A stretch of DNA of 64,000 nucleotides from Bryobacterales bacterium (GTDB taxonomy: Bacteria; Acidobacteriota; Terriglobia; Bryobacterales; UBA6623), in contig JAPPMC010000001.1 of the NCBI GenBank assembly GCA_028819235.1, forward strand, positions 62,001 through 126,000. Direction: 5' to 3'. The notes beneath the pieces were generated by a model. The model was not told where the DNA came from and ran no database searches. It was given only the letters and a program-made list of their open reading frames with translations. Below are positions 1 to 64,000 of this stretch, piece after piece. Position 1 is the first letter of the stretch. Each line of letters opens with the position of its first letter. The position numbers and the translations under genes were made by a program.

Positions 1-1100
1 GGGACTAGATCGACCCCCGCGACCGGGCGTGGGGAGACCTCCCCTTCCGGAATCCGCCCCGGCATCGAGATCACCAGGGGAGACCGGATCGTAGCGTCGT
101 AGGCCGCGAGCTTGTTCTGGAAACCGTGCTGGCCCCAGGCGAAGCCTTGGTCCGACGTCCAGATGACCAGCGTGTCCTGCCCTTGGCCGGACTCGTCCAA
201 TGCCCGCAGCACCCTTCCGATGCCTTCGTCTAGGGCCAGCACGCCTTGGTGGTACTGGCGCGTCCACTCCCTCAGCGTGCGGCCGCGGCGCATCGGGGTG
301 CCGTTCGGGCCGCGTTCCCACAGGCTGAAGTCGCGGGCCCAATCGGGCTTGCCCGGTCTGGGCGGGAAGATGTCCGCGGGAGTGTCGAAGTCGATGCCGG
401 GATAGGCCTGCTTGTGCCGGTCCGCGGGAGTGAACGGTCCATGAACCGCCCCGTAGCACAGCCACAGATACCAGGGCTTCGATTGGTCACGGCCCTCACC
501 CCCAATGAAGTCCACCGCCCAGTCTGTGTATTGGTCGGTCGAGTAGCGCCGGAGGACTTCGGTCCGGCCGCCGTGGTACGTGATTGGCTGGTCGTAGTAG
601 TAGTTGCCGGACGTCTCGGTGTACTTCGGGCGGTTCCAGACGATCTGGTAGTCCCAATCCCGGCCGAAGCCCGTGTCAATGCCAGTGTGCCACTTTCCGA
701 TCTGAGCGGTGAAGTAGCCATGCTTGCGGAACACACTGGGCCAGAAGGGACTCTGCTGCGGGTCGTAAGTGCTGCCCGGGTATGGGCCGACCATGCGCAT
801 TGACTGGACGCCGAATTGGTGGTGTCCCGTCAGCAGAGTGGCCCGGGACGGCATGCACCAAGTGCCGATGTAGGCGTACTCAAAGCGCACTCCCTGGGAC
901 GCGAGGCGGTCGAGATTGGGCGTCCTGACCCACGGATAGGACTCATCGTAAGCCCCCACCGTGCGGTGCGAGTGGTCGTCGGTATAGATGAACAGGATGT
1001 TCGGGCGGTCTTCTCCGGCCGTCTGCGCCACGCTTGGCACAGCGCCGACCGAGAGACCGACTGCGACCGCGATCAATAGCACGTACTTTGCTGCTCCCAT
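1..1100 (-). CDS. Secreted sulfatase (arylsulfatase family), 3' end cut by window edge
   Basis: Hydrolyses sulfate esters, probably of polysaccharides, in the periplasm or outside the cell. The ATG at 1100 opens a signal peptide (residues about 1-26, ending VAQ). It is followed by the sulfatase start PNILFIYTDDH, where the DD pair at 41-42 binds calcium. The formylglycine signature CMPSR follows, with the modified cysteine at residue 82, and then a GKWHTG block that belongs to the alkaline-phosphatase fold. The frame stays open for about 366 codons and leaves the window, so the C-terminal part is missing. The Cys-type motif needs a formylglycine-generating enzyme elsewhere in the genome. It follows the M16 peptidase gene on the same strand after a gap of about 76 bases, too far to prove an operon. 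Family sure, substrate unknown. Confidence 0.95.
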   Translation of the reverse strand, partial: MGAAKYVLLIAVAVGLSVGAVPSVAQTAGEDRPNILFIYTDDHSHRTVGAYDESYPWVRTPNLDRLASQGVRFEYAYIGTWCMPSRATLLTGHHQFGVQSMRMVGPYPGSTYDPQQSPFWPSVFRKHGYFTAQIGKWHTGIDTGFGRDWDYQIVWNRPKYTETSGNYYYDQPITYHGGRTEVLRRYSTDQYTDWAVDFIGGEGRDQSKPWYLWLCYGAVHGPFTPADRHKQAYPGIDFDTPADIFPPRPGKPDWARDFSLWERGPNGTPMRRGRTLREWTRQYHQGVLALDEGIGRVLRALDESGQGQDTLVIWTSDQGFAWGQHGFQNKLAAYDATIRSPLVISMPGRIPEGEVSPRPVAGVDLV

Positions 1101-1176
1101 ACCGACTTCCGCCTCCGAGGCTGGCACGATTGTACCCGCAAGGTAGGCCGGGCCCGGCCGGGAATCGCCTGTCTCC

Positions 1177-2052
1177 TCAGCAGGCCAGGTGATCTCGAAC
1201 GACCCGCAGGCCACGAAGGTCACCTAGAACGCATACCGCTGCACTTTCGCGCCGGAACCACTCTTGCGCGAGATCGCGCAACTGCTGCGCGGTGACACCT
1301 TCCACCGCTTCGTGGATCTCTTCGATCGGCCGGACGTGTCCGTGCAGCATGACCTGGCGCGCCAAGCTGGCCATCCGGCTCCCCATGGCCTCCAGTCCGA
1401 GCACGACGCCGCCCTTGAGCTGCTCCTTGACCCGTCGCAGCTCCGCAGCGGGCACGAGGTTGTCCTTCAGGTCCCGCAGTTCTCGGAAGGCGTGCTCAAG
1501 CACCTGAAGGACGGCTTCGCGCCCCGTGCCGGCCCCGATGGACAGGCAACCGCTGTCCGAGAACAGGGACAGGTCGGAGTAAACCGAGTATGCCAATCCT
1601 GCCTCCTCGCGGATCTTCTGGAACAGGCGAGAGCTGAAACCGCCCCCCAAGAGCGTGCTCAGCAGTGCCCCTGCGAAGCGCAGTGGGTCGCGCGCCCCGA
1701 ACGCCTCGAACGCGATGCTTACATGTACCTGCTCCAGGGACGGCTTGTCGTGGAGGACAATTCCTGGGTGGGCCTTCGGCGGATTGGCCTCTTGGACGGC
1801 GCCGTCTCTGGCCAATCCTGACAGGCGCCGCTCCGCCTCGCTGACGAGAGCGTCATGGTCGATGTTGCCGGCAGCGGCGAGCAGAATCCGAGGGGCCCGG
1901 AATGTTTCGTTGAAGAAGCTGCGCAGCCGGGATTGCCGAAAGCCGCGTATGGACTCGGAGTTTCCGATCACCGGGCGCGCCATGCCGTGCCCGCGCCAGA
2001 AGTTCTTCGCGAATACGGTCGAGAGCAGGAAGTCCGGATTGTCCTCGTCCAT
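1177..2052 (-). CDS. M16 family metallopeptidase, C-terminal part (separated by a frameshift)
   Basis: Carries the rest of the first M16 domain and the second, inactive domain of a processing-peptidase-like zinc protease. The second domain is marked by the GGGFSSRLFQKIREE block followed by GLAYSVYS, the substrate-binding arginine/tyrosine region of M16 enzymes. The reading starts at MDEDNPD, which in intact homologues lies in the middle of the protein just after the EEIKMDEDNP-type helix. The catalytic HxxEH motif is therefore not here but in the adjacent upstream frame (2055-2459). Reading across a one-base gap in the CCCC run at 2073-2076 joins both halves into one protein of normal length, about 425 residues. 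Taken alone this fragment cannot be an active peptidase. Confidence 0.8.
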   Translation of the reverse strand: MDEDNPDFLLSTVFAKNFWRGHGMARPVIGNSESIRGFRQSRLRSFFNETFRAPRILLAAAGNIDHDALVSEAERRLSGLARDGAVQEANPPKAHPGIVLHDKPSLEQVHVSIAFEAFGARDPLRFAGALLSTLLGGGFSSRLFQKIREEAGLAYSVYSDLSLFSDSGCLSIGAGTGREAVLQVLEHAFRELRDLKDNLVPAAELRRVKEQLKGGVVLGLEAMGSRMASLARQVMLHGHVRPIEEIHEAVEGVTAQQLRDLAQEWFRRESAAVCVLGDLRGLRVVRDHLAC

Positions 2053-2054
2053 CT

Positions 2055-2459
2055 TCAGCTCTTCGAGAACAACCCCTTCTCGCGCTCGATGTCGGCCTTG
2101 GCTAGGGTCGGTGTCTGAACCATGTCGGAAACGATCTCGAACGCTCGCGGCCAGTGCTCGTCCAGGACGAGGGCCGTGAAGGCGGTCATCTCCTTCGTGG
2201 TGAACGCGTCCAAGTGGCCGCCGATTCCGTCGATCTCGCAGGCAATGTCCCGAGCGGTGAATCGCTCCGTGCCCTTGAACACCATGTGCTCGGTAAAGTG
2301 CGTGATGCCGCTGTCCGCATCGGCCTCATGTCGGGAGCCAGCGTTCAGCCAAACCCCTAACGAGACGGACCGGGCCCACGGGACCGTCTCTGTGACCACC
2401 GTCAAGCCGCTGCTGAGGGAGGTCGTGCGGGCGGGTTCCAAGCGTTGTGCTGCAGCCAT
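2055..2459 (-). CDS. M16 family metallopeptidase, N-terminal part with zinc motif (frameshifted)
   Basis: N-terminal 134 residues of an M16 (YmxG/PqqL-like) zinc peptidase. The zinc-binding inverted motif HFTEH lies at residues 54-58, with Glu57 as catalytic base, and the downstream FTTKEMTAF segment belongs to the same active-site domain. After EREKG the frame runs to LFSKS and a stop. A shift of one base gives VVLEELKMDEDNPD, exactly the family sequence. The shift sits in a run of four C on the plus strand (2073-2076) where five would restore the frame. It is either a true pseudogenisation or a homopolymer base-call error; the rest of both halves shows no other damage, which favours an error or a very recent mutation. 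Confidence 0.8.
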   Translation of the reverse strand: MAAAQRLEPARTTSLSSGLTVVTETVPWARSVSLGVWLNAGSRHEADADSGITHFTEHMVFKGTERFTARDIACEIDGIGGHLDAFTTKEMTAFTALVLDEHWPRAFEIVSDMVQTPTLAKADIEREKGLFSKS

Positions 2460-2903
2460 CCCTACAATCCTATGGAATCAGGGTCCGTGCGTTCGTCAGG
2501 CTGCTGGGACCACAACGCGAAGAGCGGCCGAGCTCCGTAGCGCCTCGACGACGAAGCCGGCATTCGCGACTGCCATCACGGCTTCCGCCTCCTGAGCACG
2601 GAATAGCCCCTGGCGCGCTTACCGTCTTGCCCTTTTCCGGCGCAGCGTCCCGCTGGGCGGGCGGACAGCCGCGCAGGCGGGCAACAGCCCGTCGGGGTCC
2701 GCTCCAACAAATATGCCCGACGATTGCACTGTGCTGAGGCGCTGATCTGCTCGCGCCGGCCCCGAATGGCTTACTGGCGAGGCCGCCTGCAGGGTGGCCT
2801 TGGCGGGACCAAAGTCAACTGCATCTCGTCAGGCTCGTCCGCCGCGAAATCGCTGGAATCTGCAATGCCAGCGTAGGATGTGGACACGACCACAAACACT
2901 TGA
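2460..2903. other. Intergenic stretch without recognisable gene
   Basis: About 440 bases between the 5' end of the M16 gene and a decayed toxin-antitoxin locus. Open frames here are short and have no coding character that I recognise. It presumably contains the M16 promoter on the minus strand; no clear -35/-10 pair was seen. Confidence 0.4.
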
Positions 2904-3219
2904 GTCTCTGTCGACCGGGAGAAGCTGGCGGAGTTCTGCCGGACCAACGGGATAGCCAAGCAGTCTGTGTCCGGCTCGGCGCTATGGGTCGACTTCCGAC
3001 CCGACAGCGACATTGGCGTGCTGGTAGAGTTTCTCCCGGTCGCTTCCCGGGCTGTTCGCTTACGCAGGCATGGAGATGAGCCTGCCGTCCCCGTTTGGCG
3101 GGCGCAACGTGGATCTCGAGGTGGCGGCGGAACTGAGCCGCCATTTCCGACATTCCGTGCTTGACACGGCCGAGGTGCAGTATGTCGAAGGACAGAGCAC
3201 TGCTACTGGACATTCTTGA
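2904..3219 (+). pseudogene. MntA-like minimal nucleotidyltransferase (antitoxin of HepT), decayed
   Basis: Remnant of a MNT-domain antitoxin. The first part reads DREKLAEFCRTNGIAK, then GSALWVDFRPDSDIGVLVEF, which matches the family block GSxxRxDFxPDSDIDVLVEF with its nucleotide-binding GS and D-x-D residues. Near 3033 one extra base shifts the frame. The continuation LPGLFAYAGMEMSL, then NVDLEVAAELSRHF and VQYVEG is the C-terminal half of the same family. No start codon remains: a TGA lies directly upstream at 2901 and the first codon is GTC. Its end overlaps the HepT-like start at 3182, as in functional mntA-hepT operons, where MntA AMPylates and neutralises the HepT RNase. Confidence 0.75.
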
Positions 3220-3541
3220 TTGGGCTCGGGCAGCCATGAAGGAGGCTTCCGGTTGGACTCGGGCGGATTTCGATACCGACCGGGATTTCTTTCTCGTCTA
3301 GGTCTAGCGGGCGAAGGTTGTTGGCGAGCCGGCTAGCCGCCTCACTCCGGACACTTGCAGATGGATGCCCGAACTGCCCTAGGCTGCAGTCTCAGCGACG
3401 CGGAACCGCCTTGTTCACACATATCACGAGATGAGCAGGGACGTTGTCTGGGCTGCCATCGAGTTCGAACTCCCCAAGCTAGTCGAGTCTGTGGAGCGCT
3501 TCCTGAGGGACGGTCGGGGTCAAGCCCTCGTGGACTACTGA
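3182..3541 (+). pseudogene. HepT-like (DUF86) RNase toxin with three in-frame amber codons
   Basis: One continuous frame of 119 codons, the normal length of HepT, starts MSKDRALLLDILDWARAAM and ends LPKLVESVERFL. It is interrupted only by TAG codons at 3299, 3305 and 3380. The third replaces the tryptophan expected after ELP in the family (HPELPW). Between the stops VVGEPASRL corresponds to the family block IIGEAASRL. The catalytic R-x4-H-x-Y motif is intact as RNRLVHTY. It overlaps the MntA-like remnant upstream. The pair is inactive as written: the antitoxin is frameshifted and the toxin stopped. Genes elsewhere in the window end in TAG normally, so amber recoding is not indicated. Confidence 0.75.
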
Positions 3542-4518
3542 AGGCGCGCACTCGCGGCATTCGTGCCGCGAGCATTGGAGGGGAAGCCGGCCGAGAGTCC
3601 GCCGGATACTCCCCGATGCTGTCCGACCAATTGAGCCTCCAACGTCATATTGGGGCCCTACTCGTCTTTCGCATCACAATCGGGTTGGGCGCGGTAGCAT
3701 TCATGGTGCCCTGATGGCCAAGGCGAGGCCGCCGACTTGCCGTGGCATGGTTGGATGTCGCTGATTCGACGGTCTGGCTGGGTGGCTCATGACAGGGTGT
3801 GCCGGCATGAGGCTGTTCGATCGCATTGCCCCAGCAACGGCTGAAGGGAACGAAGATGGAGACACGTAGAGAGCCTGTGCGCAGAATGTTCGTCCTTGAT
3901 GCGAATTCCCGCTCCTCTCACAGCCTCCGTTCAGTAGCACAGTAGCCACTGCTCGCTCCTCGCCTGCAGGTTCCGCCCCGGCGCCGCCGCTCCTGCCTCC
4001 ACACCTCGCCGGAACCGCCCTCCAACCCCGCCAGACTGTCCCGTTCCACCGGCTTTGAGAGCCGATCTCCGGCTCCTTGCGACCCATCCCGGGCTATTCC
4101 GGAGCAGTAGGGCGCTCTCGAACGGTACTGTATTCGGGGTCAGCGTCACACAATGCGGATATGCCCCAGCGCACCCCCGACCTCCACTTTGCAGCCCTCG
4201 CCGGTTCGCAGCCGCTCACCCTGACGCGCACCGTCCCCCCACCTCATCCGGGAGTCCCAGGCCGGGTGCTCGGACCGCGAGCAATGTTCCTTGGGTGAAT
4301 CCGGGACATCACGGGACTCTCCGCGAATCTTCCCAACATAGCGATCGTACTCTTCGTGGTCCAGAGCACCGGGATCCATCGCAGTGGATCGCGCAATCCC
4401 CGTTCTGCACTCGGGACTGGGCAACGAACCGATCTGGACTCCCGACGTCCCGGTAGGCCTCGTAGCCGTGCTGGCGCATTCGGTAACGGAGAACGCTCCA
4501 CGCTCGCCCACATTGTCC
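3542..4518. other. Long intergenic stretch, nothing recognised
   Basis: Almost 1 kb downstream of the HepT remnant. Possible frames on both strands are low-complexity, arginine- or serine-rich readings of GC-rich DNA, with no domain that I recognise. It may be further decayed accessory DNA. No RNA gene, repeat or insertion sequence was seen. Confidence 0.4.
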
Positions 4519-5442
4519 ATGAACCGAGTCTTCCACCTCTTCCTCTTCTCCCTCTTGACCTTGGCCCTGTGCGCTCAGTCCAGCAGCGATCCGCGGAGCC
4601 GCCGTAACAAGGGAACGAATCTCAAGCCTGCAACCGTGGCCGTGTTCGCTCCCAGAGACTTCTACGGAATGCCCTATCGACTGGTCGAACCGCTTGAGAT
4701 CGAGGACGGTGTTCGCTACCCACTGATTCTGAACCTGCACGGCCGAGCCGGTATCGGGGACGACAACCTCAGCTCCCTCCGCCCCTGGTCAGCCACCTTC
4801 GCCGATCCGGAATGGCGCGCCGCGTTTCCCTGTTTCGTGGTCACGCCGCAATCTTGGTCATCCTGGGCGGCATTCAATGAACGCCCGCCGGAAATGACAC
4901 CTGAAACCATCGCACAGTTGCCGAAGATCTGGCAGCCCTTTGTTCAGGCGCGACTCTCTGACGCGTCTGAGTTGTCCACCGGCAGTCTGACCATGACATT
5001 TCTACTGCTGGATCAAATGGCGAGGGAATTCCCGATCGATACCGACCGGGTCTACGTGTTGGGACATTCCATGGGAGGCTTTGGCAGCTGGAATGCGATT
5101 TGGACGGATCCGAAACGGTTTGCCGCAGCCATTCCAAGCGCCGGCGGGCTAGCTCCATGGAAAGACCCGGCGAAGTTCAAGAACGTTCCAGTCTGGGCTT
5201 TCCATGGGACCGACGATCCGACCGTGCCATACGCTTTCAGCCAACAGATCTTTGACCGACTCGCTGAAGTCGGCGGTAACATCAAGCTGACCGCGATGGA
5301 CGGCGTTAGGCACGGCTCCGCCACCCACGCCTTCGTCTATGAAGGGGATGATCCGGAGAAAGGCTGGATAACCTCCAGTTCTAGCCAGCAATGCGACCCC
5401 ACCCCCAGGATCTGGGTCTGGCTTTTTCGGCAGAAACGATGA
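4519..5442 (+). CDS. Secreted alpha/beta hydrolase (dienelactone hydrolase / PHB-depolymerase-like esterase)
   Basis: Predicted exported esterase of 307 residues. The ATG at 4519 was chosen because it opens a signal peptide (MNRVFHLFLFSLLTLALCAQ). The frame is open further upstream but that part has no coding character. Fold landmarks are PLILNLHGRAG (oxyanion strand), the nucleophile elbow GHSMGG, the acidic residue in HGTDDPTVP, and a histidine in the GVRHGSATH region, giving a Ser-Asp-His triad. This layout matches the phospholipase/carboxylesterase-like exported hydrolases that act on polyester or acylated sugars. The cysteine in LALC could be a lipid anchor, but the lipobox is imperfect. 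It stands alone, with over 300 bases on either side. Substrate unknown. Confidence 0.8.
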   Translation: MNRVFHLFLFSLLTLALCAQSSSDPRSRRNKGTNLKPATVAVFAPRDFYGMPYRLVEPLEIEDGVRYPLILNLHGRAGIGDDNLSSLRPWSATFADPEWRAAFPCFVVTPQSWSSWAAFNERPPEMTPETIAQLPKIWQPFVQARLSDASELSTGSLTMTFLLLDQMAREFPIDTDRVYVLGHSMGGFGSWNAIWTDPKRFAAAIPSAGGLAPWKDPAKFKNVPVWAFHGTDDPTVPYAFSQQIFDRLAEVGGNIKLTAMDGVRHGSATHAFVYEGDDPEKGWITSSSSQQCDPTPRIWVWLFRQKR

Positions 5443-5765
5443 ATCGACTTCTGAGCTGGTTCAAGTTGAAGAGTATCCTGGTCGCTATGGGCGGCTGATC
5501 AGGCGTGCTTGGAGACGGAACTCTTAGGAGGGAGCCCGAACTGGCAAGACGATGATTCCAAGTACGGAATTCGACGGTGTCATCGAACCACTACTCACCC
5601 TTGGTTCGGCCTTGACAGAGACGTTGCCCGAGAGTTCTAGGGAAATCGCCGGAAATGGCGCAAGCCCAATGTAGGCGTCCAGATTGACCGTCGCGTTCGC
5701 CTCGAACCCCGTCTCGGTTACCAACTCCCGACCATGCTGCCTTAAGATATCCACCAGAAGCGGAA
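5443..5765. other. Intergenic stretch
   Basis: About 320 bases between the esterase and the amidohydrolase. A 76-codon frame on the minus strand (5524-5754) and a 40-codon ATG frame on the plus strand (from 5551) exist, but neither resembles a known family and neither has a well-placed ribosome binding site. Confidence 0.35.
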
Positions 5766-6683
5766 GTGCATCGGCGTAAGTTCATTGCCTCTGGCATCGG
5801 AGCGACCTTTGCGGCCGCCTGTTCGATACACGATCCCCAAGGTCAGGCCCCAGTTCGCGAATCGATACCCGACGTCGTAGACTTCCACCAGCACACCAAC
5901 TACAGCGGCAGGGCAGACGACGCACTGGTCGCGCACCAGCGCACGCTGGGCGTCGACCTGACCGTCCTGCTGCCGGCGGGGTCCCGCTTTGGACTGGCGG
6001 CCGATGCGACCGGGAACGACGCAGTTGTCTCCTTGGCCCGGCGGCACCCGGACCGCTTCGTCTATTTCGCGAATGAGCTCCCCGACCTACCGGAGACCCA
6101 GCAAGTACTCGAGAAATACCTCGACATGGGCGCCAAGGGCATCGGAGAGCAGAAGTTCCCGGTGGAGTGCGATTCCGAGCCGATGCAGTTGGTCTACTCT
6201 ATCGCCCGCGACTATGCCGTTCCCGTGCTGATCCACTTCCAGCACGAGGCATACAACATGGGGATCGAGCGCTTTCACCGAATGCTGGAGAAGTTCCCGG
6301 ACGTGGATTTCATAGGCCACGCCCAGACTTGGTGGGGGAACATCGACGCGAACCACGAGCAAGCCGTGATGTACCCGAAGACTCCGGTCACGCAGGGCGG
6401 GATCACGGATCGCCTGCTGTCCGACTACCCGAACATGTACGGCGATCTGTCCGCCGGCTCCGGACTCAATTCCATGCTGCGGGACGAGGAGCACGCGATC
6501 GGATTCTTGGAGCGCCACCAGGACCGCCTACTGTGGGCCAGCGACTGCAACGACAGCGTCGGCGAGGGTGACACCTGCATCGGGTCCAAGGGCTTGGCGG
6601 CCGTGCGTCGGCTGGCCCAGGCTAGGGAAGTCGCTGGCAAGATTCTCTCCGGCAACGCTCTCCGATTGCTCAATCGGGCCTGA
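5766..6683 (+). CDS. Tat-exported amidohydrolase-like TIM-barrel metallohydrolase (lipoprotein)
   Basis: Member of the amidohydrolase-2 type metal-dependent hydrolases or decarboxylases, 305 residues. The GTG start at 5766 gives MHRRKFIASGIGATFAAACS, a twin-arginine signal followed by a lipobox-like AAAC, so export and lipid anchoring are likely. Metal-binding landmarks in order are VVDFHQHTNYSG (HxH on strand 1), KGIGEQKF (strand 3-4), VLIHFQHEA (strand 5 His), FIGHAQTWWG (strand 6 His) and LLWASDCND (strand 8 Asp). The ending GNALRLL is the usual C-terminal helix. The substrate cannot be read from sequence. It is transcribed toward the following DUF4143 ATPase but separated from it by 177 bases with its own control region. 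Confidence 0.85.
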   Translation: MHRRKFIASGIGATFAAACSIHDPQGQAPVRESIPDVVDFHQHTNYSGRADDALVAHQRTLGVDLTVLLPAGSRFGLAADATGNDAVVSLARRHPDRFVYFANELPDLPETQQVLEKYLDMGAKGIGEQKFPVECDSEPMQLVYSIARDYAVPVLIHFQHEAYNMGIERFHRMLEKFPDVDFIGHAQTWWGNIDANHEQAVMYPKTPVTQGGITDRLLSDYPNMYGDLSAGSGLNSMLRDEEHAIGFLERHQDRLLWASDCNDSVGEGDTCIGSKGLAAVRRLAQAREVAGKILSGNALRLLNRA

Positions 6684-6807
6684 GTTTGCTGCCCGGACCC
6701 TTCCGCTCCGAGCATCCCGCCCATCGCGACAGGCAGTGTCGGCGGTGTGCGCGGAGCCCGGTCCTCGCCCACTGCGGGCAGTAGGCCGCTTCCTGCGGGC
6801 CGTTATC

Positions 6808-6860
6808 ATGCTAATCAAAAATATGATTTTGACTTATACTATGTCAATAGTGCTAGCGAT
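6808..6860 (+). promoter_or_regulatory. AT-rich control region with inverted repeats before the DUF4143 ATPase
   Basis: An abrupt AT-rich patch in GC-rich DNA. It holds a 5-bp inverted repeat TTGAC-N9-GTCAA (6829-6847) just upstream of the ATG at 6861, and overlapping TCAAAA/TTTTGA arms (about 6815-6832). A TATACT at 6835-6840 could serve as -10. Likely operator/promoter of the ATPase gene; the exact promoter is inferred. Confidence 0.4.
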
Positions 6861-8489
6861 ATGATAATTCGAAATTTAAGATCCGAATTGCAGCAAGCGG
6901 CCACTTGGGCACCCTCAATAACGCTTACCGGCCCTAGGCAAAGCGGAAAGACGACGCTGTGCCGGTCGACATTCCCGAATCATCCTTACCGCTCCCTCGA
7001 GGAGCCCGACCAGCGGTCCTTCGCCCAAGAGGATCCACGGGGCTTTCTGGCGCAGTTCCCACGGGGCGCACTGCTAGACGAGGTGCAGAGGGTACCCGAC
7101 CTCCTTTCGTACCTCCAGAGCACCATCGACGAGGCCCCGGTCGCCGGCAGATGGATATTGACCGGGTCTCAGAACCTCGCGCTCTTGGAGTCGGTCAGCC
7201 AGTCGCTGGCCGGCAGGACGGCTATGCACCAGCTGCTACCTCTCTCTTGGGACGAGATCCGGCGCTTCCCAGAGCCTCCCGCGGACCTTGAGGAGGCCAT
7301 TTTCAAGGGAGGCTATCCCCGAATCTTCGACCGGCAGCTAGACCCGTCCGCGTGGCTCAGCTCCTACGTCGCCACCTACGTCGAGCGGGACGTGCGGCGG
7401 ATCACCCGCGTCGGGGACTTGTCTGCGTTCCAGCGCTTTGTGGAACTGTGTGCCGGCCGCACGGCGCAGCTGCTCAAATACTCCGGCTTGGCCAGCGACT
7501 GCGGGATCTCGCAGCCAACTGCGAAAGCATGGTTCAGCATCCTGGAGGCGGGATTCATCGCCTTTCACCTGCCGGCCTTCCACGCAAAGTTCCGCAGGCG
7601 CCTAGTGAAGATGCCCAGGCTCTACTTCTACGACACGGGGTTGGCCTGTTGGTTGCTGGGAATCCGCGAGCCGGGGCAACTCCGCACCCACCCCTTGCGC
7701 GGAGCACTGTTCGAGACTTGGGTCGTCTCGGAGGTCCTCAAGCATCGGACGCATTCCAGCCAGGCTGGTGGCCTTTCGTTCTACCGGGACAGCAATGGCG
7801 TCGAAGTCGACCTCGTTGTCGACGACCGTGACGCAGTGACCCTAATCGAGGCCAAGTCAGCTGCCACTCCTAGGTCCAGGCTGCTGAATAACGCGAGGCG
7901 CGTGCGGACGGTTCTAAGCGGGGTCCGCCCTAGGCCCGAGGTCGTCTTGGTGTACGGAGGCATTGACTTTCAACGGCGCTCTGACGCAAGGATCGTGCCA
8001 TGGCGCTCGGTGCGGACGGCGACGCCACCACAAGTTTCCTGGACGGTAGAGATCTTTGCCGGGTCCGGCCCGGTCTCCGGAGCCGACGTGTCGGCAATCC
8101 TGCCCGATGGCAGGAGGGTTGCGTCCGTCACGGGACTTGACGGCCGGGCGGACCTTGACCTGCCCGACGGGCATCATCCGCTGACCGTGCTGATCGCAAA
8201 GGACGGATTCGCTGGGCATGCCGAAATGGATTGGGTCCCTGACGAGTGCGCGTTGCATGTTCACTTGGCAAGGAAGGTGGCGGGCGGCTCGCGGATCGCA
8301 CAGACATCGCGCCCCGGGATGCAGGTGGAAGTTCGCGTCAAGGGTCAGTTGATTCGCGTCGAAGCCGCAGAGGGCGAAACTGCGGCTGCGGAACTCAAGA
8401 ATGGGGAGCAGGCGCTTGGCAAGACGCTGGCACTCAGGGTGAAGAAAGTCGTGGGCGACATTGCATTGCTCGAGTACTCCACAGCATGA
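6861..8489 (+). CDS. AAA_14/DUF4143 ATPase with C-terminal carboxypeptidase-regulatory-like tail
   Basis: Cytoplasmic P-loop ATPase of 542 residues. Walker A is GPRQSGKT (24-31), Walker B ALLDEVQ (70-76), and a sensor-like TGSQN lies at 101-105. The DUF4143 part follows, with YVERDVRRI, a winged-helix-like LASDCGISQPTAKAW segment and YFYDTGLACWLLG. It ends in a nuclease-like fold, ALFETWVVSEV, VEVDLVV and LIEAKSA, resembling an E-D-ExK arrangement. Unlike standard DUF4143 proteins (about 380-420 residues), about 140 more residues follow: PVSGADVSAILPDG, then GLDGRADLDLP and AKDGFAGH, a beta-sandwich of the carboxypeptidase-regulatory type, and a last domain ending VVGDIALLEY. The ATG at 6861 is preferred because the conserved N-terminus begins there. 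Function of the family is unproven; often accessory or mobile DNA. Confidence 0.85.
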   Translation: MIIRNLRSELQQAATWAPSITLTGPRQSGKTTLCRSTFPNHPYRSLEEPDQRSFAQEDPRGFLAQFPRGALLDEVQRVPDLLSYLQSTIDEAPVAGRWILTGSQNLALLESVSQSLAGRTAMHQLLPLSWDEIRRFPEPPADLEEAIFKGGYPRIFDRQLDPSAWLSSYVATYVERDVRRITRVGDLSAFQRFVELCAGRTAQLLKYSGLASDCGISQPTAKAWFSILEAGFIAFHLPAFHAKFRRRLVKMPRLYFYDTGLACWLLGIREPGQLRTHPLRGALFETWVVSEVLKHRTHSSQAGGLSFYRDSNGVEVDLVVDDRDAVTLIEAKSAATPRSRLLNNARRVRTVLSGVRPRPEVVLVYGGIDFQRRSDARIVPWRSVRTATPPQVSWTVEIFAGSGPVSGADVSAILPDGRRVASVTGLDGRADLDLPDGHHPLTVLIAKDGFAGHAEMDWVPDECALHVHLARKVAGGSRIAQTSRPGMQVEVRVKGQLIRVEAAEGETAAAELKNGEQALGKTLALRVKKVVGDIALLEYSTA

Positions 8490-8840
8490 ATCGGGAGCGT
8501 TCGAAGTACTGACGGAGATTCACCATTGCCCGGTGCGCATTCCAGGCCTGCGCCGGCGAGCAGGGAGACGGGGCGGGACCGTCTGGGCGGGGCTTCACCG
8601 CGGAAACCTGGCGGATCGACTCCGAGGCTGTTCTCTGGCACTGGCTGTTCCGCGGCTCGGCGACGGCGTGCCTGATTCTGCCGCCACGGCACGGACTCAG
8701 GCATCGCAGCGCGCGCTCTGAGCGCTCTGGCAGGACCGACTGGAGGCCAGCGAGGGTTCGACTGCTAGGCCTGTCCGTGGAATCGCTCCCGCCCGCCTCA
8801 GAGCACTCGTAATGGGCCAGCCTTCCGCGACTGGATGACG
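8490..8840. other. Convergent intergenic stretch
   Basis: About 350 bases between the 3' ends of the DUF4143 ATPase and the ankyrin gene. It should hold terminators for both, but I see no hairpin with a T-run and no gene. Confidence 0.35.
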
Positions 8841-10388
8841 TCAGCGCGACTGCTGGGCGGCGAGTCGAGCCTTCTCGTAAGTGCCGATGTGCCGGGGCCT
8901 CACGCCTTCCGTGGACAGGCCGTGCTTGGCCATCAATGCTTGTATCGCCAAGATCATCCGCGGGGAAGGCTTGAAGTTCCCGGGCCGATAACCCTCGGCG
9001 ATGTACAGCGGAGTCCAGCCGTGCCTGTTCGGGCGGCTCCAAAGCGAGGGGTCTGCACCGCTGTCGGCGAGCAGTTTGAGGACGGTGGGAAAGCTGCCGT
9101 AGGCAGCCCCGTGCACGACAGTCTCCCCGTTGTCGTCGACGGCGTTGATGTCGGCTCCCAGCCCGAGCAGGAGTTCGGTGGCCTCGAACGCTTCCTCTTC
9201 CGTGCCTGCCTCCTCGAGAGGGGCCGTGGTCCCCAGTCCCGCCGCTACGTGCAGCGGCGTAGTGTTTTCTACATTTGGCAGGAACGGGTCGGCCCCCAGA
9301 TCCAGCAGGACCTTCATTAGCGGAACGTCTGCCTTGTCCGCCGCAAACAGGAACGCAGTGGCGCCCTGGCGGTTGATCTTGGGCGCTTGGGGCTTGCCAG
9401 CCTTCAGTCGCGCATCGACGTCGGCGCCCATTGCCACAAGCGTCCGCACGAACTGCAGCGACGAAAGGTTGCCGGACCCTTCCGGAGCCGGGTCGCTGCC
9501 GTAGTCGCTCACCTTTGGCTTTCGGACCCAGGTGACCGTATGCAGCGGTGTGAAGCCGGTCCGTTCGTCATTCGGGTCGGCACCTGCCTCCAGCAGCATC
9601 ACGGCAAGTTCGAAGTGCCCGTTTTCGATGGCCAGCAGCAGTGGGCTCATGCCGCTGTTGGCGTGCTGGTACTGCGGGCGCTTCCTACGGTGCAGCGGTT
9701 CGTTCACGTCCACCCCTGCACGAATCAGGACTCGAACAACCTCGCTGCGGCCCTCCCGCACCGCGAACAACATCGCGTTGAAACCCGAGTCCAGCGTCCG
9801 CCGGATGTCAGCCCCCCCACGCAGCAAGGCGTCCACGACTGGGGCATGTCCTTCAGCCGCTGCCCACATGAGAGCAGTCTGGCCGTTCCGCTCCTCGGCC
9901 TCGACATCGGCCCCGGCTGCGAGAAGGGCCTCGACGGCCGGAAGCGCGCCAGCACGCGATGCCGCCATCAAAACGGTCTCGCCGCCCGCGAGTGCGGCGT
10001 CGGCGTCTGCGCCCGCATTGAGAAGGAGCCTGACCAAGTGCCCGTTGCGGTTCGTGCAGGCGAGGGCTAGGGGAGGAACGGCGTATTGATTCCTGGCGTC
10101 CGCGTCGGCCCCGGCCTCCAGCAGGACCGTTGCGGTGGCGGTGTCGTCGTGGTAGGCAGCCCAGTGCAGCGCAGTCGTGCCGTCGAACTGGGGCGCATTA
10201 GGGTCGGCTCCGGATTCGAGCATCCTCTGGACCGTCTGAAAATCGCGAGCCTCGGCCAAGTCCGCAAGAAGTGCGCGCGTTGCAGCTTGGGCACTGCTGG
10301 CGAGCACGACCGCCAGCAACGGGATCCATGCGATTTGAGCGTGTCTCAGCGCTTGTCGCTCGGGCGGAAATGGCGGCCTGCGTGCCAT
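8841..10388 (-). CDS. Secreted ankyrin-repeat protein
   Basis: A 515-residue protein. From the ATG at 10388 it has an N-terminal signal peptide (RHAQIAWIPLLAVVLASSAQA). About eleven ankyrin repeats follow from residue 45 on, with typical units such as GTTALHWAAYHDDTATATVLLEAG-like segments, GQTALMWAAAEGH and GETVVHGAAYGS. Ankyrin arrays bind proteins; the bound partner is unknown. It starts 7 bases after the stop of the DUF1552 gene, so it is probably the third gene of the DUF1592-DUF1552-ankyrin operon. That order suggests it acts with the exported cytochrome/DUF1552 pair in the periplasm. The frame extends further upstream but would overlap the DUF1552 gene, and the signal peptide supports the chosen start. 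Confidence 0.88.
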   Translation of the reverse strand: MARRPPFPPERQALRHAQIAWIPLLAVVLASSAQAATRALLADLAEARDFQTVQRMLESGADPNAPQFDGTTALHWAAYHDDTATATVLLEAGADADARNQYAVPPLALACTNRNGHLVRLLLNAGADADAALAGGETVLMAASRAGALPAVEALLAAGADVEAEERNGQTALMWAAAEGHAPVVDALLRGGADIRRTLDSGFNAMLFAVREGRSEVVRVLIRAGVDVNEPLHRRKRPQYQHANSGMSPLLLAIENGHFELAVMLLEAGADPNDERTGFTPLHTVTWVRKPKVSDYGSDPAPEGSGNLSSLQFVRTLVAMGADVDARLKAGKPQAPKINRQGATAFLFAADKADVPLMKVLLDLGADPFLPNVENTTPLHVAAGLGTTAPLEEAGTEEEAFEATELLLGLGADINAVDDNGETVVHGAAYGSFPTVLKLLADSGADPSLWSRPNRHGWTPLYIAEGYRPGNFKPSPRMILAIQALMAKHGLSTEGVRPRHIGTYEKARLAAQQSR

Positions 10389-10395
10389 GAGGTCA

Positions 10396-11739
10396 TCAAA
10401 CCGGGACTGCTTGGAACAGGTCGTCGATCTTGCCATTGCTGTCGCCAAAGGAGTCGAGCCGCACCCCGACGCGATCAAGCAGTGTCAGGTGCAGGTTCGC
10501 AAGTGGCGTGCCTTCGTCGAACCGTACGTGCCGGCCTCCTCGCACGCCACAGGATGCTCCTCCGGCGACGAGGACGGGAAGGTTGTCATGGTCGTGTGTG
10601 CTGGGATTGCCCATTCCGCTCCCGTACAGAAGAACGACGTGGTCCAACAGGGACCCGTCGCCATCCGGCGTGGCCTTGAGCTTCTCCAGGTATTCGGCAA
10701 ACAGCGAGACGTGGAACCTGTTGATCCGGGAGATCTTTTCGACCTTCTCGGGATCATTGCCGTGGTGGCTCAGAGGGTGGTGCGGATCGGGTACGCCGAC
10801 TTCGGGATAGGTGCGCCCGCTCAGCTCACGCGCAAGCTGGAACGTGATCACTCTGGTGATGTCTCCTTGGTACGCCAGCAGCTGGAGGTCGAACATCAGC
10901 CTCGCGTGGTCCCGATACGCCGCCGGCACTCCCTGCGGGCGGTCAAGGTCAGGGAGTGGGTTGTCGGCCGCAACGGCCTCGGCCCGCTGGATCTGTCGCT
11001 CGACCTCTCGAATGCTCGACAGATAGCTGTCAATGCGCCTGCGGTCCTCTTGGCCGAGCTTCCTCTTGAGGCGGGTTATGTCGTCGCGCACCCAGTCGAG
11101 CAAGCTGGCCCGCTCCCTCAGCGCCGCGCGCCGATCATCGATGCTGCCCCCTTCTCCGAAGAGCCTTTCGAACACGGTTCTCGGATGGGCCTCTGACGGC
11201 AGCGGCGTGGTCGGCGACGACCACGAGAGATTGTTCTGGTAGACGCACGCGTACCCGTTGTTGCACTGCCCCACGGTCTGGAGCAGGTCCATCGAGAGTT
11301 CGAGGGACGGGAGCTGCGAGTCCTTGCCAATCTCGCGGGCCGCGTGCTGGTCCACGGTCGTGCCCAAGTAGTAGTCCGAGCTCTCTGTGTGCTTGGCAAA
11401 CGCAGCGCTCAAGAATGCCGAGTTCGAGGTGGAGTGCGTTCCTGGGTACGCGTTCTTGAGGTCAAAGTTCGTGAACACGATCAGGTCGTCTTTAACGCTC
11501 TCCATAGGGCGGAGGATTGGGGAAAGCTCGCCGAGTCCTGGGCCGGCGCTGGGCGTCCAGCGCGAGTGGTCGCACCCCATTGGGATAAAGACGAATCCTA
11601 GGCGGGGCACGGGCTTGGCTGGCGTCTTTTCCAGCGCGGTTGCCGCAGGGATCATCGCGTCGAGGAGGGGGAGCGCTAGGCTCGCATGCATTCCCCTGAG
11701 GAACGTCCGCCGGGGCAGGGCCTTCTTCGTGATGATCAT
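10396..11739 (-). CDS. DUF1552 domain protein, Tat-exported
   Basis: 447 residues starting MIITKKALPRRTFLRGMHASLALPLL, a classical twin-arginine signal (RRTFLRG). The body is DUF1552: FIPMGCDHSRWTP, the NFDLKNAYPGTHST segment, a helix bundle rich in Arg/Glu (RLKRKLGQEDRRRIDSYL), and the C-terminal block HDHDNLPVLVAGGA with VRFDEGTPLANLHLTLLDR. DUF1552 proteins are related in use to DUF1501 (alkaline-phosphatase-like fold) and are almost always encoded beside a DUF1592-type cytochrome protein, as here. The ATG overlaps the stop of that upstream gene in an ATGA junction (11736-11739), indicating translational coupling. Biochemical function has not been established for the family; a periplasmic oxidative or hydrolytic role is an inference. 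Confidence 0.93.
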   Translation of the reverse strand: MIITKKALPRRTFLRGMHASLALPLLDAMIPAATALEKTPAKPVPRLGFVFIPMGCDHSRWTPSAGPGLGELSPILRPMESVKDDLIVFTNFDLKNAYPGTHSTSNSAFLSAAFAKHTESSDYYLGTTVDQHAAREIGKDSQLPSLELSMDLLQTVGQCNNGYACVYQNNLSWSSPTTPLPSEAHPRTVFERLFGEGGSIDDRRAALRERASLLDWVRDDITRLKRKLGQEDRRRIDSYLSSIREVERQIQRAEAVAADNPLPDLDRPQGVPAAYRDHARLMFDLQLLAYQGDITRVITFQLARELSGRTYPEVGVPDPHHPLSHHGNDPEKVEKISRINRFHVSLFAEYLEKLKATPDGDGSLLDHVVLLYGSGMGNPSTHDHDNLPVLVAGGASCGVRGGRHVRFDEGTPLANLHLTLLDRVGVRLDSFGDSNGKIDDLFQAVPV

Positions 11740-14156
11740 GTCGCCTCCCTCATGCGGAACGGTACGCTCTTCACGATACCGAGAATGAGAGTCGAAAAGC
11801 GGTACCCTTCCGGTGCAGACTCGCGAAGAACCCCGCGAATCGCCGGTGCGTCGAAGTGTTCTACGCCCCTGCCGAGCGCGAAGGTGAGGAGTTTGCGGGT
11901 GAGAGTGCCGACGAAGAGTTCGGGCCGCTCCAGAAGGGCATCCTCGAGGCCAGCGGCTCCCCGGTCCGTCGCGCCGCTTCCCGGCAGGCCTCCCGTGGCG
12001 TCGATGGGCACGCCGTTGTCATAGTCGCGCCATCTTCCGAGGGCATCGTAGTTCTCCAGGGCGAATCCGACGGGGTCAATGGTCGTATGGCAGCTGGCGC
12101 AGGCCGGGTTGTCGCGGTGGGCGCTCAGGCGCTCGCGCATCGGGAGCTTGGCGGAGACCGGATTGTCGAGTGCCGGCACGTTCGGCGGCGGAGACGGCGG
12201 CGGAGCGCCGAAGATGTTCTCCAGAATCCAAGTTCCGCGCAACACGGGGGACGTGCGGGTCGGATAGGACGTGACAGTCAGCACGCTGCCGTGCCGGAGG
12301 AGGCCTCCGCGTCGGCTTCGATCGTCGAGCTCTACCCTCCGGAACCGGGACCCGTAGATCCCCGAGATGCGATAGTGCTTTGCCAAGCGCTCGTTCAGAA
12401 ACGTGTAGTCCGCCCGGATGAGGTCAAGCACACTGCGATCCTCTCGGAGGACGCTCTCGACGAACCGCTCCGTTTCCTCTCGAAGCGCCTGGCGAAGGTT
12501 GTCGTCGAAGTCCGGAAACAGCCTCGCGTCAGGCGAGAACGACTCCAAGCTGCGGAGGTGAAGCCACTGCCCGGCAAAGTTCCGGGAAAGGTTTGACGAG
12601 CGAGGGTCAGCCAGCATTCTCAGGGCGTGCTGCTCGAGTCCCGCCGCCGTTCCGAGCTCGCCGCGCTCGGCGGCTGCCAGCAATTCGTCGTCCGGAATGC
12701 TGCTCCAGAGGAAGTGCGACAGCCGGGAAGCCAGCTCGAAACCGCTCACGGGATACGAGTCGCCTGGCTCAGTGCCATCACGCTCCAACTCGGTTCGGAA
12801 CAGGAATTCTGGGCTGACGAGTAGCGCTGCGAGCGCTCTCTCGATTCCTGCATCGAAGTCCGCGGCGTCACGGCCTTTCCGGAAGAAGGCCATCAGACCG
12901 GCTACATCCGAATCACTGACGGCCCGCCGGAATGCTCGCCGCGCGAGGGTGGCGACAATCCGGATGGCGCAGGCTTCCTCGTCGGAGGCCGCCGTCGGCC
13001 GGCAGAGAAAAACCCTGCGCCGGCTGGGAGTATCGCCCGCACCTCGGGCCTCGTAGGGCCCCGTCACCCCGACCTGGAACACGGCCGGCGCGGTGCGCGG
13101 ATGCCGGTGCATGTTGAATCGCGACTGCGTGGGCTGGCGCATCGTCTCGAGCATCGACGACTGGGTCTTTGGGAACGTGACCGCCACGTCGTGCGGACCG
13201 GCCTCGACATTAAGCCGAATCTTGAGATGCTTGTCCACTTGGGAGTGGTCGATCCGGTCCGTTGGAGGACTCACCTGGAAGGTCTGGACGCGCTCGCGAT
13301 CCAGGAGCAGGTGCACATCATGCGCCCTGCTCAGTCCCTCGATTTCCTCGTTCCGGTTCCGAGTCAGCCAGATCTGGATCTCGTACTGACCGTTCTGGGG
13401 AAACTGGAAGGCAATCGACACGCCGCCCCGCGAGCCGATCGGCAGGCCGGGGACGTGCCGCTCCTGAGTGACATCGGGCCTTACCCGGACAATTTGGGTC
13501 TGGGGCGAAGAGGCCGTGGCCCCCACCGCCAGGCGCGCAATCTTCTGGGCGGCCGAGATATACCGATCTAGGAGTGTGGGCGAGAGGTCGCCGAGATTGA
13601 CATTGTCGAATCCGTGGCCACTCTCATCGTGGGGCAGGAACGCCTCGACGTCGACGTCGACTGCGAGGAGGTCCCGAATGCTGTTTCGGTATTCTGTGCG
13701 GTTCAGGCGCCTGAGGGACTCAGTTCGCCCGGGATTCGGATTCCTCTCGGCAAGGTCGTCCAGAGATCTCTCGAGAGCCCAAAGGAACGCCTCCCGCTCC
13801 GATGTCGGGGGTTGTGGCATGCCCGCTGGCGGCATTGTGCCCGTGCGGAGCTTGTGGACGACCTGCTCCCACATAGTTGGAGCCCTGTCCACGCTCCCGA
13901 GGTCGGCGTTGTTGAGCCGGAGGCCCGCCGTTGCGTCGTCGCCGCCGTGGCAGACAACGCAGTATTGATCGAGGATCCGCCGATCCGCTTGTGCAGCTAC
14001 AGCGAATTCAGTCGCTTGGGCACGGAGGCCGTGTGCGAATCCGCCGGCAAGGCCAAAGACGAGCAGGGCCCCGAATCGCAGGCGGCGTACGGCTGTCAGC
14101 GTTCGGAACGCCGTCCGCGCGGCTGCAGCCTCAAGTCTCAATCCAGCGCCAATCAT
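11736..14156 (-). CDS. DUF1592/DUF1588/DUF1585 multi-domain protein with c-type haem motifs
   Basis: 806-residue exported protein. A hydrophobic signal near residues 28-46 is followed by CVVCH (66-70), a c-type haem site. DUF1587 follows (RRLNRTEYRNSIRDLL), then a carbohydrate-binding-like beta region, DUF1595, and DUF1592 (SPEFLFRTE, LSHFLWSSIPDDELL). DUF1588 comes next (RGGLLRHGSVLTVTSYPTRTSPV), with a second CxxCH as CASCHTTIDPVGFALE, and DUF1585 at the end (LLTFALGRGVEHFD). This is the standard architecture of the large cytochrome partner of DUF1552 proteins in Planctomycetota and Acidobacteriota. It is the first gene of a tightly coupled operon. An electron-transfer or oxidase role on complex organic substrates is commonly proposed but not shown. 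Confidence 0.93.
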   Translation of the reverse strand: MIGAGLRLEAAAARTAFRTLTAVRRLRFGALLVFGLAGGFAHGLRAQATEFAVAAQADRRILDQYCVVCHGGDDATAGLRLNNADLGSVDRAPTMWEQVVHKLRTGTMPPAGMPQPPTSEREAFLWALERSLDDLAERNPNPGRTESLRRLNRTEYRNSIRDLLAVDVDVEAFLPHDESGHGFDNVNLGDLSPTLLDRYISAAQKIARLAVGATASSPQTQIVRVRPDVTQERHVPGLPIGSRGGVSIAFQFPQNGQYEIQIWLTRNRNEEIEGLSRAHDVHLLLDRERVQTFQVSPPTDRIDHSQVDKHLKIRLNVEAGPHDVAVTFPKTQSSMLETMRQPTQSRFNMHRHPRTAPAVFQVGVTGPYEARGAGDTPSRRRVFLCRPTAASDEEACAIRIVATLARRAFRRAVSDSDVAGLMAFFRKGRDAADFDAGIERALAALLVSPEFLFRTELERDGTEPGDSYPVSGFELASRLSHFLWSSIPDDELLAAAERGELGTAAGLEQHALRMLADPRSSNLSRNFAGQWLHLRSLESFSPDARLFPDFDDNLRQALREETERFVESVLREDRSVLDLIRADYTFLNERLAKHYRISGIYGSRFRRVELDDRSRRGGLLRHGSVLTVTSYPTRTSPVLRGTWILENIFGAPPPSPPPNVPALDNPVSAKLPMRERLSAHRDNPACASCHTTIDPVGFALENYDALGRWRDYDNGVPIDATGGLPGSGATDRGAAGLEDALLERPELFVGTLTRKLLTFALGRGVEHFDAPAIRGVLRESAPEGYRFSTLILGIVKSVPFRMREAT

Positions 14157-14560
14157 TATTGCTCGTTCTGGGCGTCAGGCGTTCTCGACGGATAATGTAT
14201 CTAACGGTCGGGGCCACGGCAATCGATTCGGAGCTCAAGACTCCTACGCTGGCTACCTTGTTCGTGGGGCTCCTCCGCAACCGCCGTTGGTCTGCGGCAG
14301 CTGATTACAGCGAGGCACTAGCAGGACCCGGTACATAGATCGTCCGGCATCCGGGCTGTGAATCAACTGATGTGCCGTCGGCGCGTTCCGCGCCTGCTGG
14401 AACACTCGCAGCGGACGCCAGCCGGGGAACAGGGCCCTAGCGGGTTTGGGGATGCAGCAAGACGACCCGCCCTGGGGACTGGTACAAGCGCTGCTGGCCA
14501 TCCGGCCCGGAGGGCTCTGATTGCTAGAATGCGGGCGCTCCAAACCGAGCGAAGATTCCC
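14157..14560. other. Divergent promoter region between the DUF1592 operon and the DUF3604 gene
   Basis: About 400 bases between two divergently read genes that both encode exported proteins. It must carry promoters for both directions; I could not identify convincing -35/-10 boxes or an operator, and no gene is visible. Confidence 0.4.
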
Positions 14561-17368
14561 ATGTACCGCCGATTCCCGCGTCACATCCCGGCCGTAGTTT
14601 GCGCCCTCGCGCTGGCCCTCGGCACACCCCTGATTGCCCAAGACATCACGTCTGTACGGGTCCGCTTCGGACTTCTAGACACCGTAGAAACACACTGGGA
14701 TGGTTCAGCCTCCGTGACCGGAGGAGATCTGGTCCGCGTGTACGACTGGCGCCCAAGACCTGAGAATAGTGTCGAAGAGTCGGGTGCTTGGAGATTCTCG
14801 ACTCGCGTTGGCGTGAACTACAACTGGCGGGCGTACGAAAACCTGCCGGACCGGCCGGTGGAGCCCTACCTTTGGACTCCTGGGGTCATAGTCGAGGTCC
14901 GTGGCGGGGATGGCGCAAGGGTTCGGATCAATACGGCCCAGGGTGAGTTTGAGTTCGCAGTGGCAGACGTCAACTTGGCTGAGCCACAGGCATTCCTCAA
15001 CGGTGCGGCGGTAGTTGACTTGGTACCCACGGTAGAGAGGCTCGCCGGGGAGGGGCACGAGGATGACTTCGTATCCGTGCTTGGCGGGCCTGGCGGCCCA
15101 GTACGCGTCGCTTGGGTCGCCTTCCAGGACGGTGCGAGCGATGTCTTCACCCGCGCGATGGAGGGCGATGGCTGGGGCCCGATCGAGACAGTCAGCGAGG
15201 CCTCCGGTGACATTCACATCGTCCAAATGGGCAGGGCAGGGGACGGTACGGTTTGGTACGTCTGGGCTCAGCAGAGGAACGGCAACTTTGACCTGTACGG
15301 GCGGGCGCTGCGCGAGGGATCTTGGAATCCCACCGTGCGCCTGACCGAGGAGCCTCAGCCAGATGTCCTGCCGCGTATGGCCACGGCCACGGACGGCACG
15401 GTTTGGCTGGTGTGGCAGGGCTTCCGGGACGGCCAGTCGGACATTCTCCTCCGTCGCTTTGTGGACGGGGAATGGGCGCCGACGCAGCGAGTATCGTCAT
15501 CGGACGCAAACGACTGGGAACCGGACGTTGTAGCCGGACACGACGGCGAAGTGCACGTGGGGTGGGACAGCTACGGCGAGGGGAACTATGACGTCATGGT
15601 CCGTTCCTGGGGTGGCGATCGTTGGGACGCCGGCCCTCAGCCGGTCGCCGGGACGCCGCTCTACGAGGCGCACGTATCGCTGGCGGTAGACGGCCAGAAC
15701 CGCCTCTGGGCAGCGTGGAACGAGAGCGGCCTCAACTGGGGGAAGGACACGGGATTCCTGCTGCCGGTCGAGGGTACGCTGCTGTACGAGTACCGCTTGG
15801 TGCGCGTGGCGGTCAAGGACGGGATCGAGTGGCACATACCGGAGGGAGACATCAATTCTTCGCTGGCTCCCCACATGGACGCCCGGCACAACGACTTCCC
15901 GAGATTGGCGACGGACGGCGACGGTCGCGTATGGCTTTTCGGCCGACACCGCACGATCCGACAGCGCGACATGCCGGACGACACGCCTCTGCACCGCGCC
16001 GCCTGGACGATCTGGGGTTCCACGCTTGACGGCGGTCGATGGACTCTCCCGTATGAGATCCCGAACAGCTACGGCCGTCAGGACGTCCGCTGGGGGGTCG
16101 TGGCAGACGAAGACGGAAGCTTGGTCGCTGCCTGGCCCTCTGATGGGCGCGACTGGGAGGGATTCCTGTACCGCCACAACGACGTGTACGCGGCCCGGTT
16201 GCCCGCCCTCGGCCGCGGCGCGGCTCCCCCGGCACTTAGGATCCGGCCGGAACGCGTCGTTCTCTTCCATGACGTCGCGCCCACAGAGGCGAGGGATCTT
16301 GAGCGGGTGCGCGGTTACGAGATCAACTCGCAAGGAAAGACCTACCGGATATACCGGGGGGACACGCACCGCCACACCGAGTTCTCGATGGACGGCAACA
16401 ACGACGGTTCGCTGTTCCAGACGTACCGGTACGCCCTCGACGCGGCAAGCCTTGACTATCTCCTGGTCAGCGAGCACAACTTCAGCGGCGGGCCGGACAA
16501 TCCCTACATCAACTGGGTGTTGCAGCAGGTTGTGGACGTGTTCTCGGTGAGCGGCCGGTTCCAACCCTTCTACGGCTACGAGCGCTCCGTGCGCTATCCG
16601 GATGGCCACCGGAACATCCTGCTACCCAAGCGCGGGACACCGACCCTCCCAATCCTGCCCGAGGAGTCCAACCACGCCAGCGGGGCCGGTCGTCTCTACG
16701 AGTACTTGCGCGGTAATGGGGGAATCGCGATCTCGCATACGTCGGCGACCGGAATGGGAACGGACTGGCGCGACAACGACCCGGAGGTCGAACCGCTGGT
16801 CGAGATCTTCCAGGGAGACCGAGTTTCCGCGGAGTATGAGGGCGCACCGCTGGCCGCCCACCGGGAGCGGCCGACCATGCAAGCTGGCGGCTTCCAGCCG
16901 GCCGGCTACGTCTGGAACGCTTGGGCCAAGGGCTACAAGCTCGGTGTGCAGGTGGCGTCGGACCACCTCTCGACCCACTACTCGTATGCCTGCACCATCG
17001 CCGAGGACTTCACTCGCGAGGGCCTTCTGGACGCGATGAAACAGCGGCACAGCTACGGAGCCACGGACAATATCGTCTTGGACTACCGTCTGGAGGCAAA
17101 TGGCAGGGAGTACCTCCAAGGAGACATCCTCAAGGCCGAAGGGCCGTTCCGCCTAACGGTCAAGGTGCTTGGCACGACACGAATCCGACAGGTGGACATC
17201 ATCAAGAATCAGGAGTTCGTATACACTCGCCAGATCCTCCCGCAGGACATTGAGTTCGATTTCGAGGATGCCGAGAAGGCGGCTGGGGAGGATTACTACT
17301 ACGTGCGCGTGCAGCAGGCCGACGGGAACGTGGCTTGGTCGTCGCCAATCTGGGTGACGACGGATTAG
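14561..17368 (+). CDS. Secreted DUF3604 (PHP-like) protein with N-terminal beta-propeller repeats
   Basis: 935 residues with signal peptide MYRRFPRHIPAVVCALALALGTPLIAQ. Residues about 150-480 hold repeated blades with the pattern DGTVWxVWxxxRxGxxDxxxR, for example DGTVWYVWAQQRNGNFDLYGR-like and DGTVWLVWQGFRDGQSD. They suggest a beta-propeller for sugar or protein binding. The C-terminal third is DUF3604, related to PHP/CehA-McbA metallohydrolases. It begins YRGDTHRHTEFSMDGNNDG (HxH-type metal site), then LLVSEHNF, GYERSVRYPDGHRNIL, GGIAISHTSATGMGTDW, ending in an Ig-like segment. DUF3604 proteins are exported and poorly characterised; phosphoesterase-like chemistry is inferred from the fold. 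It has its own promoter region and no operon partner. Confidence 0.88.
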   Translation: MYRRFPRHIPAVVCALALALGTPLIAQDITSVRVRFGLLDTVETHWDGSASVTGGDLVRVYDWRPRPENSVEESGAWRFSTRVGVNYNWRAYENLPDRPVEPYLWTPGVIVEVRGGDGARVRINTAQGEFEFAVADVNLAEPQAFLNGAAVVDLVPTVERLAGEGHEDDFVSVLGGPGGPVRVAWVAFQDGASDVFTRAMEGDGWGPIETVSEASGDIHIVQMGRAGDGTVWYVWAQQRNGNFDLYGRALREGSWNPTVRLTEEPQPDVLPRMATATDGTVWLVWQGFRDGQSDILLRRFVDGEWAPTQRVSSSDANDWEPDVVAGHDGEVHVGWDSYGEGNYDVMVRSWGGDRWDAGPQPVAGTPLYEAHVSLAVDGQNRLWAAWNESGLNWGKDTGFLLPVEGTLLYEYRLVRVAVKDGIEWHIPEGDINSSLAPHMDARHNDFPRLATDGDGRVWLFGRHRTIRQRDMPDDTPLHRAAWTIWGSTLDGGRWTLPYEIPNSYGRQDVRWGVVADEDGSLVAAWPSDGRDWEGFLYRHNDVYAARLPALGRGAAPPALRIRPERVVLFHDVAPTEARDLERVRGYEINSQGKTYRIYRGDTHRHTEFSMDGNNDGSLFQTYRYALDAASLDYLLVSEHNFSGGPDNPYINWVLQQVVDVFSVSGRFQPFYGYERSVRYPDGHRNILLPKRGTPTLPILPEESNHASGAGRLYEYLRGNGGIAISHTSATGMGTDWRDNDPEVEPLVEIFQGDRVSAEYEGAPLAAHRERPTMQAGGFQPAGYVWNAWAKGYKLGVQVASDHLSTHYSYACTIAEDFTREGLLDAMKQRHSYGATDNIVLDYRLEANGREYLQGDILKAEGPFRLTVKVLGTTRIRQVDIIKNQEFVYTRQILPQDIEFDFEDAEKAAGEDYYYVRVQQADGNVAWSSPIWVTTD

Positions 17369-17648
17369 CGTTGGGTCGTGGCGTCCCGACGCCCGTCCGG
17401 TCGGTCGGGCTCGCCGCGTTCGGCCTCTTCCTGCCTTGCGAGACCTTGTCCGCCGGGAGGCGCTCGCCGACCATTTCTCGGAATGGGCACCGGCTCGCCC
17501 GACAGACGGGAATGCCGTGCGAGACTATGGGGGGCGGTGGGCCTGATGGCGCCCCGCGCCTCTGCTTCGAGATGGCAGGTCAGTGTGAGCTGCGCACGTT
17601 CGACCGCCGGAACAGCCGCATTCGGTGGCTAGTGAGGCCTCTCCCTCG

Positions 17649-18950
17649 ATGGTAGACACGGCCGTCCAGCTCTTGGACTTCCTCTGGGGATCGTTCTTGG
17701 TCCTATCCCCCATGCTGATGGTCGGGCTCCTGCTCGCCGGCCTGATTCATGTCCTGATCTCGCGCAGTGCCGTGCTGCGATGGCTGAGCCGGGACAACCT
17801 GCGATCGGTCTGCGCAAGTGCGGCAATCGGCGTCCCCATCCCCCTGTGCAGTTGCTCGGTAGTCCCCGTCGTGGCGGAGATGCGCAAGAAGGGCGCTTCC
17901 CGCTCGTCCTGCATGTCTTTTCTGATCACTGCACCTGAGACCGGGGCCGACTCCATCCTTGTCACCCACGCGTTCTTCGGGATTGTTGCCGCAGTCGTGA
18001 GGCCGGTCGTGAGCTTCATCACAGCGGTAGTGGCCGGTGTTGCTTGCATCGGGTTGATCCGCGACGACTCCCACGAGGAGAAGGCCAGCATCTCTCACGG
18101 CCACGTCCACGGGCATCGCGAAGACGAGTGCGACCACTGCGAAGATCACGGGCAAGGGCGTCACGTGGCCCTGTCCATTGGCACGGACGAATGCTACGTG
18201 AGCCCAGCAGACTTCCGGCGGCTCATCGCCGATTGGATTCGCAGTCTGACACGGTCTAGTCGCCCCGCTCGCTCTGGTGTCGCAGCTACTTCTCTCGCGG
18301 AGGGAACGCGAGGGACTGGCAATGCAGCGGAGCGCGAGCCGCTCACGCTCGGCAAGGTGGCCAAGCACATCTTCCGCTACGGGTTTGTCGAAGTCGCTGA
18401 TGACATCCTGTTTGCGTTGCTGGTGGGGATCGGCTTTGGCGCAATCCTGTACCTTGCAATCCCAGCGGACTTGATGGCGAACGACTACGCTCGCTGGCTC
18501 TCGTACCCCGTGATGGTCATGATCGGCGTCCCGCTGTACATCTGTGCCTCGGGCAGCACGCCGATTGCCGCGGCATTGGTGGCGAAGGGGCTGAGCCCGG
18601 GGGCGGCCCTCATCTTCCTAATGACCGGACCGGCGACCAACTCTGGAACCATTGCCATCATGGTCAGCCAGTTCAGTGCCCGGTTCGCATCCATCTACAC
18701 GGTCGCGGTGATCGTGGTCACAACGATCTTGGGCATCGCCGTGGATGTGGTGCTCATCAGTCTTGGGCTTACGCTGCCCGTAAACCTGTCAGCCTCTGAG
18801 TCGCCGGCGATCCTGTTCGTGGAGTGGTCTGGGGCGATCGCATTGATCGCGCTTATTCTCTGGCGTTTCAGGGAGGGAGCGCTGAAGAGCGGCTATCGAG
18901 ACTTGGTCTCGAACATTTCTCTCTTCCGGCGAGGACTGAGGGGCACGTAG
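17649..18950 (+). CDS. SO_0444/DUF318-type permease, metal efflux transporter
   Basis: About 433-residue membrane protein of the YraQ/ArsP-related DUF318 permease group, subgroup SO_0444 (proposed Cu/Zn efflux). It shows conserved VPIPLCSCSVVPVVAEMRKKGAS near the end of the second membrane segment and the mirrored motif GSTPIAAALVAKGLSPGAALIFLMTGPATNSG in the second half. Between the two membrane halves lies a soluble loop rich in metal ligands (HGHVHGHREDECDHCEDHG), which supports divalent cation handling. Around nine to ten hydrophobic segments are visible. The start is uncertain: ATG at 17649 is chosen, and a GTG eight codons upstream (17625) is possible; neither has a strong ribosome binding site. 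The ZIP transporter gene further right is a functional counterpart for metal homeostasis. Confidence 0.88.
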   Translation: MVDTAVQLLDFLWGSFLVLSPMLMVGLLLAGLIHVLISRSAVLRWLSRDNLRSVCASAAIGVPIPLCSCSVVPVVAEMRKKGASRSSCMSFLITAPETGADSILVTHAFFGIVAAVVRPVVSFITAVVAGVACIGLIRDDSHEEKASISHGHVHGHREDECDHCEDHGQGRHVALSIGTDECYVSPADFRRLIADWIRSLTRSSRPARSGVAATSLAEGTRGTGNAAEREPLTLGKVAKHIFRYGFVEVADDILFALLVGIGFGAILYLAIPADLMANDYARWLSYPVMVMIGVPLYICASGSTPIAAALVAKGLSPGAALIFLMTGPATNSGTIAIMVSQFSARFASIYTVAVIVVTTILGIAVDVVLISLGLTLPVNLSASESPAILFVEWSGAIALIALILWRFREGALKSGYRDLVSNISLFRRGLRGT

Positions 18951-20092
18951 GACAACTCTCTGTCGAGACTCCCGAGGCCGAAGTCTTGTTTGGCCGCTCC
19001 GGGAAGTAACCCGGAAACTTCCTTCGTCGGAGAGTCTTCGCTTCGGTCAAAACTCTGGTGGAAGGCACGCCAGCCGTGGGTTCGAGTGGCATGCGAAGGC
19101 TTGGCCGCCTTTGCCGCGGACGAGCCGGCAGTTCGGCAATCGCCAAGGGCACGGCGGAACGGCAAATGGCGGGTTAGCGGAGCGAGCCTGGAGGCCGGGG
19201 GCCGACCGCGATCCTTGCGCATCGCGGGCGTCGGGCTGGCTCTGGCTTGAATAGTCTCCGAATGCGGGCGCGTCGGCCACACACTCGATGCGGTTACTGG
19301 CTGGCCAATTGAGCTTCCCAATCCGGCTGGCCTGTCACGCAACCGTCGACGCTGCCGTCTCAATCGGAGTGTGAGCCCGCTCCAGCGGACTTTGCCCCTT
19401 TCTCGACCCTTTCCGGAAACATGCGTATGTGTATGTACTGTGGTGCAGGTATGATTTCAGGCGCAACATGAACGAGTCCCCGTTAACTTCGATGGACTCG
19501 CGGGCATGGTGCCTTTCTGGCCCTCAGACTCGTTCACCTCCAAGGCGATACTTCCGTACTCTGACCTATAGAGGTTGACTCTCAGCGGTCTGTGATGCCT
19601 CTGGAATGGCGATTCTGTTGCCGACACGATTCGCGCCTTTGCATTATCTAGTTACAAAACCGACTGGTGGGTCCCCCCATTGCTCCCTCCAGCCCGCACG
19701 GTCGTCGCCAACCGCACTCACGTCCCTATCCGGTATCGAATCGCTCACCAGCTGTACCAGATGCAGCTGTCCCGCACATTGCCGCGCATTGCAATTACCA
19801 GCTAGTACACCAACACGGTCATGAACAAGTGACCGTACTCACTTCGATCCAATCGGCGAAAGGTGGCCCAATCTCCGTGCTCCTACTTCGTCGATAAAGG
19901 GGTGACTCTCATGTCCGTCAGCCGGAAGTGCTTCTTCACGATGCGAGTGTCATCTGAGTCCACCGGGCTCGTAAGGCCCCACAAGGTGAATCGGATCCCG
20001 CGTGAAATAACACCCTTCTCCTTGGAACAAGAAAAGCAGTGATCTGAGACCGTTCAAGACCGCACAAGTCATTATGATAGACTACAGACTAC
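18951..20092. other. 1.1-kb intergenic stretch with a possible coding fragment on the minus strand
   Basis: From about 19380 the base composition becomes more AT-rich, continuous with the KAP gene to the right. On the minus strand 19883-20053 is an open run of 56 codons with a coherent reading (CFSCSKEKGVISRGIRF, then TSPVDSDDTRIVKKHFRLTD). It has no start codon, so it is perhaps the remnant tail of a gene in the same transferred segment. A 16-codon ATG frame at 19421 (MRMCMYCGAG) resembles the start of a zinc-ribbon protein. Neither is assigned to a family. Confidence 0.35.
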
Positions 20093-22342
20093 TTAGTCTT
20101 CTACAGCTAATTCTGGCCGCCATCCTCCGGCATACTTCTCGGCGAGTGCCAGTAGTGCATCGTGACCATTGAGCCTCGATCTCTTTAGTGAAGCGATCCG
20201 ATCACTGAGGATCCCTTCGTCGCCGTACAAACTGACCAGTGCGTCCCACGCGAGACGAGGCGACCGTCGTAACCTTCGAGTGCCAACTGATTGACTGCGC
20301 ACTTCGGTGAGTGCTGACTTCAAGAGGGCAAGAGTGAAGTTAGGAGAACTGTCAATTGTGATCGGAGGATCCTTTCGTCCTGCTGCCAGCTTTGTGAAGA
20401 GCAAGAGCTTAAGTAGATCGGTCTCTTGTGCTAGCACTTCAATAGGAGCTGAGCCTATTTCGTAACACAAGTCCGTTTCGAACTGGATTGCGGCCGACTC
20501 TGATACGTGCCGATGGCCGGTCCCCTCTCGGTGACCAATGAGTGAGACCAGTTCAAGTTTAGAGGAAAGAGTAGAGATCTGAGGCAGGATGTTCCGGATA
20601 GCTTCTTCTGCTTTCCCCGTGTTCGTGAGCGGACGGAACAGCCGATGGACGACACTCCTTACATCAGTCCGACCACCAAAGTCGAATAGTCCGGTCGGAT
20701 GCCTTGGCAACTCTGGCAGGAGATTAAATAGCACAACCGTTGTAGGCTCCACATGTTCGGGTCCGAAGTCTTCTGCGTACGCTTCAAGCGACGAGATCAC
20801 GTCGCGCAGTCGCTCCTGATCAAGAGACCGAAGATAGTTATCCAAGGCCCGTTGATCCGCCATAAGAGTCCAAGAGTGTTCAGCATCCGACAGAACTTGG
20901 AGCCCTTTACTGACAACACGTTCCAAGTAGAAGCGAAGGAAGTTCTTATGCGCGACTCGCCGTGTCCTGCCCCACGTTTTCTCGTATTCGCTGCCACACG
21001 GGGACAGAGAAATGTGCCGCTGTCCTGCTGGGAACAGTCGCTTGACAAGCGCACGGACTACTTCTTCTCGGTCATCCGCAGTCTCGATTAGTCGGTCAAT
21101 CTGTTCTTTGAAGTGTGATGTATTCTTAGGGTCGTCACCGCCCCAGTGCGAAGTCTGCGTTAGTGCATCAACACATTTGTGCAATTGCCCAAAAGTGTCT
21201 GGAAGGAATACACGAACGGCTTCCAGTCCGAGGACATCTGTAAGAGCGATCTGGCCACCTAACTCTTTAGCTGCTGCGCGAACCGAAATTGCGTAACGAC
21301 GAACATCTCTCATGTTCCTGATCAGGGGGAGAATGATCTCAGAAAAGATATCTCCCCAAACATCCTCGTCGAACGGTCCGAGGTCATCGATATCCGAAAT
21401 CGCATCTTCAATTGCCCTTAACAATTGCTTTCTTAGCACACTCTCCGGCACTGCCGGAAGGTCAACAGCGACTTGCAGGATCTTTTCAAGGTAATCACGT
21501 CCAGTACTGTCGTGTTCAGAGAGGGCGATCTCTACTCTCCTCCGGTCGAAAGCGACAACGTAGACGACGTTCGGGAAATTCGCGATCAATCGCACGAGCC
21601 TGAACACGTGCCGGATTTCCGTCTTGGTGAGCCGGTCGATGTCATCGAGTACGATGATGATAGGTTTGTGGAGCGCGGAAAGGGCGCGTGTGACCTTGTT
21701 CCGACGGGCACCGATGCCCTCCTTCTGGCGCTTCAACATCTTCCTTAGGACTCCTGAGGCTAGTCTGGCACGCTCTATCCACGTACCCACGAGAGGCAGC
21801 CAGCCCAAGCCCGAGAAGGCCTCACCGTATTCTGCTAGTCCCTTGGCCACCTTCGAGAAATCTGCTCGGAGCTTCAATTGCGCAGATAGCTCCACGAAGA
21901 AGGAATTGACTAGCTGCTCAGTTCCACTGAACATCCACGGATTGAATTCAAGAACTGTCGCGCCAAGGTCGTCCCAGCGTGATCGCGCCAGATTTACAAA
22001 CGAAGTCTTTCCAGATCCCCAAGGGCCGAGGACACCGACAACAACACCCTCGCTAACGTCAGTCTGGAGGACCTGCTCTGCAAACGAGCGAGCCGCTGTC
22101 GATCGTCCGAGGAGGTCATGGTCCGGACTACGGATTGGGTTGTCGGCTGGAATGCCAGCGGCGATCCTGCCCGGTTCGGATCTAACTCGGCCCTGATGAC
22201 TGTTTTCGTTGCTCGACGATCCCCTCTCAGTTCGACGTTGGATCCTTCGTATCCACCTCATGGCGAGCGCTCGTCCACTCCTAGCTGACTCACGAGGCTG
22301 GGCCATCGAGTGGCTCAAGCTCCGAGAGGGTGTGCCTATCAT
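20093..22342 (-). CDS. KAP family P-loop NTPase
   Basis: 749-residue NTPase. Walker A GPWGSGKTS (106-114) and the KAP hallmark EFNPWMFSGTEQLVNSFF follow each other closely. Walker B IIIVLDDIDRL (228-238) is followed by VVYVVAFDRRRVEIAL and DYLEKILQVAVDLP, the usual KAP core. Most KAP proteins have two or more membrane helices inside the NTPase domain; here that region (about 175-195, GLGWLPLVGTWIERA) is only weakly hydrophobic, so it is probably a soluble form. The C-terminal 350 residues are helical and not recognised. Base composition is clearly lower in GC than the flanks, a sign of horizontal transfer. KAP NTPases occur in phage-exclusion and other accessory loci. The ATG at 22342 is one of several possible starts; conservation begins near residue 70. 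Confidence 0.85.
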   Translation of the reverse strand: MIGTPSRSLSHSMAQPRESARSGRALAMRWIRRIQRRTERGSSSNENSHQGRVRSEPGRIAAGIPADNPIRSPDHDLLGRSTAARSFAEQVLQTDVSEGVVVGVLGPWGSGKTSFVNLARSRWDDLGATVLEFNPWMFSGTEQLVNSFFVELSAQLKLRADFSKVAKGLAEYGEAFSGLGWLPLVGTWIERARLASGVLRKMLKRQKEGIGARRNKVTRALSALHKPIIIVLDDIDRLTKTEIRHVFRLVRLIANFPNVVYVVAFDRRRVEIALSEHDSTGRDYLEKILQVAVDLPAVPESVLRKQLLRAIEDAISDIDDLGPFDEDVWGDIFSEIILPLIRNMRDVRRYAISVRAAAKELGGQIALTDVLGLEAVRVFLPDTFGQLHKCVDALTQTSHWGGDDPKNTSHFKEQIDRLIETADDREEVVRALVKRLFPAGQRHISLSPCGSEYEKTWGRTRRVAHKNFLRFYLERVVSKGLQVLSDAEHSWTLMADQRALDNYLRSLDQERLRDVISSLEAYAEDFGPEHVEPTTVVLFNLLPELPRHPTGLFDFGGRTDVRSVVHRLFRPLTNTGKAEEAIRNILPQISTLSSKLELVSLIGHREGTGHRHVSESAAIQFETDLCYEIGSAPIEVLAQETDLLKLLLFTKLAAGRKDPPITIDSSPNFTLALLKSALTEVRSQSVGTRRLRRSPRLAWDALVSLYGDEGILSDRIASLKRSRLNGHDALLALAEKYAGGWRPELAVED

Positions 22343-22471
22343 CGGTAGGTTGCTCGGGCATAAACCTCTTTAGGCTATGGCTCGTTGCCCTCAACGGATT
22401 CTCTGCTTCGCGGAGGCCAAAACGCATTTCAGAGTGTAACTGTCCTAATACTGCCCTCAGGGACCGCGCGA

Positions 22472-23320
22472 TCAGGTTGCACTCCCAAAGAGCGAGAGGT
22501 GTTCCAAGTAGTGCAGAGCATAGGCCAGCGAGACGCCGGCCACAAGCGACGCGGTCAAGAAGATCCGGTCGTGGCCGTGAAACTGGAGCTCGGGAAGAAG
22601 GTCACTCAACGCAACGCACAACAGGGCACCGGCACCGAACGCGAGGGCACGTCCAACCACTTCGGCTTCCGCCGGCCCGAAGAAGCCGATTCCCCAGTAC
22701 GTCAGGAATGCTCCGACCGGGCAGATCATGGCAATCCCGAAGTTGCCCGCAACCGCCCATCGCTGACTCACCCCCCCAATCCTCATCAATCCGAGGATCG
22801 AGTAGGCATCCAGGGGTTTGTGGAACACAATCGCTAAGAACACTCCAAAGCTGACTAGGACTGCTTCGTCGCTGCCATGCAGACTGCTCCGGACGCTGGC
22901 GCCAAGAGCCGCTCCTTCCGTCAGGGCATGCATCCCGAGTCCCACGCTGACCCCTAGCCAGCTCAGGGACTGGTGCCGCATCGAATGCCGGTGTTGCTCG
23001 CCTTGAGAACCGTCGGCCCTCTCGGGTAGGCCATGGTGGTGGAATTGAAAGACCCGCAGCAGCAGGACGATTACTAACATCCCCACGACCGTCCACCAAA
23101 CCGCGGTTTCCAGTGCTCTCGGAGCGGAGATCTGGGCGACGCTGTGCGGAATCAGGTGATAGAGCGCCACACCTAGGATCAGGCCTGCAACGAAGCTCAT
23201 TGCGACTTGCATCCGAGTGTGCGTGAGCTGGATGGCGCTCTGGACCCACATGCCAAGGCCGGCGGTGGCCAATATCGCCACGGTATATGCCAGCAGCAGG
23301 AGGACGGGTGGCGAGGTCAT
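22472..23320 (-). CDS. ZIP family divalent metal transporter
   Basis: 282-residue inner-membrane protein with about eight transmembrane segments. The signature of ZIP helix IV reads HALTEGAALG (HxxxEG) and helix V gives HKPLDAYS, the residues that form the metal pathway. A histidine-containing cytoplasmic loop (FQFHHHGLPERAD, later EQHRHSMRHQS) lies between helices III and IV, as usual in the family. ZIP proteins import zinc or iron. It is read away from the CehA/McbA-like gene and towards the KAP gene, with 129 bases to that gene's start. The SO_0444-type permease 3.5 kb to the left would export metals, so this stretch may serve zinc homeostasis; co-regulation was not seen. Confidence 0.92.
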   Translation of the reverse strand: MTSPPVLLLLAYTVAILATAGLGMWVQSAIQLTHTRMQVAMSFVAGLILGVALYHLIPHSVAQISAPRALETAVWWTVVGMLVIVLLLRVFQFHHHGLPERADGSQGEQHRHSMRHQSLSWLGVSVGLGMHALTEGAALGASVRSSLHGSDEAVLVSFGVFLAIVFHKPLDAYSILGLMRIGGVSQRWAVAGNFGIAMICPVGAFLTYWGIGFFGPAEAEVVGRALAFGAGALLCVALSDLLPELQFHGHDRIFLTASLVAGVSLAYALHYLEHLSLFGSAT

Positions 23321-23659
23321 CGTTGGTCCTTGGCGATTGCCGACGGCCCGTGCACGTTGGACGCACTTCCCCGAGACCTAGATGCGCTAAGGTCTCGGCG
23401 CTCGACCCGGAGAGCCCTGCCCCGATGAGCGATGTGAGGGAGGCGCCGGACCGGGGCCTGTTCGAGGTCAGGGCGAGCCCTTCCTCGGACGGATTCACGG
23501 ATTGGCGCCACCGCGTCGCTGGAGTGGATGAGCATGAATGTGCGGACGCTGGGGGCCGGGTTTCATCGTAAGTCAGCCGGGGCGCACCGTCCGGCGCGCC
23601 GCCAGTCCCGTGCTTGGGCAGGCCACTCGATTGGCAGCGAGTGTGCGATCGTGGCTGCT
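23321..23659. other. Divergent intergenic region
   Basis: About 340 bases between the ZIP gene (leftward) and the metallohydrolase gene (rightward). Both frames extend into it, but no signal peptide or conserved domain supports longer genes. Promoters for both genes are expected; none is clearly recognisable. Confidence 0.35.
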
Positions 23660-25291
23660 ATGCGCCGACCCCTACTGCTGCGCCTCGCCTTTGTCATCGT
23701 TGCCGGAGTCGCGGGTCTGGCTGCGTGTCCGGAGCCTAGGGCATCGATCGGCACGCCACACTCTGTCCGCCTACGCCTCCAAGTCATTCGGTCTGATACC
23801 GGAGAGCGGCTCCCCGCGAGGGTGTACCTGTTCAAGGGAGGCCGCGATTTCCGCTTGAGCCCGGTTGACGCAATGCTGCCGCTGCGGCCCGACCTCTTCT
23901 ATCGGGAGCGGATATGGCGGCGGGCCGCCGAGCCCAGTGTCCTTGAGGTTACCGCCAAAGACAGGTCGCACTTCATCCTGCTGGACGGATCGGCGAGTTT
24001 CGACCTACCCGCGTCCGGGGACTACCGCATTGAGGCATACCATGGCACGTCTTTCCGGCCCGCCGTGAAGGAGTTTGCACTCGTGCACGGAGTGGAATCG
24101 CAAATTGCACTGGAGCTGGAGCCAGTCGCCCGGGCCGGTCAGCGGCGCTGGCTGTCAGGAGACGGCCACATCCATTTGGTGCGGGACCGCGAGGACGATC
24201 CGATCTTCTTGAAGTGGCTGCAAGCGGACGACCTGTCAGTTGGCAACTTTCTTGCCCTGCAGCGACAGCAGCACGCCGCTATGCAGTGGGGTTTCGGGCC
24301 ATCAGCGGAAGCCCGGACCCCCTCCCGGTCGGTGCGTTCGGGCCACGAGTCCCGCAGCCGCTTCTACGGACACACGCTGTTTCTGGGCCCGCGCCGGATG
24401 ATCGAGCCGCTCAGCATAGGCCTTGAGTACGCCAACAGCGCTCAGGCGTACCCGACCCCAATGGTGCTCTTCTCGAGGGGCCGTGACTTGGGAGCGTTGA
24501 CCGGTTTCGCGCACTTCTACGGCAGCCAGCCAAACTCTACCCTCCTGCTGAACCTCGCCCACGACATGGTCGATTTCGTTGAGGTCTTCCAGTTCGGAGT
24601 TCTCAAGACGCAGCAGTGGTACGAGCTCTTGAACGCCGGCTTCCGAGTCGTCGGAATTGCCGGAAGCGACTTCCCGGCAAACCTGTCGAGATTCGCTGAA
24701 TGGCCGAGGGAGCTTCCGCTCCTCGGTCCCGAGAGGGCGCTTGTGCCAGCCGAGGCGGCCGGCTCGGCGTACGAGGCTTGGGCCGAGGGCGTCCGGCGGG
24801 GCGAGGTGTTGGTTACCAATGGACCACTGCTCGATTTCTCGGCAAACGGGCATGGCTCTGGATGGACGATCGACTGGAGTGGTGCCGCTCTCGAAGTTCA
24901 GGGAACTGCCTCAGCCAGCTACTTCCGGCCGATCGAGGCGATTGAGATCGTCCGTGATGGCGAGGTTATTGCCCGTCGCGATGGTAACGGCGTGGCAGAG
25001 GAGCTGAGCATCACGTTTCGAACGACGCTCGATGAGAGCGCATGGATCGCGGCCCGCGTCAAGGCACAAGCCCCCGAGGGATCGCCCGACATTCAGGCCC
25101 ATGCGAATCCGGTCTACTTCCTCCGCGACGGGTGGCCCGTGCGGGTCGACGGGGCCCGAGAGGCAGTGCTTGACCGATGGCGCGGGGAGGTCTCGTACTA
25201 CCGCTCTGGCGGATTGGAGTTTCCGGACGAGGGCGCCCGCGCAAACTTCCTTGCAGCGGTGGACGAGACAACGCGGCGGCTCGGTGAATGA
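23660..25291 (+). CDS. CehA/McbA-like exported metallohydrolase (PHP superfamily)
   Basis: 543 residues from the ATG at 23660, which opens a signal peptide RPLLLRLAFVIVAGVAGLAAC with a lipobox-like LAAC, so a lipoprotein is likely. An N-terminal beta domain (VRLRLQVIRSDTGERLPARVYLF) is followed by the PHP metal site SGDGHIHLVRD, then ADDLSVGNFLALQ, TGFAHFYGSQPNST, and IAGSDFPANLS, which carry the remaining metal ligands. A C-terminal Ig-like sheet follows. The CehA/McbA group includes carbamate and phosphoester hydrolases, but most members, including this one, have unknown substrates. It precedes the sugar-acid type operon by 112 bases on the same strand and may be its first gene. Confidence 0.85.
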   Translation: MRRPLLLRLAFVIVAGVAGLAACPEPRASIGTPHSVRLRLQVIRSDTGERLPARVYLFKGGRDFRLSPVDAMLPLRPDLFYRERIWRRAAEPSVLEVTAKDRSHFILLDGSASFDLPASGDYRIEAYHGTSFRPAVKEFALVHGVESQIALELEPVARAGQRRWLSGDGHIHLVRDREDDPIFLKWLQADDLSVGNFLALQRQQHAAMQWGFGPSAEARTPSRSVRSGHESRSRFYGHTLFLGPRRMIEPLSIGLEYANSAQAYPTPMVLFSRGRDLGALTGFAHFYGSQPNSTLLLNLAHDMVDFVEVFQFGVLKTQQWYELLNAGFRVVGIAGSDFPANLSRFAEWPRELPLLGPERALVPAEAAGSAYEAWAEGVRRGEVLVTNGPLLDFSANGHGSGWTIDWSGAALEVQGTASASYFRPIEAIEIVRDGEVIARRDGNGVAEELSITFRTTLDESAWIAARVKAQAPEGSPDIQAHANPVYFLRDGWPVRVDGAREAVLDRWRGEVSYYRSGGLEFPDEGARANFLAAVDETTRRLGE

Positions 25292-25403
25292 CTGGGCGCA
25301 CGGTTCGCTGCCGAGAGCACGCCGTCGCATAGGCGGACACTCGGGGTATGCTGTTGCCTACGCGTCGGCGATAGTCGCGGACGGGCATAGCGGGCTATGT
25401 GCG

Positions 25404-26705
25404 ATGCGGACTGAGATCGAACCCCAAGGGCGCCGCAGCTTCGTGTCGGTTCTCGCAGGTGGAGCCGCACACGTGGCCTTACGCGGGCGCCTGTTTGCGA
25501 CGGGGAACGGACCGCTCACGATTCGCAGCGTCGAACCTGTCGTGGTGCGGACGCCTCGTGGGGAGAAGCCCCCGGAGTGGTACCTCGAAATGCCCCCCGT
25601 GGGCCACGAAACAGGTGGCACGGGGCTGTGGAACCGCCTCGATCACGCCTCCCCCAGCCGGTTTCGGGGGGTAACCCAAGCGACCTTGGTCAAGATAGTC
25701 ACCGAGGGAGGTCTCATCGGATGGGGTGAGTGCCATGCGCCTGCGGCTCCGCGGGTCCACGCAATGGTGATCAATGACCTCTTGGCGCCGATTCTGGAAG
25801 GGCAGGATGCGCGCCAGGTGGAGCCGCTGTGGGAGCGCCTCTACTCCAGCCAGCGGATGCGCGGCTACGCAACCGGGTTCTACACCGAGGCCATCGCAGG
25901 GATCGACCTCGCGCTCTGGGACCTGCTCGGAAAGTACTTGGACCAGCCGCTTTACCGGATTCTCGGGGGCAAGTACCGCGATTCTGTACCCACATATTCG
26001 GGGATCGGCGGATCCACGCCGGAGACCCTCGCGGAATCTGCCAGACAACGGCTCGAAGAGGGGTTCACGGCCGTCAAAATGGGCCTCAGCAAGGGTCCGG
26101 GCACTGCCAGCCTCGAACGGGTGGAAGCCGTTTCCGAGGCCGTCGAAGGCACTGGACAGGTGCTGGTCGACTCCTTGGGGGCCTACAAGCTCCACGAGGC
26201 GCGGGCGGTGGGCGCCCGGCTTGACGCCCTGCCCAACGTGGGCTGGTGGGAAGATGCCCTGCTCCCCGAGGACGTCCGGGGATACCAAGAACTCCGGGCA
26301 TCCCTGAAGACGCCCGTCTGCGTCGGCGAGACGCTCTCCAACCGCTACCAGTTCCGTGACTTGTTCGCTGCGCGTGGCGCGGACATCATCAACCCGGACC
26401 TCTGCAGGGCGGGGGGCATCAGCGAGTGTCGCCGCATCGGAATCCTCGCCGACTTGCATGGCGTGCTATTCTCGCCGCACATCAGCACCGGCACCGCCCT
26501 GTATTGGGCCGCTTCTGTGCACTTGGGCGCACACCTGCCGAACACAGTGATCATGGAGGGCGGCACACTGCTCGAGCGTCCGTTCGGCAATCAACTGTTG
26601 CGTGAGCCTCTAGAGGCCCGCCCGGGGCACGCGGTGGTGCCGAAGGGCCCCGGCATCGGTGCAGAGTTTGACGAGGGCGCGCTTGCGCGGTACACGGTGC
26701 ACTGA
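25404..26705 (+). CDS. Mandelate racemase/muconate lactonizing (enolase superfamily) enzyme, sugar-acid dehydratase type
   Basis: 433-residue enolase-superfamily enzyme. The capping domain (WYLEMPPVG, GGLIGWGE) is followed by the barrel: GIDLALWDLLGKYLDQPLYRILGG, the lysine strand FTAVKMGLSKG, metal ligands in VDSLGAYKLHEA, WWEDALLP and VGETLSNRYQF, then INPDLCRAGGISECRRI and FSPHISTGTALYWAAS. This is the mandelate-racemase subgroup that dehydrates aldonic or uronic acids, such as galactonate. The start ATG at 25404 gives EPQGRRSFVSVLAGGAA, a Tat-like sequence, which is unusual for this enzyme class and suggests export or a wrong start. It is followed after three bases by the MFS transporter gene, so the two are cotranscribed. 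Confidence 0.88.
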   Translation: MRTEIEPQGRRSFVSVLAGGAAHVALRGRLFATGNGPLTIRSVEPVVVRTPRGEKPPEWYLEMPPVGHETGGTGLWNRLDHASPSRFRGVTQATLVKIVTEGGLIGWGECHAPAAPRVHAMVINDLLAPILEGQDARQVEPLWERLYSSQRMRGYATGFYTEAIAGIDLALWDLLGKYLDQPLYRILGGKYRDSVPTYSGIGGSTPETLAESARQRLEEGFTAVKMGLSKGPGTASLERVEAVSEAVEGTGQVLVDSLGAYKLHEARAVGARLDALPNVGWWEDALLPEDVRGYQELRASLKTPVCVGETLSNRYQFRDLFAARGADIINPDLCRAGGISECRRIGILADLHGVLFSPHISTGTALYWAASVHLGAHLPNTVIMEGGTLLERPFGNQLLREPLEARPGHAVVPKGPGIGAEFDEGALARYTVH

Positions 26706-26708
26706 GAG

Positions 26709-27968
26709 GTGGCCTCCCGTCCGATTCCAAACGTCCGCTGGCGCATCGCTGCTCTGTTGTTCTGCGCCACCGTGATCAACTACATCGACCGTCAAACCCT
26801 GTCCGTGCTGGCCGCGCAGATCACGGAGGAGCTGGGCATCTCGGACATCGAGTATGCCCAGATCGTGCAGGCTTTCCTGATCTGTTACGCCGGGATGTAC
26901 ATTGTCTGGGGGCGGATCATCGACCGCTGGGGAACAAGGGCGGCCTTGGCCCTGTCGATGGTCTGGTGGTCCCTCGCGAACGCCGGCCACGCGCTCGCAA
27001 GGGGCGCCGTGGGCTTGGGCGTCTTTCGCGCCCTGCTCGGCTTGGGCGAGTCTGGGAACTTCCTAGCCGCTGAGAAGGCAATCTCCGAGTGGTTCCCGCC
27101 GAGGGAGCGCGGATTCGCCAACGGAATCGTCAATGCTGCGGCGTCGACCGGAGCAATCTTGGCTCCGCCGCTGATCGTCCTGATCTTCACGCAGTGGGGC
27201 TGGCGCGCGGCCTTCGTCGTGACTGGGGCGACGGGATTCGTATGGCTCGTGTATTGGCTTCGCTGGTACTGGGTTCCGGCGAGGCACCCGCGCGTGACGG
27301 CCGAAGAGCGATCACTGATCGAAAACGCGCCGGGCAGCCCGCACCGCCGTTCCGTGCGCTGGATCGAACTGTTCCAGGTGCGGCAGACATGGGCGCTGTT
27401 CTTGGCCCGCGTCTTGGCGGATCCCGTGTGGTGGTTCTACCTTTTCTGGCTGCCCAAATACCTCAGCGACGAGCGCGGATTCAGCATCGTGGCGATCGGT
27501 CTCACCTCTTGGGTCCCGTTCCTTACTGCGGATCTAGGTGCCATCGCCGGAGGCTGGTTCTCCGGGCGATTGATCAGCCGAGGGATGGCGCCGCTCAAGG
27601 CGCGAAAGTGGGTGATGCTCCCGGCGGCGGCGGCGATGCCGCTCAGCTTGATCGTGCCTTCCAGTGATTCCGCCGTAGTGGCCGTTGCGGCGATCTGCGG
27701 AGTCACCTTCGCGCACATGGCCTGGAAGACTAACCTCATGACCATGACGAATGATGTCTACCCGACGGCGGTCGTAGGTTCGGCGGCCGGCATTGTCGGT
27801 TTGGGCAGTTCTCTGGGAGGTGTCATCTTCACCGGATTCACCGGCTATGTCGTCGAGAGCTACTCATACGACGCGATCTTCTACGTCATGGCATTCCTGC
27901 ACCCGATTGCCCTTTGCGTGCTTCATATGTTGGCGAGGGCCAGCTTGGGCGAGAACGGGCGCAAGTGA
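26709..27968 (+). CDS. MFS transporter, anion:cation symporter family (hexuronate/aldonate type)
   Basis: 419 residues with twelve predicted membrane segments. Landmarks of the ACS family are CATVINYIDRQTLSVLAAQI in helix 1, GRIIDRWGTRAALALS in loop 2-3, LGLGESGNFLAAEKAISEWFPPRERGFANGIVNAAASTGAILAP-type sequence in helices 4-5, and SLGGVIFTGFTGYVVE in helix 11. ExuT/DgoT-like members import hexuronates or galactonate with protons. It starts with GTG only three bases after the stop of the enolase-superfamily gene and is followed by a DapA-like lyase and a second dehydratase, a complete uptake and breakdown set for a sugar acid. The precise substrate is not readable. Confidence 0.93.
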   Translation: MASRPIPNVRWRIAALLFCATVINYIDRQTLSVLAAQITEELGISDIEYAQIVQAFLICYAGMYIVWGRIIDRWGTRAALALSMVWWSLANAGHALARGAVGLGVFRALLGLGESGNFLAAEKAISEWFPPRERGFANGIVNAAASTGAILAPPLIVLIFTQWGWRAAFVVTGATGFVWLVYWLRWYWVPARHPRVTAEERSLIENAPGSPHRRSVRWIELFQVRQTWALFLARVLADPVWWFYLFWLPKYLSDERGFSIVAIGLTSWVPFLTADLGAIAGGWFSGRLISRGMAPLKARKWVMLPAAAAMPLSLIVPSSDSAVVAVAAICGVTFAHMAWKTNLMTMTNDVYPTAVVGSAAGIVGLGSSLGGVIFTGFTGYVVESYSYDAIFYVMAFLHPIALCVLHMLARASLGENGRK

Positions 27969-28226
27969 GTCCGGGCTTGAGCGGGGTCGCGGGCTCAAAC
28001 CACGGGCCAAGCGGTGTCGGTGGAATTCGGACTAGCAGTCGCCGTCCATTCGCCGTTCGCGGCCTTCGCGCACCGTTCGGAGGCGTCGTCACCGAGTGGT
28101 TCAGTGCAACGCTTCGGGAAACGGAGCGAGCCTGCTGCCGCCGTTTCCGGTGCAGTTTGTACACAGCGGTCAAGCGGTCAGGCGCTTCCTCCATTGCGGG
28201 GGGACGGCCCATCGGGGGGTAGAGAA

Positions 28227-29144
28227 ATGGCACACGCGAAGCGTTTCGGAGGGGTCATCCCTATCCTTGTCACTCCGTTCACCGATTCCGGGCAGGTCGA
28301 CATGAGTGGACAGCTTCGGGTGATCGACCACCTGTGGGCGAATGGTGCAACGAACGGTTTCGGAGTCTTCGGGAACGCCGGTGAGGGCTATACCTTGCTG
28401 CCCGAGGAACGCCGGTCACTGCTCGACGCAACCGTCCGCCGCGTGGATGGCCGCGCACCGGTGATTGTGGGAGTAGGAGCGACCGGCACGCGCGCGGCCG
28501 TCGAGTCCTGCCGCGTGGCCGAGGGGCAGGGCGCTGACGGGCTGATGGTTCTGCCCCCGTACTACCTCCGGCCGGATGGGGATGGGCTGATGTTCTTCTA
28601 CGGGAAGATCAGCGACGCTGTGTCCATTCCGATCATGGTGCAGGATGCGCCGATGCTATCGGGTGTGCCCATGCCTCCTGCTCTGCTGGCCCGGCTTGGG
28701 AAAGAGGTTGAGAACGTCCAATACGTCAAGGTAGAGGCGCCGCCAACCGCGCCGAAGATCAGCGCGGTTGTCGAGGCTGCCGGCGACAGCCTGACTCTCT
28801 TCGGAGGGCTGAACGGCCAGTTCATGATTGAGGAATGGGAACGCGGCGCGGTGGGCACGATGCCGGCGAGCGACATGACTTGGGTCTTCTGCTCGATCTG
28901 GAGGGCTTTGGAGTCGGGCAGTCTCGAGTCGGCGTGGAATACGTTCCAACGAGCGCTCCCGTTGATTCGATTCGAGTTGCAGCCGGGGCTTGGCGTCTCG
29001 GCGGTGAAGCAGAATCTCGTCCACTTCGGCGTACTCGACTGCGCAGCCGTCCGGCATCCGACACGCGAGCTTGACGCGGCTGGACTGCGCGAGCTGAAGG
29101 CGCTGCGGAGCGTGGTCGGGCCGGTTTGGCGGTCATGCCCGTAG
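28227..29144 (+). CDS. Dihydrodipicolinate synthase/N-acetylneuraminate lyase family protein
   Basis: Class I aldolase-like enzyme of 305 residues in the DapA/KDG aldolase family. The Schiff-base lysine is Lys168 in QYVKVEAPP; FGVFGNAGEGYTLLPEER is the substrate carboxylate-binding turn (GxxGE), and LPPYYLRP the strand-4 block. The position that holds the catalytic tyrosine in true DHDPS (LYN-P) reads MVQDAPMLSG here, so lysine biosynthesis is unlikely and a sugar-acid aldolase or dehydratase role fits the context. The ATG at 28227 is preferred because of GGGGGTAGAGAA just before it; the frame is open further upstream without conservation. Its end overlaps the start of the next gene by 10 bases. 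Confidence 0.9.
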   Translation: MAHAKRFGGVIPILVTPFTDSGQVDMSGQLRVIDHLWANGATNGFGVFGNAGEGYTLLPEERRSLLDATVRRVDGRAPVIVGVGATGTRAAVESCRVAEGQGADGLMVLPPYYLRPDGDGLMFFYGKISDAVSIPIMVQDAPMLSGVPMPPALLARLGKEVENVQYVKVEAPPTAPKISAVVEAAGDSLTLFGGLNGQFMIEEWERGAVGTMPASDMTWVFCSIWRALESGSLESAWNTFQRALPLIRFELQPGLGVSAVKQNLVHFGVLDCAAVRHPTRELDAAGLRELKALRSVVGPVWRSCP

Positions 29145-30373
29145 ATCGAATCGAGTCGATCGAATCCTTTGCCATCCGGCTGGCCCGAGACTGGGAGGCC
29201 GTCAGGGGCACGGCAGGGTCTCCGACCGAGCTGGTGTCCGGAGAGTTCGATTACCGCTGGTCGGAAACCAACCGTTCGCTGTACTCGGTGCACTTCGAGG
29301 CAGCCTTGGTCAAAGTCAGCCTGTCGTCGGGACTAGTCGGCTGGGGGGAGCCCCAAGCGCCCCTGGCCCCGGAAGTAGCCTGCAGCATCGTCGACCGACT
29401 CCTTCGGCCGGCCATCGAGGGGTGCCGGTTCGACGGCTCACCACGGACAGTCCGGGCTCTGCGCGATCGCATGTACGCATCGATGCGGGTCCGTGGCCAG
29501 ACGGGCGGGTTCATGCTCGACGCGATCGCCGGAGTAGACATCGCACTATGGGACCTGGCGGGGAGGATGGCCGGCAAGCCCGTTGGAGCCCTTCTCTCGA
29601 CTAGCGCCCCAAAGGCGCGCATCCCCTGCTATCTCTCCGGCTTGGCGGGCAGTTCATGGCAAGAGAGCCTCGAGCGAGCGAGACAAGCGTGGAACGCAGG
29701 ATTCCGGACGTTCAAGCTATTCCATAGCCGGACGGAGGCCGAGTTGTTCGAACTCGCCCAGAGACTGCGTGGCGAACTTGGACCGGATGCGGGGATTGCC
29801 GTAGACGCGTTGTGGCGCTTGGACCCCGAGACGGCCCACGAGTTTGGGAACAAGCTGGACGCTCTCGGATGCCTGTGGCTTGAGTGCCCTCTTCAGCCAG
29901 AGCTTTCCAAGGAGCATGCAGCCTTGGCTCGGCGGATCAAGACACCGATTGCCTTGGGCGAGAGCTATCGGTCGCGCTTCGAGATGGCACCTTTCTTGAC
30001 GAGCGGCTGCGTCGGTTGGCTGCAGCCGGACCTCGGGCGCTGGGGAATAACAGAGGCGGCCGAGCTAGTGCGAGAAGCAGGGGACCGGTACCAGGTCGTG
30101 CCGCACATCAGCATCGCAATGGGTCCCCAGATCGCAGCCGCGCTGCACTTGGCGGCAGCATTCGATGGCGTCAAGCTGGCGGAATACAACCCTACGGTCT
30201 TCGCGGTTTCCAACCAGTTCCTTGCCAAACCGATGCACCTAGACGGTAGGTCGTACAGGGTTCCTGACGGCCCCGGCTTAGGCATCGACGTGGATGAAGC
30301 GGCCGTCAGGGCTGTTACAGCGGGGGCTCACCTCGCCCAAGCGGGTATTGGGCAACCGGATGCGGCGCGCTAA
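29135..30373 (+). CDS. Second enolase-superfamily (mandelate racemase/MLE type) enzyme
   Basis: 412 residues. It contains LVKVSLSSGLVGWGE (capping domain), VDIALWDLAGRMAGKPVGALL, lysine strand FRTFKLFHSR, metal ligands in VDALWRLDPE, WLECPLQPE and LGESYRSRFEM, then WLQPDLGRWGITEA and the PHISIAMGPQIAAALHLAAA end strand. It differs strongly from the other enolase-superfamily enzyme of the same operon, with shorter 20s loop and FHSR in place of GLSK, so the two probably act on different intermediates or stereoisomers. ATG at 29135 overlaps the stop of the DapA-like gene (29142-29144); a TTG three codons upstream is possible. It is the last gene of the operon. Confidence 0.87.
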   Translation: MPVDRIESIESFAIRLARDWEAVRGTAGSPTELVSGEFDYRWSETNRSLYSVHFEAALVKVSLSSGLVGWGEPQAPLAPEVACSIVDRLLRPAIEGCRFDGSPRTVRALRDRMYASMRVRGQTGGFMLDAIAGVDIALWDLAGRMAGKPVGALLSTSAPKARIPCYLSGLAGSSWQESLERARQAWNAGFRTFKLFHSRTEAELFELAQRLRGELGPDAGIAVDALWRLDPETAHEFGNKLDALGCLWLECPLQPELSKEHAALARRIKTPIALGESYRSRFEMAPFLTSGCVGWLQPDLGRWGITEAAELVREAGDRYQVVPHISIAMGPQIAAALHLAAAFDGVKLAEYNPTVFAVSNQFLAKPMHLDGRSYRVPDGPGLGIDVDEAAVRAVTAGAHLAQAGIGQPDAAR

Positions 30374-30538
30374 GCCCGCGAGGCCTGTCAGTGCGCATTC
30401 CGCTGGGACCGCCGAGGTCTATCAGCGAAGGTCTTCCAGCCGGACACGGTCGTTGGACTCATCTCCGCTGGCTTCCGGAGTCGCCCCGGCGATACCTCCG
30501 CATATGTTGATCAGGTTGGTGGGCTTCCGCCGGAGAAC

Positions 30539-30760
30539 ATGGACGCGATGAACAGCCTGCCCGAACGGATCATGGAGTACACCGAGGCCAAGCCGGACGC
30601 CACGCCGATACAGGCGGACGACCTTCTGCCCTTCGGAGACCGGGCAGCGGTGGCTCGGGCGCAATCTCGCCTCGCCCGCTCGGACCGGCTCATGCGGATC
30701 TGGCGTGGCGTCTACATGCGCCCGTGCTCGGCAAGGCCGCCGCCGACTCCAGTCGGCTAA
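30539..30760 (+). pseudogene. DUF6088 (AbiEi-like antitoxin) N-terminal fragment
   Basis: A 73-codon frame whose first 60 residues fit the DUF6088/type IV TA AbiEi-like winged-helix start: SLPERIMEYTEAKPDATPIQADDLL, then FGDRAAVARAQSRLARSDRLMRIWRGVYMRP. Full family members continue for 130 or more residues after GVYxRP; here the frame ends after 13 unrelated residues. No partner nucleotidyltransferase (AbiEii-type) is found downstream. Probably a truncated relic in an accessory patch. A DNA-binding function of the fragment alone cannot be excluded. Confidence 0.6.
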
Positions 30761-31461
30761 CTGCCACTGTCCCGCTGGCGCACTGTGTGGACGGACCATT
30801 TCGCGGCGGCCTGCCGTAGCTGTGGGCACAGCACGGCGCAGATTCCGGCCGCGTCCACTGCGATTCTTCCTAGGGATGCCAGCAACCCTCGGCTGCTGCC
30901 CGTGGCGCTCCGACGCTGGCTCGTTTCCCTTGTTTCCGGAGCCCCTGCAGAGCGGGCAGCAACAAGCCGATGGAATGGGGCCAGCTCCGGGCGGATGTCG
31001 ACCCGCTCGGTGACGCCCTCAAGGGCGTCGAGGACTGCCGGAGATCCACGCCGTTGGTGGGCCTGCCCTTCTGTCCAAGGCTTTGCGCGAGTGCTGCCAC
31101 GGGAAACGCAAGACCGCGCTTGGCCGCGCTCAGCCATGGGCCCTGCCACTAGCGAAGCTGGGCCGACCGAGAATCCGGGGCAGCGATTGTTTGCCCATGC
31201 AAGGAACTGTGCCAGCGGGAGCGGCCCGACCGCTGCTGCCTGCGCCGGTCGCGCCGCCCGCGCATGAAGTGGAGCAATCGCAAGGCCGCCGATCCCCCGA
31301 CCGCAGCCTGAACGCACCCCGTCTTGACGCCAATCGCCAGCGCTTAAACGAATTCACTTCCATCCTCAAACGAACACCGTCGAATGCTCCCGGACCGAGT
31401 GTTTACACTCGCGCAATGGGATGGTCGCAGGTAGCCGCTCCGGCCGGCCTACGTCGAAGGC
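30761..31461. other. Intergenic stretch inside the accessory patch
   Basis: About 700 bases after the DUF6088 fragment. Several open frames exist on both strands, but they read as Arg/Ala/Gly-rich GC noise. No domain, repeat or insertion sequence was recognised; likely decayed DNA. Confidence 0.35.
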
Positions 31462-31507
31462 TTGCATCACGGGCCGTTTCGGCTCCTATAATTGCTGGAG
31501 GCGGGAG
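31462..31507 (+). promoter_or_regulatory. Promoter and ribosome binding site of the DUF4160-DUF2442 pair
   Basis: A perfect -10 TATAAT at 31487-31492 is preceded after 19 bases by TTGCAT (31462-31467). GGAG at 31497-31500 and GGGAG at 31503-31507 lie directly before the TTG at 31511. This layout supports the unusual TTG start and a very short leader. Confidence 0.5.
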
Positions 31508-31510
31508 CTG

Positions 31511-31771
31511 TTGCCGGAGATCAGCCGTTTTCTCGGAATCGTTATCGCGATGTACTACAACGATCACGGGCCGGCGCACTTCCATGCAAGGTACGGAGAC
31601 AGGGTGGTTCGAATCGCAATTGAGGACGGACGAGTTTTGTCAGGCGAGTTTCCGCGCAGGGCAAGAGGTCTCGTCCTGGAGTGGTTGGAATTGCACCGCG
31701 ATGAATTGCGGGCAGACTGGTTACTGGCCAAGCAAAGGAAGCCGCTCAAGAAGATCACGCCGCTGGAATAG
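31511..31771 (+). CDS. DUF4160 protein (putative toxin-antitoxin component)
   Basis: 86 residues in the full DUF4160 form: PEISRFLGIVIAMYYNDHGPAHFHARYGD with the conserved N-D-H-x-P-x-H-x-H cluster, then IAIEDGRVLSGEFPRRARGLVLEW and a C-terminal helix ending PLKKI. The family starts at MPEIS; here that methionine position is TTG, supported by the GGGAG ribosome binding site three bases upstream. It is followed after four bases by a DUF2442 gene, the usual partner, and such pairs are annotated as toxin-antitoxin-like modules without proven mechanism. No lesion is visible, unlike the other toxin-antitoxin relics in this window. Confidence 0.85.
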   Translation: MPEISRFLGIVIAMYYNDHGPAHFHARYGDRVVRIAIEDGRVLSGEFPRRARGLVLEWLELHRDELRADWLLAKQRKPLKKITPLE

Positions 31772-31775
31772 GGAG

Positions 31776-32045
31776 ATGACACCAAGACTCGCGCGGGCAG
31801 AGTATCTGCGGGACTACAAGATCCACGTGACGTTCGACGATGGCCTCCAGGGGATCATTGACTTGGAGGACGAACTGTGGGGAGAGGTGTTCGAGCCCTT
31901 AAAGAACACCGATGTCTTCCGGCGCTTTCGGGTGGACCGCGAACTGGACACCATTGTGTGGCCCACCGGTGCCGATCTGGCGCCTGAATTCCTCCGCGAA
32001 CGGGCGATTCTCAGTCCGCTCGCATACTGCACTGGCAGCTGTTGA
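31776..32045 (+). CDS. DUF2442 protein, partner of DUF4160
   Basis: 89 residues. The family core is ARAEYLRDYKIHVTFDDG, then IIDLEDELWGEVFEPLKN, FRRFRVDRELDTIVWPTGADLAPEFL. This is the classical DUF2442 pattern (L-x-V-x-F-D-G, then D-L-x-P-E-x-L) found as the second gene after DUF4160. The ATG at 31776 sits five bases after the DUF4160 stop, with GGGAG in the gap, so they form an operon. A role as antitoxin or DNA-binding partner is proposed for the family but not shown. Intact length and reading frame. Confidence 0.85.
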   Translation: MTPRLARAEYLRDYKIHVTFDDGLQGIIDLEDELWGEVFEPLKNTDVFRRFRVDRELDTIVWPTGADLAPEFLRERAILSPLAYCTGSC

Positions 32046-32632
32046 ACGGATGTCGCTCGCCAGCTGACGCGATTGGATCCCGGCGCACGCGGACAATTCC
32101 GGGAGTAGACTCAGAAGTTATAGAGAGCTGTCGAGTTCGAGCCGCACACTGCTGGTTCGGGAGGGGCTGCACCTCGCGGGCTGGCAAGAGGCCGTGCAGC
32201 TGCGGGTGCGCTGGGACAGCTACATGGTCGAGACCAGCGTGGAGTACTCCGCGGACCATCGGCCGGTGCGGGACGCGCTGGTGGGCATGGTGTGAGAAGC
32301 CGCCGTGCAGTGCGGCGCTGCCCGCGTGCCTGGCTGGAGGCTTGATGCGCACTGGAAGGGGAAGGTTGAGAAGCCGTTTCGTGTCCGATGAATGTCGAGA
32401 CTGGGCACGACAAGGGCTTTGTCGCGGGGCGAGAGGGACTCTACGGCAACAGCGCAAGTGGACGGGTAGCGGTGTCAATCAGCCAACCAAGTGGCGCAAG
32501 GGCCTGACTCATTGTCTGGCGTTGTCGCCGTCGCGGCGCTAGCGAGCACCCCCCGCTCCGCGTCAGGAAAGGTCGCGTGTGTAGAAGATCAGCGACAAGG
32601 CTGTAAGCGGTCCCGATTTCCCCCAGGCAAAT
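32046..32632. other. Intergenic stretch, no gene supported
   Basis: Nearly 590 bases between DUF2442 and the HipB-like gene, transcribed convergently. A short plus-strand reading around 32130-32296 (LLVREGLHLAGWQEAVQLRV) looks protein-like but has no start and no known family; it could be a decayed gene. Confidence 0.3.
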
Positions 32633-32932
32633 TCAATAGTTGGAGAGGCAGGTTAGCATTTGGGGCTGAATCGGCCCTTGGTAGCTGTGGCGCGGGAGGA
32701 TGACAACTTCCAGTCCAAGCAACCGCAGGCCGTGGATTGCCTTTCCGATCTCGGCTGTTTCCTTTCCTCTCTCGAGCTCGGACAGGAAGCGCATGCTGAG
32801 GTTGGCGAAACCAGAGAGCTTCTCCAAGGTCCAGCCCGCCTTCTTGCGATGGGAGCGCATGATCTGGCCAGGTTCGCGTGTCGACCGGACGAATCCGTAC
32901 TCCGGCAGATCGTTCCGTGCATCTGTGGGCAT
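32633..32932 (-). CDS. HipB-like XRE-family transcriptional regulator, orphan
   Basis: 99 residues. Helix-turn-helix of the Xre/HipB type: IMRSHRKKAGWTLEKLSGFANLSMRFLSELERGK, followed by GKAIHGLRLLGLEVVILPR, the dimerisation segment typical of HipB antitoxins. In HipBA systems a HipA kinase gene follows directly; none is present downstream here, so it is an orphan or a stand-alone regulator. Two palindromic sites (TTCCCGTACGGGAA and a 12/14 copy) lie just upstream of its start at 32932, the nearer one only seven bases away, which strongly suggests autorepression. Start chosen at ATG 32932 for the full conserved region. It lies 234 bases beyond the end of the nuclease-like gene and could regulate that operon. 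Confidence 0.82.
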   Translation of the reverse strand: MPTDARNDLPEYGFVRSTREPGQIMRSHRKKAGWTLEKLSGFANLSMRFLSELERGKETAEIGKAIHGLRLLGLEVVILPRHSYQGPIQPQMLTCLSNY

Positions 32933-32938
32933 CTGTTC

Positions 32939-33002
32939 TTATCGTACGGGAAATCTAGAGGCCATAGGCCACCCCAACCGGCGACCAATTCCCGTACGGG
33001 AA
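32939..33002 (-). promoter_or_regulatory. Pair of palindromic operator sites upstream of the XRE regulator
   Basis: A perfect 14-bp palindrome TTCCCGTACGGGAA lies at 32989-33002. A second copy, TTATCGTACGGGAA (12 of 14 identical), lies at 32939-32952; the centres are 50 bases apart, about five helical turns. The nearer copy would cover the ribosome binding region of the regulator gene. Presumed binding sites of the HipB-like protein. Confidence 0.6.
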
Positions 33003-33166
33003 CGGACGGGATTAGGCGCAGAACTCAACCGTCAGAACCTTTCTGGCCGAGAGCAGCACACTCTCAGCGACGTGCCATATGGCAGTAGTGGCCAGCGGCC
33101 CCGCTCAGTGTCAGTCGGAGATGGGGAGCCGGATGCGCCCGGTGGGCGACACACTCGGCCCCAAGA

Positions 33167-33656
33167 TCAGCCCTCACCCGGTTGATACTGATCAAGACCC
33201 AGTACTGGAGCAAGCTCTTCGCCGCAAAGGACTACCCGGACCGGCTCCTCGCGGCCTCTGAAGGCGACTCGCTCACGAAGCTCGCGCCGAGTTAACATCG
33301 AGAACTTGTTTAGCGCCGCAACAGGTCGGAATCTAGTCACTTGCCCGGTCGCCACATGTCGGTCCGACTCGTCTGCCCCCGCCTGCAGCTGCCTCACCAC
33401 CTCCTGCCGCCACTTCGTCTTGACCTCCACGGGGGCAGCCAAGAAAAGCGATTTCCCGTCGCCAGCGAACACCAAGTAGTCGCAGCGCACGGACTGCTCG
33501 TCCAACGGAGATCGGAGATCCTGGGAGGTCCAGATCAATCAGCAACTGCGGTTCAGGCAGGCCGACCAAGCTGATTTCGCAGGTGTCACGTCTCAACCTG
33601 TCAACAATGCACTCGCTGTCGAAGTCCCGACGGATTCGGTCGATTGGACCCGTCAC
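33167..33656 (-). pseudogene. Small PD-(D/E)XK-like nuclease partner of the OLD-like ATPase, disrupted by a 7-bp duplication
   Basis: Two overlapping frames form one protein. Frame one starts at ATG 33656 (MTGPIDRIRRDFDSECIVDRL, then EPQLLIDLDLPGSP). Frame two continues LDEQSVRCDYLVFAGDG, AAPVEVKTKW, VVRQLQAGA, TRFRPVAAL to the stop at 33167. Deleting one copy of the tandem GGAGATC at 33507-33520 joins them exactly into 160 residues. The repaired protein shows Asp57 in RCDYL and Glu75-x-Lys77 in PVEVK, an arrangement like PD-(D/E)XK nucleases. The start overlaps the stop of the upstream ATPase gene in ATGA (33653-33656), so the two are translationally coupled. As written the product is truncated after the duplication. 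Confidence 0.7.
33507..33520 (+). repeat. Perfect 7-bp tandem duplication causing a frameshift
   Basis: GGAGATC occurs twice in tandem inside the small nuclease-like gene. Seven extra bases shift the reading frame; removal of one unit restores an uninterrupted gene with a family-like junction (PGSPLDEQ). Fits replication slippage, a recent inactivation or a reversible switch. Confidence 0.85.
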
Positions 33657-35212
33657 TCGGACTCCCCCGCCCGGGACTCGATTTCTGCCCAGCGATTGTG
33701 GAGATCCACGGCGACTTCATCGAACTCCGAAGGATACATCCCATCGCCATCCATCTTTACCTCCTCGACGACCACCCCCTTGGTGGCCCCGTCAGGAAAG
33801 AAGCGCCAAGCCCCAACTTGCTGCTCGGGAAGGGCAGGGGCTACGACACCGTCAGGGCCGTTGCCTCCGTCGATGCGTGACGCCTGCACGATGTTCGCGA
33901 GTCCCGTTAGAATCCACTCGCTGTGAGTGGTGACGATTATGCGGACCCCTTCTCTCACGACTCTTGCCAACAGATTGATCACTTGGACCTGCATCGCGGG
34001 ATGCAGGTGCGACTCTGGCTCCTCGACGATCAACACGTCGCCCGTCCGCACGACATGGCGCAGGTAGAGAACCAATGGAGCAAGTTCGGAAACCATGGAA
34101 GACGACCTCATCAGGACAAGATCGCTAGACCATCCGTCTGGACGATAGAAGAACTGAGGATAGTTCGTTTCGGATGCGTCCACTCGAACGGTGCCCCCGA
34201 GGATGTCCCGCTCAAGTTGCGAGGCGACGCCACTTCGGATGCCACGCGCCGGCTCTGCACCAATCCAGTCCCCCATCCGGATGAGTACGTCGAGGAAGTC
34301 CGTCAGTACACCGGAGAGCTTCGGAACGTCCGGCGTTCGTCGCAGTCCAGCCGAGGCCGCGCTTTGCACTATCGCGCTTACGACCATCTTGTGGATGTGC
34401 ATGATCCCCGTCCGGTCTGCAGGGAGGTAGTAGGCCATCCGTGCCAGCGGGGCGACCAAGTCTTGCCTTTGCGATTCGACCAGCCATTCGAGAAGCTGTC
34501 TTGCAATCGCAGTTCGCCGACCCGGACTTCCGGCGCCGCCTGATTCGTCGGACGCCGAGTGCAACCAGACCTCTAGTCTGCTAGGTTGCAGCCAAAGCCA
34601 TGACCCGACCGCCGAAGCACTGCGACTGCTGGGATCAGGGGATCCGAGAACCTCACCCTCCATCTCGAGCTCATCTCCGGACATTCGGACGCTGTAGCTC
34701 AAAGATCCCCGGTTCCTGAATCCATCCGGGGAAAGTACGATCTTCGCCCTGCCCGTGCCAAGTTGACGGATAAGTTCCCTAGTGCCGCCGCTTCCAAACG
34801 ACCGGACGATTTCCTCTTGGAGCAAGTCGGCCATACGGTCCGCGTTCTCGATCCCCATGCGAACCATCTCAAGCACGCGTTCAGACCGACGGGGAGGATC
34901 ACGGTCCTCGATGACGGCCGACATCCACGATTCAAGCTCGCTTAGTGCTTCTGGTTCTGGAGTCCATGCTGGTTTGCGGACGGCAGTACCGGTATACCTC
35001 TTAAAGACGTACCAAGAGGGGTCCCTGCTGGCCGCAAAGTGGCGATGTACCGCATAGCTCAATGTCGCGAAGTACGATTTGCCCGTATTGCTCGGTCCCA
35101 CGAAGACCGTTAGCGGACGAAACTCGACATTGGCGTGTTCGATGGGGCCGAAGTCGCTGACCTGAATGCGGTAGTTCCGAGCGTCTCCAGAATCTCTGTC
35201 GCTACTTTCCAT
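33653..35212 (-). CDS. AAA ATPase of the OLD/RecF-like (AAA_15/AAA_21) group
   Basis: 519 residues from the ATG at 35212. It has the ABC-type ATPase layout: YRIQVSDFGPIEHANVEF and VFVGPSNTGKSYFATL (Walker A, 39-46) at the N-terminus. SSMVSELAPLVLYLRHV serves as signature region, VLIVEEPESHLHPAM as Walker B (from 393), and IIVTTHSEWIL carries the switch histidine (430). About 330 residues of mostly helical insertion separate the halves. No TOPRIM nuclease domain follows, unlike classical OLD proteins; instead a separate small PD-(D/E)XK-like gene overlaps the stop (ATGA). ATPase plus nuclease-like partner suggests a two-gene defence or DNA-processing system. An upstream extension of 38 codons is possible but not conserved in character. 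Confidence 0.85.
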   Translation of the reverse strand: MESSDRDSGDARNYRIQVSDFGPIEHANVEFRPLTVFVGPSNTGKSYFATLSYAVHRHFAASRDPSWYVFKRYTGTAVRKPAWTPEPEALSELESWMSAVIEDRDPPRRSERVLEMVRMGIENADRMADLLQEEIVRSFGSGGTRELIRQLGTGRAKIVLSPDGFRNRGSLSYSVRMSGDELEMEGEVLGSPDPSSRSASAVGSWLWLQPSRLEVWLHSASDESGGAGSPGRRTAIARQLLEWLVESQRQDLVAPLARMAYYLPADRTGIMHIHKMVVSAIVQSAASAGLRRTPDVPKLSGVLTDFLDVLIRMGDWIGAEPARGIRSGVASQLERDILGGTVRVDASETNYPQFFYRPDGWSSDLVLMRSSSMVSELAPLVLYLRHVVRTGDVLIVEEPESHLHPAMQVQVINLLARVVREGVRIIVTTHSEWILTGLANIVQASRIDGGNGPDGVVAPALPEQQVGAWRFFPDGATKGVVVEEVKMDGDGMYPSEFDEVAVDLHNRWAEIESRAGESE

Positions 35213-35985
35213 TATTCGGCTCCTCGCGACCCCGCACCTCGTCCTTGCGTCATCACAACTCGTGAGAACTGAAATTGCTGGCTCTGGATCGGAAGCAGCC
35301 AGGATCTGCCCGACGACATCGCCCAACCTCGTTGGAGTCTATGGGCTTCAAGGTAGGCGAATTCCCAGAAATGTGGAGCAGTGCCTTCCGGCCGACCCCG
35401 GCACCCACAACTCATGTTGCGACGGCATGCGGTGGACGCAGCGACGATTTGGCTCATTGCCATCTTCTCGAGTCATCGGATGTCGCTGACAGCATCGAAA
35501 CGGTCCTCGTCCGCATGGACTCTGAGACCGTTCAGCGCTGACGCTATCGTTGAATGAACGGGTTTGAACTGCCAGCGGCCCGGGTGTCTGAACAGGTCCA
35601 TACGTTCATGCGCCGGAACCGTCACAGCGAGTCCACCTCTGCCGCCGGACCGAAGTGCCCCCGGACTATCGAGCGCATAGCCCTCGATTGGCGGGACTTC
35701 GGGCCGGGCCCGATCCTCACGTCCGAGCGCCCGTCGGACGTTCCTCCTTTCTTGCCGAGTTCTCCCAGTGCAGCACCATCTGCCTCCGCCGACACGTCAA
35801 TGACCGGGCCGAGACCCGGTGAGGCATGTAGTCCTCGATGGGCTTGGAACTGCCCTTCGCTACCCTTCCCGCCTAGCCACACGCCTTCAACTGCTCTGTG
35901 GAGAATGGAGCACTCGTGTCGGCGAGGCTAGGACCTCGTAGTGAGCTTTCAGTTGTCAGGGCGTCGCGCCTGTCCGAGAGGCCGC
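35213..35985. other. Intergenic stretch at the right border of the accessory patch
   Basis: About 770 bases between the ATPase start and the end of the amidase gene. Plus-strand frames at 35275-35541 and 35554-35931 are open but show no recognisable domain or ribosome binding site. The ATPase operon promoter should lie near 35220-35300; no clear boxes seen. Confidence 0.35.
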
Positions 35986-37650
35986 TCAGGAGGAGTCAGC
36001 CGGGCCCGGGTCGGCTTCCGCAAGTCCCGGACCGGGGAGCATTCTGGGAACATGCCTGTGCTTCGTCGCCCGCTCAAACGCATGGGCGATGCCCAGAAGC
36101 CGCGGCTCCGACCACGCCCGCCCAAAGAAAGATACGCCAACCGGCAATCCTTGGACCAACCCGCCCGGCACGGTGATGTGCGGGTAGCCTGCGCGTGCGG
36201 CCGCGGATGAGCAACCCCGAAACGACGATTGGTCTCCATGGACCAGGTCCGTGACCCAAGCCGGACCAGTCGTCGGGGCGAAGAACGCGTCCAGCGTCAG
36301 TTCGTCCATGGTCGAATCGATCGCTCTACGGCACCCATCGCGGCTGATCGCGAGAGCCTCTCTGTACGCGGGCTCCGACAAGGGTCCCTTGGCCATCGCG
36401 TCCTCGAAGATGTCTTGGCCGAAATACGGCATCTCGTCATTCCGGTGCTCCTCGTTGAACTGGATCACGTCCGAAAGGCTTCGTATCTTGGCGTCTGGAC
36501 CAAGCCCTCCCAAGTACGCGTTCAGCCCATGCTTGAATTCATAGAGCATCACCTCGAGGCCAGGACGCCTGGCCTCGGCAATTCCGGGAAGCTCGTCGAT
36601 GTCCAAGACCTCTGCCCCGGCATCCTGCATTGCGCTGATGGCATCGTCCAACAGGGCGTCAATCTGCCTGTGTTGTCCCCAGTACTCGCGTAGCAGCCCC
36701 ACCCTCGCCCCTTGCAGGGCTTCCTCATCGAGGAATCGGGTGTAGTCCCGTGCCAGTCGCCCGTTACTTGTTGCAGTGGCCTCGTCGCGACGATCCGGGC
36801 CAGCCAGGACAGACAGCAGGGCGGCGGCGTCTGCGACCGTTCGCGCCATTGGGCCAGCCGTGTCTTGCGTGTGCGAGATCGGAATGATCCCGGCGCGGCT
36901 GACGAGCCCGACCGTAGGCTTCACGCCAACGATGCCGTTGACCGAGGACGGGCAAACGATCGACCCGTTCGTCTCCGTCCCGATGGCCAGCGGTGCCAAT
37001 CCCGCCGAGACTGCTACGCCCGACCCGGAGCTTGAGCCGCACGGGTTGCGCGCCAAAAAGTAGGGGTTCAGGGTCAAGCCTCCCCGGCCGGACCATCCGC
37101 TAGTGGACCGCCGCGACCGGAAGTTCGCCCACTCGCTCAAGTTGGTCTTCGCGATCAGCACCATGCCGGCTTCGCGCATCTTGGCCGCCACGGTGGAATC
37201 TGTCTCCACGCCCGATCCGACCAGCGCCAGTGACCCCGCCGTGGTCTCCATGCTGTCCGCTGTGTCGATGTTGTCCTTCAGCATCGCGGGGATGCCGTGC
37301 AGTGGGCTGCGGATCCTTCCTTCCCTCCGCTCGGCATCCAGTCGGTCGGCATCGGCCAGCGCCTCAGGGTTGGCCTCAATGACCGAATTCAGGCTGGGCC
37401 CTGAGGCATCGACCTCTCGAATGCGCTCTAGCATCGCCTCGCACAGTGAACGCGCGGTAAGCCGGCCCTTCTCGAGGGCATCGCGCAGCGACGCGACAGT
37501 CGCCTCCGCCAAGTCAGAATCGTCGCCTGCGCCGAGGTCTGCTCCTGGGCGCCGGCGGGAGCAGCCGGCCCACGCGGCCGTGGCGATCGCCAGCAGGTCC
37601 CTCCTCCGCATCCTTGCCACAGGGGTCCTTGGGGTCGGCGAAGCCATCAC
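35986..37650 (-). CDS. Tat-exported amidase (amidase signature family)
   Basis: 554 residues. The N-terminus MRRRDLLAIATAAWAGCS is a twin-arginine signal ending in a lipobox-like AGC, so it is likely a periplasmic lipoprotein. The amidase-signature core shows the catalytic lysine in IPAMLKDNIDT. The glycine/serine-rich signature is NPCGSSSGSGVAVSAGLAPLAIGTETNGSIVCPSS, given here as adjoining blocks, with the cis-Ser and nucleophile Ser. GIVGVKPTVGLVSRAGIIPIS follows. It is related to GatA but longer at the C-terminus and exported, hence not the tRNA amidotransferase. The start ATG (37650) overlaps the stop of the DUF5060 gene upstream (37647), so the two genes are coupled. Substrate unknown, possibly an amide-bearing sugar or peptide. 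Confidence 0.92.
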   Translation of the reverse strand: MMASPTPRTPVARMRRRDLLAIATAAWAGCSRRRPGADLGAGDDSDLAEATVASLRDALEKGRLTARSLCEAMLERIREVDASGPSLNSVIEANPEALADADRLDAERREGRIRSPLHGIPAMLKDNIDTADSMETTAGSLALVGSGVETDSTVAAKMREAGMVLIAKTNLSEWANFRSRRSTSGWSGRGGLTLNPYFLARNPCGSSSGSGVAVSAGLAPLAIGTETNGSIVCPSSVNGIVGVKPTVGLVSRAGIIPISHTQDTAGPMARTVADAAALLSVLAGPDRRDEATATSNGRLARDYTRFLDEEALQGARVGLLREYWGQHRQIDALLDDAISAMQDAGAEVLDIDELPGIAEARRPGLEVMLYEFKHGLNAYLGGLGPDAKIRSLSDVIQFNEEHRNDEMPYFGQDIFEDAMAKGPLSEPAYREALAISRDGCRRAIDSTMDELTLDAFFAPTTGPAWVTDLVHGDQSSFRGCSSAAARAGYPHITVPGGLVQGLPVGVSFFGRAWSEPRLLGIAHAFERATKHRHVPRMLPGPGLAEADPGPADSS

Positions 37651-39467
37651 TCCGGCGGTTGCAGGTCATAGGTGCGGATGGCCTCAAACAGCCTTCCAGC
37701 ACCGTCAAGGCCGATCGCGCGAACCAGCAGGGTGGCCGGGTAGCCCTCGACCATGACCGTGGGAACGGCAAAGCTCCCACCCTGGCCCGTTCCCAGAAGC
37801 CGCGCACCGCGATCGGAACCAGCCACAGACGCCAGCCAGATCCACACCATTCGCCTAGCCGCGATCGTGTCCTTAAGCAGCGTGACATTGAACTGGTGCT
37901 CCCGGCCGACATGGATTGCCGGTTCCGCCGGAAGTTGGATCTCGAACGGGACGGCCGACGGATTCACTTCGACTTCGCGGAACCGTGGCGGCTTCGATTC
38001 GAGGAAGAACGACTTGTTGTAATCCTGCTTCTTGCCTTCTCTGCGGACATACAACACCCAGTCGGTCGCGTCGTCGGGCGTGCGTGAACGGTACCGGTCT
38101 CCCTTGAACTTCTTCTTCTGGTCGAACCACGCTCCGGTCGCCGGATCGAACCAACTGACCTTGTACTCCTGCTTCGGCATGAGAAGCTCGATCAGCCCCG
38201 GCTCCGCCGCGTAGACGACATGCTCGATCCCTATCGCCCTCTCGGACCACCTAGGCACGCGGTGCAGCGCCAGCGCGCTTCCGCCGGCTACGCGATAGTG
38301 CGGCTCAAGGTCGAAGTAGCGCGTCTGGTCGAAGAACTTCCTCAGGGGCGCCATCTCGGCAGCTGCGGCGGGATCCGTCGCCCCATCCGAGCCGGAGAGC
38401 GTGACGTAGTGGCCCCTTGTCGTGGCCGTCCAAGCCTGCTTCCGTGCGGAGGCCGCGCTCGCCCCCAGACCGACGCCGGTGTTGACGAACGGGCCGCGTG
38501 TCGTCTCGTACTCGATCGACGCCAATGCCGGGTCGACAAGGTTCTGGATGTAATAGTCCTGCCATCCATCTTGAGAGAGCACAGCCGAAGTCACGGTCGC
38601 GCCCGTGGACTTGGGGTGCCGGTAGGGGTCATGCTCGTCAAGCATCCCGGCGATCCGTTCAGTCAGACGCGCGCCGGATTCGTGGCTTTCCCACTCGCGC
38701 AGGATCTGCCAAGTGACGCTGTAGGCCGAGTATCGGGCGCATGCATAGCGCACGTACCACTCTTGGCTCCGGCGCCTGGGGAAGAGATCCTCGAGCTGGT
38801 CGCCCGATTCGGCCAGGACGAGGTCGATCACGATTCCGAGCCGGTGGAGGAGCTCGACGCGCCGGTCAAGCTCCTGGAAATAGCCAACGTCGGGCTCCCC
38901 TTCCGGACCGAAAGGCTCCGCGCCTTGCCCGGGCTGCGGAAGAACCGAGGCGCGCATGTGTGTGAAGCCCTGCTCGGAACGCTCTTGGGCCATGGCCTCG
39001 AACGCGTCCCATGGCTGGCTTGCCAACGGAGGCATCGAGGCACCGAGCCAGTAGTGGCCTGAGTTCGTGAGCGGGTACTTGAAATGGCGGCCGTTGAAGA
39101 CTTCGATAAACCCTGGGGTGGCGGCCGGCATAGCCAGAAAGCTGCCCGTCTGCCGGTCCAACCCCTCGACGTTCGAAATCAGGCGGAAGTCCCAGCGACC
39201 CTCAAAGTCCGGCGAGAACCGGACCACAAAGCGGCCTCCGCCGTCCCAGAAGGCCGGCATGACCTTGGTGCGCCCGCCCTTCGGCGAGCGGAATTCAACT
39301 TTCAGGGCAACGCTTCGGAAAGCGTCCGGAAACTTCTCCAGATCTCCCGGGCCCAATTCTGTCTGCAATTCGCAGGGATCGTAGACAGCAACCTCGCCGC
39401 AGTGCTCGACGTGCTGCCCCGGCAGGCCAGCGGCGAGGACGAGCGTAAGCAGAAGAAGTGCAGTCAT
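37647..39467 (-). CDS. Secreted DUF5060 protein, glycoside-hydrolase-like
   Basis: 606 residues with signal peptide MTALLLLTLVLAAGLPGQ. The N-terminal DUF5060 beta domain (VALKVEFRSPKGG, then VMPAFWDGGGRFVVRFSPDFEGRWDFRL) is the module usually placed before DUF4038-type (beta/alpha)8 glycosidases. The central part FEAMAQERSEQGFTHMRASVLPQPG, LHRLGIVIDLVLAE and YSVTWQILREWESH matches such a barrel. The strand-4 acid appears in REWE, in place of the usual N-E pair. A beta-rich C-terminus (MPKQEYKVSWFDPATGAWF) follows. It probably acts on an exposed polysaccharide. It is the first gene of the two-gene operon with the amidase. Its 5' end lies 80 bases from tilS, read in the opposite direction. Confidence 0.82.
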   Translation of the reverse strand: MTALLLLTLVLAAGLPGQHVEHCGEVAVYDPCELQTELGPGDLEKFPDAFRSVALKVEFRSPKGGRTKVMPAFWDGGGRFVVRFSPDFEGRWDFRLISNVEGLDRQTGSFLAMPAATPGFIEVFNGRHFKYPLTNSGHYWLGASMPPLASQPWDAFEAMAQERSEQGFTHMRASVLPQPGQGAEPFGPEGEPDVGYFQELDRRVELLHRLGIVIDLVLAESGDQLEDLFPRRRSQEWYVRYACARYSAYSVTWQILREWESHESGARLTERIAGMLDEHDPYRHPKSTGATVTSAVLSQDGWQDYYIQNLVDPALASIEYETTRGPFVNTGVGLGASAASARKQAWTATTRGHYVTLSGSDGATDPAAAAEMAPLRKFFDQTRYFDLEPHYRVAGGSALALHRVPRWSERAIGIEHVVYAAEPGLIELLMPKQEYKVSWFDPATGAWFDQKKKFKGDRYRSRTPDDATDWVLYVRREGKKQDYNKSFFLESKPPRFREVEVNPSAVPFEIQLPAEPAIHVGREHQFNVTLLKDTIAARRMVWIWLASVAGSDRGARLLGTGQGGSFAVPTVMVEGYPATLLVRAIGLDGAGRLFEAIRTYDLQPPE

Positions 39468-39547
39468 CCCTAGTTAGGAGGATAACGCGTGCGCGCTGCC
39501 GTCGGGGCAACCTCGCCGCCGTGCCTATCGCCCTTAGAGGCAGTCGA

Positions 39548-40990
39548 GTGCTGGCACTGTTGCGAAGAAGGATTGCCCGTGAGGGAATGTTCGCCGACGG
39601 CGGGCGCATCGGGGTGGCGGTCTCCGGCGGCGCGGATTCCGTGGCCCTCTTGCACGCCCTGCGGCAGCTGTACGCCAAACGGCCCATTGCCGCAGTGCAC
39701 CTGAACCATTGTTTGCGGGGCGATGCCTCCGATGGGGATGAGCGGTTCGTCCGCGACTTGGCCAAGCGGATGGACTGCGACGTGCTTGTCCGGCGCGTCG
39801 ACGTCGCAGCCCGGGCGCAAGAGTGCCGGGAGAACCTTGAATCCGCCGGCAGGAGCGCGCGCTACGAGTTCTTCGAAGAACTCCGCAGAAGCGGCGAATG
39901 CGGTGTGATCGCGACTGCGCACACCCGCTCGGACCAGGCCGAGACTGTCCTGTTCAGACTCCTGCGGGGAGCTGGCGGCACCGGCTTGGCCGGTATCCAT
40001 CCTAAGCGGCGCGACGGCATCGTTCGCCCGATGCTCGACGTAACCCGGGCTGAGGTGCTCACATACCTTCGGGCTAGCGGACTGAAGTGGCGCGAGGACT
40101 CCAGCAACGCCGATCCTGCATTTGCACGCAACAGGCTCCGCCGTCAGCTGCTTCCGATGCTGCGGCAAGACTGGAACCCGGGGATCGAGTCCGCGCTGGC
40201 GAACACCGCCGAGTGGGCGCTCGAGGAGGGGCGCTTCTGGGATGACGAAATCGCCCGGTTGCGCCTTGAATGTGTGTCGGAGACTTGTGATGGGACCGTG
40301 CTTGACGTCGCCAAGGTGCGATCGCTGCACCCGGCCGTTCAGCGGCGGCTTCTGCACAGTGCCTTGCGCGATTTCGGCGTCGCTCCGGGTTTCGTGCATA
40401 TCGAAGCGCTGCGCGCTCTGGTCGTCCAGCAGCGGGGATCCGGTGTCGCCGAGGTTCCCGGTCTCACGGCCGAGCGGTCCTTTGGCGCTGTCCTGCTCCG
40501 GCGCCGACCGGTGCGCGATGTCCCGGACTATCGTCTGAAGCTTGCCGTTCCCGGTTCGGTCGATCTTCCCGTCCCCGGGTGGGGACGTCTGAGGACCCGC
40601 GTCTTTGACCCGCAAGCCGGGCGGGGCTTGTACAATCAACACAAGACGACGCTGCTCGATTGGGACCGAGTCCCCAAGCCGCTGCAGGTTAGGGGATGGC
40701 GTCCCGGGGACCGCTTGACGCTGGCAGGGAAGCTGGCGCCGAGAAAGATCGGGGACCTGTTCCAACAGCACAGGGTGAGTGCTTGGCTGCGGCCGGGCTG
40801 GCCCGTGGTGGCCGGTGGTTCGGGAGAGGGCTCTGTTGTCTGGGCAGGGCGGTTTGGATTGAACGATAGGTTTCGGGTGCGTCCGCACAGCCGAAGGCTG
40901 CTCGCCATCGGAATCTCGGGGCCAAGCGGACCGAAACAGGCCTCGGATGCGTCTAAGGAACTGGGCGGCAGGACTGTCGCCAAGGATTGA
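39548..40990 (+). CDS. tilS: tRNA(Ile)-lysidine synthase TilS
   Basis: N-type ATP pyrophosphatase that converts cytidine 34 of tRNA-Ile2 to lysidine, required for AUA decoding. The PP-loop motif VAVSGGADSVALLHAL lies near residues 22-37, followed by AAVHLNHCLRGDASDGDERF and VIATAHTRSDQAETVLFRLLRG, both diagnostic, and KWREDSSNADPAFARNRLRRQLLP. The C-terminal substrate-binding part includes KPLQVRGWRPGDRL and KIGDLFQQHRVSAWLRPGWPVV. The GTG at 39548 is the most fitting start (LALLRRRIAREGMFADGGR), about 480 residues. Upstream in-frame starts would overlap the oppositely read DUF5060 gene. It lies six bases before ftsH, the frequent tilS-ftsH arrangement. Confidence 0.93.
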   Translation: MLALLRRRIAREGMFADGGRIGVAVSGGADSVALLHALRQLYAKRPIAAVHLNHCLRGDASDGDERFVRDLAKRMDCDVLVRRVDVAARAQECRENLESAGRSARYEFFEELRRSGECGVIATAHTRSDQAETVLFRLLRGAGGTGLAGIHPKRRDGIVRPMLDVTRAEVLTYLRASGLKWREDSSNADPAFARNRLRRQLLPMLRQDWNPGIESALANTAEWALEEGRFWDDEIARLRLECVSETCDGTVLDVAKVRSLHPAVQRRLLHSALRDFGVAPGFVHIEALRALVVQQRGSGVAEVPGLTAERSFGAVLLRRRPVRDVPDYRLKLAVPGSVDLPVPGWGRLRTRVFDPQAGRGLYNQHKTTLLDWDRVPKPLQVRGWRPGDRLTLAGKLAPRKIGDLFQQHRVSAWLRPGWPVVAGGSGEGSVVWAGRFGLNDRFRVRPHSRRLLAIGISGPSGPKQASDASKELGGRTVAKD

Positions 40991-40996
40991 ACAGAA

Positions 40997-42910
<1,914 letters not shown>

Positions 42911-42936
42911 GCCACTTCGGACGGGGCCGTCTTTGA

Positions 42937-42955
42937 AGCCGCCGCCGCTGCGGCT
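42937..42955. terminator. Stem-loop between convergent ftsH and ssb
   Basis: AGCCGC and GCGGCT form a 6-bp stem around a 7-base loop in the 96-base gap between the two converging genes. No T-run follows on either side, so intrinsic termination is uncertain. Confidence 0.3.
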
Positions 42956-43006
42956 AGAGGGGTCCGAACGATCTTCCCTTAATCGGTTGGTTGTCCTCCG
43001 ATCGGG

Positions 43007-43525
43007 CTAGAACGGGATATCGTCGTCGTCCTGCATGCCCGATCCGCCGGAATCTCCAGCCGGCTCGTCGCTCCTAGGTGCGGTCGGCTGCGGGCTGGGC
43101 CGGTTATATCCGCCCCCGGAGCCCCCTCCCCCGCCGTAGCTGCCACTTGAGCGGTAGGACCCGCCCGAACTGGCCGCACCAGCGTCTCCAGGGCCCCCGA
43201 GCAGCATCAGGCCGAACGAGTCGCAGATCACTTCAGTACGGTACCGCTTGTTCCCGCTCGGGTCGTCCCAAGACCGCGTTTGCAGCCTCCCTTCAACGAA
43301 GACCTTCTTGCCCTTCTTCAGGTATGGCGCAACGCGGTCGCCTCGCCACAGCACGACGTCGTGCCAATCCGTGCGTTCCCTGAACTCGCCGGTGGCGGGA
43401 TCCTTGCTCCGGTAGGTCGTGGCAAGCGGGAAGGACGTGACGGGAATGCCGCTGGCGGTGTGCCTAGTTTCGGCGTCACGTCCAAGATTGCCGATCAACA
43501 TTACCTTGTTCAGACTGCTGGCCAT
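43007..43525 (-). CDS. ssb: Single-stranded DNA-binding protein
   Basis: 172 residues. OB-fold of bacterial SSB: LNKVMLIGNLGRDAETRHT, then GIPVTSFPLATTY, RTDWHDVVLWRGDRVAPYLKKGKKVFVEGRLQTRSWDD-type sequence and RTEVICDSFGLMLLG. A glycine/serine-rich linker (about 115-150, GSYGGGGGSGGGYN) leads to the acidic protein-docking tip DDDDIPF. It coats ssDNA during replication and repair and recruits partners by the tip. It is read divergently from the YVTN gene with only about 40 bases between the starts. Complete and normal in length. Confidence 0.97.
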   Translation of the reverse strand: MASSLNKVMLIGNLGRDAETRHTASGIPVTSFPLATTYRSKDPATGEFRERTDWHDVVLWRGDRVAPYLKKGKKVFVEGRLQTRSWDDPSGNKRYRTEVICDSFGLMLLGGPGDAGAASSGGSYRSSGSYGGGGGSGGGYNRPSPQPTAPRSDEPAGDSGGSGMQDDDDIPF

Positions 43526-43565
43526 AAGTCTTCAAGGTACAATCAAGGCCTCGCGGTTGGCAACT

Positions 43566-44582
43566 ATGGGGGCGAGGATGAGCCGAACTGCACAGAATCT
43601 TGCTGCGATTGCGGCGCCGTCCATTCCGGCCGGGCCGAGACCGGATTTGCTCGTCGTCGAGAAGAAGAACGACTCCGTCGGGTTCTACACGTCCGACGGC
43701 CGAAGGGTCGCGGCAGCGCCGATTGGGGCAACTCCCCACGAGGTCGCGCTATCCAGAGACCGCAGGCTGGCCTACATCTCGGACAACGGCGTGCTGTGGA
43801 TGGACTACGACGGTCCCGGCGGCAACACCATCTCGGTAGTCGACTTGGAACTGCAGTCCCGCGTTGCGGTCTTGCCCTTGGGGCGATTCCACCGTCCGCA
43901 CGGAATCAGCATCGATCCGCACTCCAGCCGGGCCTTCGTCACTTCGGAGAATCCGGACCGCATTGTGCTGGTGGACCTCGACGCCCTAGCCGTCATCAAG
44001 GACTTCGACAACGGCGGGTCGGATCCGCACATGGTCACGTACGGCCCCGACGGCTGGGGTTATGTCTCGAACACTGGCAGCGGGACGGTCGGAGCTGTGC
44101 ATGCCGCCAGCGGAGAACTTCGCCTGATAGAGGTCGGGGCGGGCCCTCAGGGTAGTCTGCTGTCAAGAGACGCTTCGAAGCTGTGGGTAACGTGCCGCGA
44201 TGCCGGCAGGATCGACGTGGTTGACACGGAGTCCAAGTCGGTCGTCGGCTCGATTCCGACCGGGGCCGGCGTCAACCGGATCGTTGCGACAGACCGCGAC
44301 AAACTCTTGGTCTATTCGCTCCAGACGGGTCATGCCGTGGGGATTGCGGACCCGGAAGCGATGAAGGAGGTCGCCCAGATTCCGCTGGGAGGGGCGCCCC
44401 TGTCCATCTCCCTGTCGAAGGACGACAGGCACGCGTTCGCGGGTGTCCAGGACGAGGACCAGATCTGGATCGTGTCCGTCGCTGACCGGAAGGTTGTGCA
44501 AGTGATCGACACTCCGGCCGGGATGGGACCGGATCCCGTCGTTGAGATCGGCTCCTACGAACCGTCCAGGGCGCGTCCGTGA
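43566..44582 (+). CDS. YVTN-type beta-propeller protein
   Basis: About 338 residues built of seven-blade propeller repeats of the YVTN/surface-layer type. Recurring units include [65 protein letters not shown], and [25 protein letters not shown]. Such propellers bind ligands or proteins; no catalytic residues are recognisable and no clear signal peptide is present, so localisation is open. The start could be ATG 43566 or ATG 43578. The stop overlaps the GTG start of larB by four bases (GTGA), so the two are cotranslated, an association I cannot explain functionally. Confidence 0.85.
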
Positions 44583-45325
44583 GCGATCGCCGACTGCGGG
44601 AGCTGCTGGAGGGCGTCCGCGACGGCAGCTGCGATGTGGATAGCGCGGTTGGCCGGCTGCGCCACATGCCTTTTGAAGACCTTGGTTTCGCCAAGGTCGA
44701 TCATCACCGCGAGCTCCGCCACGGGATGCCGGAGGTTGTATTGGGACAGGGAAAGACCGTTGAAGAGGTCCACGCCATCTCTGCCAAGCTGCTCGAACGG
44801 TCGCCGAACCTGCTGGTGACCCGCGCAACCGAGGCCATGTTCCAGGCTGTGCGAGAACTGGACGGCCACGCCGAGTTCTTCCCCCGTTCAAGAGCCATCC
44901 GCGTGTGGGGCGATCGTCAGGAACGCGGCAAGGCCAAGATCGCTGTGGTTTGCGCCGGCACGAGCGACATCGCCGTCGCCGAGGAGGCGGTGGTGACCGC
45001 TGAGGTCATGGGCAATGCCGTCGAGACAGTTTACGATGTCGGCGTTGCAGGAATCCACAGGCTGCTGCACAGGCTTGACCGCATCAAGTCCGCGCGGGTT
45101 GTGATCTGCTGCGCCGGCATGGAGGGTGCCCTACCAAGCGCCGTGGGCGGCTTAGTCTCAGTGCCGGTCATCGCCGTTCCGACCAGCGTCGGCTATGGCG
45201 CGAGCTTCAACGGTCTGTCGGCACTCTTAGGGATGCTCAATTCGTGCTCCAGCAACGTCTCGGTGGTGAACATCGACAACGGATTCGGCGCCGCCTACGT
45301 GGCCACTCTCATCAATCGCCTCTGA
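44579..45325 (+). CDS. larB: LarB, nickel-pincer cofactor biosynthesis carboxylase
   Basis: 248 residues of the LarB family (PurE/AIR-carboxylase-like C-terminal domain). LarB carboxylates and hydrolyses nicotinic acid adenine dinucleotide to pyridinium-3,5-biscarboxylate mononucleotide, the first step of the nickel-pincer cofactor of lactate racemase and related enzymes. Landmarks are the N-terminal helices with [27 protein letters not shown], then [50 protein letters not shown] and [31 protein letters not shown] start overlapping the previous stop. LarC and LarE are not in the window, so they must be elsewhere or absent. Confidence 0.93.
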
Positions 45326-45465
45326 TCCGCTCCGCCGCGAAGCAGAGCGAGGTCCGCCCGTGCAAGTCGTCACTTGTGGCCAGCGGGCCGGGCCTTGTTC
45401 GCGTGCGCCTTGGCGTCATCGATTCGACCGGCGCGACGGTGGGCTGCCACCAAGAGGTCAATTGA
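45310..45465. repeat. Degenerate direct repeat, left copy (larB tail plus relic TPR tail)
   Basis: Starts in the last codons of larB (ATLINRL stop) and continues into a minus-strand relic reading LLVAAHRRAGRIDDAKAHANKARPAGHK and a stop. That is a diverged copy of the end of the TPR protein encoded at 46594. Matches 46530-46687 base for base at roughly 80-85% by eye. Confidence 0.7.
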
Positions 45466-45692
45466 TCTGATAAGGGTCAGTGCCGGTAGGAAGCGGCATT
45501 TCGAATTCCATGGACGGAGATGTCGCGGCCGTCAACCTTCACAACGGGCTGCTGACCGACCGGTCCAAGAACGGAGAAACGCCAACGGTCCGACCGGGGT
45601 TGACGACGCCCCACTCTCGCCACGCTTGTTAAGACGACGCTTGCCGCCTGGTGGCCTATCCGCGCGTGCGCCAATGGAGGTAGACTGCGACC

Positions 45693-45938
45693 ATGAGGGG
45701 GGACACCAAGTGGATCATCGGCACTCTCGGGACGCTGATCCTCGCAATGGGCGGCCTCGCGTTGCAGCAGAATTGCGGACTCAAGTCGGACATTGCGAGA
45801 ATCGAGGCTGACATCGCGAGAATCGAGGCTGACATTCGCGAGTTGCGCAGCCTGCACCTACACGCGGCCACCGCGCGGCAATCCAATTTGCAAGCTGTGC
45901 CCAAGGAACAGACCAGCGACAGTCCGGGGTCCCTCTGA
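45693..45938 (+). CDS. Small membrane-anchored coiled-coil protein
   Basis: 81 residues from ATG 45693, preceded by GGAGG about ten bases upstream (45675-45679). One hydrophobic segment (WIIGTLGTLILAMGGLAL, about 7-24) is followed by a short heptad-like helix made of the 7-residue unit DIARIEA twice and DIREL. A polar tail ends the protein. The coding DNA repeats a 21-base unit (45790-45831). Small one-helix proteins of this layout are common and of unknown function; some anchor or space membrane complexes. It lies inside the repeat-flanked insert between larB and the TPR gene. Confidence 0.5.
   Translation: MRGDTKWIIGTLGTLILAMGGLALQQNCGLKSDIARIEADIARIEADIRELRSLHLHAATARQSNLQAVPKEQTSDSPGSL
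45790..45831 (+). repeat. Two tandem 21-base units encoding DIARIEA
   Basis: The unit GACATTGCGAGAATCGAGGC plus T occurs twice with one change (GACATC in the second) and begins a third time (GACATTCGCGAG). It lengthens the coiled coil of the small membrane protein by whole heptads. Confidence 0.8.
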
Positions 45939-46529
45939 GCGCCTCGATCCCAGAGTCTCAGAGCTGGCGGCGTCTCAGGGGCTTCGGCGTTTCTGCAGCT
46001 CTAAGAGGTCGTCGGGCAACTTGACCACCAGTGGCTCCGCCAGTCGATAGACGCACACAATTGCGAACGAGGACCTCGGCTTCGCCAACTCCTCGGCATT
46101 TGCTTCGAGAGTGCGGGTCGCTTACAGTACCACCGCAACGAGCGGAGGCCATGGCAGTGCGGTCCCCTCGGCTGCCATGAATGGCCAGGCGCGTAGACCA
46201 TTGATGTTCATCTGCGGCCCGAATGCGTGTTGCCAATTGAGCATGGCCTGAGCGGTCGATCAACCGACTGCTCCGCGGTTACTGCTGGCTTTCATCGGGA
46301 GCACTGTCTCCGGCTACCTGCCGTAGTCTCCCCAACAGGCTGGAATCGCGACGCGTGCCGGAACAACCCACTGTCCCGCCCTCCATCCATCCCGTGCGGG
46401 ATGTTCATTCCCGGAACGACCGCCGACCCGGCCTGAACGGCGCCGGCAGTGGATTCGCAACACCGGGTTCGTGGGCCGAGTCATCTCGCCCTCCAATTCC
46501 GGATCTGCCTTTCTGGGGCCGCCGAGCGA

Positions 46530-46687
46530 CCCTCGTCAATCGCCTCTGACCGCACCCGACGCGAAGCGGAACGAGGTCCGCCCCTGCAAATCGTCACTTG
46601 TGGCCAGCGGTCCGGGCCCTTTCCGCGTGCGCCTTTGCGTCCTCGATTCGACCTGCCCTGCGGTACGCCGTCGCCAACAGCGCGTGT
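46530..46687. repeat. Degenerate direct repeat, right copy (relic larB tail plus intact TPR tail)
   Basis: Begins with a relic of the larB 3' end (ATLVNRL and TGA at about 46527-46550) and runs into the intact 3' end of the TPR gene. It is the counterpart of 45310-45465. Confidence 0.7.
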
Positions 46688-48384
46688 AAGCTGGCGTCCG
46701 TGGGATGGTCGGTGAGCAGGTCCTCGTATATCCCAATCGCCTCTTCGAGCCGACCTTCAAGGGCCAGAGCCGTGGCCAAGTCCCGGCGAGGCTCCACTAG
46801 GCTTGGCCTAGCTCGCACCGCTTCGCGCAACGGGCCGATTGCGTCCTTCCTATTCCCTCGCAGGAAGCGGATCTTGCCCAGCAGGTAGTTCGCTGTGCCG
46901 TGTCCGGGACTCCAGGCAAGAGTTGCCTCCAGGTGTGGCACGGCCTCGTCGAAGCGCTTCATCTTGAACAACACTCGGCCGATGGCTTGATCGACAGCGG
47001 GATCGTCCGGACTGGATTGCTTCGCGGCTCGAAACTCTGCAAGGGCACTCTCGAAGTCGTACTTGGGGCCGCGTTCGAATGCCTCCCCACGTAGCAGGCG
47101 GACCCCCGGTGCATCCGGGTTGAGTTCGAACAGTCGTTCCGCTGCTTGCGATGCGAGTCCCTCGTATGTCTTTCCCAGCAGGTAGAGCGTCTCCGGATCC
47201 TCCCGATCCTTTTGCTGCACCCGGTCGAGCTGTTCCAGGGCGATTCGGAGCTCTCCCTCGGCGATCCTGCAGCGGGCCAGGATGAGCCTCGCAGCTGCCG
47301 TTTCTGGCCGACGGGCCAGCAAGCGTTCCAGAAGCTCCGCGGCCTCGGTCGCTCGGCCTCGCTTGTATGCTCCAATCGCGTCCTCAAATGTCGGCTGGGC
47401 AGCTTCCGGGCTGCGCGCAGGGACCTTGGGAGCAGGATCAACGCCGCCCGCCTTCATTGCCTCCTCCAAGAGTTCGCGGGTGACCTCATCGTTCGGCCGG
47501 TATCGTCTGGCGAGCCTAAGATGCGCCAATGCTGCCGATGCGTCGCCAACGTCCAGTTGGTACGCGCCCAGCATCAGGTGCGCCTCCGCGCTGAGCGGGT
47601 CGTTCTCGAGCTCCCGACGGAATTCGTCCGCACCCTTGTCGAAGTTTTCGCCGGCCCACAGAATCTGGCCCCTGAGCAGGTGAAGCCCGATCAAGCCCGG
47701 ATCCCGCTCTAGGGCAGCATCGGTTTCCTTCATGGCAGCCTGATCGACGCCATCCATCGCCAGCTCCTCGGCGCGCAGCAGCCGCGCAGGGGCCGACGTC
47801 CCGGCCACTGCCAGCAATTGGCGGAACCACCCGGCCGCATGCTCTGAGTAGGTCCTTGTGAGCAGGAGGAGGATCTCAGCATCGCTCTGCGCCTTCTCGT
47901 GGGCAGCTTCCAGCAGGGGGACCGCCTCGGAATGACGGCCCAACGCCCGGTACGTTGCACCGAGCCAGAACTGCGCCGCGGGCGCGCCGGAATCCCGCTC
48001 CGGTGCCCGCTCCAAGGCTTCCAGCGCCTCTTGAAAGCGGTTCGTCCGGTAGTAGCTGATGCCGAGGTAAAGACTGACCCCAGCCAGCCCGGGCTGGAGC
48101 GAGGCAGCCCGCTGCAAGGCTGCGATTGCCCCGTCGTAGTCCCCGCCGAGGTAGCAGGCTAGGCCCAGACCTCGCTGGTATTCGGGGGCGTCCGGCCGGA
48201 GCGCAGCAATCTCTGCGTACGCCGCCCTCAGCCGCGAATGGTCCTGTGCCTGCTGGGCTTGGGACACTTCGGCGAGAAGTGCCTCAACGCGCTGCTGCGC
48301 TTCGGGGCCGGACTCCGCGGTGCCCACGAGCCCCGCTCCGACCAGCGCCGACAGCCAGACTGCCCGGCACCAGGTCCCGCGCAC
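46594..48384 (-). CDS. Secreted TPR-repeat protein
   Basis: 596 residues. Signal peptide (AVWLSALVGAGLVGTAESG), then about a dozen tetratricopeptide repeats in two blocks: 25-300 and, after a Pro-rich linker (DPAPKVPARSPEAAQP), 330-590. Typical units are LGLACYLGGDYDGAIAALQRA, GISYYRTNRFQEALEALERA and LLATAYRRAGRIEDAKAHAERA. TPR arrays assemble protein complexes. GTG start. It lies 92 bases downstream of the TonB receptor gene on the same strand, an arrangement repeated at 58845-64000, so periplasmic support of the receptor is plausible. Its 3' end was copied into the larB flank (45310-45465). Confidence 0.88.
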   Translation of the reverse strand: MRGTWCRAVWLSALVGAGLVGTAESGPEAQQRVEALLAEVSQAQQAQDHSRLRAAYAEIAALRPDAPEYQRGLGLACYLGGDYDGAIAALQRAASLQPGLAGVSLYLGISYYRTNRFQEALEALERAPERDSGAPAAQFWLGATYRALGRHSEAVPLLEAAHEKAQSDAEILLLLTRTYSEHAAGWFRQLLAVAGTSAPARLLRAEELAMDGVDQAAMKETDAALERDPGLIGLHLLRGQILWAGENFDKGADEFRRELENDPLSAEAHLMLGAYQLDVGDASAALAHLRLARRYRPNDEVTRELLEEAMKAGGVDPAPKVPARSPEAAQPTFEDAIGAYKRGRATEAAELLERLLARRPETAAARLILARCRIAEGELRIALEQLDRVQQKDREDPETLYLLGKTYEGLASQAAERLFELNPDAPGVRLLRGEAFERGPKYDFESALAEFRAAKQSSPDDPAVDQAIGRVLFKMKRFDEAVPHLEATLAWSPGHGTANYLLGKIRFLRGNRKDAIGPLREAVRARPSLVEPRRDLATALALEGRLEEAIGIYEDLLTDHPTDASLHALLATAYRRAGRIEDAKAHAERARTAGHK

Positions 48385-48475
48385 CGGTTAGATCCTTGGG
48401 CGGGGCCCCACAGACGAGAGCCGTCCTGCGGAGCCCCGCAATGGGGGGCGCGTGAAGCGCCCCGTCCGCTGAGGT

Positions 48476-51400
48476 CTAGAAGTAGAACTTCGCCGCGATC
48501 TGGATTTGCCGCGCATCGCCCGTGCCGGTAATCCTACCCCACGTCGGGAAGTTGGACGGATCCCAGCCGCCGACACCAGGATTGTTGAAGTTGACGCGGT
48601 TGAAGATGTTGAAGAACTCGAACCGCAGCTGGGCGCCGATGTCCTCGGTGATCGGGATGTTCTTGTACACCGAGAAGTCAACCCCCGCGTGGCCCGGCCC
48701 CTCGATGACGTTGCGGCCCGCCGTTCCATACCCGCTGTCGTCACCGACGAAGTCTGGGAGGTTGGGCTGGGCGAACGACGCCGGATCGACCCACCTATCT
48801 GGTGTGCGTGGATAGGAGATTGCCGATCCCGACAAGTCCGGGCGTTGCTGGGTTCCCCTACCCGCGACGTTGTTGTGGTCGCCCACCAGCGTGGGCGTGA
48901 GGAAACGCCCGCTCCGCAGCTGGACGATCGTGTTGACCTGCCAGTCGTTGATGATGTGGTTGAGAGCGCCAGTCAGGCCGGTCAGTCTCGGAAGCCTCCA
49001 CACCATGTCCGCGCTGAAGATGTGTGCCCGGTGGAAGTCGGACACGCCTATCGAACCGCGCTTGTCCAGGGAGTTTTGCGCCGATGTGCCACCCCACTGG
49101 GAGTTGAGGTCCATCGACTTCGACCAGGAGTAGTTCATCCGGTAGCTCAGCCCCCTGCTGAAGCGCTTCTCCAGCTTGGTCGTCAGCCCGTGATAGCTGG
49201 ACACCGCGTCGGACTGGTTCTCGCTGAACGCACCCCAGTGGATGGGGTGCGGGCGGCGCTGCTGAATGGTCTCGCCATCGGCAGCCGGTCCGGGCACGGC
49301 ATTGTTGCCGTCGATGAAGGAGCTCAGCCTCGTGCCCTTGGAGCCGACGTAGTTGACTTCCCACATAAGGTCCTCCGCTAGCTGACGCTGGATGCCGAAG
49401 TTCCACTGCTGGATGTACGGCATGGCGTTGTCGCGTCGGGCCGTATGCTGAGCGCTCGGCCTAGAGGGATCGAGTGCCGGGAACGGGTTGTCCGACGACA
49501 CCTCGTAGAACGTCTTGTTCACGGCGCTGAAGTTCTGGCCTAGGGCGAATGGGAAGTTGCCACGCATGTGGTTCCCTTCCCAAGCGATGTTGGACCCGTA
49601 GAAGATTGAGTACCCTCCGCGGATTGTCGTCTTCTGCCCCAGCAGGTATGCGAATCCGAATCGCGGCGCCAAGTTGTTCCTGTCCGGGACGATGAAGGTG
49701 GGAGTGGTGTTCGCGGCCTCCCCGGTGATCGGGTTCGGGCCGGCGAACACGAACTGGTTGCCTATAGCGTCGAACCAAGATGCGTTCGGGGGATTGTTCC
49801 GGCTGCTGTACCATGACGTCCACTCGTACCGAAGGCCGAAGTTCATGGTCAGGTTGCGGGTCAGCTTGATGTCGTCCTGAAAGTAGATGTGCGTCAGGTC
49901 CTGCTTCATGTTGGCCTCCGTGCAGGACGAGCAGCCTGGGGCCTCGAGTGGCTGGATGCGACCGCCGGAGGACGGCACGCCGAGAAGGAAGCTGGCGTAC
50001 GAGAAGCCCGTCAGGCCGGCTGTGTCCTGCGGGTCCGATGTCGGCACGCGGTCGTGGGCCACTGAGGCGAAGACGCCGTCGTGGAGCACGTGCCGCACCT
50101 TCACGTCGGCACCGACCTTGATCGTGTGATTGCCTGCGATCTTGGTGAACGACGGTATGAACTGCCACGTCCGCTGCGGTCCTGAAACGAACGCCGTCAG
50201 CCCGGCGCCGGCGAAGCCCGAGACCGAGATGTTGATCGGGAAGTCAAAGTCCTCGCGGAATGTTCCGGGCGATCCAGCCACCAGCTGCGGGAGGCCCAGA
50301 GGTTCCGTGCGGCGCTGGATGTTGTCGGAGTTGTAGCCGAACTTGAACTCGAAGATGGATGTCGGGCTGAACATGTGCGTGTCGCTGACCGCCATGTTCC
50401 GAAACTTGTTGAAGAACGACACCTCGCGCCCGGGGAAGGACTGCGGAGACAGGTTCTCGTTGTCAGCCCACGACCAGCGCACGAAGAAGTTGTTGTTGTC
50501 GCTCACCTGGTGGTCCAGCCTGAGGTTGATCTGGTCGTCGTCGCGCCTGTCCGGGGTGGTGTTGATGAAGTTGTTCGCCTGCCCTGGGAGGTTCGGGGTG
50601 AACGGGCCGAACACCGCGTCCTGCCACGTTGTGGCGAGGCTGTGGAATCGGCTCTGGGGAATCGAGTTGTTCGCGAATGGCTGGCGAGAGAGAACGCCCC
50701 CTGGGCCCTCCTCCGTGGTAAGGATGTCGTAGATCTGGCCGATCGGGGACCCGTCGGTGTTTGTCAGGAAGGTACCGCCCCGCATCTCTTGGGTAGGTAC
50801 GGCATTGAGGATCGTGCTCTCCCGGCGGAACCGGAACGACTCCCAGTTGGCGAACCAGAACGTGCGGTTGCGTTTAACCGGCCCGCCCACGGCCGCCCCG
50901 AACTGGTTCCAGCGGAACGCAGGCCGGGTCGGCGCGAAGAAAGTGCGGGCGTCAAGCTTGTCGTTGCGGAAAAACTCGAACAGGCTGCCGTGCACCTCGT
51001 TCGTGCCGGACTTGATGGCCACGTTGACGTTCGCGCCCGCCGCGTCCCCGAACTCGGCATTCGTGATGTTCGTCTGGACGGTGAATTCCTGAATGGCGTC
51101 CAGCGATGGCCGGATCCCGTAATGCTTGAAGAAGGTCTCGTTGTTGTTCACCCCGTCCAGGGTGTAGTTGTTCTGGTCGCTGCGGTTCCCGGTCACGGCG
51201 ACAGTCTGGCCGCCAATGATGAAGAACCCGCCGGCACTCGCGCCGGGCGCGGCTCCCGGGAGCAGGAGCGTGAGCTGGGTCATGTCCCTCCCGTTCAGCG
51301 GCAATTCGACGACCTTCTCGTTGGCAACGACCGTTCCGAGCGTCGAGCGGGTCGTTTCCAGCAGCGGTGCGACGCTTGAGGAGACTTCGATGGTCTCGAC

Positions 51401-51763
51401 CACATCGCCGATCTGCAGTGCGATGTCCACGCGCACCGACTCGTTCACCCGAAGGATGATGCCCTCGGCGCGAGACGTCTTGAACCCGTCCATTTCCACC
51501 GTCAGGTCGTACGCGCCTGGCAAGAGGTTCACGACACTGTAGTCGCCCGTGGCGCTCGTCTGCACTGAGCGCGCGATGTTTGTGCTCTGGTTCGTCGCCG
51601 TGACCAGGGCTGTCGGAATGACAGCGTCTTGCGCGTCGGTGACGCGACCGACAAGTGTGCCGTATGTGTTCTGGCCCAGCGCCGTTCCCGCAAATGCGGT
51701 CAGGAGCGCCAGCGATCCCGCAATCCTGATCCAGCGGGCCGAGTGGCCCGATCTCGATTTCAC
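48476..51763 (-). CDS. Oar-like TonB-dependent receptor with carboxypeptidase-regulatory domain
   Basis: 1095-residue outer-membrane protein. Signal peptide WIRIAGSLALLTAFAGTALGQ. Carboxypeptidase-regulatory-like domain about 33-115 (GTLVGRVTDAQDAVIPTALVTATN, DYSVVNLLPGAYDLTVEMDGFK). A plug-like region follows (LPLNGRDMTQLTLLLPGAAPG, NYTLDGVNNNETFF, IQEFTVQTNITNAEFGDAAGANVNV), then a long beta-barrel. The C-terminus IQIAAKFYF ends in phenylalanine, as required for BAM insertion. The GTG at 51763 is chosen since AAGGA lies 11 bases before it and the signal peptide fits. Such receptors are numerous in Acidobacteriota and import oligosaccharides or other large molecules. Same strand as the PSD1-DUF1501 genes upstream and the TPR gene downstream. 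Confidence 0.93.
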   Translation of the reverse strand: MKSRSGHSARWIRIAGSLALLTAFAGTALGQNTYGTLVGRVTDAQDAVIPTALVTATNQSTNIARSVQTSATGDYSVVNLLPGAYDLTVEMDGFKTSRAEGIILRVNESVRVDIALQIGDVVETIEVSSSVAPLLETTRSTLGTVVANEKVVELPLNGRDMTQLTLLLPGAAPGASAGGFFIIGGQTVAVTGNRSDQNNYTLDGVNNNETFFKHYGIRPSLDAIQEFTVQTNITNAEFGDAAGANVNVAIKSGTNEVHGSLFEFFRNDKLDARTFFAPTRPAFRWNQFGAAVGGPVKRNRTFWFANWESFRFRRESTILNAVPTQEMRGGTFLTNTDGSPIGQIYDILTTEEGPGGVLSRQPFANNSIPQSRFHSLATTWQDAVFGPFTPNLPGQANNFINTTPDRRDDDQINLRLDHQVSDNNNFFVRWSWADNENLSPQSFPGREVSFFNKFRNMAVSDTHMFSPTSIFEFKFGYNSDNIQRRTEPLGLPQLVAGSPGTFREDFDFPINISVSGFAGAGLTAFVSGPQRTWQFIPSFTKIAGNHTIKVGADVKVRHVLHDGVFASVAHDRVPTSDPQDTAGLTGFSYASFLLGVPSSGGRIQPLEAPGCSSCTEANMKQDLTHIYFQDDIKLTRNLTMNFGLRYEWTSWYSSRNNPPNASWFDAIGNQFVFAGPNPITGEAANTTPTFIVPDRNNLAPRFGFAYLLGQKTTIRGGYSIFYGSNIAWEGNHMRGNFPFALGQNFSAVNKTFYEVSSDNPFPALDPSRPSAQHTARRDNAMPYIQQWNFGIQRQLAEDLMWEVNYVGSKGTRLSSFIDGNNAVPGPAADGETIQQRRPHPIHWGAFSENQSDAVSSYHGLTTKLEKRFSRGLSYRMNYSWSKSMDLNSQWGGTSAQNSLDKRGSIGVSDFHRAHIFSADMVWRLPRLTGLTGALNHIINDWQVNTIVQLRSGRFLTPTLVGDHNNVAGRGTQQRPDLSGSAISYPRTPDRWVDPASFAQPNLPDFVGDDSGYGTAGRNVIEGPGHAGVDFSVYKNIPITEDIGAQLRFEFFNIFNRVNFNNPGVGGWDPSNFPTWGRITGTGDARQIQIAAKFYF

Positions 51764-52108
51764 CTCTAGTACCGTCCTTTCGAGTTTCCAGTCAGGGCAT
51801 GCGAGGCAGATCCTTCGGCAAGCCCACGCGTCCGGTCGTCCGACGCCCACAGGATGACGGAAGCAACAGACCCCTCAGGCCGGGCGAGCAACCGCCCAAA
51901 ACCAACTAGGAACGTTTCTGTGCTCCCCAACGACCGCCCCAAGGATATGCGCCAGAAGGAAGCGCGTCAACTGGGATAGGGCGGGTCGCCGCCCTTCATC
52001 GGGTTCTCGGCTGAAATCTCGCCACTTGCGACACAGTTGGGCCGCATCAAACGCTTGTCAGACTCGATGACTCTGGCGGGGCCAAGCCGCGCCCGCGAAC
52101 CGCTCTGA
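51764..52108. other. Intergenic region with an inverted repeat
   Basis: 345 bases between the DUF1501 stop and the TonB receptor start. At 51978-51995 AGGGCGG-GTCG-CCGCCCT forms a perfect 7-bp stem with a 4-base loop; no T-run follows on the minus strand. It may attenuate readthrough from DUF1501 or be a protein site. The receptor promoter should lie to its left. Confidence 0.4.
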
Positions 52109-53590
52109 TCAGCTCAATATCTCTGTGACCACACGTGCCGGGAACTCGTCGGTCAGGCGCTCGTTCCGCCCGTCGTGGGTGTAGACAAGATCGCGGTGGT
52201 TGAGTCCGATCTGGTGCAGAATCGTCGCGTGCAGGTCGTGTACGCTGACCCGATTCTCGACAGCCTTGTAACCGATCTCGTCGGTAGCGCCGTGAACGGT
52301 TCCGCCCTTGACGCCTGCCCCCGCCAGCCAGACGGTGAACCCGGTCGGGCCGTGGTCGCGCCCGGCGACACCCGCCTCGCGGCTTTGCGCTAGCGGGAGC
52401 CTCCCAAATTCTCCGCCCCAGACCAGCAGCGTCTGGTCGAACAGCCCAGTCCGCTTAAGGTCACGGATCAGTGCCGCAATAGGCTGGTCAGTCTTGCCGC
52501 AGGCATAGCGCAGGGACTTGTCCAGGTTCTCGTGGTTGTCCCAGATTTGGCCTTCGATGTAGATTTGCACGAGCCGGACCCCGCGCTCCACAAGCCGTCG
52601 CGCCATCAGGCACCGCTTCCCATAGGAGGCGGTCCGCTCGTCGTTGAGGCCGTACATGTCCCGCGTCTGTTTGCTCTCCTGCATCACGTCAAGGGCGTCA
52701 GTGGCTGCCAGCTGCATCCGGGCGGCGAGCTCGTAGTTCATGATTCGGGCTTCGAGTTCGGAGTGGCCGACGCGGAGCTCCCGATGGCGACGGTCCATCC
52801 GGGCCAGCAAGGAACGGGCGAGATCCAATACTGGCGGAGGGTACTCTTCGTCGGGCTGAAGATTGAGCAGCGGGGAGCCCTCGGACCGGACCCTCGTACC
52901 TTGGTAAACCGGAGGCAGCCAGCCCGCCTGCCAGTTCTGGATGTGGTTCACCGGCAGTCCCTTGGGATCATCGAGGACAACGTAAGCGGGCAGATTCTGG
53001 TTCTCAGATCCGAGGGCATAGACGATCCAGGAACCGATCGAGGGTCGGCTCGAAAACTGCCGGCCGCCCTGCATGATGAAGATCGCGGGCTCGTGATTGA
53101 AGTGTGTCGTGAACGTTGACCGGATGAAAGCGATGTCGTCGACCTGGCCGGCCAAGTGCGGCAGAATCTCCGAGATCTCGATCCCCGCTTGGCCTTGCTT
53201 CGCGAAGCTATAAGGCGATGGCATGAATCCGCCGGCTTCGTTGATGAACTCGATGTCGTTGGCCAAGTCGCGCCCCGGCGGTTGGCCCTCGTATTTGGCC
53301 AACGCCGGTTTCGGGTCGAAGAGGTCGACTTGGCTCGGGCCGCCGTTCATGAAGAACTGGATCACGGACTTGGCCTTGGGCTCGAAGTGCGGCGGCCGTA
53401 CCCCTAGGTCATAGACCCGACGTTCCCCAACTGCTGCGGCTGCCGATTTCGGCATCAGCAAGTCTCGGCCCAGCAGCGATGCCAAGGCCGCACCATGAAG
53501 GCCGTCTCCGACACGCGAGAAGAAGTCCCGCCGCGAAGGCTGTTGCGCCGTGTGGCCCCTTTTTCCCCGGTGATTCCTGTACGCCTTCAT
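52109..53590 (-). CDS. DUF1501 protein, Tat-exported
   Basis: 493 residues. Twin-arginine signal QPSRRDFFSRVGDGLHGAALASLLG. DUF1501 fold (alkaline-phosphatase/sulfatase superfamily): KSVIQFFMNGGPSQVDLFDPKPAL, DIAFIRSTFTTHFNHEPAIFIMQGG, LPAYVVLDD, VRLVQIYIEGQIWDNHENL, LLVWGGEFGRLPLAQ, GRDHGPTGFTVWLAGAGVKGG, and a final VHDLHATILHQIGLNHRDL with metal-type His/Asp residues. Family members pair with PSD1 cytochromes, as here: the upstream gene ends 17 bases before this start (ATG 53590). The reaction is not known; sulfatase-like hydrolysis is an inference from the fold. An extended start (TTG 53614) would overlap the PSD1 stop. Confidence 0.94.
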   Translation of the reverse strand: MKAYRNHRGKRGHTAQQPSRRDFFSRVGDGLHGAALASLLGRDLLMPKSAAAAVGERRVYDLGVRPPHFEPKAKSVIQFFMNGGPSQVDLFDPKPALAKYEGQPPGRDLANDIEFINEAGGFMPSPYSFAKQGQAGIEISEILPHLAGQVDDIAFIRSTFTTHFNHEPAIFIMQGGRQFSSRPSIGSWIVYALGSENQNLPAYVVLDDPKGLPVNHIQNWQAGWLPPVYQGTRVRSEGSPLLNLQPDEEYPPPVLDLARSLLARMDRRHRELRVGHSELEARIMNYELAARMQLAATDALDVMQESKQTRDMYGLNDERTASYGKRCLMARRLVERGVRLVQIYIEGQIWDNHENLDKSLRYACGKTDQPIAALIRDLKRTGLFDQTLLVWGGEFGRLPLAQSREAGVAGRDHGPTGFTVWLAGAGVKGGTVHGATDEIGYKAVENRVSVHDLHATILHQIGLNHRDLVYTHDGRNERLTDEFPARVVTEILS

Positions 53591-53606
53591 GCTCGCTCTG
53601 CCCCGC

Positions 53607-56552
53607 TCAATCAATGTAGATGAATTCCGCCGAGTTCAGGACGGTGTGGCACAGTGTCGCCAGCGCGAGCCAGCGTGCCTTTGACTTCTTCGGCTCCATC
53701 GGAACGCGCTCGTCCAGCCTGCGCTCCCAAGCCTTGGCCATCTCCCCCAGCGCGTTCGTGCCCTCGGCGAGTTCCTCCACGGTTGGCCGACGTGCCAGTG
53801 CAGTCAGGTAGACCCGTTCCACCTGTGCCTGAGGGGCTTCCCCGACTGCGTCGATCACGCGTCCGGCCATGTAGCGGGAATTGGCGCGCAGAATCTCGCT
53901 GTTCATCATCTGGAGAGCTTGCGATGCAACCGTCGACTTCGACCTCCTCAGGCAGTTGGGCTTCAGTTGCGGAGCGTCGAACGATTCCAGAATCGTGATT
54001 GGCCGCGAGCGCCGCTGCTGAACGTATATGCTGCGCCGCTGACCGGCGTCCGTGTCCTTGCCCACCACCTCGCCGTCCGGCTTGACCTCGATTTCGTCCG
54101 GAGGTCCAAATGGATTCGGATCGAGGCGCTGGGCAACCTTGAGCACGGAGTCGCGAATGGCGTCGGCACCCAGCCGCCGCGTGGGGAACCGGGACAAGAA
54201 CACGTTCTCGGGATCTGCGCTCTGGGCGGGCTCCTCGATCCGGGAGCTCTGGCGATATGCAGTGGAGGTCAGGATCATTCGGTGGAGTGCCTTGAGGCTC
54301 CAGCCCTTCTCGACGAATTCCACGGCCAGCCAGTCCAGCAGTGCCGGGTGCGTCGGCGGTGTACCTGTTCGGCCGAAGTTGCCCTCGCTCTCCACGATTC
54401 CCCGGCCGAAGTAGTGCTGCCAAATGCGATTCACGATCACGCGGGCGGTCAGCGGATGGCTCGGTTGCACCAGCCACCTTGCCAGCGCAAGCCGGCGGCC
54501 GCTCGACCATTCGAGGGGTTGCAGATCGTAGGGTTCGACGTCCTCGCTGAGGACCGACGGCACACCGGGGTCCACTCTCGGGCCGGGATTGCGGTGTTCC
54601 CCGCGGTAGAGAACGTGAACGGGCGTGGGCTCTCCACCCATATCGAAGATGGCTCGAACCTTGGGTTTCGTCCGCAGGTTTAGCCTTGCCTTGACCAACG
54701 CATCGAGTAGCGCGCGGGCCTCCTCGCTAGGCTCGCTTGAGTCTTGTGCCGCATCTTCTCCCCTCGGTTCGGGCGCGAGCCCGTCGCTCAAGACCTTGCG
54801 GGTGTCGACCAGCGCGTCCTGCGGAACAGGCACTTCCAGCAGCTTCCTGCGGACATTCTCGGGCAGCTCCCGCAGCTTGTTGGCCAAGTCCGCGATCTCG
54901 GCCTCGATCGGGGCGTTGTGGCGCGCGACCTCGTCCACCGCCTTTGCTGGCGCTCCCGGTAGGAGCCGCGTGTTGGTCTCGTTCCAGTCCGCGTCCGGGC
55001 CAATGTCGGCTTCGCTGGGAGAGAGCCAGTCATAGGGGTCGTACGCGGTCCTGAGGATCGCGCTGAGGCGGTAGTAGTCGCGCTGCGGAATCGGGTCGTA
55101 CTTGTGGTCGTGGCACCGTGCGCAGGCGACCGTGAGGCCCATGACCGTCGAGGTCAGAATCTGCAGCTGGTCCGCGACGACCGTGAGGCGTTCGGCGACG
55201 AATCCTTGGGAAACGCTGTAGGTCCCGTCCGGGCCCATGCGCATGAAGCCGGTGGCAACCAGCTTGTCTCCCAGTTCGGGCTTGAGCGGGAGCGGCTCTT
55301 GCCTGTAGTTGAAGAGTTCGTCGCCTGCGATCTGCTCAACCAAGAATTCGTCATAGGGCTTGTCGGAGTTGAGCGCCCGGATGACCCAGTCGCGGTAGCG
55401 CCAGGCATGTGGCCGAACCGCGTCGTAGTCCACCTGCCCTTCAGAGTCGGCGTAGCCCGCAGCGTCAAGCCAGCGCTTTCCCCAATGCTCGCCATACGCC
55501 GGGGATTCGAGCAACCGGTCCACCAGACGTTCGTAGCTGTCCTCGCTGTCGTCTGCCACGAAGGCATCGATTTCGGCGACCGAGGGTGGAAGCCCGGTGA
55601 CGTCGAAGTAGGCGCGCCGAACCAAGGTCACGCGGTCGGCGTCGTCGGAGAATGCGAGGTTGCTCTCCTCAAGCTTGGCCAGCAGGAATCGATCGGTCGG
55701 CTGCCGAACGCGATTCTCGGCATTGACCTTAGGGGGAGACTGCCTGCGCGGGGGCCGGAATGCCCAGAACTCACGGTCTGCCTGGCTGACCAACGGGTCC
55801 GTGTCCGGATCAACAACGACCGGCGGGTCCTCGTCCCACTGGGCTCCCGCACTGATCCACTCGCGCAGCTTGTCCAGCTCCTGGGAGGTGACCGGTCGGT
55901 ACGACAGTCTGGCCTGGTCCGCCTCAGGAGGCATCTCTTCGGCTGCAATGCGGCGAATGAGCAGGCTGGCGTCCGGATCGCCTGGAACGATGGCGGGCCC
56001 AGACGCTCCCCCTCTGAGCGCTGCCTCTCGTGTCCGCAGATCCAGTCCGCCTTCTTGCCGCCGGCGTCCGTGACAGAGGAGGCACTTGACATTGACGACG
56101 GTGACCAGGATGTCGCGCGGGTCAACCTGTCCTAGCGTGCTGTCACCTGTCGCTCCAGAGATCTCCCCTTCCAGCAGTGCTCCACCCTCGATCCAGCGAC
56201 GAATCAGGTCCACTTCCGCCGATGCCAGCTTCTCGCCGCCCATCGGCATGGCGCCCGATGAGGTCTTCTGGAGCAGCAGGCTGTCCACTGGCGCTCCCGG
56301 AACGACCGCTGGTCCGGACTTACCGCCGTGTAAGAGAGCCCCTCGCGTTCGGACATCCAGTCCGGCCTGCGGAGATGTCTCTCCGTGGCAAACCACACAG
56401 TGCTGCTCGAGGATCGGGGCGACGTGCGGCTCGAACCGAGGTTCGTCTGGTCGCTGCGCCAATACGGTCGGCGAGGCGATCGACAGCGAAACCGCTGGCG
56501 CCACGAGACGCAGGGAGAGGCGAACTACTGGAGGAAGCGCACGGGCGTGCAT
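53607..56552 (-). CDS. PSD1 protein: Planctomycete-type cytochrome c with DUF1549 and DUF1553
   Basis: 981 residues from ATG 56552, which precedes a signal-like segment (VVRLSLRLVAPAVSLSIASPTVLAQ). Haem sites: CVVCHG at 52-57 and CLLCHG in a second PSCyt1 module with the motif GGLDLRTREAALRGGASGPAIVPGD. DUF1549 (DRFLLAKLEESNL, LVRRAYFDVTGLPPSVAEIDAF, YGEHWGKRWLDAAGYADSEG) is followed by a third CxxCH inside VACARCHDHKYDPIPQRDYY. DUF1553 follows (RRLALARWLVQPSHPLTARVIVNRIWQHYFGRGIV-type, DWLAVEFVEKGWSLKALHRMIL). It is the standard partner of DUF1501. Upstream in-frame codons exist but lack conservation. Role in oxidising or processing complex organics is suspected only. Confidence 0.93.
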   Translation of the reverse strand: MHARALPPVVRLSLRLVAPAVSLSIASPTVLAQRPDEPRFEPHVAPILEQHCVVCHGETSPQAGLDVRTRGALLHGGKSGPAVVPGAPVDSLLLQKTSSGAMPMGGEKLASAEVDLIRRWIEGGALLEGEISGATGDSTLGQVDPRDILVTVVNVKCLLCHGRRRQEGGLDLRTREAALRGGASGPAIVPGDPDASLLIRRIAAEEMPPEADQARLSYRPVTSQELDKLREWISAGAQWDEDPPVVVDPDTDPLVSQADREFWAFRPPRRQSPPKVNAENRVRQPTDRFLLAKLEESNLAFSDDADRVTLVRRAYFDVTGLPPSVAEIDAFVADDSEDSYERLVDRLLESPAYGEHWGKRWLDAAGYADSEGQVDYDAVRPHAWRYRDWVIRALNSDKPYDEFLVEQIAGDELFNYRQEPLPLKPELGDKLVATGFMRMGPDGTYSVSQGFVAERLTVVADQLQILTSTVMGLTVACARCHDHKYDPIPQRDYYRLSAILRTAYDPYDWLSPSEADIGPDADWNETNTRLLPGAPAKAVDEVARHNAPIEAEIADLANKLRELPENVRRKLLEVPVPQDALVDTRKVLSDGLAPEPRGEDAAQDSSEPSEEARALLDALVKARLNLRTKPKVRAIFDMGGEPTPVHVLYRGEHRNPGPRVDPGVPSVLSEDVEPYDLQPLEWSSGRRLALARWLVQPSHPLTARVIVNRIWQHYFGRGIVESEGNFGRTGTPPTHPALLDWLAVEFVEKGWSLKALHRMILTSTAYRQSSRIEEPAQSADPENVFLSRFPTRRLGADAIRDSVLKVAQRLDPNPFGPPDEIEVKPDGEVVGKDTDAGQRRSIYVQQRRSRPITILESFDAPQLKPNCLRRSKSTVASQALQMMNSEILRANSRYMAGRVIDAVGEAPQAQVERVYLTALARRPTVEELAEGTNALGEMAKAWERRLDERVPMEPKKSKARWLALATLCHTVLNSAEFIYID

Positions 56553-56977
56553 TGCACCGGCTCCACCATCCGGGGGGAGTGTACCACAGGGCACGGCTCT
56601 CGGGCTGCCAGATCCTCTACCTGCACAGCGCAATTCGCAAGAATTGACCCGGGTTTCCAGGTCCAACGGCCGGCCGCCATCCGCGGTGTGCCGTCTCTGC
56701 GGTCGCCACACTTCGCGGGCTTCAGCCAGAACTCCGTGCACACACCGACGACCGGAGATCGCTTTCCGGTCGGAGAAAGTGGACTCGGCCGGAACCGTGC
56801 CCTGCGAGCTTCCCTCACGGACACTGGCTATTGTCCGGGGAATGGCAGGCGGCCAACTCGGCTTCGCCCTTGGTGCGGCCGTTGGGTGGCGACACGCTGG
56901 CAAGGGGGGCTCCCATCGGAGACTCGAACGTTGGCCATACGGCTATACACTGGGTGCGGGCGTTCCCGCCACCGCGC
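56553..56977. other. Divergent region between the PSD1 and TPR genes
   Basis: About 425 bases; both flanking frames are open into it. True starts could lie here, but neither extension shows a domain. It must carry promoters for both directions; none is clear. Confidence 0.35.
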
Positions 56978-58828
56978 ATGAGCACGACCGCTGACGGCTT
57001 GGGCTTGGCCGCAGGAAGGGCACAGGGGGCGCCAGCGGAGGTTTCCCCGTACCGCGGCGCCGAGCCGCAACCGCACCGGCGACCAAGCCTGTGGACCCGC
57101 GCAGGGACGGGACCGCAACGTCGGTGCTGGGTTGGTCATCGGGTCGCGCGCAGCGCTCCCCACGTGACGCTTCTCTTCCTCCTGGCAGCGAGCTTCCCTC
57201 CCGCGTCAGCGCAGGATCCGCGCACCGCGCTGAATCAGCACCTCGAGCAGGCTCAGATTCACCTTGATGGTGAGCGATACGCGCTCGTGGTCCAGGAGCT
57301 GCGCCAGGCGCTCGCGATTCATGCAAGTATCCCTGGCGCGTACTACCAGCTAGGCCTGGCCCACTGGCATCTTCAGGACACCCAAGAGGCCAAGAAGGCC
57401 TTTCTGGGGGAATTGGAGTTCGATCCGCCCGACGCATATTCGCTGTACTACCTCGGACGTATCTCGCTTTCGGAGGGGAACACCGAAGAGGCCGTTGGGT
57501 ATTTTGAGCGCGTACTTGCGATCGGAACGATCCTCGATGTTCGCGCCCGGCTGGCGAGCGGGTACCTGAGGCTACGTCGGACTGAGCAGGCCGTGGTCCT
57601 CCTTGAGGAAACCGTGCGCACTTCGCCCGAGAAGGGCGAGATCCACTACCTGCTGGGCCAGGCCTACCAGCGGCTGGGCAGGTCAGCGGAGGCCCGGCAC
57701 GAGTTTGAACTGGCCGAGCGGTGGAAGAACAAGCTTCAGGAGGACATTCGAGGTCTCGTTGAACTGCGCGTGCTGCTGCGGGACCAGAAGATCGCCGAGG
57801 CCCGATCCACGACCAAGGTCCTCGCGGATTCGGGCGACCCGGAGGTGATGCTCGGTGCGGCGACAGCGCTTGGTCGCAGCGGCCTTCATCGTGAGGCGAT
57901 CCCAATTCTCCGAAAGGTGTTGGAGACGAGGCCACGCTCCTCGGAGGCCTACTACAATTTGGCACTGGCGCATGCCTCGCTGGGAAGGCCAGTCGAGGCT
58001 GTTCCCTACCTGCGGCGGGCCGTCGAATTCCGGCCCGAGTTCTATGAGGCCCGCATGATGTTGGGCAATCTCCTAGCGCAGGCTGGCGACCACGAGGAGG
58101 CGATCCCTCACCTTCGGGTCGCCGTCACGGTTCGCCCGGACAACGGCAAGCTGCTCGCGTTGCTCGGCCTGCAGTACGTGCAAGGCCGCTACTACAAGGA
58201 GGCAGTGGTGAGCCTGCAGCGGGCGGTCGACCTTGAGCCGGGCAGCGCCGACCTGCGGTTCCTGCTCATTGACGCGCACCACAGGAACCACGACTTTGAG
58301 CGTGCGTTGGAACACGCCCAGTCGGCGCTGGCCCGCTTCCCGGGCCTTGCCAACAGCCACTACCAAGTGGCGTGGCAACTCGAGAACATGGGGCGCTTTG
58401 AGGAAGCACTGGGCCATTTGGAACGGGCCGTGGCGATTGACGGAGGATTCGCGGAGGCCCACCGATTGCTTGGGGAGGTCGTCCTGCGCCTCGGCGACGC
58501 TGAGGCCAGCTTGGGTCACTTTCGCCAGGCTCTGGCCCGTGCGCCGGACTCTCTTCAGGCGCACGCAGGTCTGGGCAAAGCACTGATTCAGCTCAGAAGA
58601 TACGACGAGGCGATCCCCGCAATGGAAGCAGCGATCAAGGCACACCCTGACCATGGGCAGGCATCGCTCCACCTCTACCTGTCGCAGGCCTACCGGGCCA
58701 CTGGCCGGTCGGACGAAGCTCGCCAGCAAGCCGAGATCTTCTCGCGCCTGAACAAGGAGCGGGCCCGGCAACGGGACCAGGACGTGGAGCGCGAGTACAT
58801 TCCGCGTCAGTCGGCTGGCGGCCTATAG
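56978..58828 (+). CDS. TPR-repeat protein, probably exported
   Basis: 616 residues from ATG 56978. A hydrophobic stretch (HVTLLFLLAASFPPASAQ, about 60-80) looks like a signal peptide, so the true start may be further in, though no good codon with ribosome binding site is visible. About fourteen TPR units follow, e.g. PGAYYQLGLAHWHLQDTQEAKKAF, SLYYLGRISLSEGNTEEAVGYFERV, IHYLLGQAYQRLGRSAEARHEFELA, and HAGLGKALIQLRRYDEAIPAMEAA. The C-terminus ends in a polar tail. Protein-protein scaffold. It precedes another TPR gene by 16 bases and is therefore probably in one operon with it. Divergent from the PSD1/DUF1501/TonB genes; likely part of the same exported assembly. Confidence 0.85.
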   Translation: MSTTADGLGLAAGRAQGAPAEVSPYRGAEPQPHRRPSLWTRAGTGPQRRCWVGHRVARSAPHVTLLFLLAASFPPASAQDPRTALNQHLEQAQIHLDGERYALVVQELRQALAIHASIPGAYYQLGLAHWHLQDTQEAKKAFLGELEFDPPDAYSLYYLGRISLSEGNTEEAVGYFERVLAIGTILDVRARLASGYLRLRRTEQAVVLLEETVRTSPEKGEIHYLLGQAYQRLGRSAEARHEFELAERWKNKLQEDIRGLVELRVLLRDQKIAEARSTTKVLADSGDPEVMLGAATALGRSGLHREAIPILRKVLETRPRSSEAYYNLALAHASLGRPVEAVPYLRRAVEFRPEFYEARMMLGNLLAQAGDHEEAIPHLRVAVTVRPDNGKLLALLGLQYVQGRYYKEAVVSLQRAVDLEPGSADLRFLLIDAHHRNHDFERALEHAQSALARFPGLANSHYQVAWQLENMGRFEEALGHLERAVAIDGGFAEAHRLLGEVVLRLGDAEASLGHFRQALARAPDSLQAHAGLGKALIQLRRYDEAIPAMEAAIKAHPDHGQASLHLYLSQAYRATGRSDEARQQAEIFSRLNKERARQRDQDVEREYIPRQSAGGL

Positions 58829-58844
58829 CTAACCGTTTGGTCCC

Positions 58845-60599
58845 GTGCAAAGGGTGAGACGGTTGCGCACTGAGCGGGCCGGACGCGCCCTGGTAGCCAT
58901 CGGCAGACCGGCGCTGGCGGTGGCTCTGGGGCTGGGCACAGCGTCGAGTGCCGTCGTAGCCGCCGAGACAGCATGGGATGAGCGTGTTCAGGCCCTGTTG
59001 CAACAGGGCCAACTTGAGGACGCCTCACGCTTGGCTGAAATCGCCACGCAGGAGCCGAGCGATGCTGCTTCGGCGTACAGCTGGCTCGGGCGGATCTCGA
59101 TGGCTGCAGCGCGGTTTGCCGAGGCTGCGGAGCGATTCGCCATTGCCAAGGACCTCGGGGCGAGCCCGGCGGAGATTGGAGATCCGTGGTCCACGGCTCT
59201 CCTCCAGCTCGGCAGACGAAGGGAGGCCTGCGGCGTGCTGCGAGAGGCGTCAGGGGCGGATTCGAAGAACGGCAGCCTTCGGTACCGCACGGGGGCGTGC
59301 TTCCTCAGAGTTAACGCGCATGGCGAAGCACTGCCCCATCTGGAGGCCGCGGCGCGCCTCGGAATCTCCCACGGGGCAGCGCAGATGGATCTCGCCCGGG
59401 CCCGCCTCGCCACTGGCCGAGAAGAAGTGGCCGTGGAACAACTGCTTGGGATGGCCGCAAAGAGCGAAGAGCCGGAGACGCTGATGGCAATCGGGAAACT
59501 GCTGTTCGAGCGAGTGCTCTACCGGCAGGCGCTCGGTCCGCTGGCGAAAGGGCTCAAAGCTAGGCCTGGCTGGCGCGAGGCCGGCATGTACTTGGCGCTG
59601 GCTCACTATCAGCTCGAGGAGTACGAAGACTGCCTGGAGGTGCTCAGCAACCTCACGCTCGAGGCCAGATCTGCCGAAGCGCTTCTTCTGCGCGGATCGG
59701 CGCTCGCTCGCCTCGGGCGGCCAGAGGATGCGAGGCGAGCATTGGAGGGGGCCATAACGATGGCTCCCGAGCGCGCCGACGGCTATCTCAATATGGTGCT
59801 CTTCCTTTTGGAACACGGCTTGCGCCAAGAGGCGCTGGGCATGTTCGAACGGGCCGCAGTCATGGACGCTCGGGGCGCGAAGGTCCTGTACACGGTGCGG
59901 TCCCGCACAAACTGCCGAGGCCTGACGCCGCCCTCTGCGGCTCCGGATGGCAACCCCGGCGTGCCTCGCCAGCTGATAGAGTTCGCGGACACTTTGCTCG
60001 CCGCCCGGCAGTGGGGGTCCGCGCTAGAGGTGTATCTCGCGGCCCTGTCCGTCCACCCGCTGCCGGCCCGCCCATACGGCGGCATCGGGCTGGTGTGCCA
60101 AGAACTGGGGACAGTCGAGGTTGGAATGGCCTACGTGCTCCGGGGCTTGGAACTGCATCCTGCCAATCCTGAGCTGCACTATTACCGGGGGTCTCTGCAG
60201 GAATACCTCGGACAGCCGCACGAGGCGATCGAGAGCTACCGCACGGCGCTGGACCTTGCAGGGAAGGCGCCGCCTAGGTACTGGCTGCGCTTGGGACTCG
60301 CGCAGCTCGCGGCGGGTCTCGTAGAGGAAGCCGAGAGTTCGTTTCAGACGGCGCTGGCCGGGGAGCCCAGCTTTGCCGAAGCACACTACAGGCTCGGAAG
60401 GCTTCGCCTCCGAAACCGACAGTTCGCCGAGGCCGAACGGCTATTCGAACGCGCTACCCAGCTGGACCCTTCGCTCACCGAGGCCTTCTACTCGTGGGGA
60501 CTGGCCTGCATCCGCAACGGCAAGAGTGAGAAGGGCCGGGCGATCTTGGAGGCTTACCGCCGGAAGCTGGCATTGCGCGACGGGGGCGGGATGCGCTAA
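58845..60599 (+). CDS. TPR-repeat protein, second of a pair
   Basis: 584 residues. GTG start; signal-like segment AIGRPALAVALGLGTASSAVVAAE (about 18-41). TPR repeats run through the protein: AYSWLGRISMAAARFAEAAERFAIA, LALAHYQLEEYEDCLEVL, LLLRGSALARLGRPEDARRALEGA, LHYYRGSLQEYLGQPHEAIESYRTAL, and AHYRLGRLRLRNRQFAEAERLFERA. The region around 345-375 (VRSRTNCRGLTPPSAAPDG) interrupts the array. Together with the preceding gene (16-base gap) it forms a TPR pair placed between the PSD1 locus and a second TonB receptor, read convergently to that receptor. Function inferred only as a periplasmic scaffold. Confidence 0.87.
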   Translation: MQRVRRLRTERAGRALVAIGRPALAVALGLGTASSAVVAAETAWDERVQALLQQGQLEDASRLAEIATQEPSDAASAYSWLGRISMAAARFAEAAERFAIAKDLGASPAEIGDPWSTALLQLGRRREACGVLREASGADSKNGSLRYRTGACFLRVNAHGEALPHLEAAARLGISHGAAQMDLARARLATGREEVAVEQLLGMAAKSEEPETLMAIGKLLFERVLYRQALGPLAKGLKARPGWREAGMYLALAHYQLEEYEDCLEVLSNLTLEARSAEALLLRGSALARLGRPEDARRALEGAITMAPERADGYLNMVLFLLEHGLRQEALGMFERAAVMDARGAKVLYTVRSRTNCRGLTPPSAAPDGNPGVPRQLIEFADTLLAARQWGSALEVYLAALSVHPLPARPYGGIGLVCQELGTVEVGMAYVLRGLELHPANPELHYYRGSLQEYLGQPHEAIESYRTALDLAGKAPPRYWLRLGLAQLAAGLVEEAESSFQTALAGEPSFAEAHYRLGRLRLRNRQFAEAERLFERATQLDPSLTEAFYSWGLACIRNGKSEKGRAILEAYRRKLALRDGGGMR

Positions 60600-60726
60600 G
60601 CGTGCGGTCCGCCCACGCGTGAGTGCCGCAACTCCGGCTCTTGCACGGGGCTCATTCGGTCGTGCCGCCGATTTGGCCAGAGCGCCGCCGGGAAGTCCAG
60701 CGGCACTCTGCCTGGTATCGCGCTGC

Positions 60727-63700
60727 CTAGAACTCCAGCCGCAACGACAGCTGGGAGACCCTTCCTCCCGTGCCGCGCAGGGTGCTCGCAATCCTCCCGA
60801 ATCCGCCGCGACCACGCCGCTCGTCGGGATTGGCGAACTGCGGATGGTTCGGAAAGTTGTAGAAGTCGCCGCGGAACTGCAGCCGCAAGCTCTCGGTGAA
60901 CTCGAACCACTTGTGGACCGAGATGTCGACGTTCGCGAGGCCCGGGCCGCAGCAGATCGACGAGGGGGCTGTGCCCACTACTCCGTTACCCGGGGCTTCG
61001 AAGAGGCTTGTGTCGAAGAAGGTCTCGCCCTTGACGTTGTCGCGCCACTGCGGCTGCTGCTTCGGGTCGCCGAGGATGTTCGAGCGCTGTGCAGCCGCAT
61101 ACGTGTTGCTCCGGTTGGTGTTCTCTACCACCACGAACGGGGAGCCCGTGCGGAATTCGGTTATGATCCCCAAGCCCCACCCGCCGGCGATGGCGTCCAA
61201 GACGCCGTTGCTGATGTCAATCTGGCGTCCCTTGCCGAATGGCAGCTCGTACACCGCGCTGAGGGCGAGGCGGTGGCGGATGTCGCTGCCGGAGTAGCCG
61301 CGGTCGAGGTGGCGCAGCTCGGGGTGCGTGTTGCGGTTCCCCTGAAACTCGGCAAGCTCCGAGCCGCCCTCGACGTCATCGAGGTACTTGGCCCACGTGT
61401 AGTTCATGAGCATGTTGAACCCGGCCGAATAGCGCTTTTCGATCTTGAGGTTCCCGGAGTGGTAGGCCGAGTTGCCCCAGTCCGCCGACCGCTGGCCGAC
61501 GGCGTTGAAGATCGGGAACCTGCGGAGGGTCTGGGCCTGCCTCGCGGGACCCTGCCCGCCGACGAGCGGGATCACGTTCCAGTTCACGTTTGCCCCGCCA
61601 AGGCGGTGTCCCATGTTGGCCATGTAGCTCACCTCGACGAGGAAGTCCTCCGGAAGCTGGTGCTGGATGCCGAAGTTCCACTGCTGCACCATCGCGCTGC
61701 GGTGCTCCTTGCGGAAGAATTGAGGGGCGACCTTCGGCCTTTGGCCGACCTCCACCGCTCCGAAGCCCGGCCCCAGTTCCGCGGCTTCCGTGGCGGGCAT
61801 TCCGTCGGCGAGCGTAAACGCGCGCGTGAAGCCGCCGTCCGGCGACGTGAAGCTGCCCTGTGTGCTAAATCCCAGCGAGAACGCATTCGGTACGGCACCG
61901 CGGTAGGCCCCGTAATAGTTGATCCCGTAGCCGCTGCGGATTACGGTCTTGCCGGTCACCTGGTAGGCGACGCCGACGCGCGGCCCCCAGGCGCCGAGGT
62001 AGTAGTCGTGGGAATACTTGCCCAGCCCGTCGCGCCCGAAGAACGTCACTACGCCAGGCACCCCCGACACGGGGTTGACGGCGCTGAAGTCAAACCCGTT
62101 CAGGCGATTGTTCTTGTCCCACAGCGGCGTGTCAACCTCATAGCGCAGGCCAAGGTTGACAGTCAGCTTCGATGTCGCTCTCCAGTCGTCCTGGACGAAG
62201 AACCCGAAGTAGTCCGTGCGACGGTCCAAGATGTCGGCGTCGTTGATCGATCCGGAACCGACGTGCCCGAGGAGGAGCTCTGCAAGGCCGACTCCAGTCG
62301 CCCGGTTTCCGAAATTGAAAACGCCCCCGGTCTGGTTGTTTTGGTCGTCAATGTTGCGGGAATACCGCCAATTGAAGCCATATTTTATCTGGTGCGAACC
62401 CACCACGACTGTCTGATTCTCGACGACTTCAATTGTGCGAATTGGGGTTTGGATTCGCTCCTGATTGCCCGGCACAAGCCGTGTCAACCCATTGACACTG
62501 AATCGAGCGAATGACTCAGGATTCACGCCTGCAATATTGAATTCTCCATTCTTGCCAGAATTTCGCGCCGCTGAGCGATTGATGTGCAAACGATCGCCCC
62601 AGTTGAATCGAAATTCATTAATCACTGTCGGCGAAAAGTTGTGGATCCAGTTCACCGTCGAATTGTGATGTCGGTTCTTTCGTATGCCAGCGCGTGGATC
62701 GGCGAAGTCATTCGGATAAACCGCTGGAATATTCTGCGGAGCTTCAACATACATGAAGCGCACAGACAGACGGTCGTTCTCGCCCACATTCTGGTCCCAC
62801 TTTCCAGTGATGAAGTTTTGATCGAGACCGTTGGATGCGTTGTTGACGAAGTTATTCGCTGGTGCACTTGTAATTGGGCTCTCGACATTCGGCGCGGGGT
62901 AGAGCCCCACGATCTGGCGAGCCAAGGGGTCAATCCGGGCTTGCGGAATGACATTGTTGGGAAACTGGCCTCCGCTGATCGGATCGTTCAGGGTCAGGTC
63001 GACGCGATTCGAAAAGTCGCCAGTGGTCTCAATCGGGTGCGGGACATCGTCGCTGGAGTAGGTTACACCGTCTCGCCTTCGCGCTCCCTCGTAGTTGAAG
63101 AAGAAGAAGGACTTGTTCTTGATAATCGGCCCTCCGAGCGAGCCGCCGAAGATGTTGTAGCGTAGCGGCGCCAAGTCCCGAGCGAAGAAGGGACGCGCGT
63201 CCATCGCGTCGTTCCGGAAGAATTCATACACAGCCCCGTGCATGTCGTTCGTCCCGCTGCGAGTTGTCATCACGATGAAGCCGCCACCCGCGCGCCCGTA
63301 CTCGGCCGAGTAATTGTTCATCTCTGCCTTGAACTCCTGCAGGGACTCCGCTGGCGGGTTGAGTCCGAGCTGCTGCGTTCCGATTGCCATGTTCTGAACG
63401 ACCGACCCGTCCAGCGTCCACATCTGGTTCTGCGAGCGGCCGCCAGCCATGGAGAACTTCGGGATCTGCTCGCCGCCGTCCTCGGAACGGTACGAGATGT
63501 TGCCCATCAGGCGCACGAGCGAGGCGCTGCGGCGGCTCTGCAGGGGCATGTTGAAGACGGTCTCCCGCTCGATAAATTGGCCCACAGAAGAGGTTGTCGA
63601 CTCCAGCAGGGGCGTCGTCGCCTCAACCGTGACAACCTCGGTCACCTCGCCAATCTCCAACGAGAAGTTAGCCGTGCGCGTGTACCCGGTCTCGACCGTG

Positions 63701-64000
63701 ACGGTCGTCCGGGACGTCTTGAAGCCCGCGAACTCGACCGTAACCTCGTAGTCGCCAGGGGCCAGGTACGAGAACGTGTAGACCCCGTTCTCATTGCTCT
63801 CGGCACTTTGCTCAACGCCAGTCGCGGCATTGCGGGCCGTGACAGCAGTTCCGGGGATGACTGCCCCGGTGTCGTCGCTCACCTCTCCCGTGAGCCGGCC
63901 TTGATCTTGGGCCCATACTGAACCGGTCACGGCCAGTAGGAGCGTCAAGGCCAGAAGCGCACGAACGCTTGCTGAGCCCCGACCGTTAGTAGCTGGATTC
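60727..64000 (-). CDS. Oar-like TonB-dependent receptor, 5' end beyond the window
   Basis: More than 1090 residues of an outer-membrane receptor of the same type as the one at 48476-51763. The frame is open to base 64000 with no ATG or GTG; the last visible part VRALLALTLLLAVTGSVWAQ is the signal peptide, so only a few N-terminal codons are missing (a TTG at 63948 is the only in-frame alternative). Carboxypeptidase-regulatory domain: GRLTGEVSDDTGAVIPGTAVTARN and YTFSYLAPGDYEVTVEFAGFK. Plug-like part: WTLDGSVVQNMAIGTQQL and LQEFKAEMNNYSAEYGRAGGGFIVMTTRSG-type sequence. The barrel ends SQLSLRLEF with the terminal Phe. The middle (around 62300-62800) is somewhat less GC-rich, coding Asn-rich barrel strands. 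Confidence 0.93.
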   Translation of the reverse strand, partial: NPATNGRGSASVRALLALTLLLAVTGSVWAQDQGRLTGEVSDDTGAVIPGTAVTARNAATGVEQSAESNENGVYTFSYLAPGDYEVTVEFAGFKTSRTTVTVETGYTRTANFSLEIGEVTEVVTVEATTPLLESTTSSVGQFIERETVFNMPLQSRRSASLVRLMGNISYRSEDGGEQIPKFSMAGGRSQNQMWTLDGSVVQNMAIGTQQLGLNPPAESLQEFKAEMNNYSAEYGRAGGGFIVMTTRSGTNDMHGAVYEFFRNDAMDARPFFARDLAPLRYNIFGGSLGGPIIKNKSFFFFNYEGARRRDGVTYSSDDVPHPIETTGDFSNRVDLTLNDPISGGQFPNNVIPQARIDPLARQIVGLYPAPNVESPITSAPANNFVNNASNGLDQNFITGKWDQNVGENDRLSVRFMYVEAPQNIPAVYPNDFADPRAGIRKNRHHNSTVNWIHNFSPTVINEFRFNWGDRLHINRSAARNSGKNGEFNIAGVNPESFARFSVNGLTRLVPGNQERIQTPIRTIEVVENQTVVVGSHQIKYGFNWRYSRNIDDQNNQTGGVFNFGNRATGVGLAELLLGHVGSGSINDADILDRRTDYFGFFVQDDWRATSKLTVNLGLRYEVDTPLWDKNNRLNGFDFSAVNPVSGVPGVVTFFGRDGLGKYSHDYYLGAWGPRVGVAYQVTGKTVIRSGYGINYYGAYRGAVPNAFSLGFSTQGSFTSPDGGFTRAFTLADGMPATEAAELGPGFGAVEVGQRPKVAPQFFRKEHRSAMVQQWNFGIQHQLPEDFLVEVSYMANMGHRLGGANVNWNVIPLVGGQGPARQAQTLRRFPIFNAVGQRSADWGNSAYHSGNLKIEKRYSAGFNMLMNYTWAKYLDDVEGGSELAEFQGNRNTHPELRHLDRGYSGSDIRHRLALSAVYELPFGKGRQIDISNGVLDAIAGGWGLGIITEFRTGSPFVVVENTNRSNTYAAAQRSNILGDPKQQPQWRDNVKGETFFDTSLFEAPGNGVVGTAPSSICCGPGLANVDISVHKWFEFTESLRLQFRGDFYNFPNHPQFANPDERRGRGGFGRIASTLRGTGGRVSQLSLRLEF

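Follow-up and report, generated by a model that had tools for sequence, protein, structure and literature searches.

A complete ORF on the minus strand of the 64-kb stretch of DNA analysed here (the window) begins with ATG at position 35212, ends at 33653, and encodes a 519-amino-acid ABC ATPase of the OLD/Rad50 type. Its motifs read exactly as a first-pass annotation of this DNA had given them. The Walker A sequence GPSNTGKS (residues 39 to 46; 35075 to 35098, minus strand) is near-invariant among 49 relatives. The Walker B region VLIVEEPESHLHP (residues 393 to 405; 33998 to 34036, minus strand) includes EEPESHLHP at residues 397 to 405, of which E398, P399, H404 and P405 are invariant in the same relatives, as are T428, T429, H430 and S431 of the H-loop TTHSEW (residues 428 to 433; 33914 to 33931, minus strand). 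Pfam assigns the protein to AAA_15 (1.7e-17) and also to AAA_21. The scan detected no TOPRIM domain, as the first-pass annotation had said, and only a short C-terminal segment lies beyond the ATPase core. An AlphaFold2 model built from the 49 relatives (mean pLDDT 83) has a predicted fold whose Foldseek matches are PtuA, Rad50 and SMC heads, with E-values down to 1e-10, and RecN is also among them. The protein resembles the sensor-like subunits WonA, PD-T4-4_A and PDC-M47A discussed below.

The TGA stop of the ATPase gene shares four base pairs, GTGA (33653 to 33656, minus strand), with the GTG start of a second gene, an arrangement indicative of translational coupling. This overlap had been noted before, with ATG as the start codon instead of GTG. 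The second gene had been described as encoding a 160-residue partner, with a hint of damage only in a reference to the "repaired partner"; in fact its reading frame is lost after ~45 codons through a perfect tandem duplication of 7 bp (33507 to 33520; minus-strand sequence GATCTCC GATCTCC). The 5' part (33521 to 33656, minus strand) encodes residues 1 to 45 in one frame and contains an invariant cysteine within DTCEISL. The 3' part (33167 to 33506, minus strand) continues in a second frame and carries the PD-(D/E)XK core, which consists of RCDY (Asp57), E75-V-K77 with the catalytic lysine of such nucleases, and QLQAGA, followed by a terminal LCG and a stop codon. The Asp57 and Glu75-x-Lys77 residues of the first-pass annotation are thus present, provided that the frameshift is bridged. 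Against a profile derived from independent relatives, the two halves reach 37 and 75 bits, so their resemblance to the family is not a chance one. No Pfam family matches the partner, and neither half matches a PADLOC B-subunit model. The duplication is missing at the equivalent place in a relative that is 69% identical (L003). Programmed frameshifting was considered and seems unlikely, as no slippery sequence was seen by eye and the relatives are unbroken. As sequenced, the locus can yield the ATPase alone and should give no protection.

When a single protein from the window was used as the search query, no related loci were found, but an alignment of six relatives was successful as a query. 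The relatives examined comprise six related ATPases and 79 loci in named genomes, one of which (L061) is identical to G002:C466 of Bryobacterales bacterium jk18x25bins.29; this match puts the genus of the window in the Acidobacteriota. Of the 79 best relatives from named genomes, 68 have both genes intact and side by side, as do 70 of all 87 places examined. In most relatives a gene of 150 to 180 residues lies directly 3' of the ATPase gene, and an ATGA or GTGA overlap like that of the window is common. Among 61 intact partners, C25, D56 and E74 are invariant, and C143 (60/61), Q88 (55/61) and K76 (53/61) are nearly so. The window's half-genes retain equivalents of all six positions, and every residue that is invariant in the family is kept, spread across the two frames. 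Divergence of the ATPase is correlated with that of the partner (Spearman 0.65 over 59 loci; none of 999 permutations was as high). The conserved adjacency and the correlated divergence imply that the two genes travel and evolve as one unit. That two unrelated genes merely happen to be neighbours is virtually out of the question: this idea has in its favour only the partner's lack of Pfam matches, and it is contradicted by a pairing that is conserved, mostly with the 4-bp overlap, in at least 14 phyla, and by the correlated divergence. The locus therefore represents a real, conserved two-gene operon that encodes an OLD/RecF-type ATPase and a PD-(D/E)XK protein.

The predicted structure of an intact partner from a Gemmatimonadota relative (L043; ATPase 5947 to 7533, partner 7530 to 7991) also agrees with this assignment. 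Its AlphaFold2 model is confident (pLDDT 96), and the elements follow the order strand (with the Asp), strand (ExK), helix (Gln), strand. The top Foldseek matches are mostly restriction and repair endonucleases, among them BsmI, FokI, EndoMS, Bse634I, EcoO109I and SgrAI, with weak E-values of which the best is 0.026. The comparison with PD-(D/E)XK folds that had been proposed as a check of the partner thus gives a restriction-endonuclease-like prediction. Cysteines C20, C25, C55 and C143 (L043 numbering) are conserved in partners of this clade, which suggests a metal site or a structural link.

The surroundings of the pair differ from one locus to another. In the window, a gene for a small HTH protein similar to HipB/Xre repressors lies downstream (32633 to 32932, minus strand; Pfam HTH_31 at 5.7e-4, below the cut-off). 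We regard it as a neighbour, without implying membership in the system. Just upstream of this gene are two inverted-repeat copies of CGTACGGGAA (32941 to 33002), one of them inside the palindrome TTCCCGTACGGGAA, and this CGTACGGGAA/TTCCCGTACGGGAA site is likely the operator of the HTH gene. Further downstream, a DUF4160 gene and the DUF2442 domain that comes after it (31421 to 32045) form a toxin-antitoxin-like pair, a short fragment similar to AbiEi/DUF6088 (30539 to 30760) falls below the Pfam cut-off, and an amidase is encoded upstream of the pair. The toxin-antitoxin patch that had been described around the locus is therefore broadly real, but only partly preserved. Neighbours of the relatives are mostly ordinary, unrelated genes. 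A minority are defence genes (Pycsar cyclase, AbiU, HEC and methyltransferases), as found in a PADLOC neighbour scan that is descriptive and has no control set; the enrichment near defence genes that had been anticipated is accordingly weak. Because neighbours differ between loci, the two genes themselves appear to be the moving unit. These differences, together with a patchy distribution (the locus occurs in 6 of the order's 257 genomes), rule out a housekeeping locus at a fixed place, the outcome that had been named as a possible refutation.

Several known systems can be set aside. Class 1 OLD proteins have a fused C-terminal TOPRIM nuclease, which the Pfam scan did not find here. Gabija is excluded on two grounds, since the ATPase lacks the TOPRIM fusion of GajA and the partner is not a UvrD-like helicase such as GajB. 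PARIS is excluded because no partner matches the DUF4435 family of AriB. The claim that the pairing differs from OLD, Gabija and PARIS is therefore correct. Septu PtuAB and the retron Ec78 effector provide the top Foldseek matches of the window's ATPase fold, but PtuB is an HNH nuclease, whereas the partner here has a PD-(D/E)XK motif and predicted fold, which rules out Septu.

The further claim that the system is of an uncharacterised type does not survive comparison with three others of the same layout, two of which, PD-T4-4 and PDC-M47, have PADLOC models that match both genes of the clade. PD-T4-4 of E. coli (Vassallo et al. 2022, PMC9519451) is listed as a PD-(D/E)XK nuclease paired with an AAA ATPase (PMC10952713). 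It has the same two-gene layout, and its PD-T4-4_A model matches the window's ATPase at 2.8e-28, while PDC-M47A does so at 2e-28; both matches are confined to motif stretches at the N and C termini. For comparison, the true PD-T4-4 pair on an E. coli plasmid matches its own models at 8e-232 (A, over the whole length) and 2e-94 (B). The PD-T4-4 partner differs in being ~210 amino acids long, in having a D-x-K motif, and in lacking the Cys25 and Cys143 of clade partners. PDC-M47, a phage-defence candidate in PADLOC, is the best or near-best match there for both genes of the clade, but it is a candidate system only, and its partner matches are partial and weak, with none for the broken partner of the window. 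Among the 61 intact clade partners, up to 23 match one PDC-M47B model and three match PD-T4-4_B, the best at 2.7e-7.

The third system, WonAB, comes from the WASA-1 prophage of Vibrio cholerae and has been studied by mutation and mechanism (Nat Microbiol 2025, PMC12137116). Its ATPase is an ABC protein of the OLD type that lacks TOPRIM, and the partner is a small PD-(D/E)xK protein. Neither gene is dispensable, point mutants of the ATPase and of the nuclease are inactive, and the catalytic lysine is essential (PMC12137116). WonAB aborts infection by halting translation while host DNA stays intact, and overproduction of WonB relative to WonA is toxic (PMC12137116). The window's clade shares the two-gene operon with the ATPase first and an overlapping small PD-(D/E)XK gene. 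It differs in being far in sequence, as judged through a Vibrio phage homologue across a fully supported long branch, in the extra invariant cysteines of its partner, and in its apparent occurrence in sponge-associated cells as opposed to a prophage. The broken partner of the window also departs from the two intact subunits of WonAB, which do have counterparts in 68 of the 79 named relatives. An operon that joins an OLD-ABC ATPase to a novel restriction endonuclease (reference 33 in PMC12137116) is, as far as it is described there, the same pairing with a variant restriction-enzyme fold. In short, the architecture is not new. A pair resembling PD-T4-4 and WonAB also lies directly behind a CI repressor gene in the Peduoviridae member Vibrio phage 1.202.O (L123, 460 to 3195), a placement in line with that published for WonAB, which lies downstream of a regulator.

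What is new, judging by sequence comparison, is the clade. In an ATPase tree, 50 rows including the window group together and are separated by a fully supported long branch from the pairs of E. coli, a Vibrio phage and Enterococcus; the outgroups themselves have long branches, and caution is warranted on that account. Neither the E. coli (PD-T4-4) partner nor that of the Vibrio phage has the Cys25 and Cys143 of clade partners. The 79 named loci span at least 14 phyla, and eight of them are from Poribacteria. Many belong by name to sponge-derived bins (APA, CAR, COS, IRC and RHO), whose abbreviations presumably stand for the sponges studied by Robbins et al. (PMC8163846), if we have matched them to species correctly. 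For part of the set, sponge origin was taken from isolate names, and literature searches found no host information for jk18x, p16x, OY282, OX638 and similar sets. Even so, there are strong grounds to infer that members of the clade are mainly symbionts of marine sponges, bacteria in which CRISPR and restriction systems are reported to be enriched and lateral transfer to occur (PMC8163846). The tree and the named relatives together give the appearance of horizontal spread among such bacteria. Spread by phages was not seen, as searches of 2.9 million viral contigs and of phage and plasmid records returned only distant relatives and no clade members.

The genus to which the window belongs contains five copies of the clade (the window, one each in G001 and G007, and two in G002). 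They occupy at least four separate places in the ATPase tree, making several acquisitions likely. All five ATPase genes are open and all five partners are broken, each differently. The window has its 7-bp duplication; L003 has a frameshift, a stop codon and a lost ExK lysine; L007 has a C-terminal frameshift; L004 is truncated by a neighbouring gene; and L005, which lies near a contig end, has lost everything beyond the Asp strand. Broken partners beside intact ATPases are otherwise found at 9 of 79 loci (Fisher 6e-5, or 3e-4 without the contig-end copies). This contrast was noticed after the fact, among loci found through their ATPase, and we treat it as no more than a lead. Between the window and L003, dN/dS is 0.40 for the ATPase and 0.48 for the partner (bootstrap 0.29 to 0.76). 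These similar values indicate that the breaks are young, and they give no sign of extra constraint on the ATPase after the nuclease was lost. The simplest account is that the self-toxic effector is lost first. Two partner relics without a detectable ATPase occur in the same genus, one frameshifted (L116, G007:C112, 4221 to 4615) and one at a contig end (L115, G007:C156, 4370 to 4603). The window's own genome additionally contains a second, intact and more distant pair of an ATPase and a PD-(D/E)XK protein (L117, G000:C102, ~31850 to 33830), whose partner matches PDC-M47B at 1e-7 and which is related to L120 (G002) and L121 (G007).

We therefore propose, with a probability of roughly 0.78, that the window's pair is a degenerate representative of the two-gene systems for abortive infection exemplified by WonAB, PD-T4-4 and PDC-M47, from a distinct, divergent clade that has spread horizontally. 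The anti-phage role suggested by the first-pass annotation is very probable. If intact members resemble WonAB, the ABC ATPase would dimerise on ATP, the dimer would sense a state triggered by phage, and it would then license the co-translated PD-(D/E)XK protein. The nuclease would then cut a nucleic acid essential for growth, probably a structural RNA if WonB is a guide, and cleavage would stop translation and abort the infection. In the window, the duplication would have inactivated the nuclease, so that only the ATPase can be made. The transfer of this mechanism over such a distance in sequence is uncertain, given that the PD-T4-4_A and PDC-M47A matches are limited to ATPase motifs near the two ends of the protein.

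A different role for the pair, in restriction of invading DNA or repair of broken ends rather than as an abortive-infection toxin, is conceivable but doubtful. Rad50, RecN and PtuA among the matches of the ATPase fold would suit such a module, as would DNA restriction enzymes and EndoMS/NucS among those of the partner. However, WonAB, the closest architecture studied, spares host DNA and blocks translation (PMC12137116), and the presence of the pair in so few genomes of the order speaks against housekeeping repair. It is less probable that the living organism has an undamaged partner and a functional WonAB-like system, and that the frameshift arises from assembly or from variation in the population. 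In favour of this reading, one event accounts for the lesion, the two frames between them keep all invariant residues, and the effector's dN/dS, near that of the ATPase, indicates recent loss. An assembly artefact could in principle create the duplication. Yet a perfect 7-bp repeat is atypical as a sequencing error and is a classical slippage mutation instead of a homopolymer error; only three perfect 7-bp tandem pairs start in the entire window, with ~0.02 expected within a partner-sized gene; and the genus's four remaining copies are broken too, each in its own way.

We also considered that the ATPase is retained for a job of its own after repeated loss of the nuclease, for example as a decoy or antidote against intact copies, as a regulator, or as a domesticated sensor. 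The genus contrast and the at least four separate acquisitions speak for this idea, and the toxicity of excess WonB indicates that ATPase-like subunits can matter for safety (PMC12137116). We nevertheless find it improbable, as the comparison is post hoc and depends on loci found by their ATPase, the dN/dS of the ATPase is not clearly below that of the partner, and recent loss of a costly toxin produces the same pattern. A broader version of the idea, which we offer as a long shot, is that a sponge-confined WonAB-like clade circulates as a bare two-gene unit in at least 14 phyla and was acquired at least four times by one Bryobacterales genus, which disarmed the nuclease each time and kept the ATPase as antidote, decoy or sensor.

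With the degenerate-copy reading preferred, the locus falls in a known defence family, as a disarmed member of one of its divergent variants; in itself it is probably a relic, and a sober lesson. The clade to which it belongs links apparently habitat-bound bacteria, sponge symbionts of many phyla, with a branch of their own within an abortive-infection family described only recently, and it offers 68 intact pairs that are ready for testing. The disarmed copies in one genus form a natural series, through which the cost of carrying a suicide system becomes directly testable.
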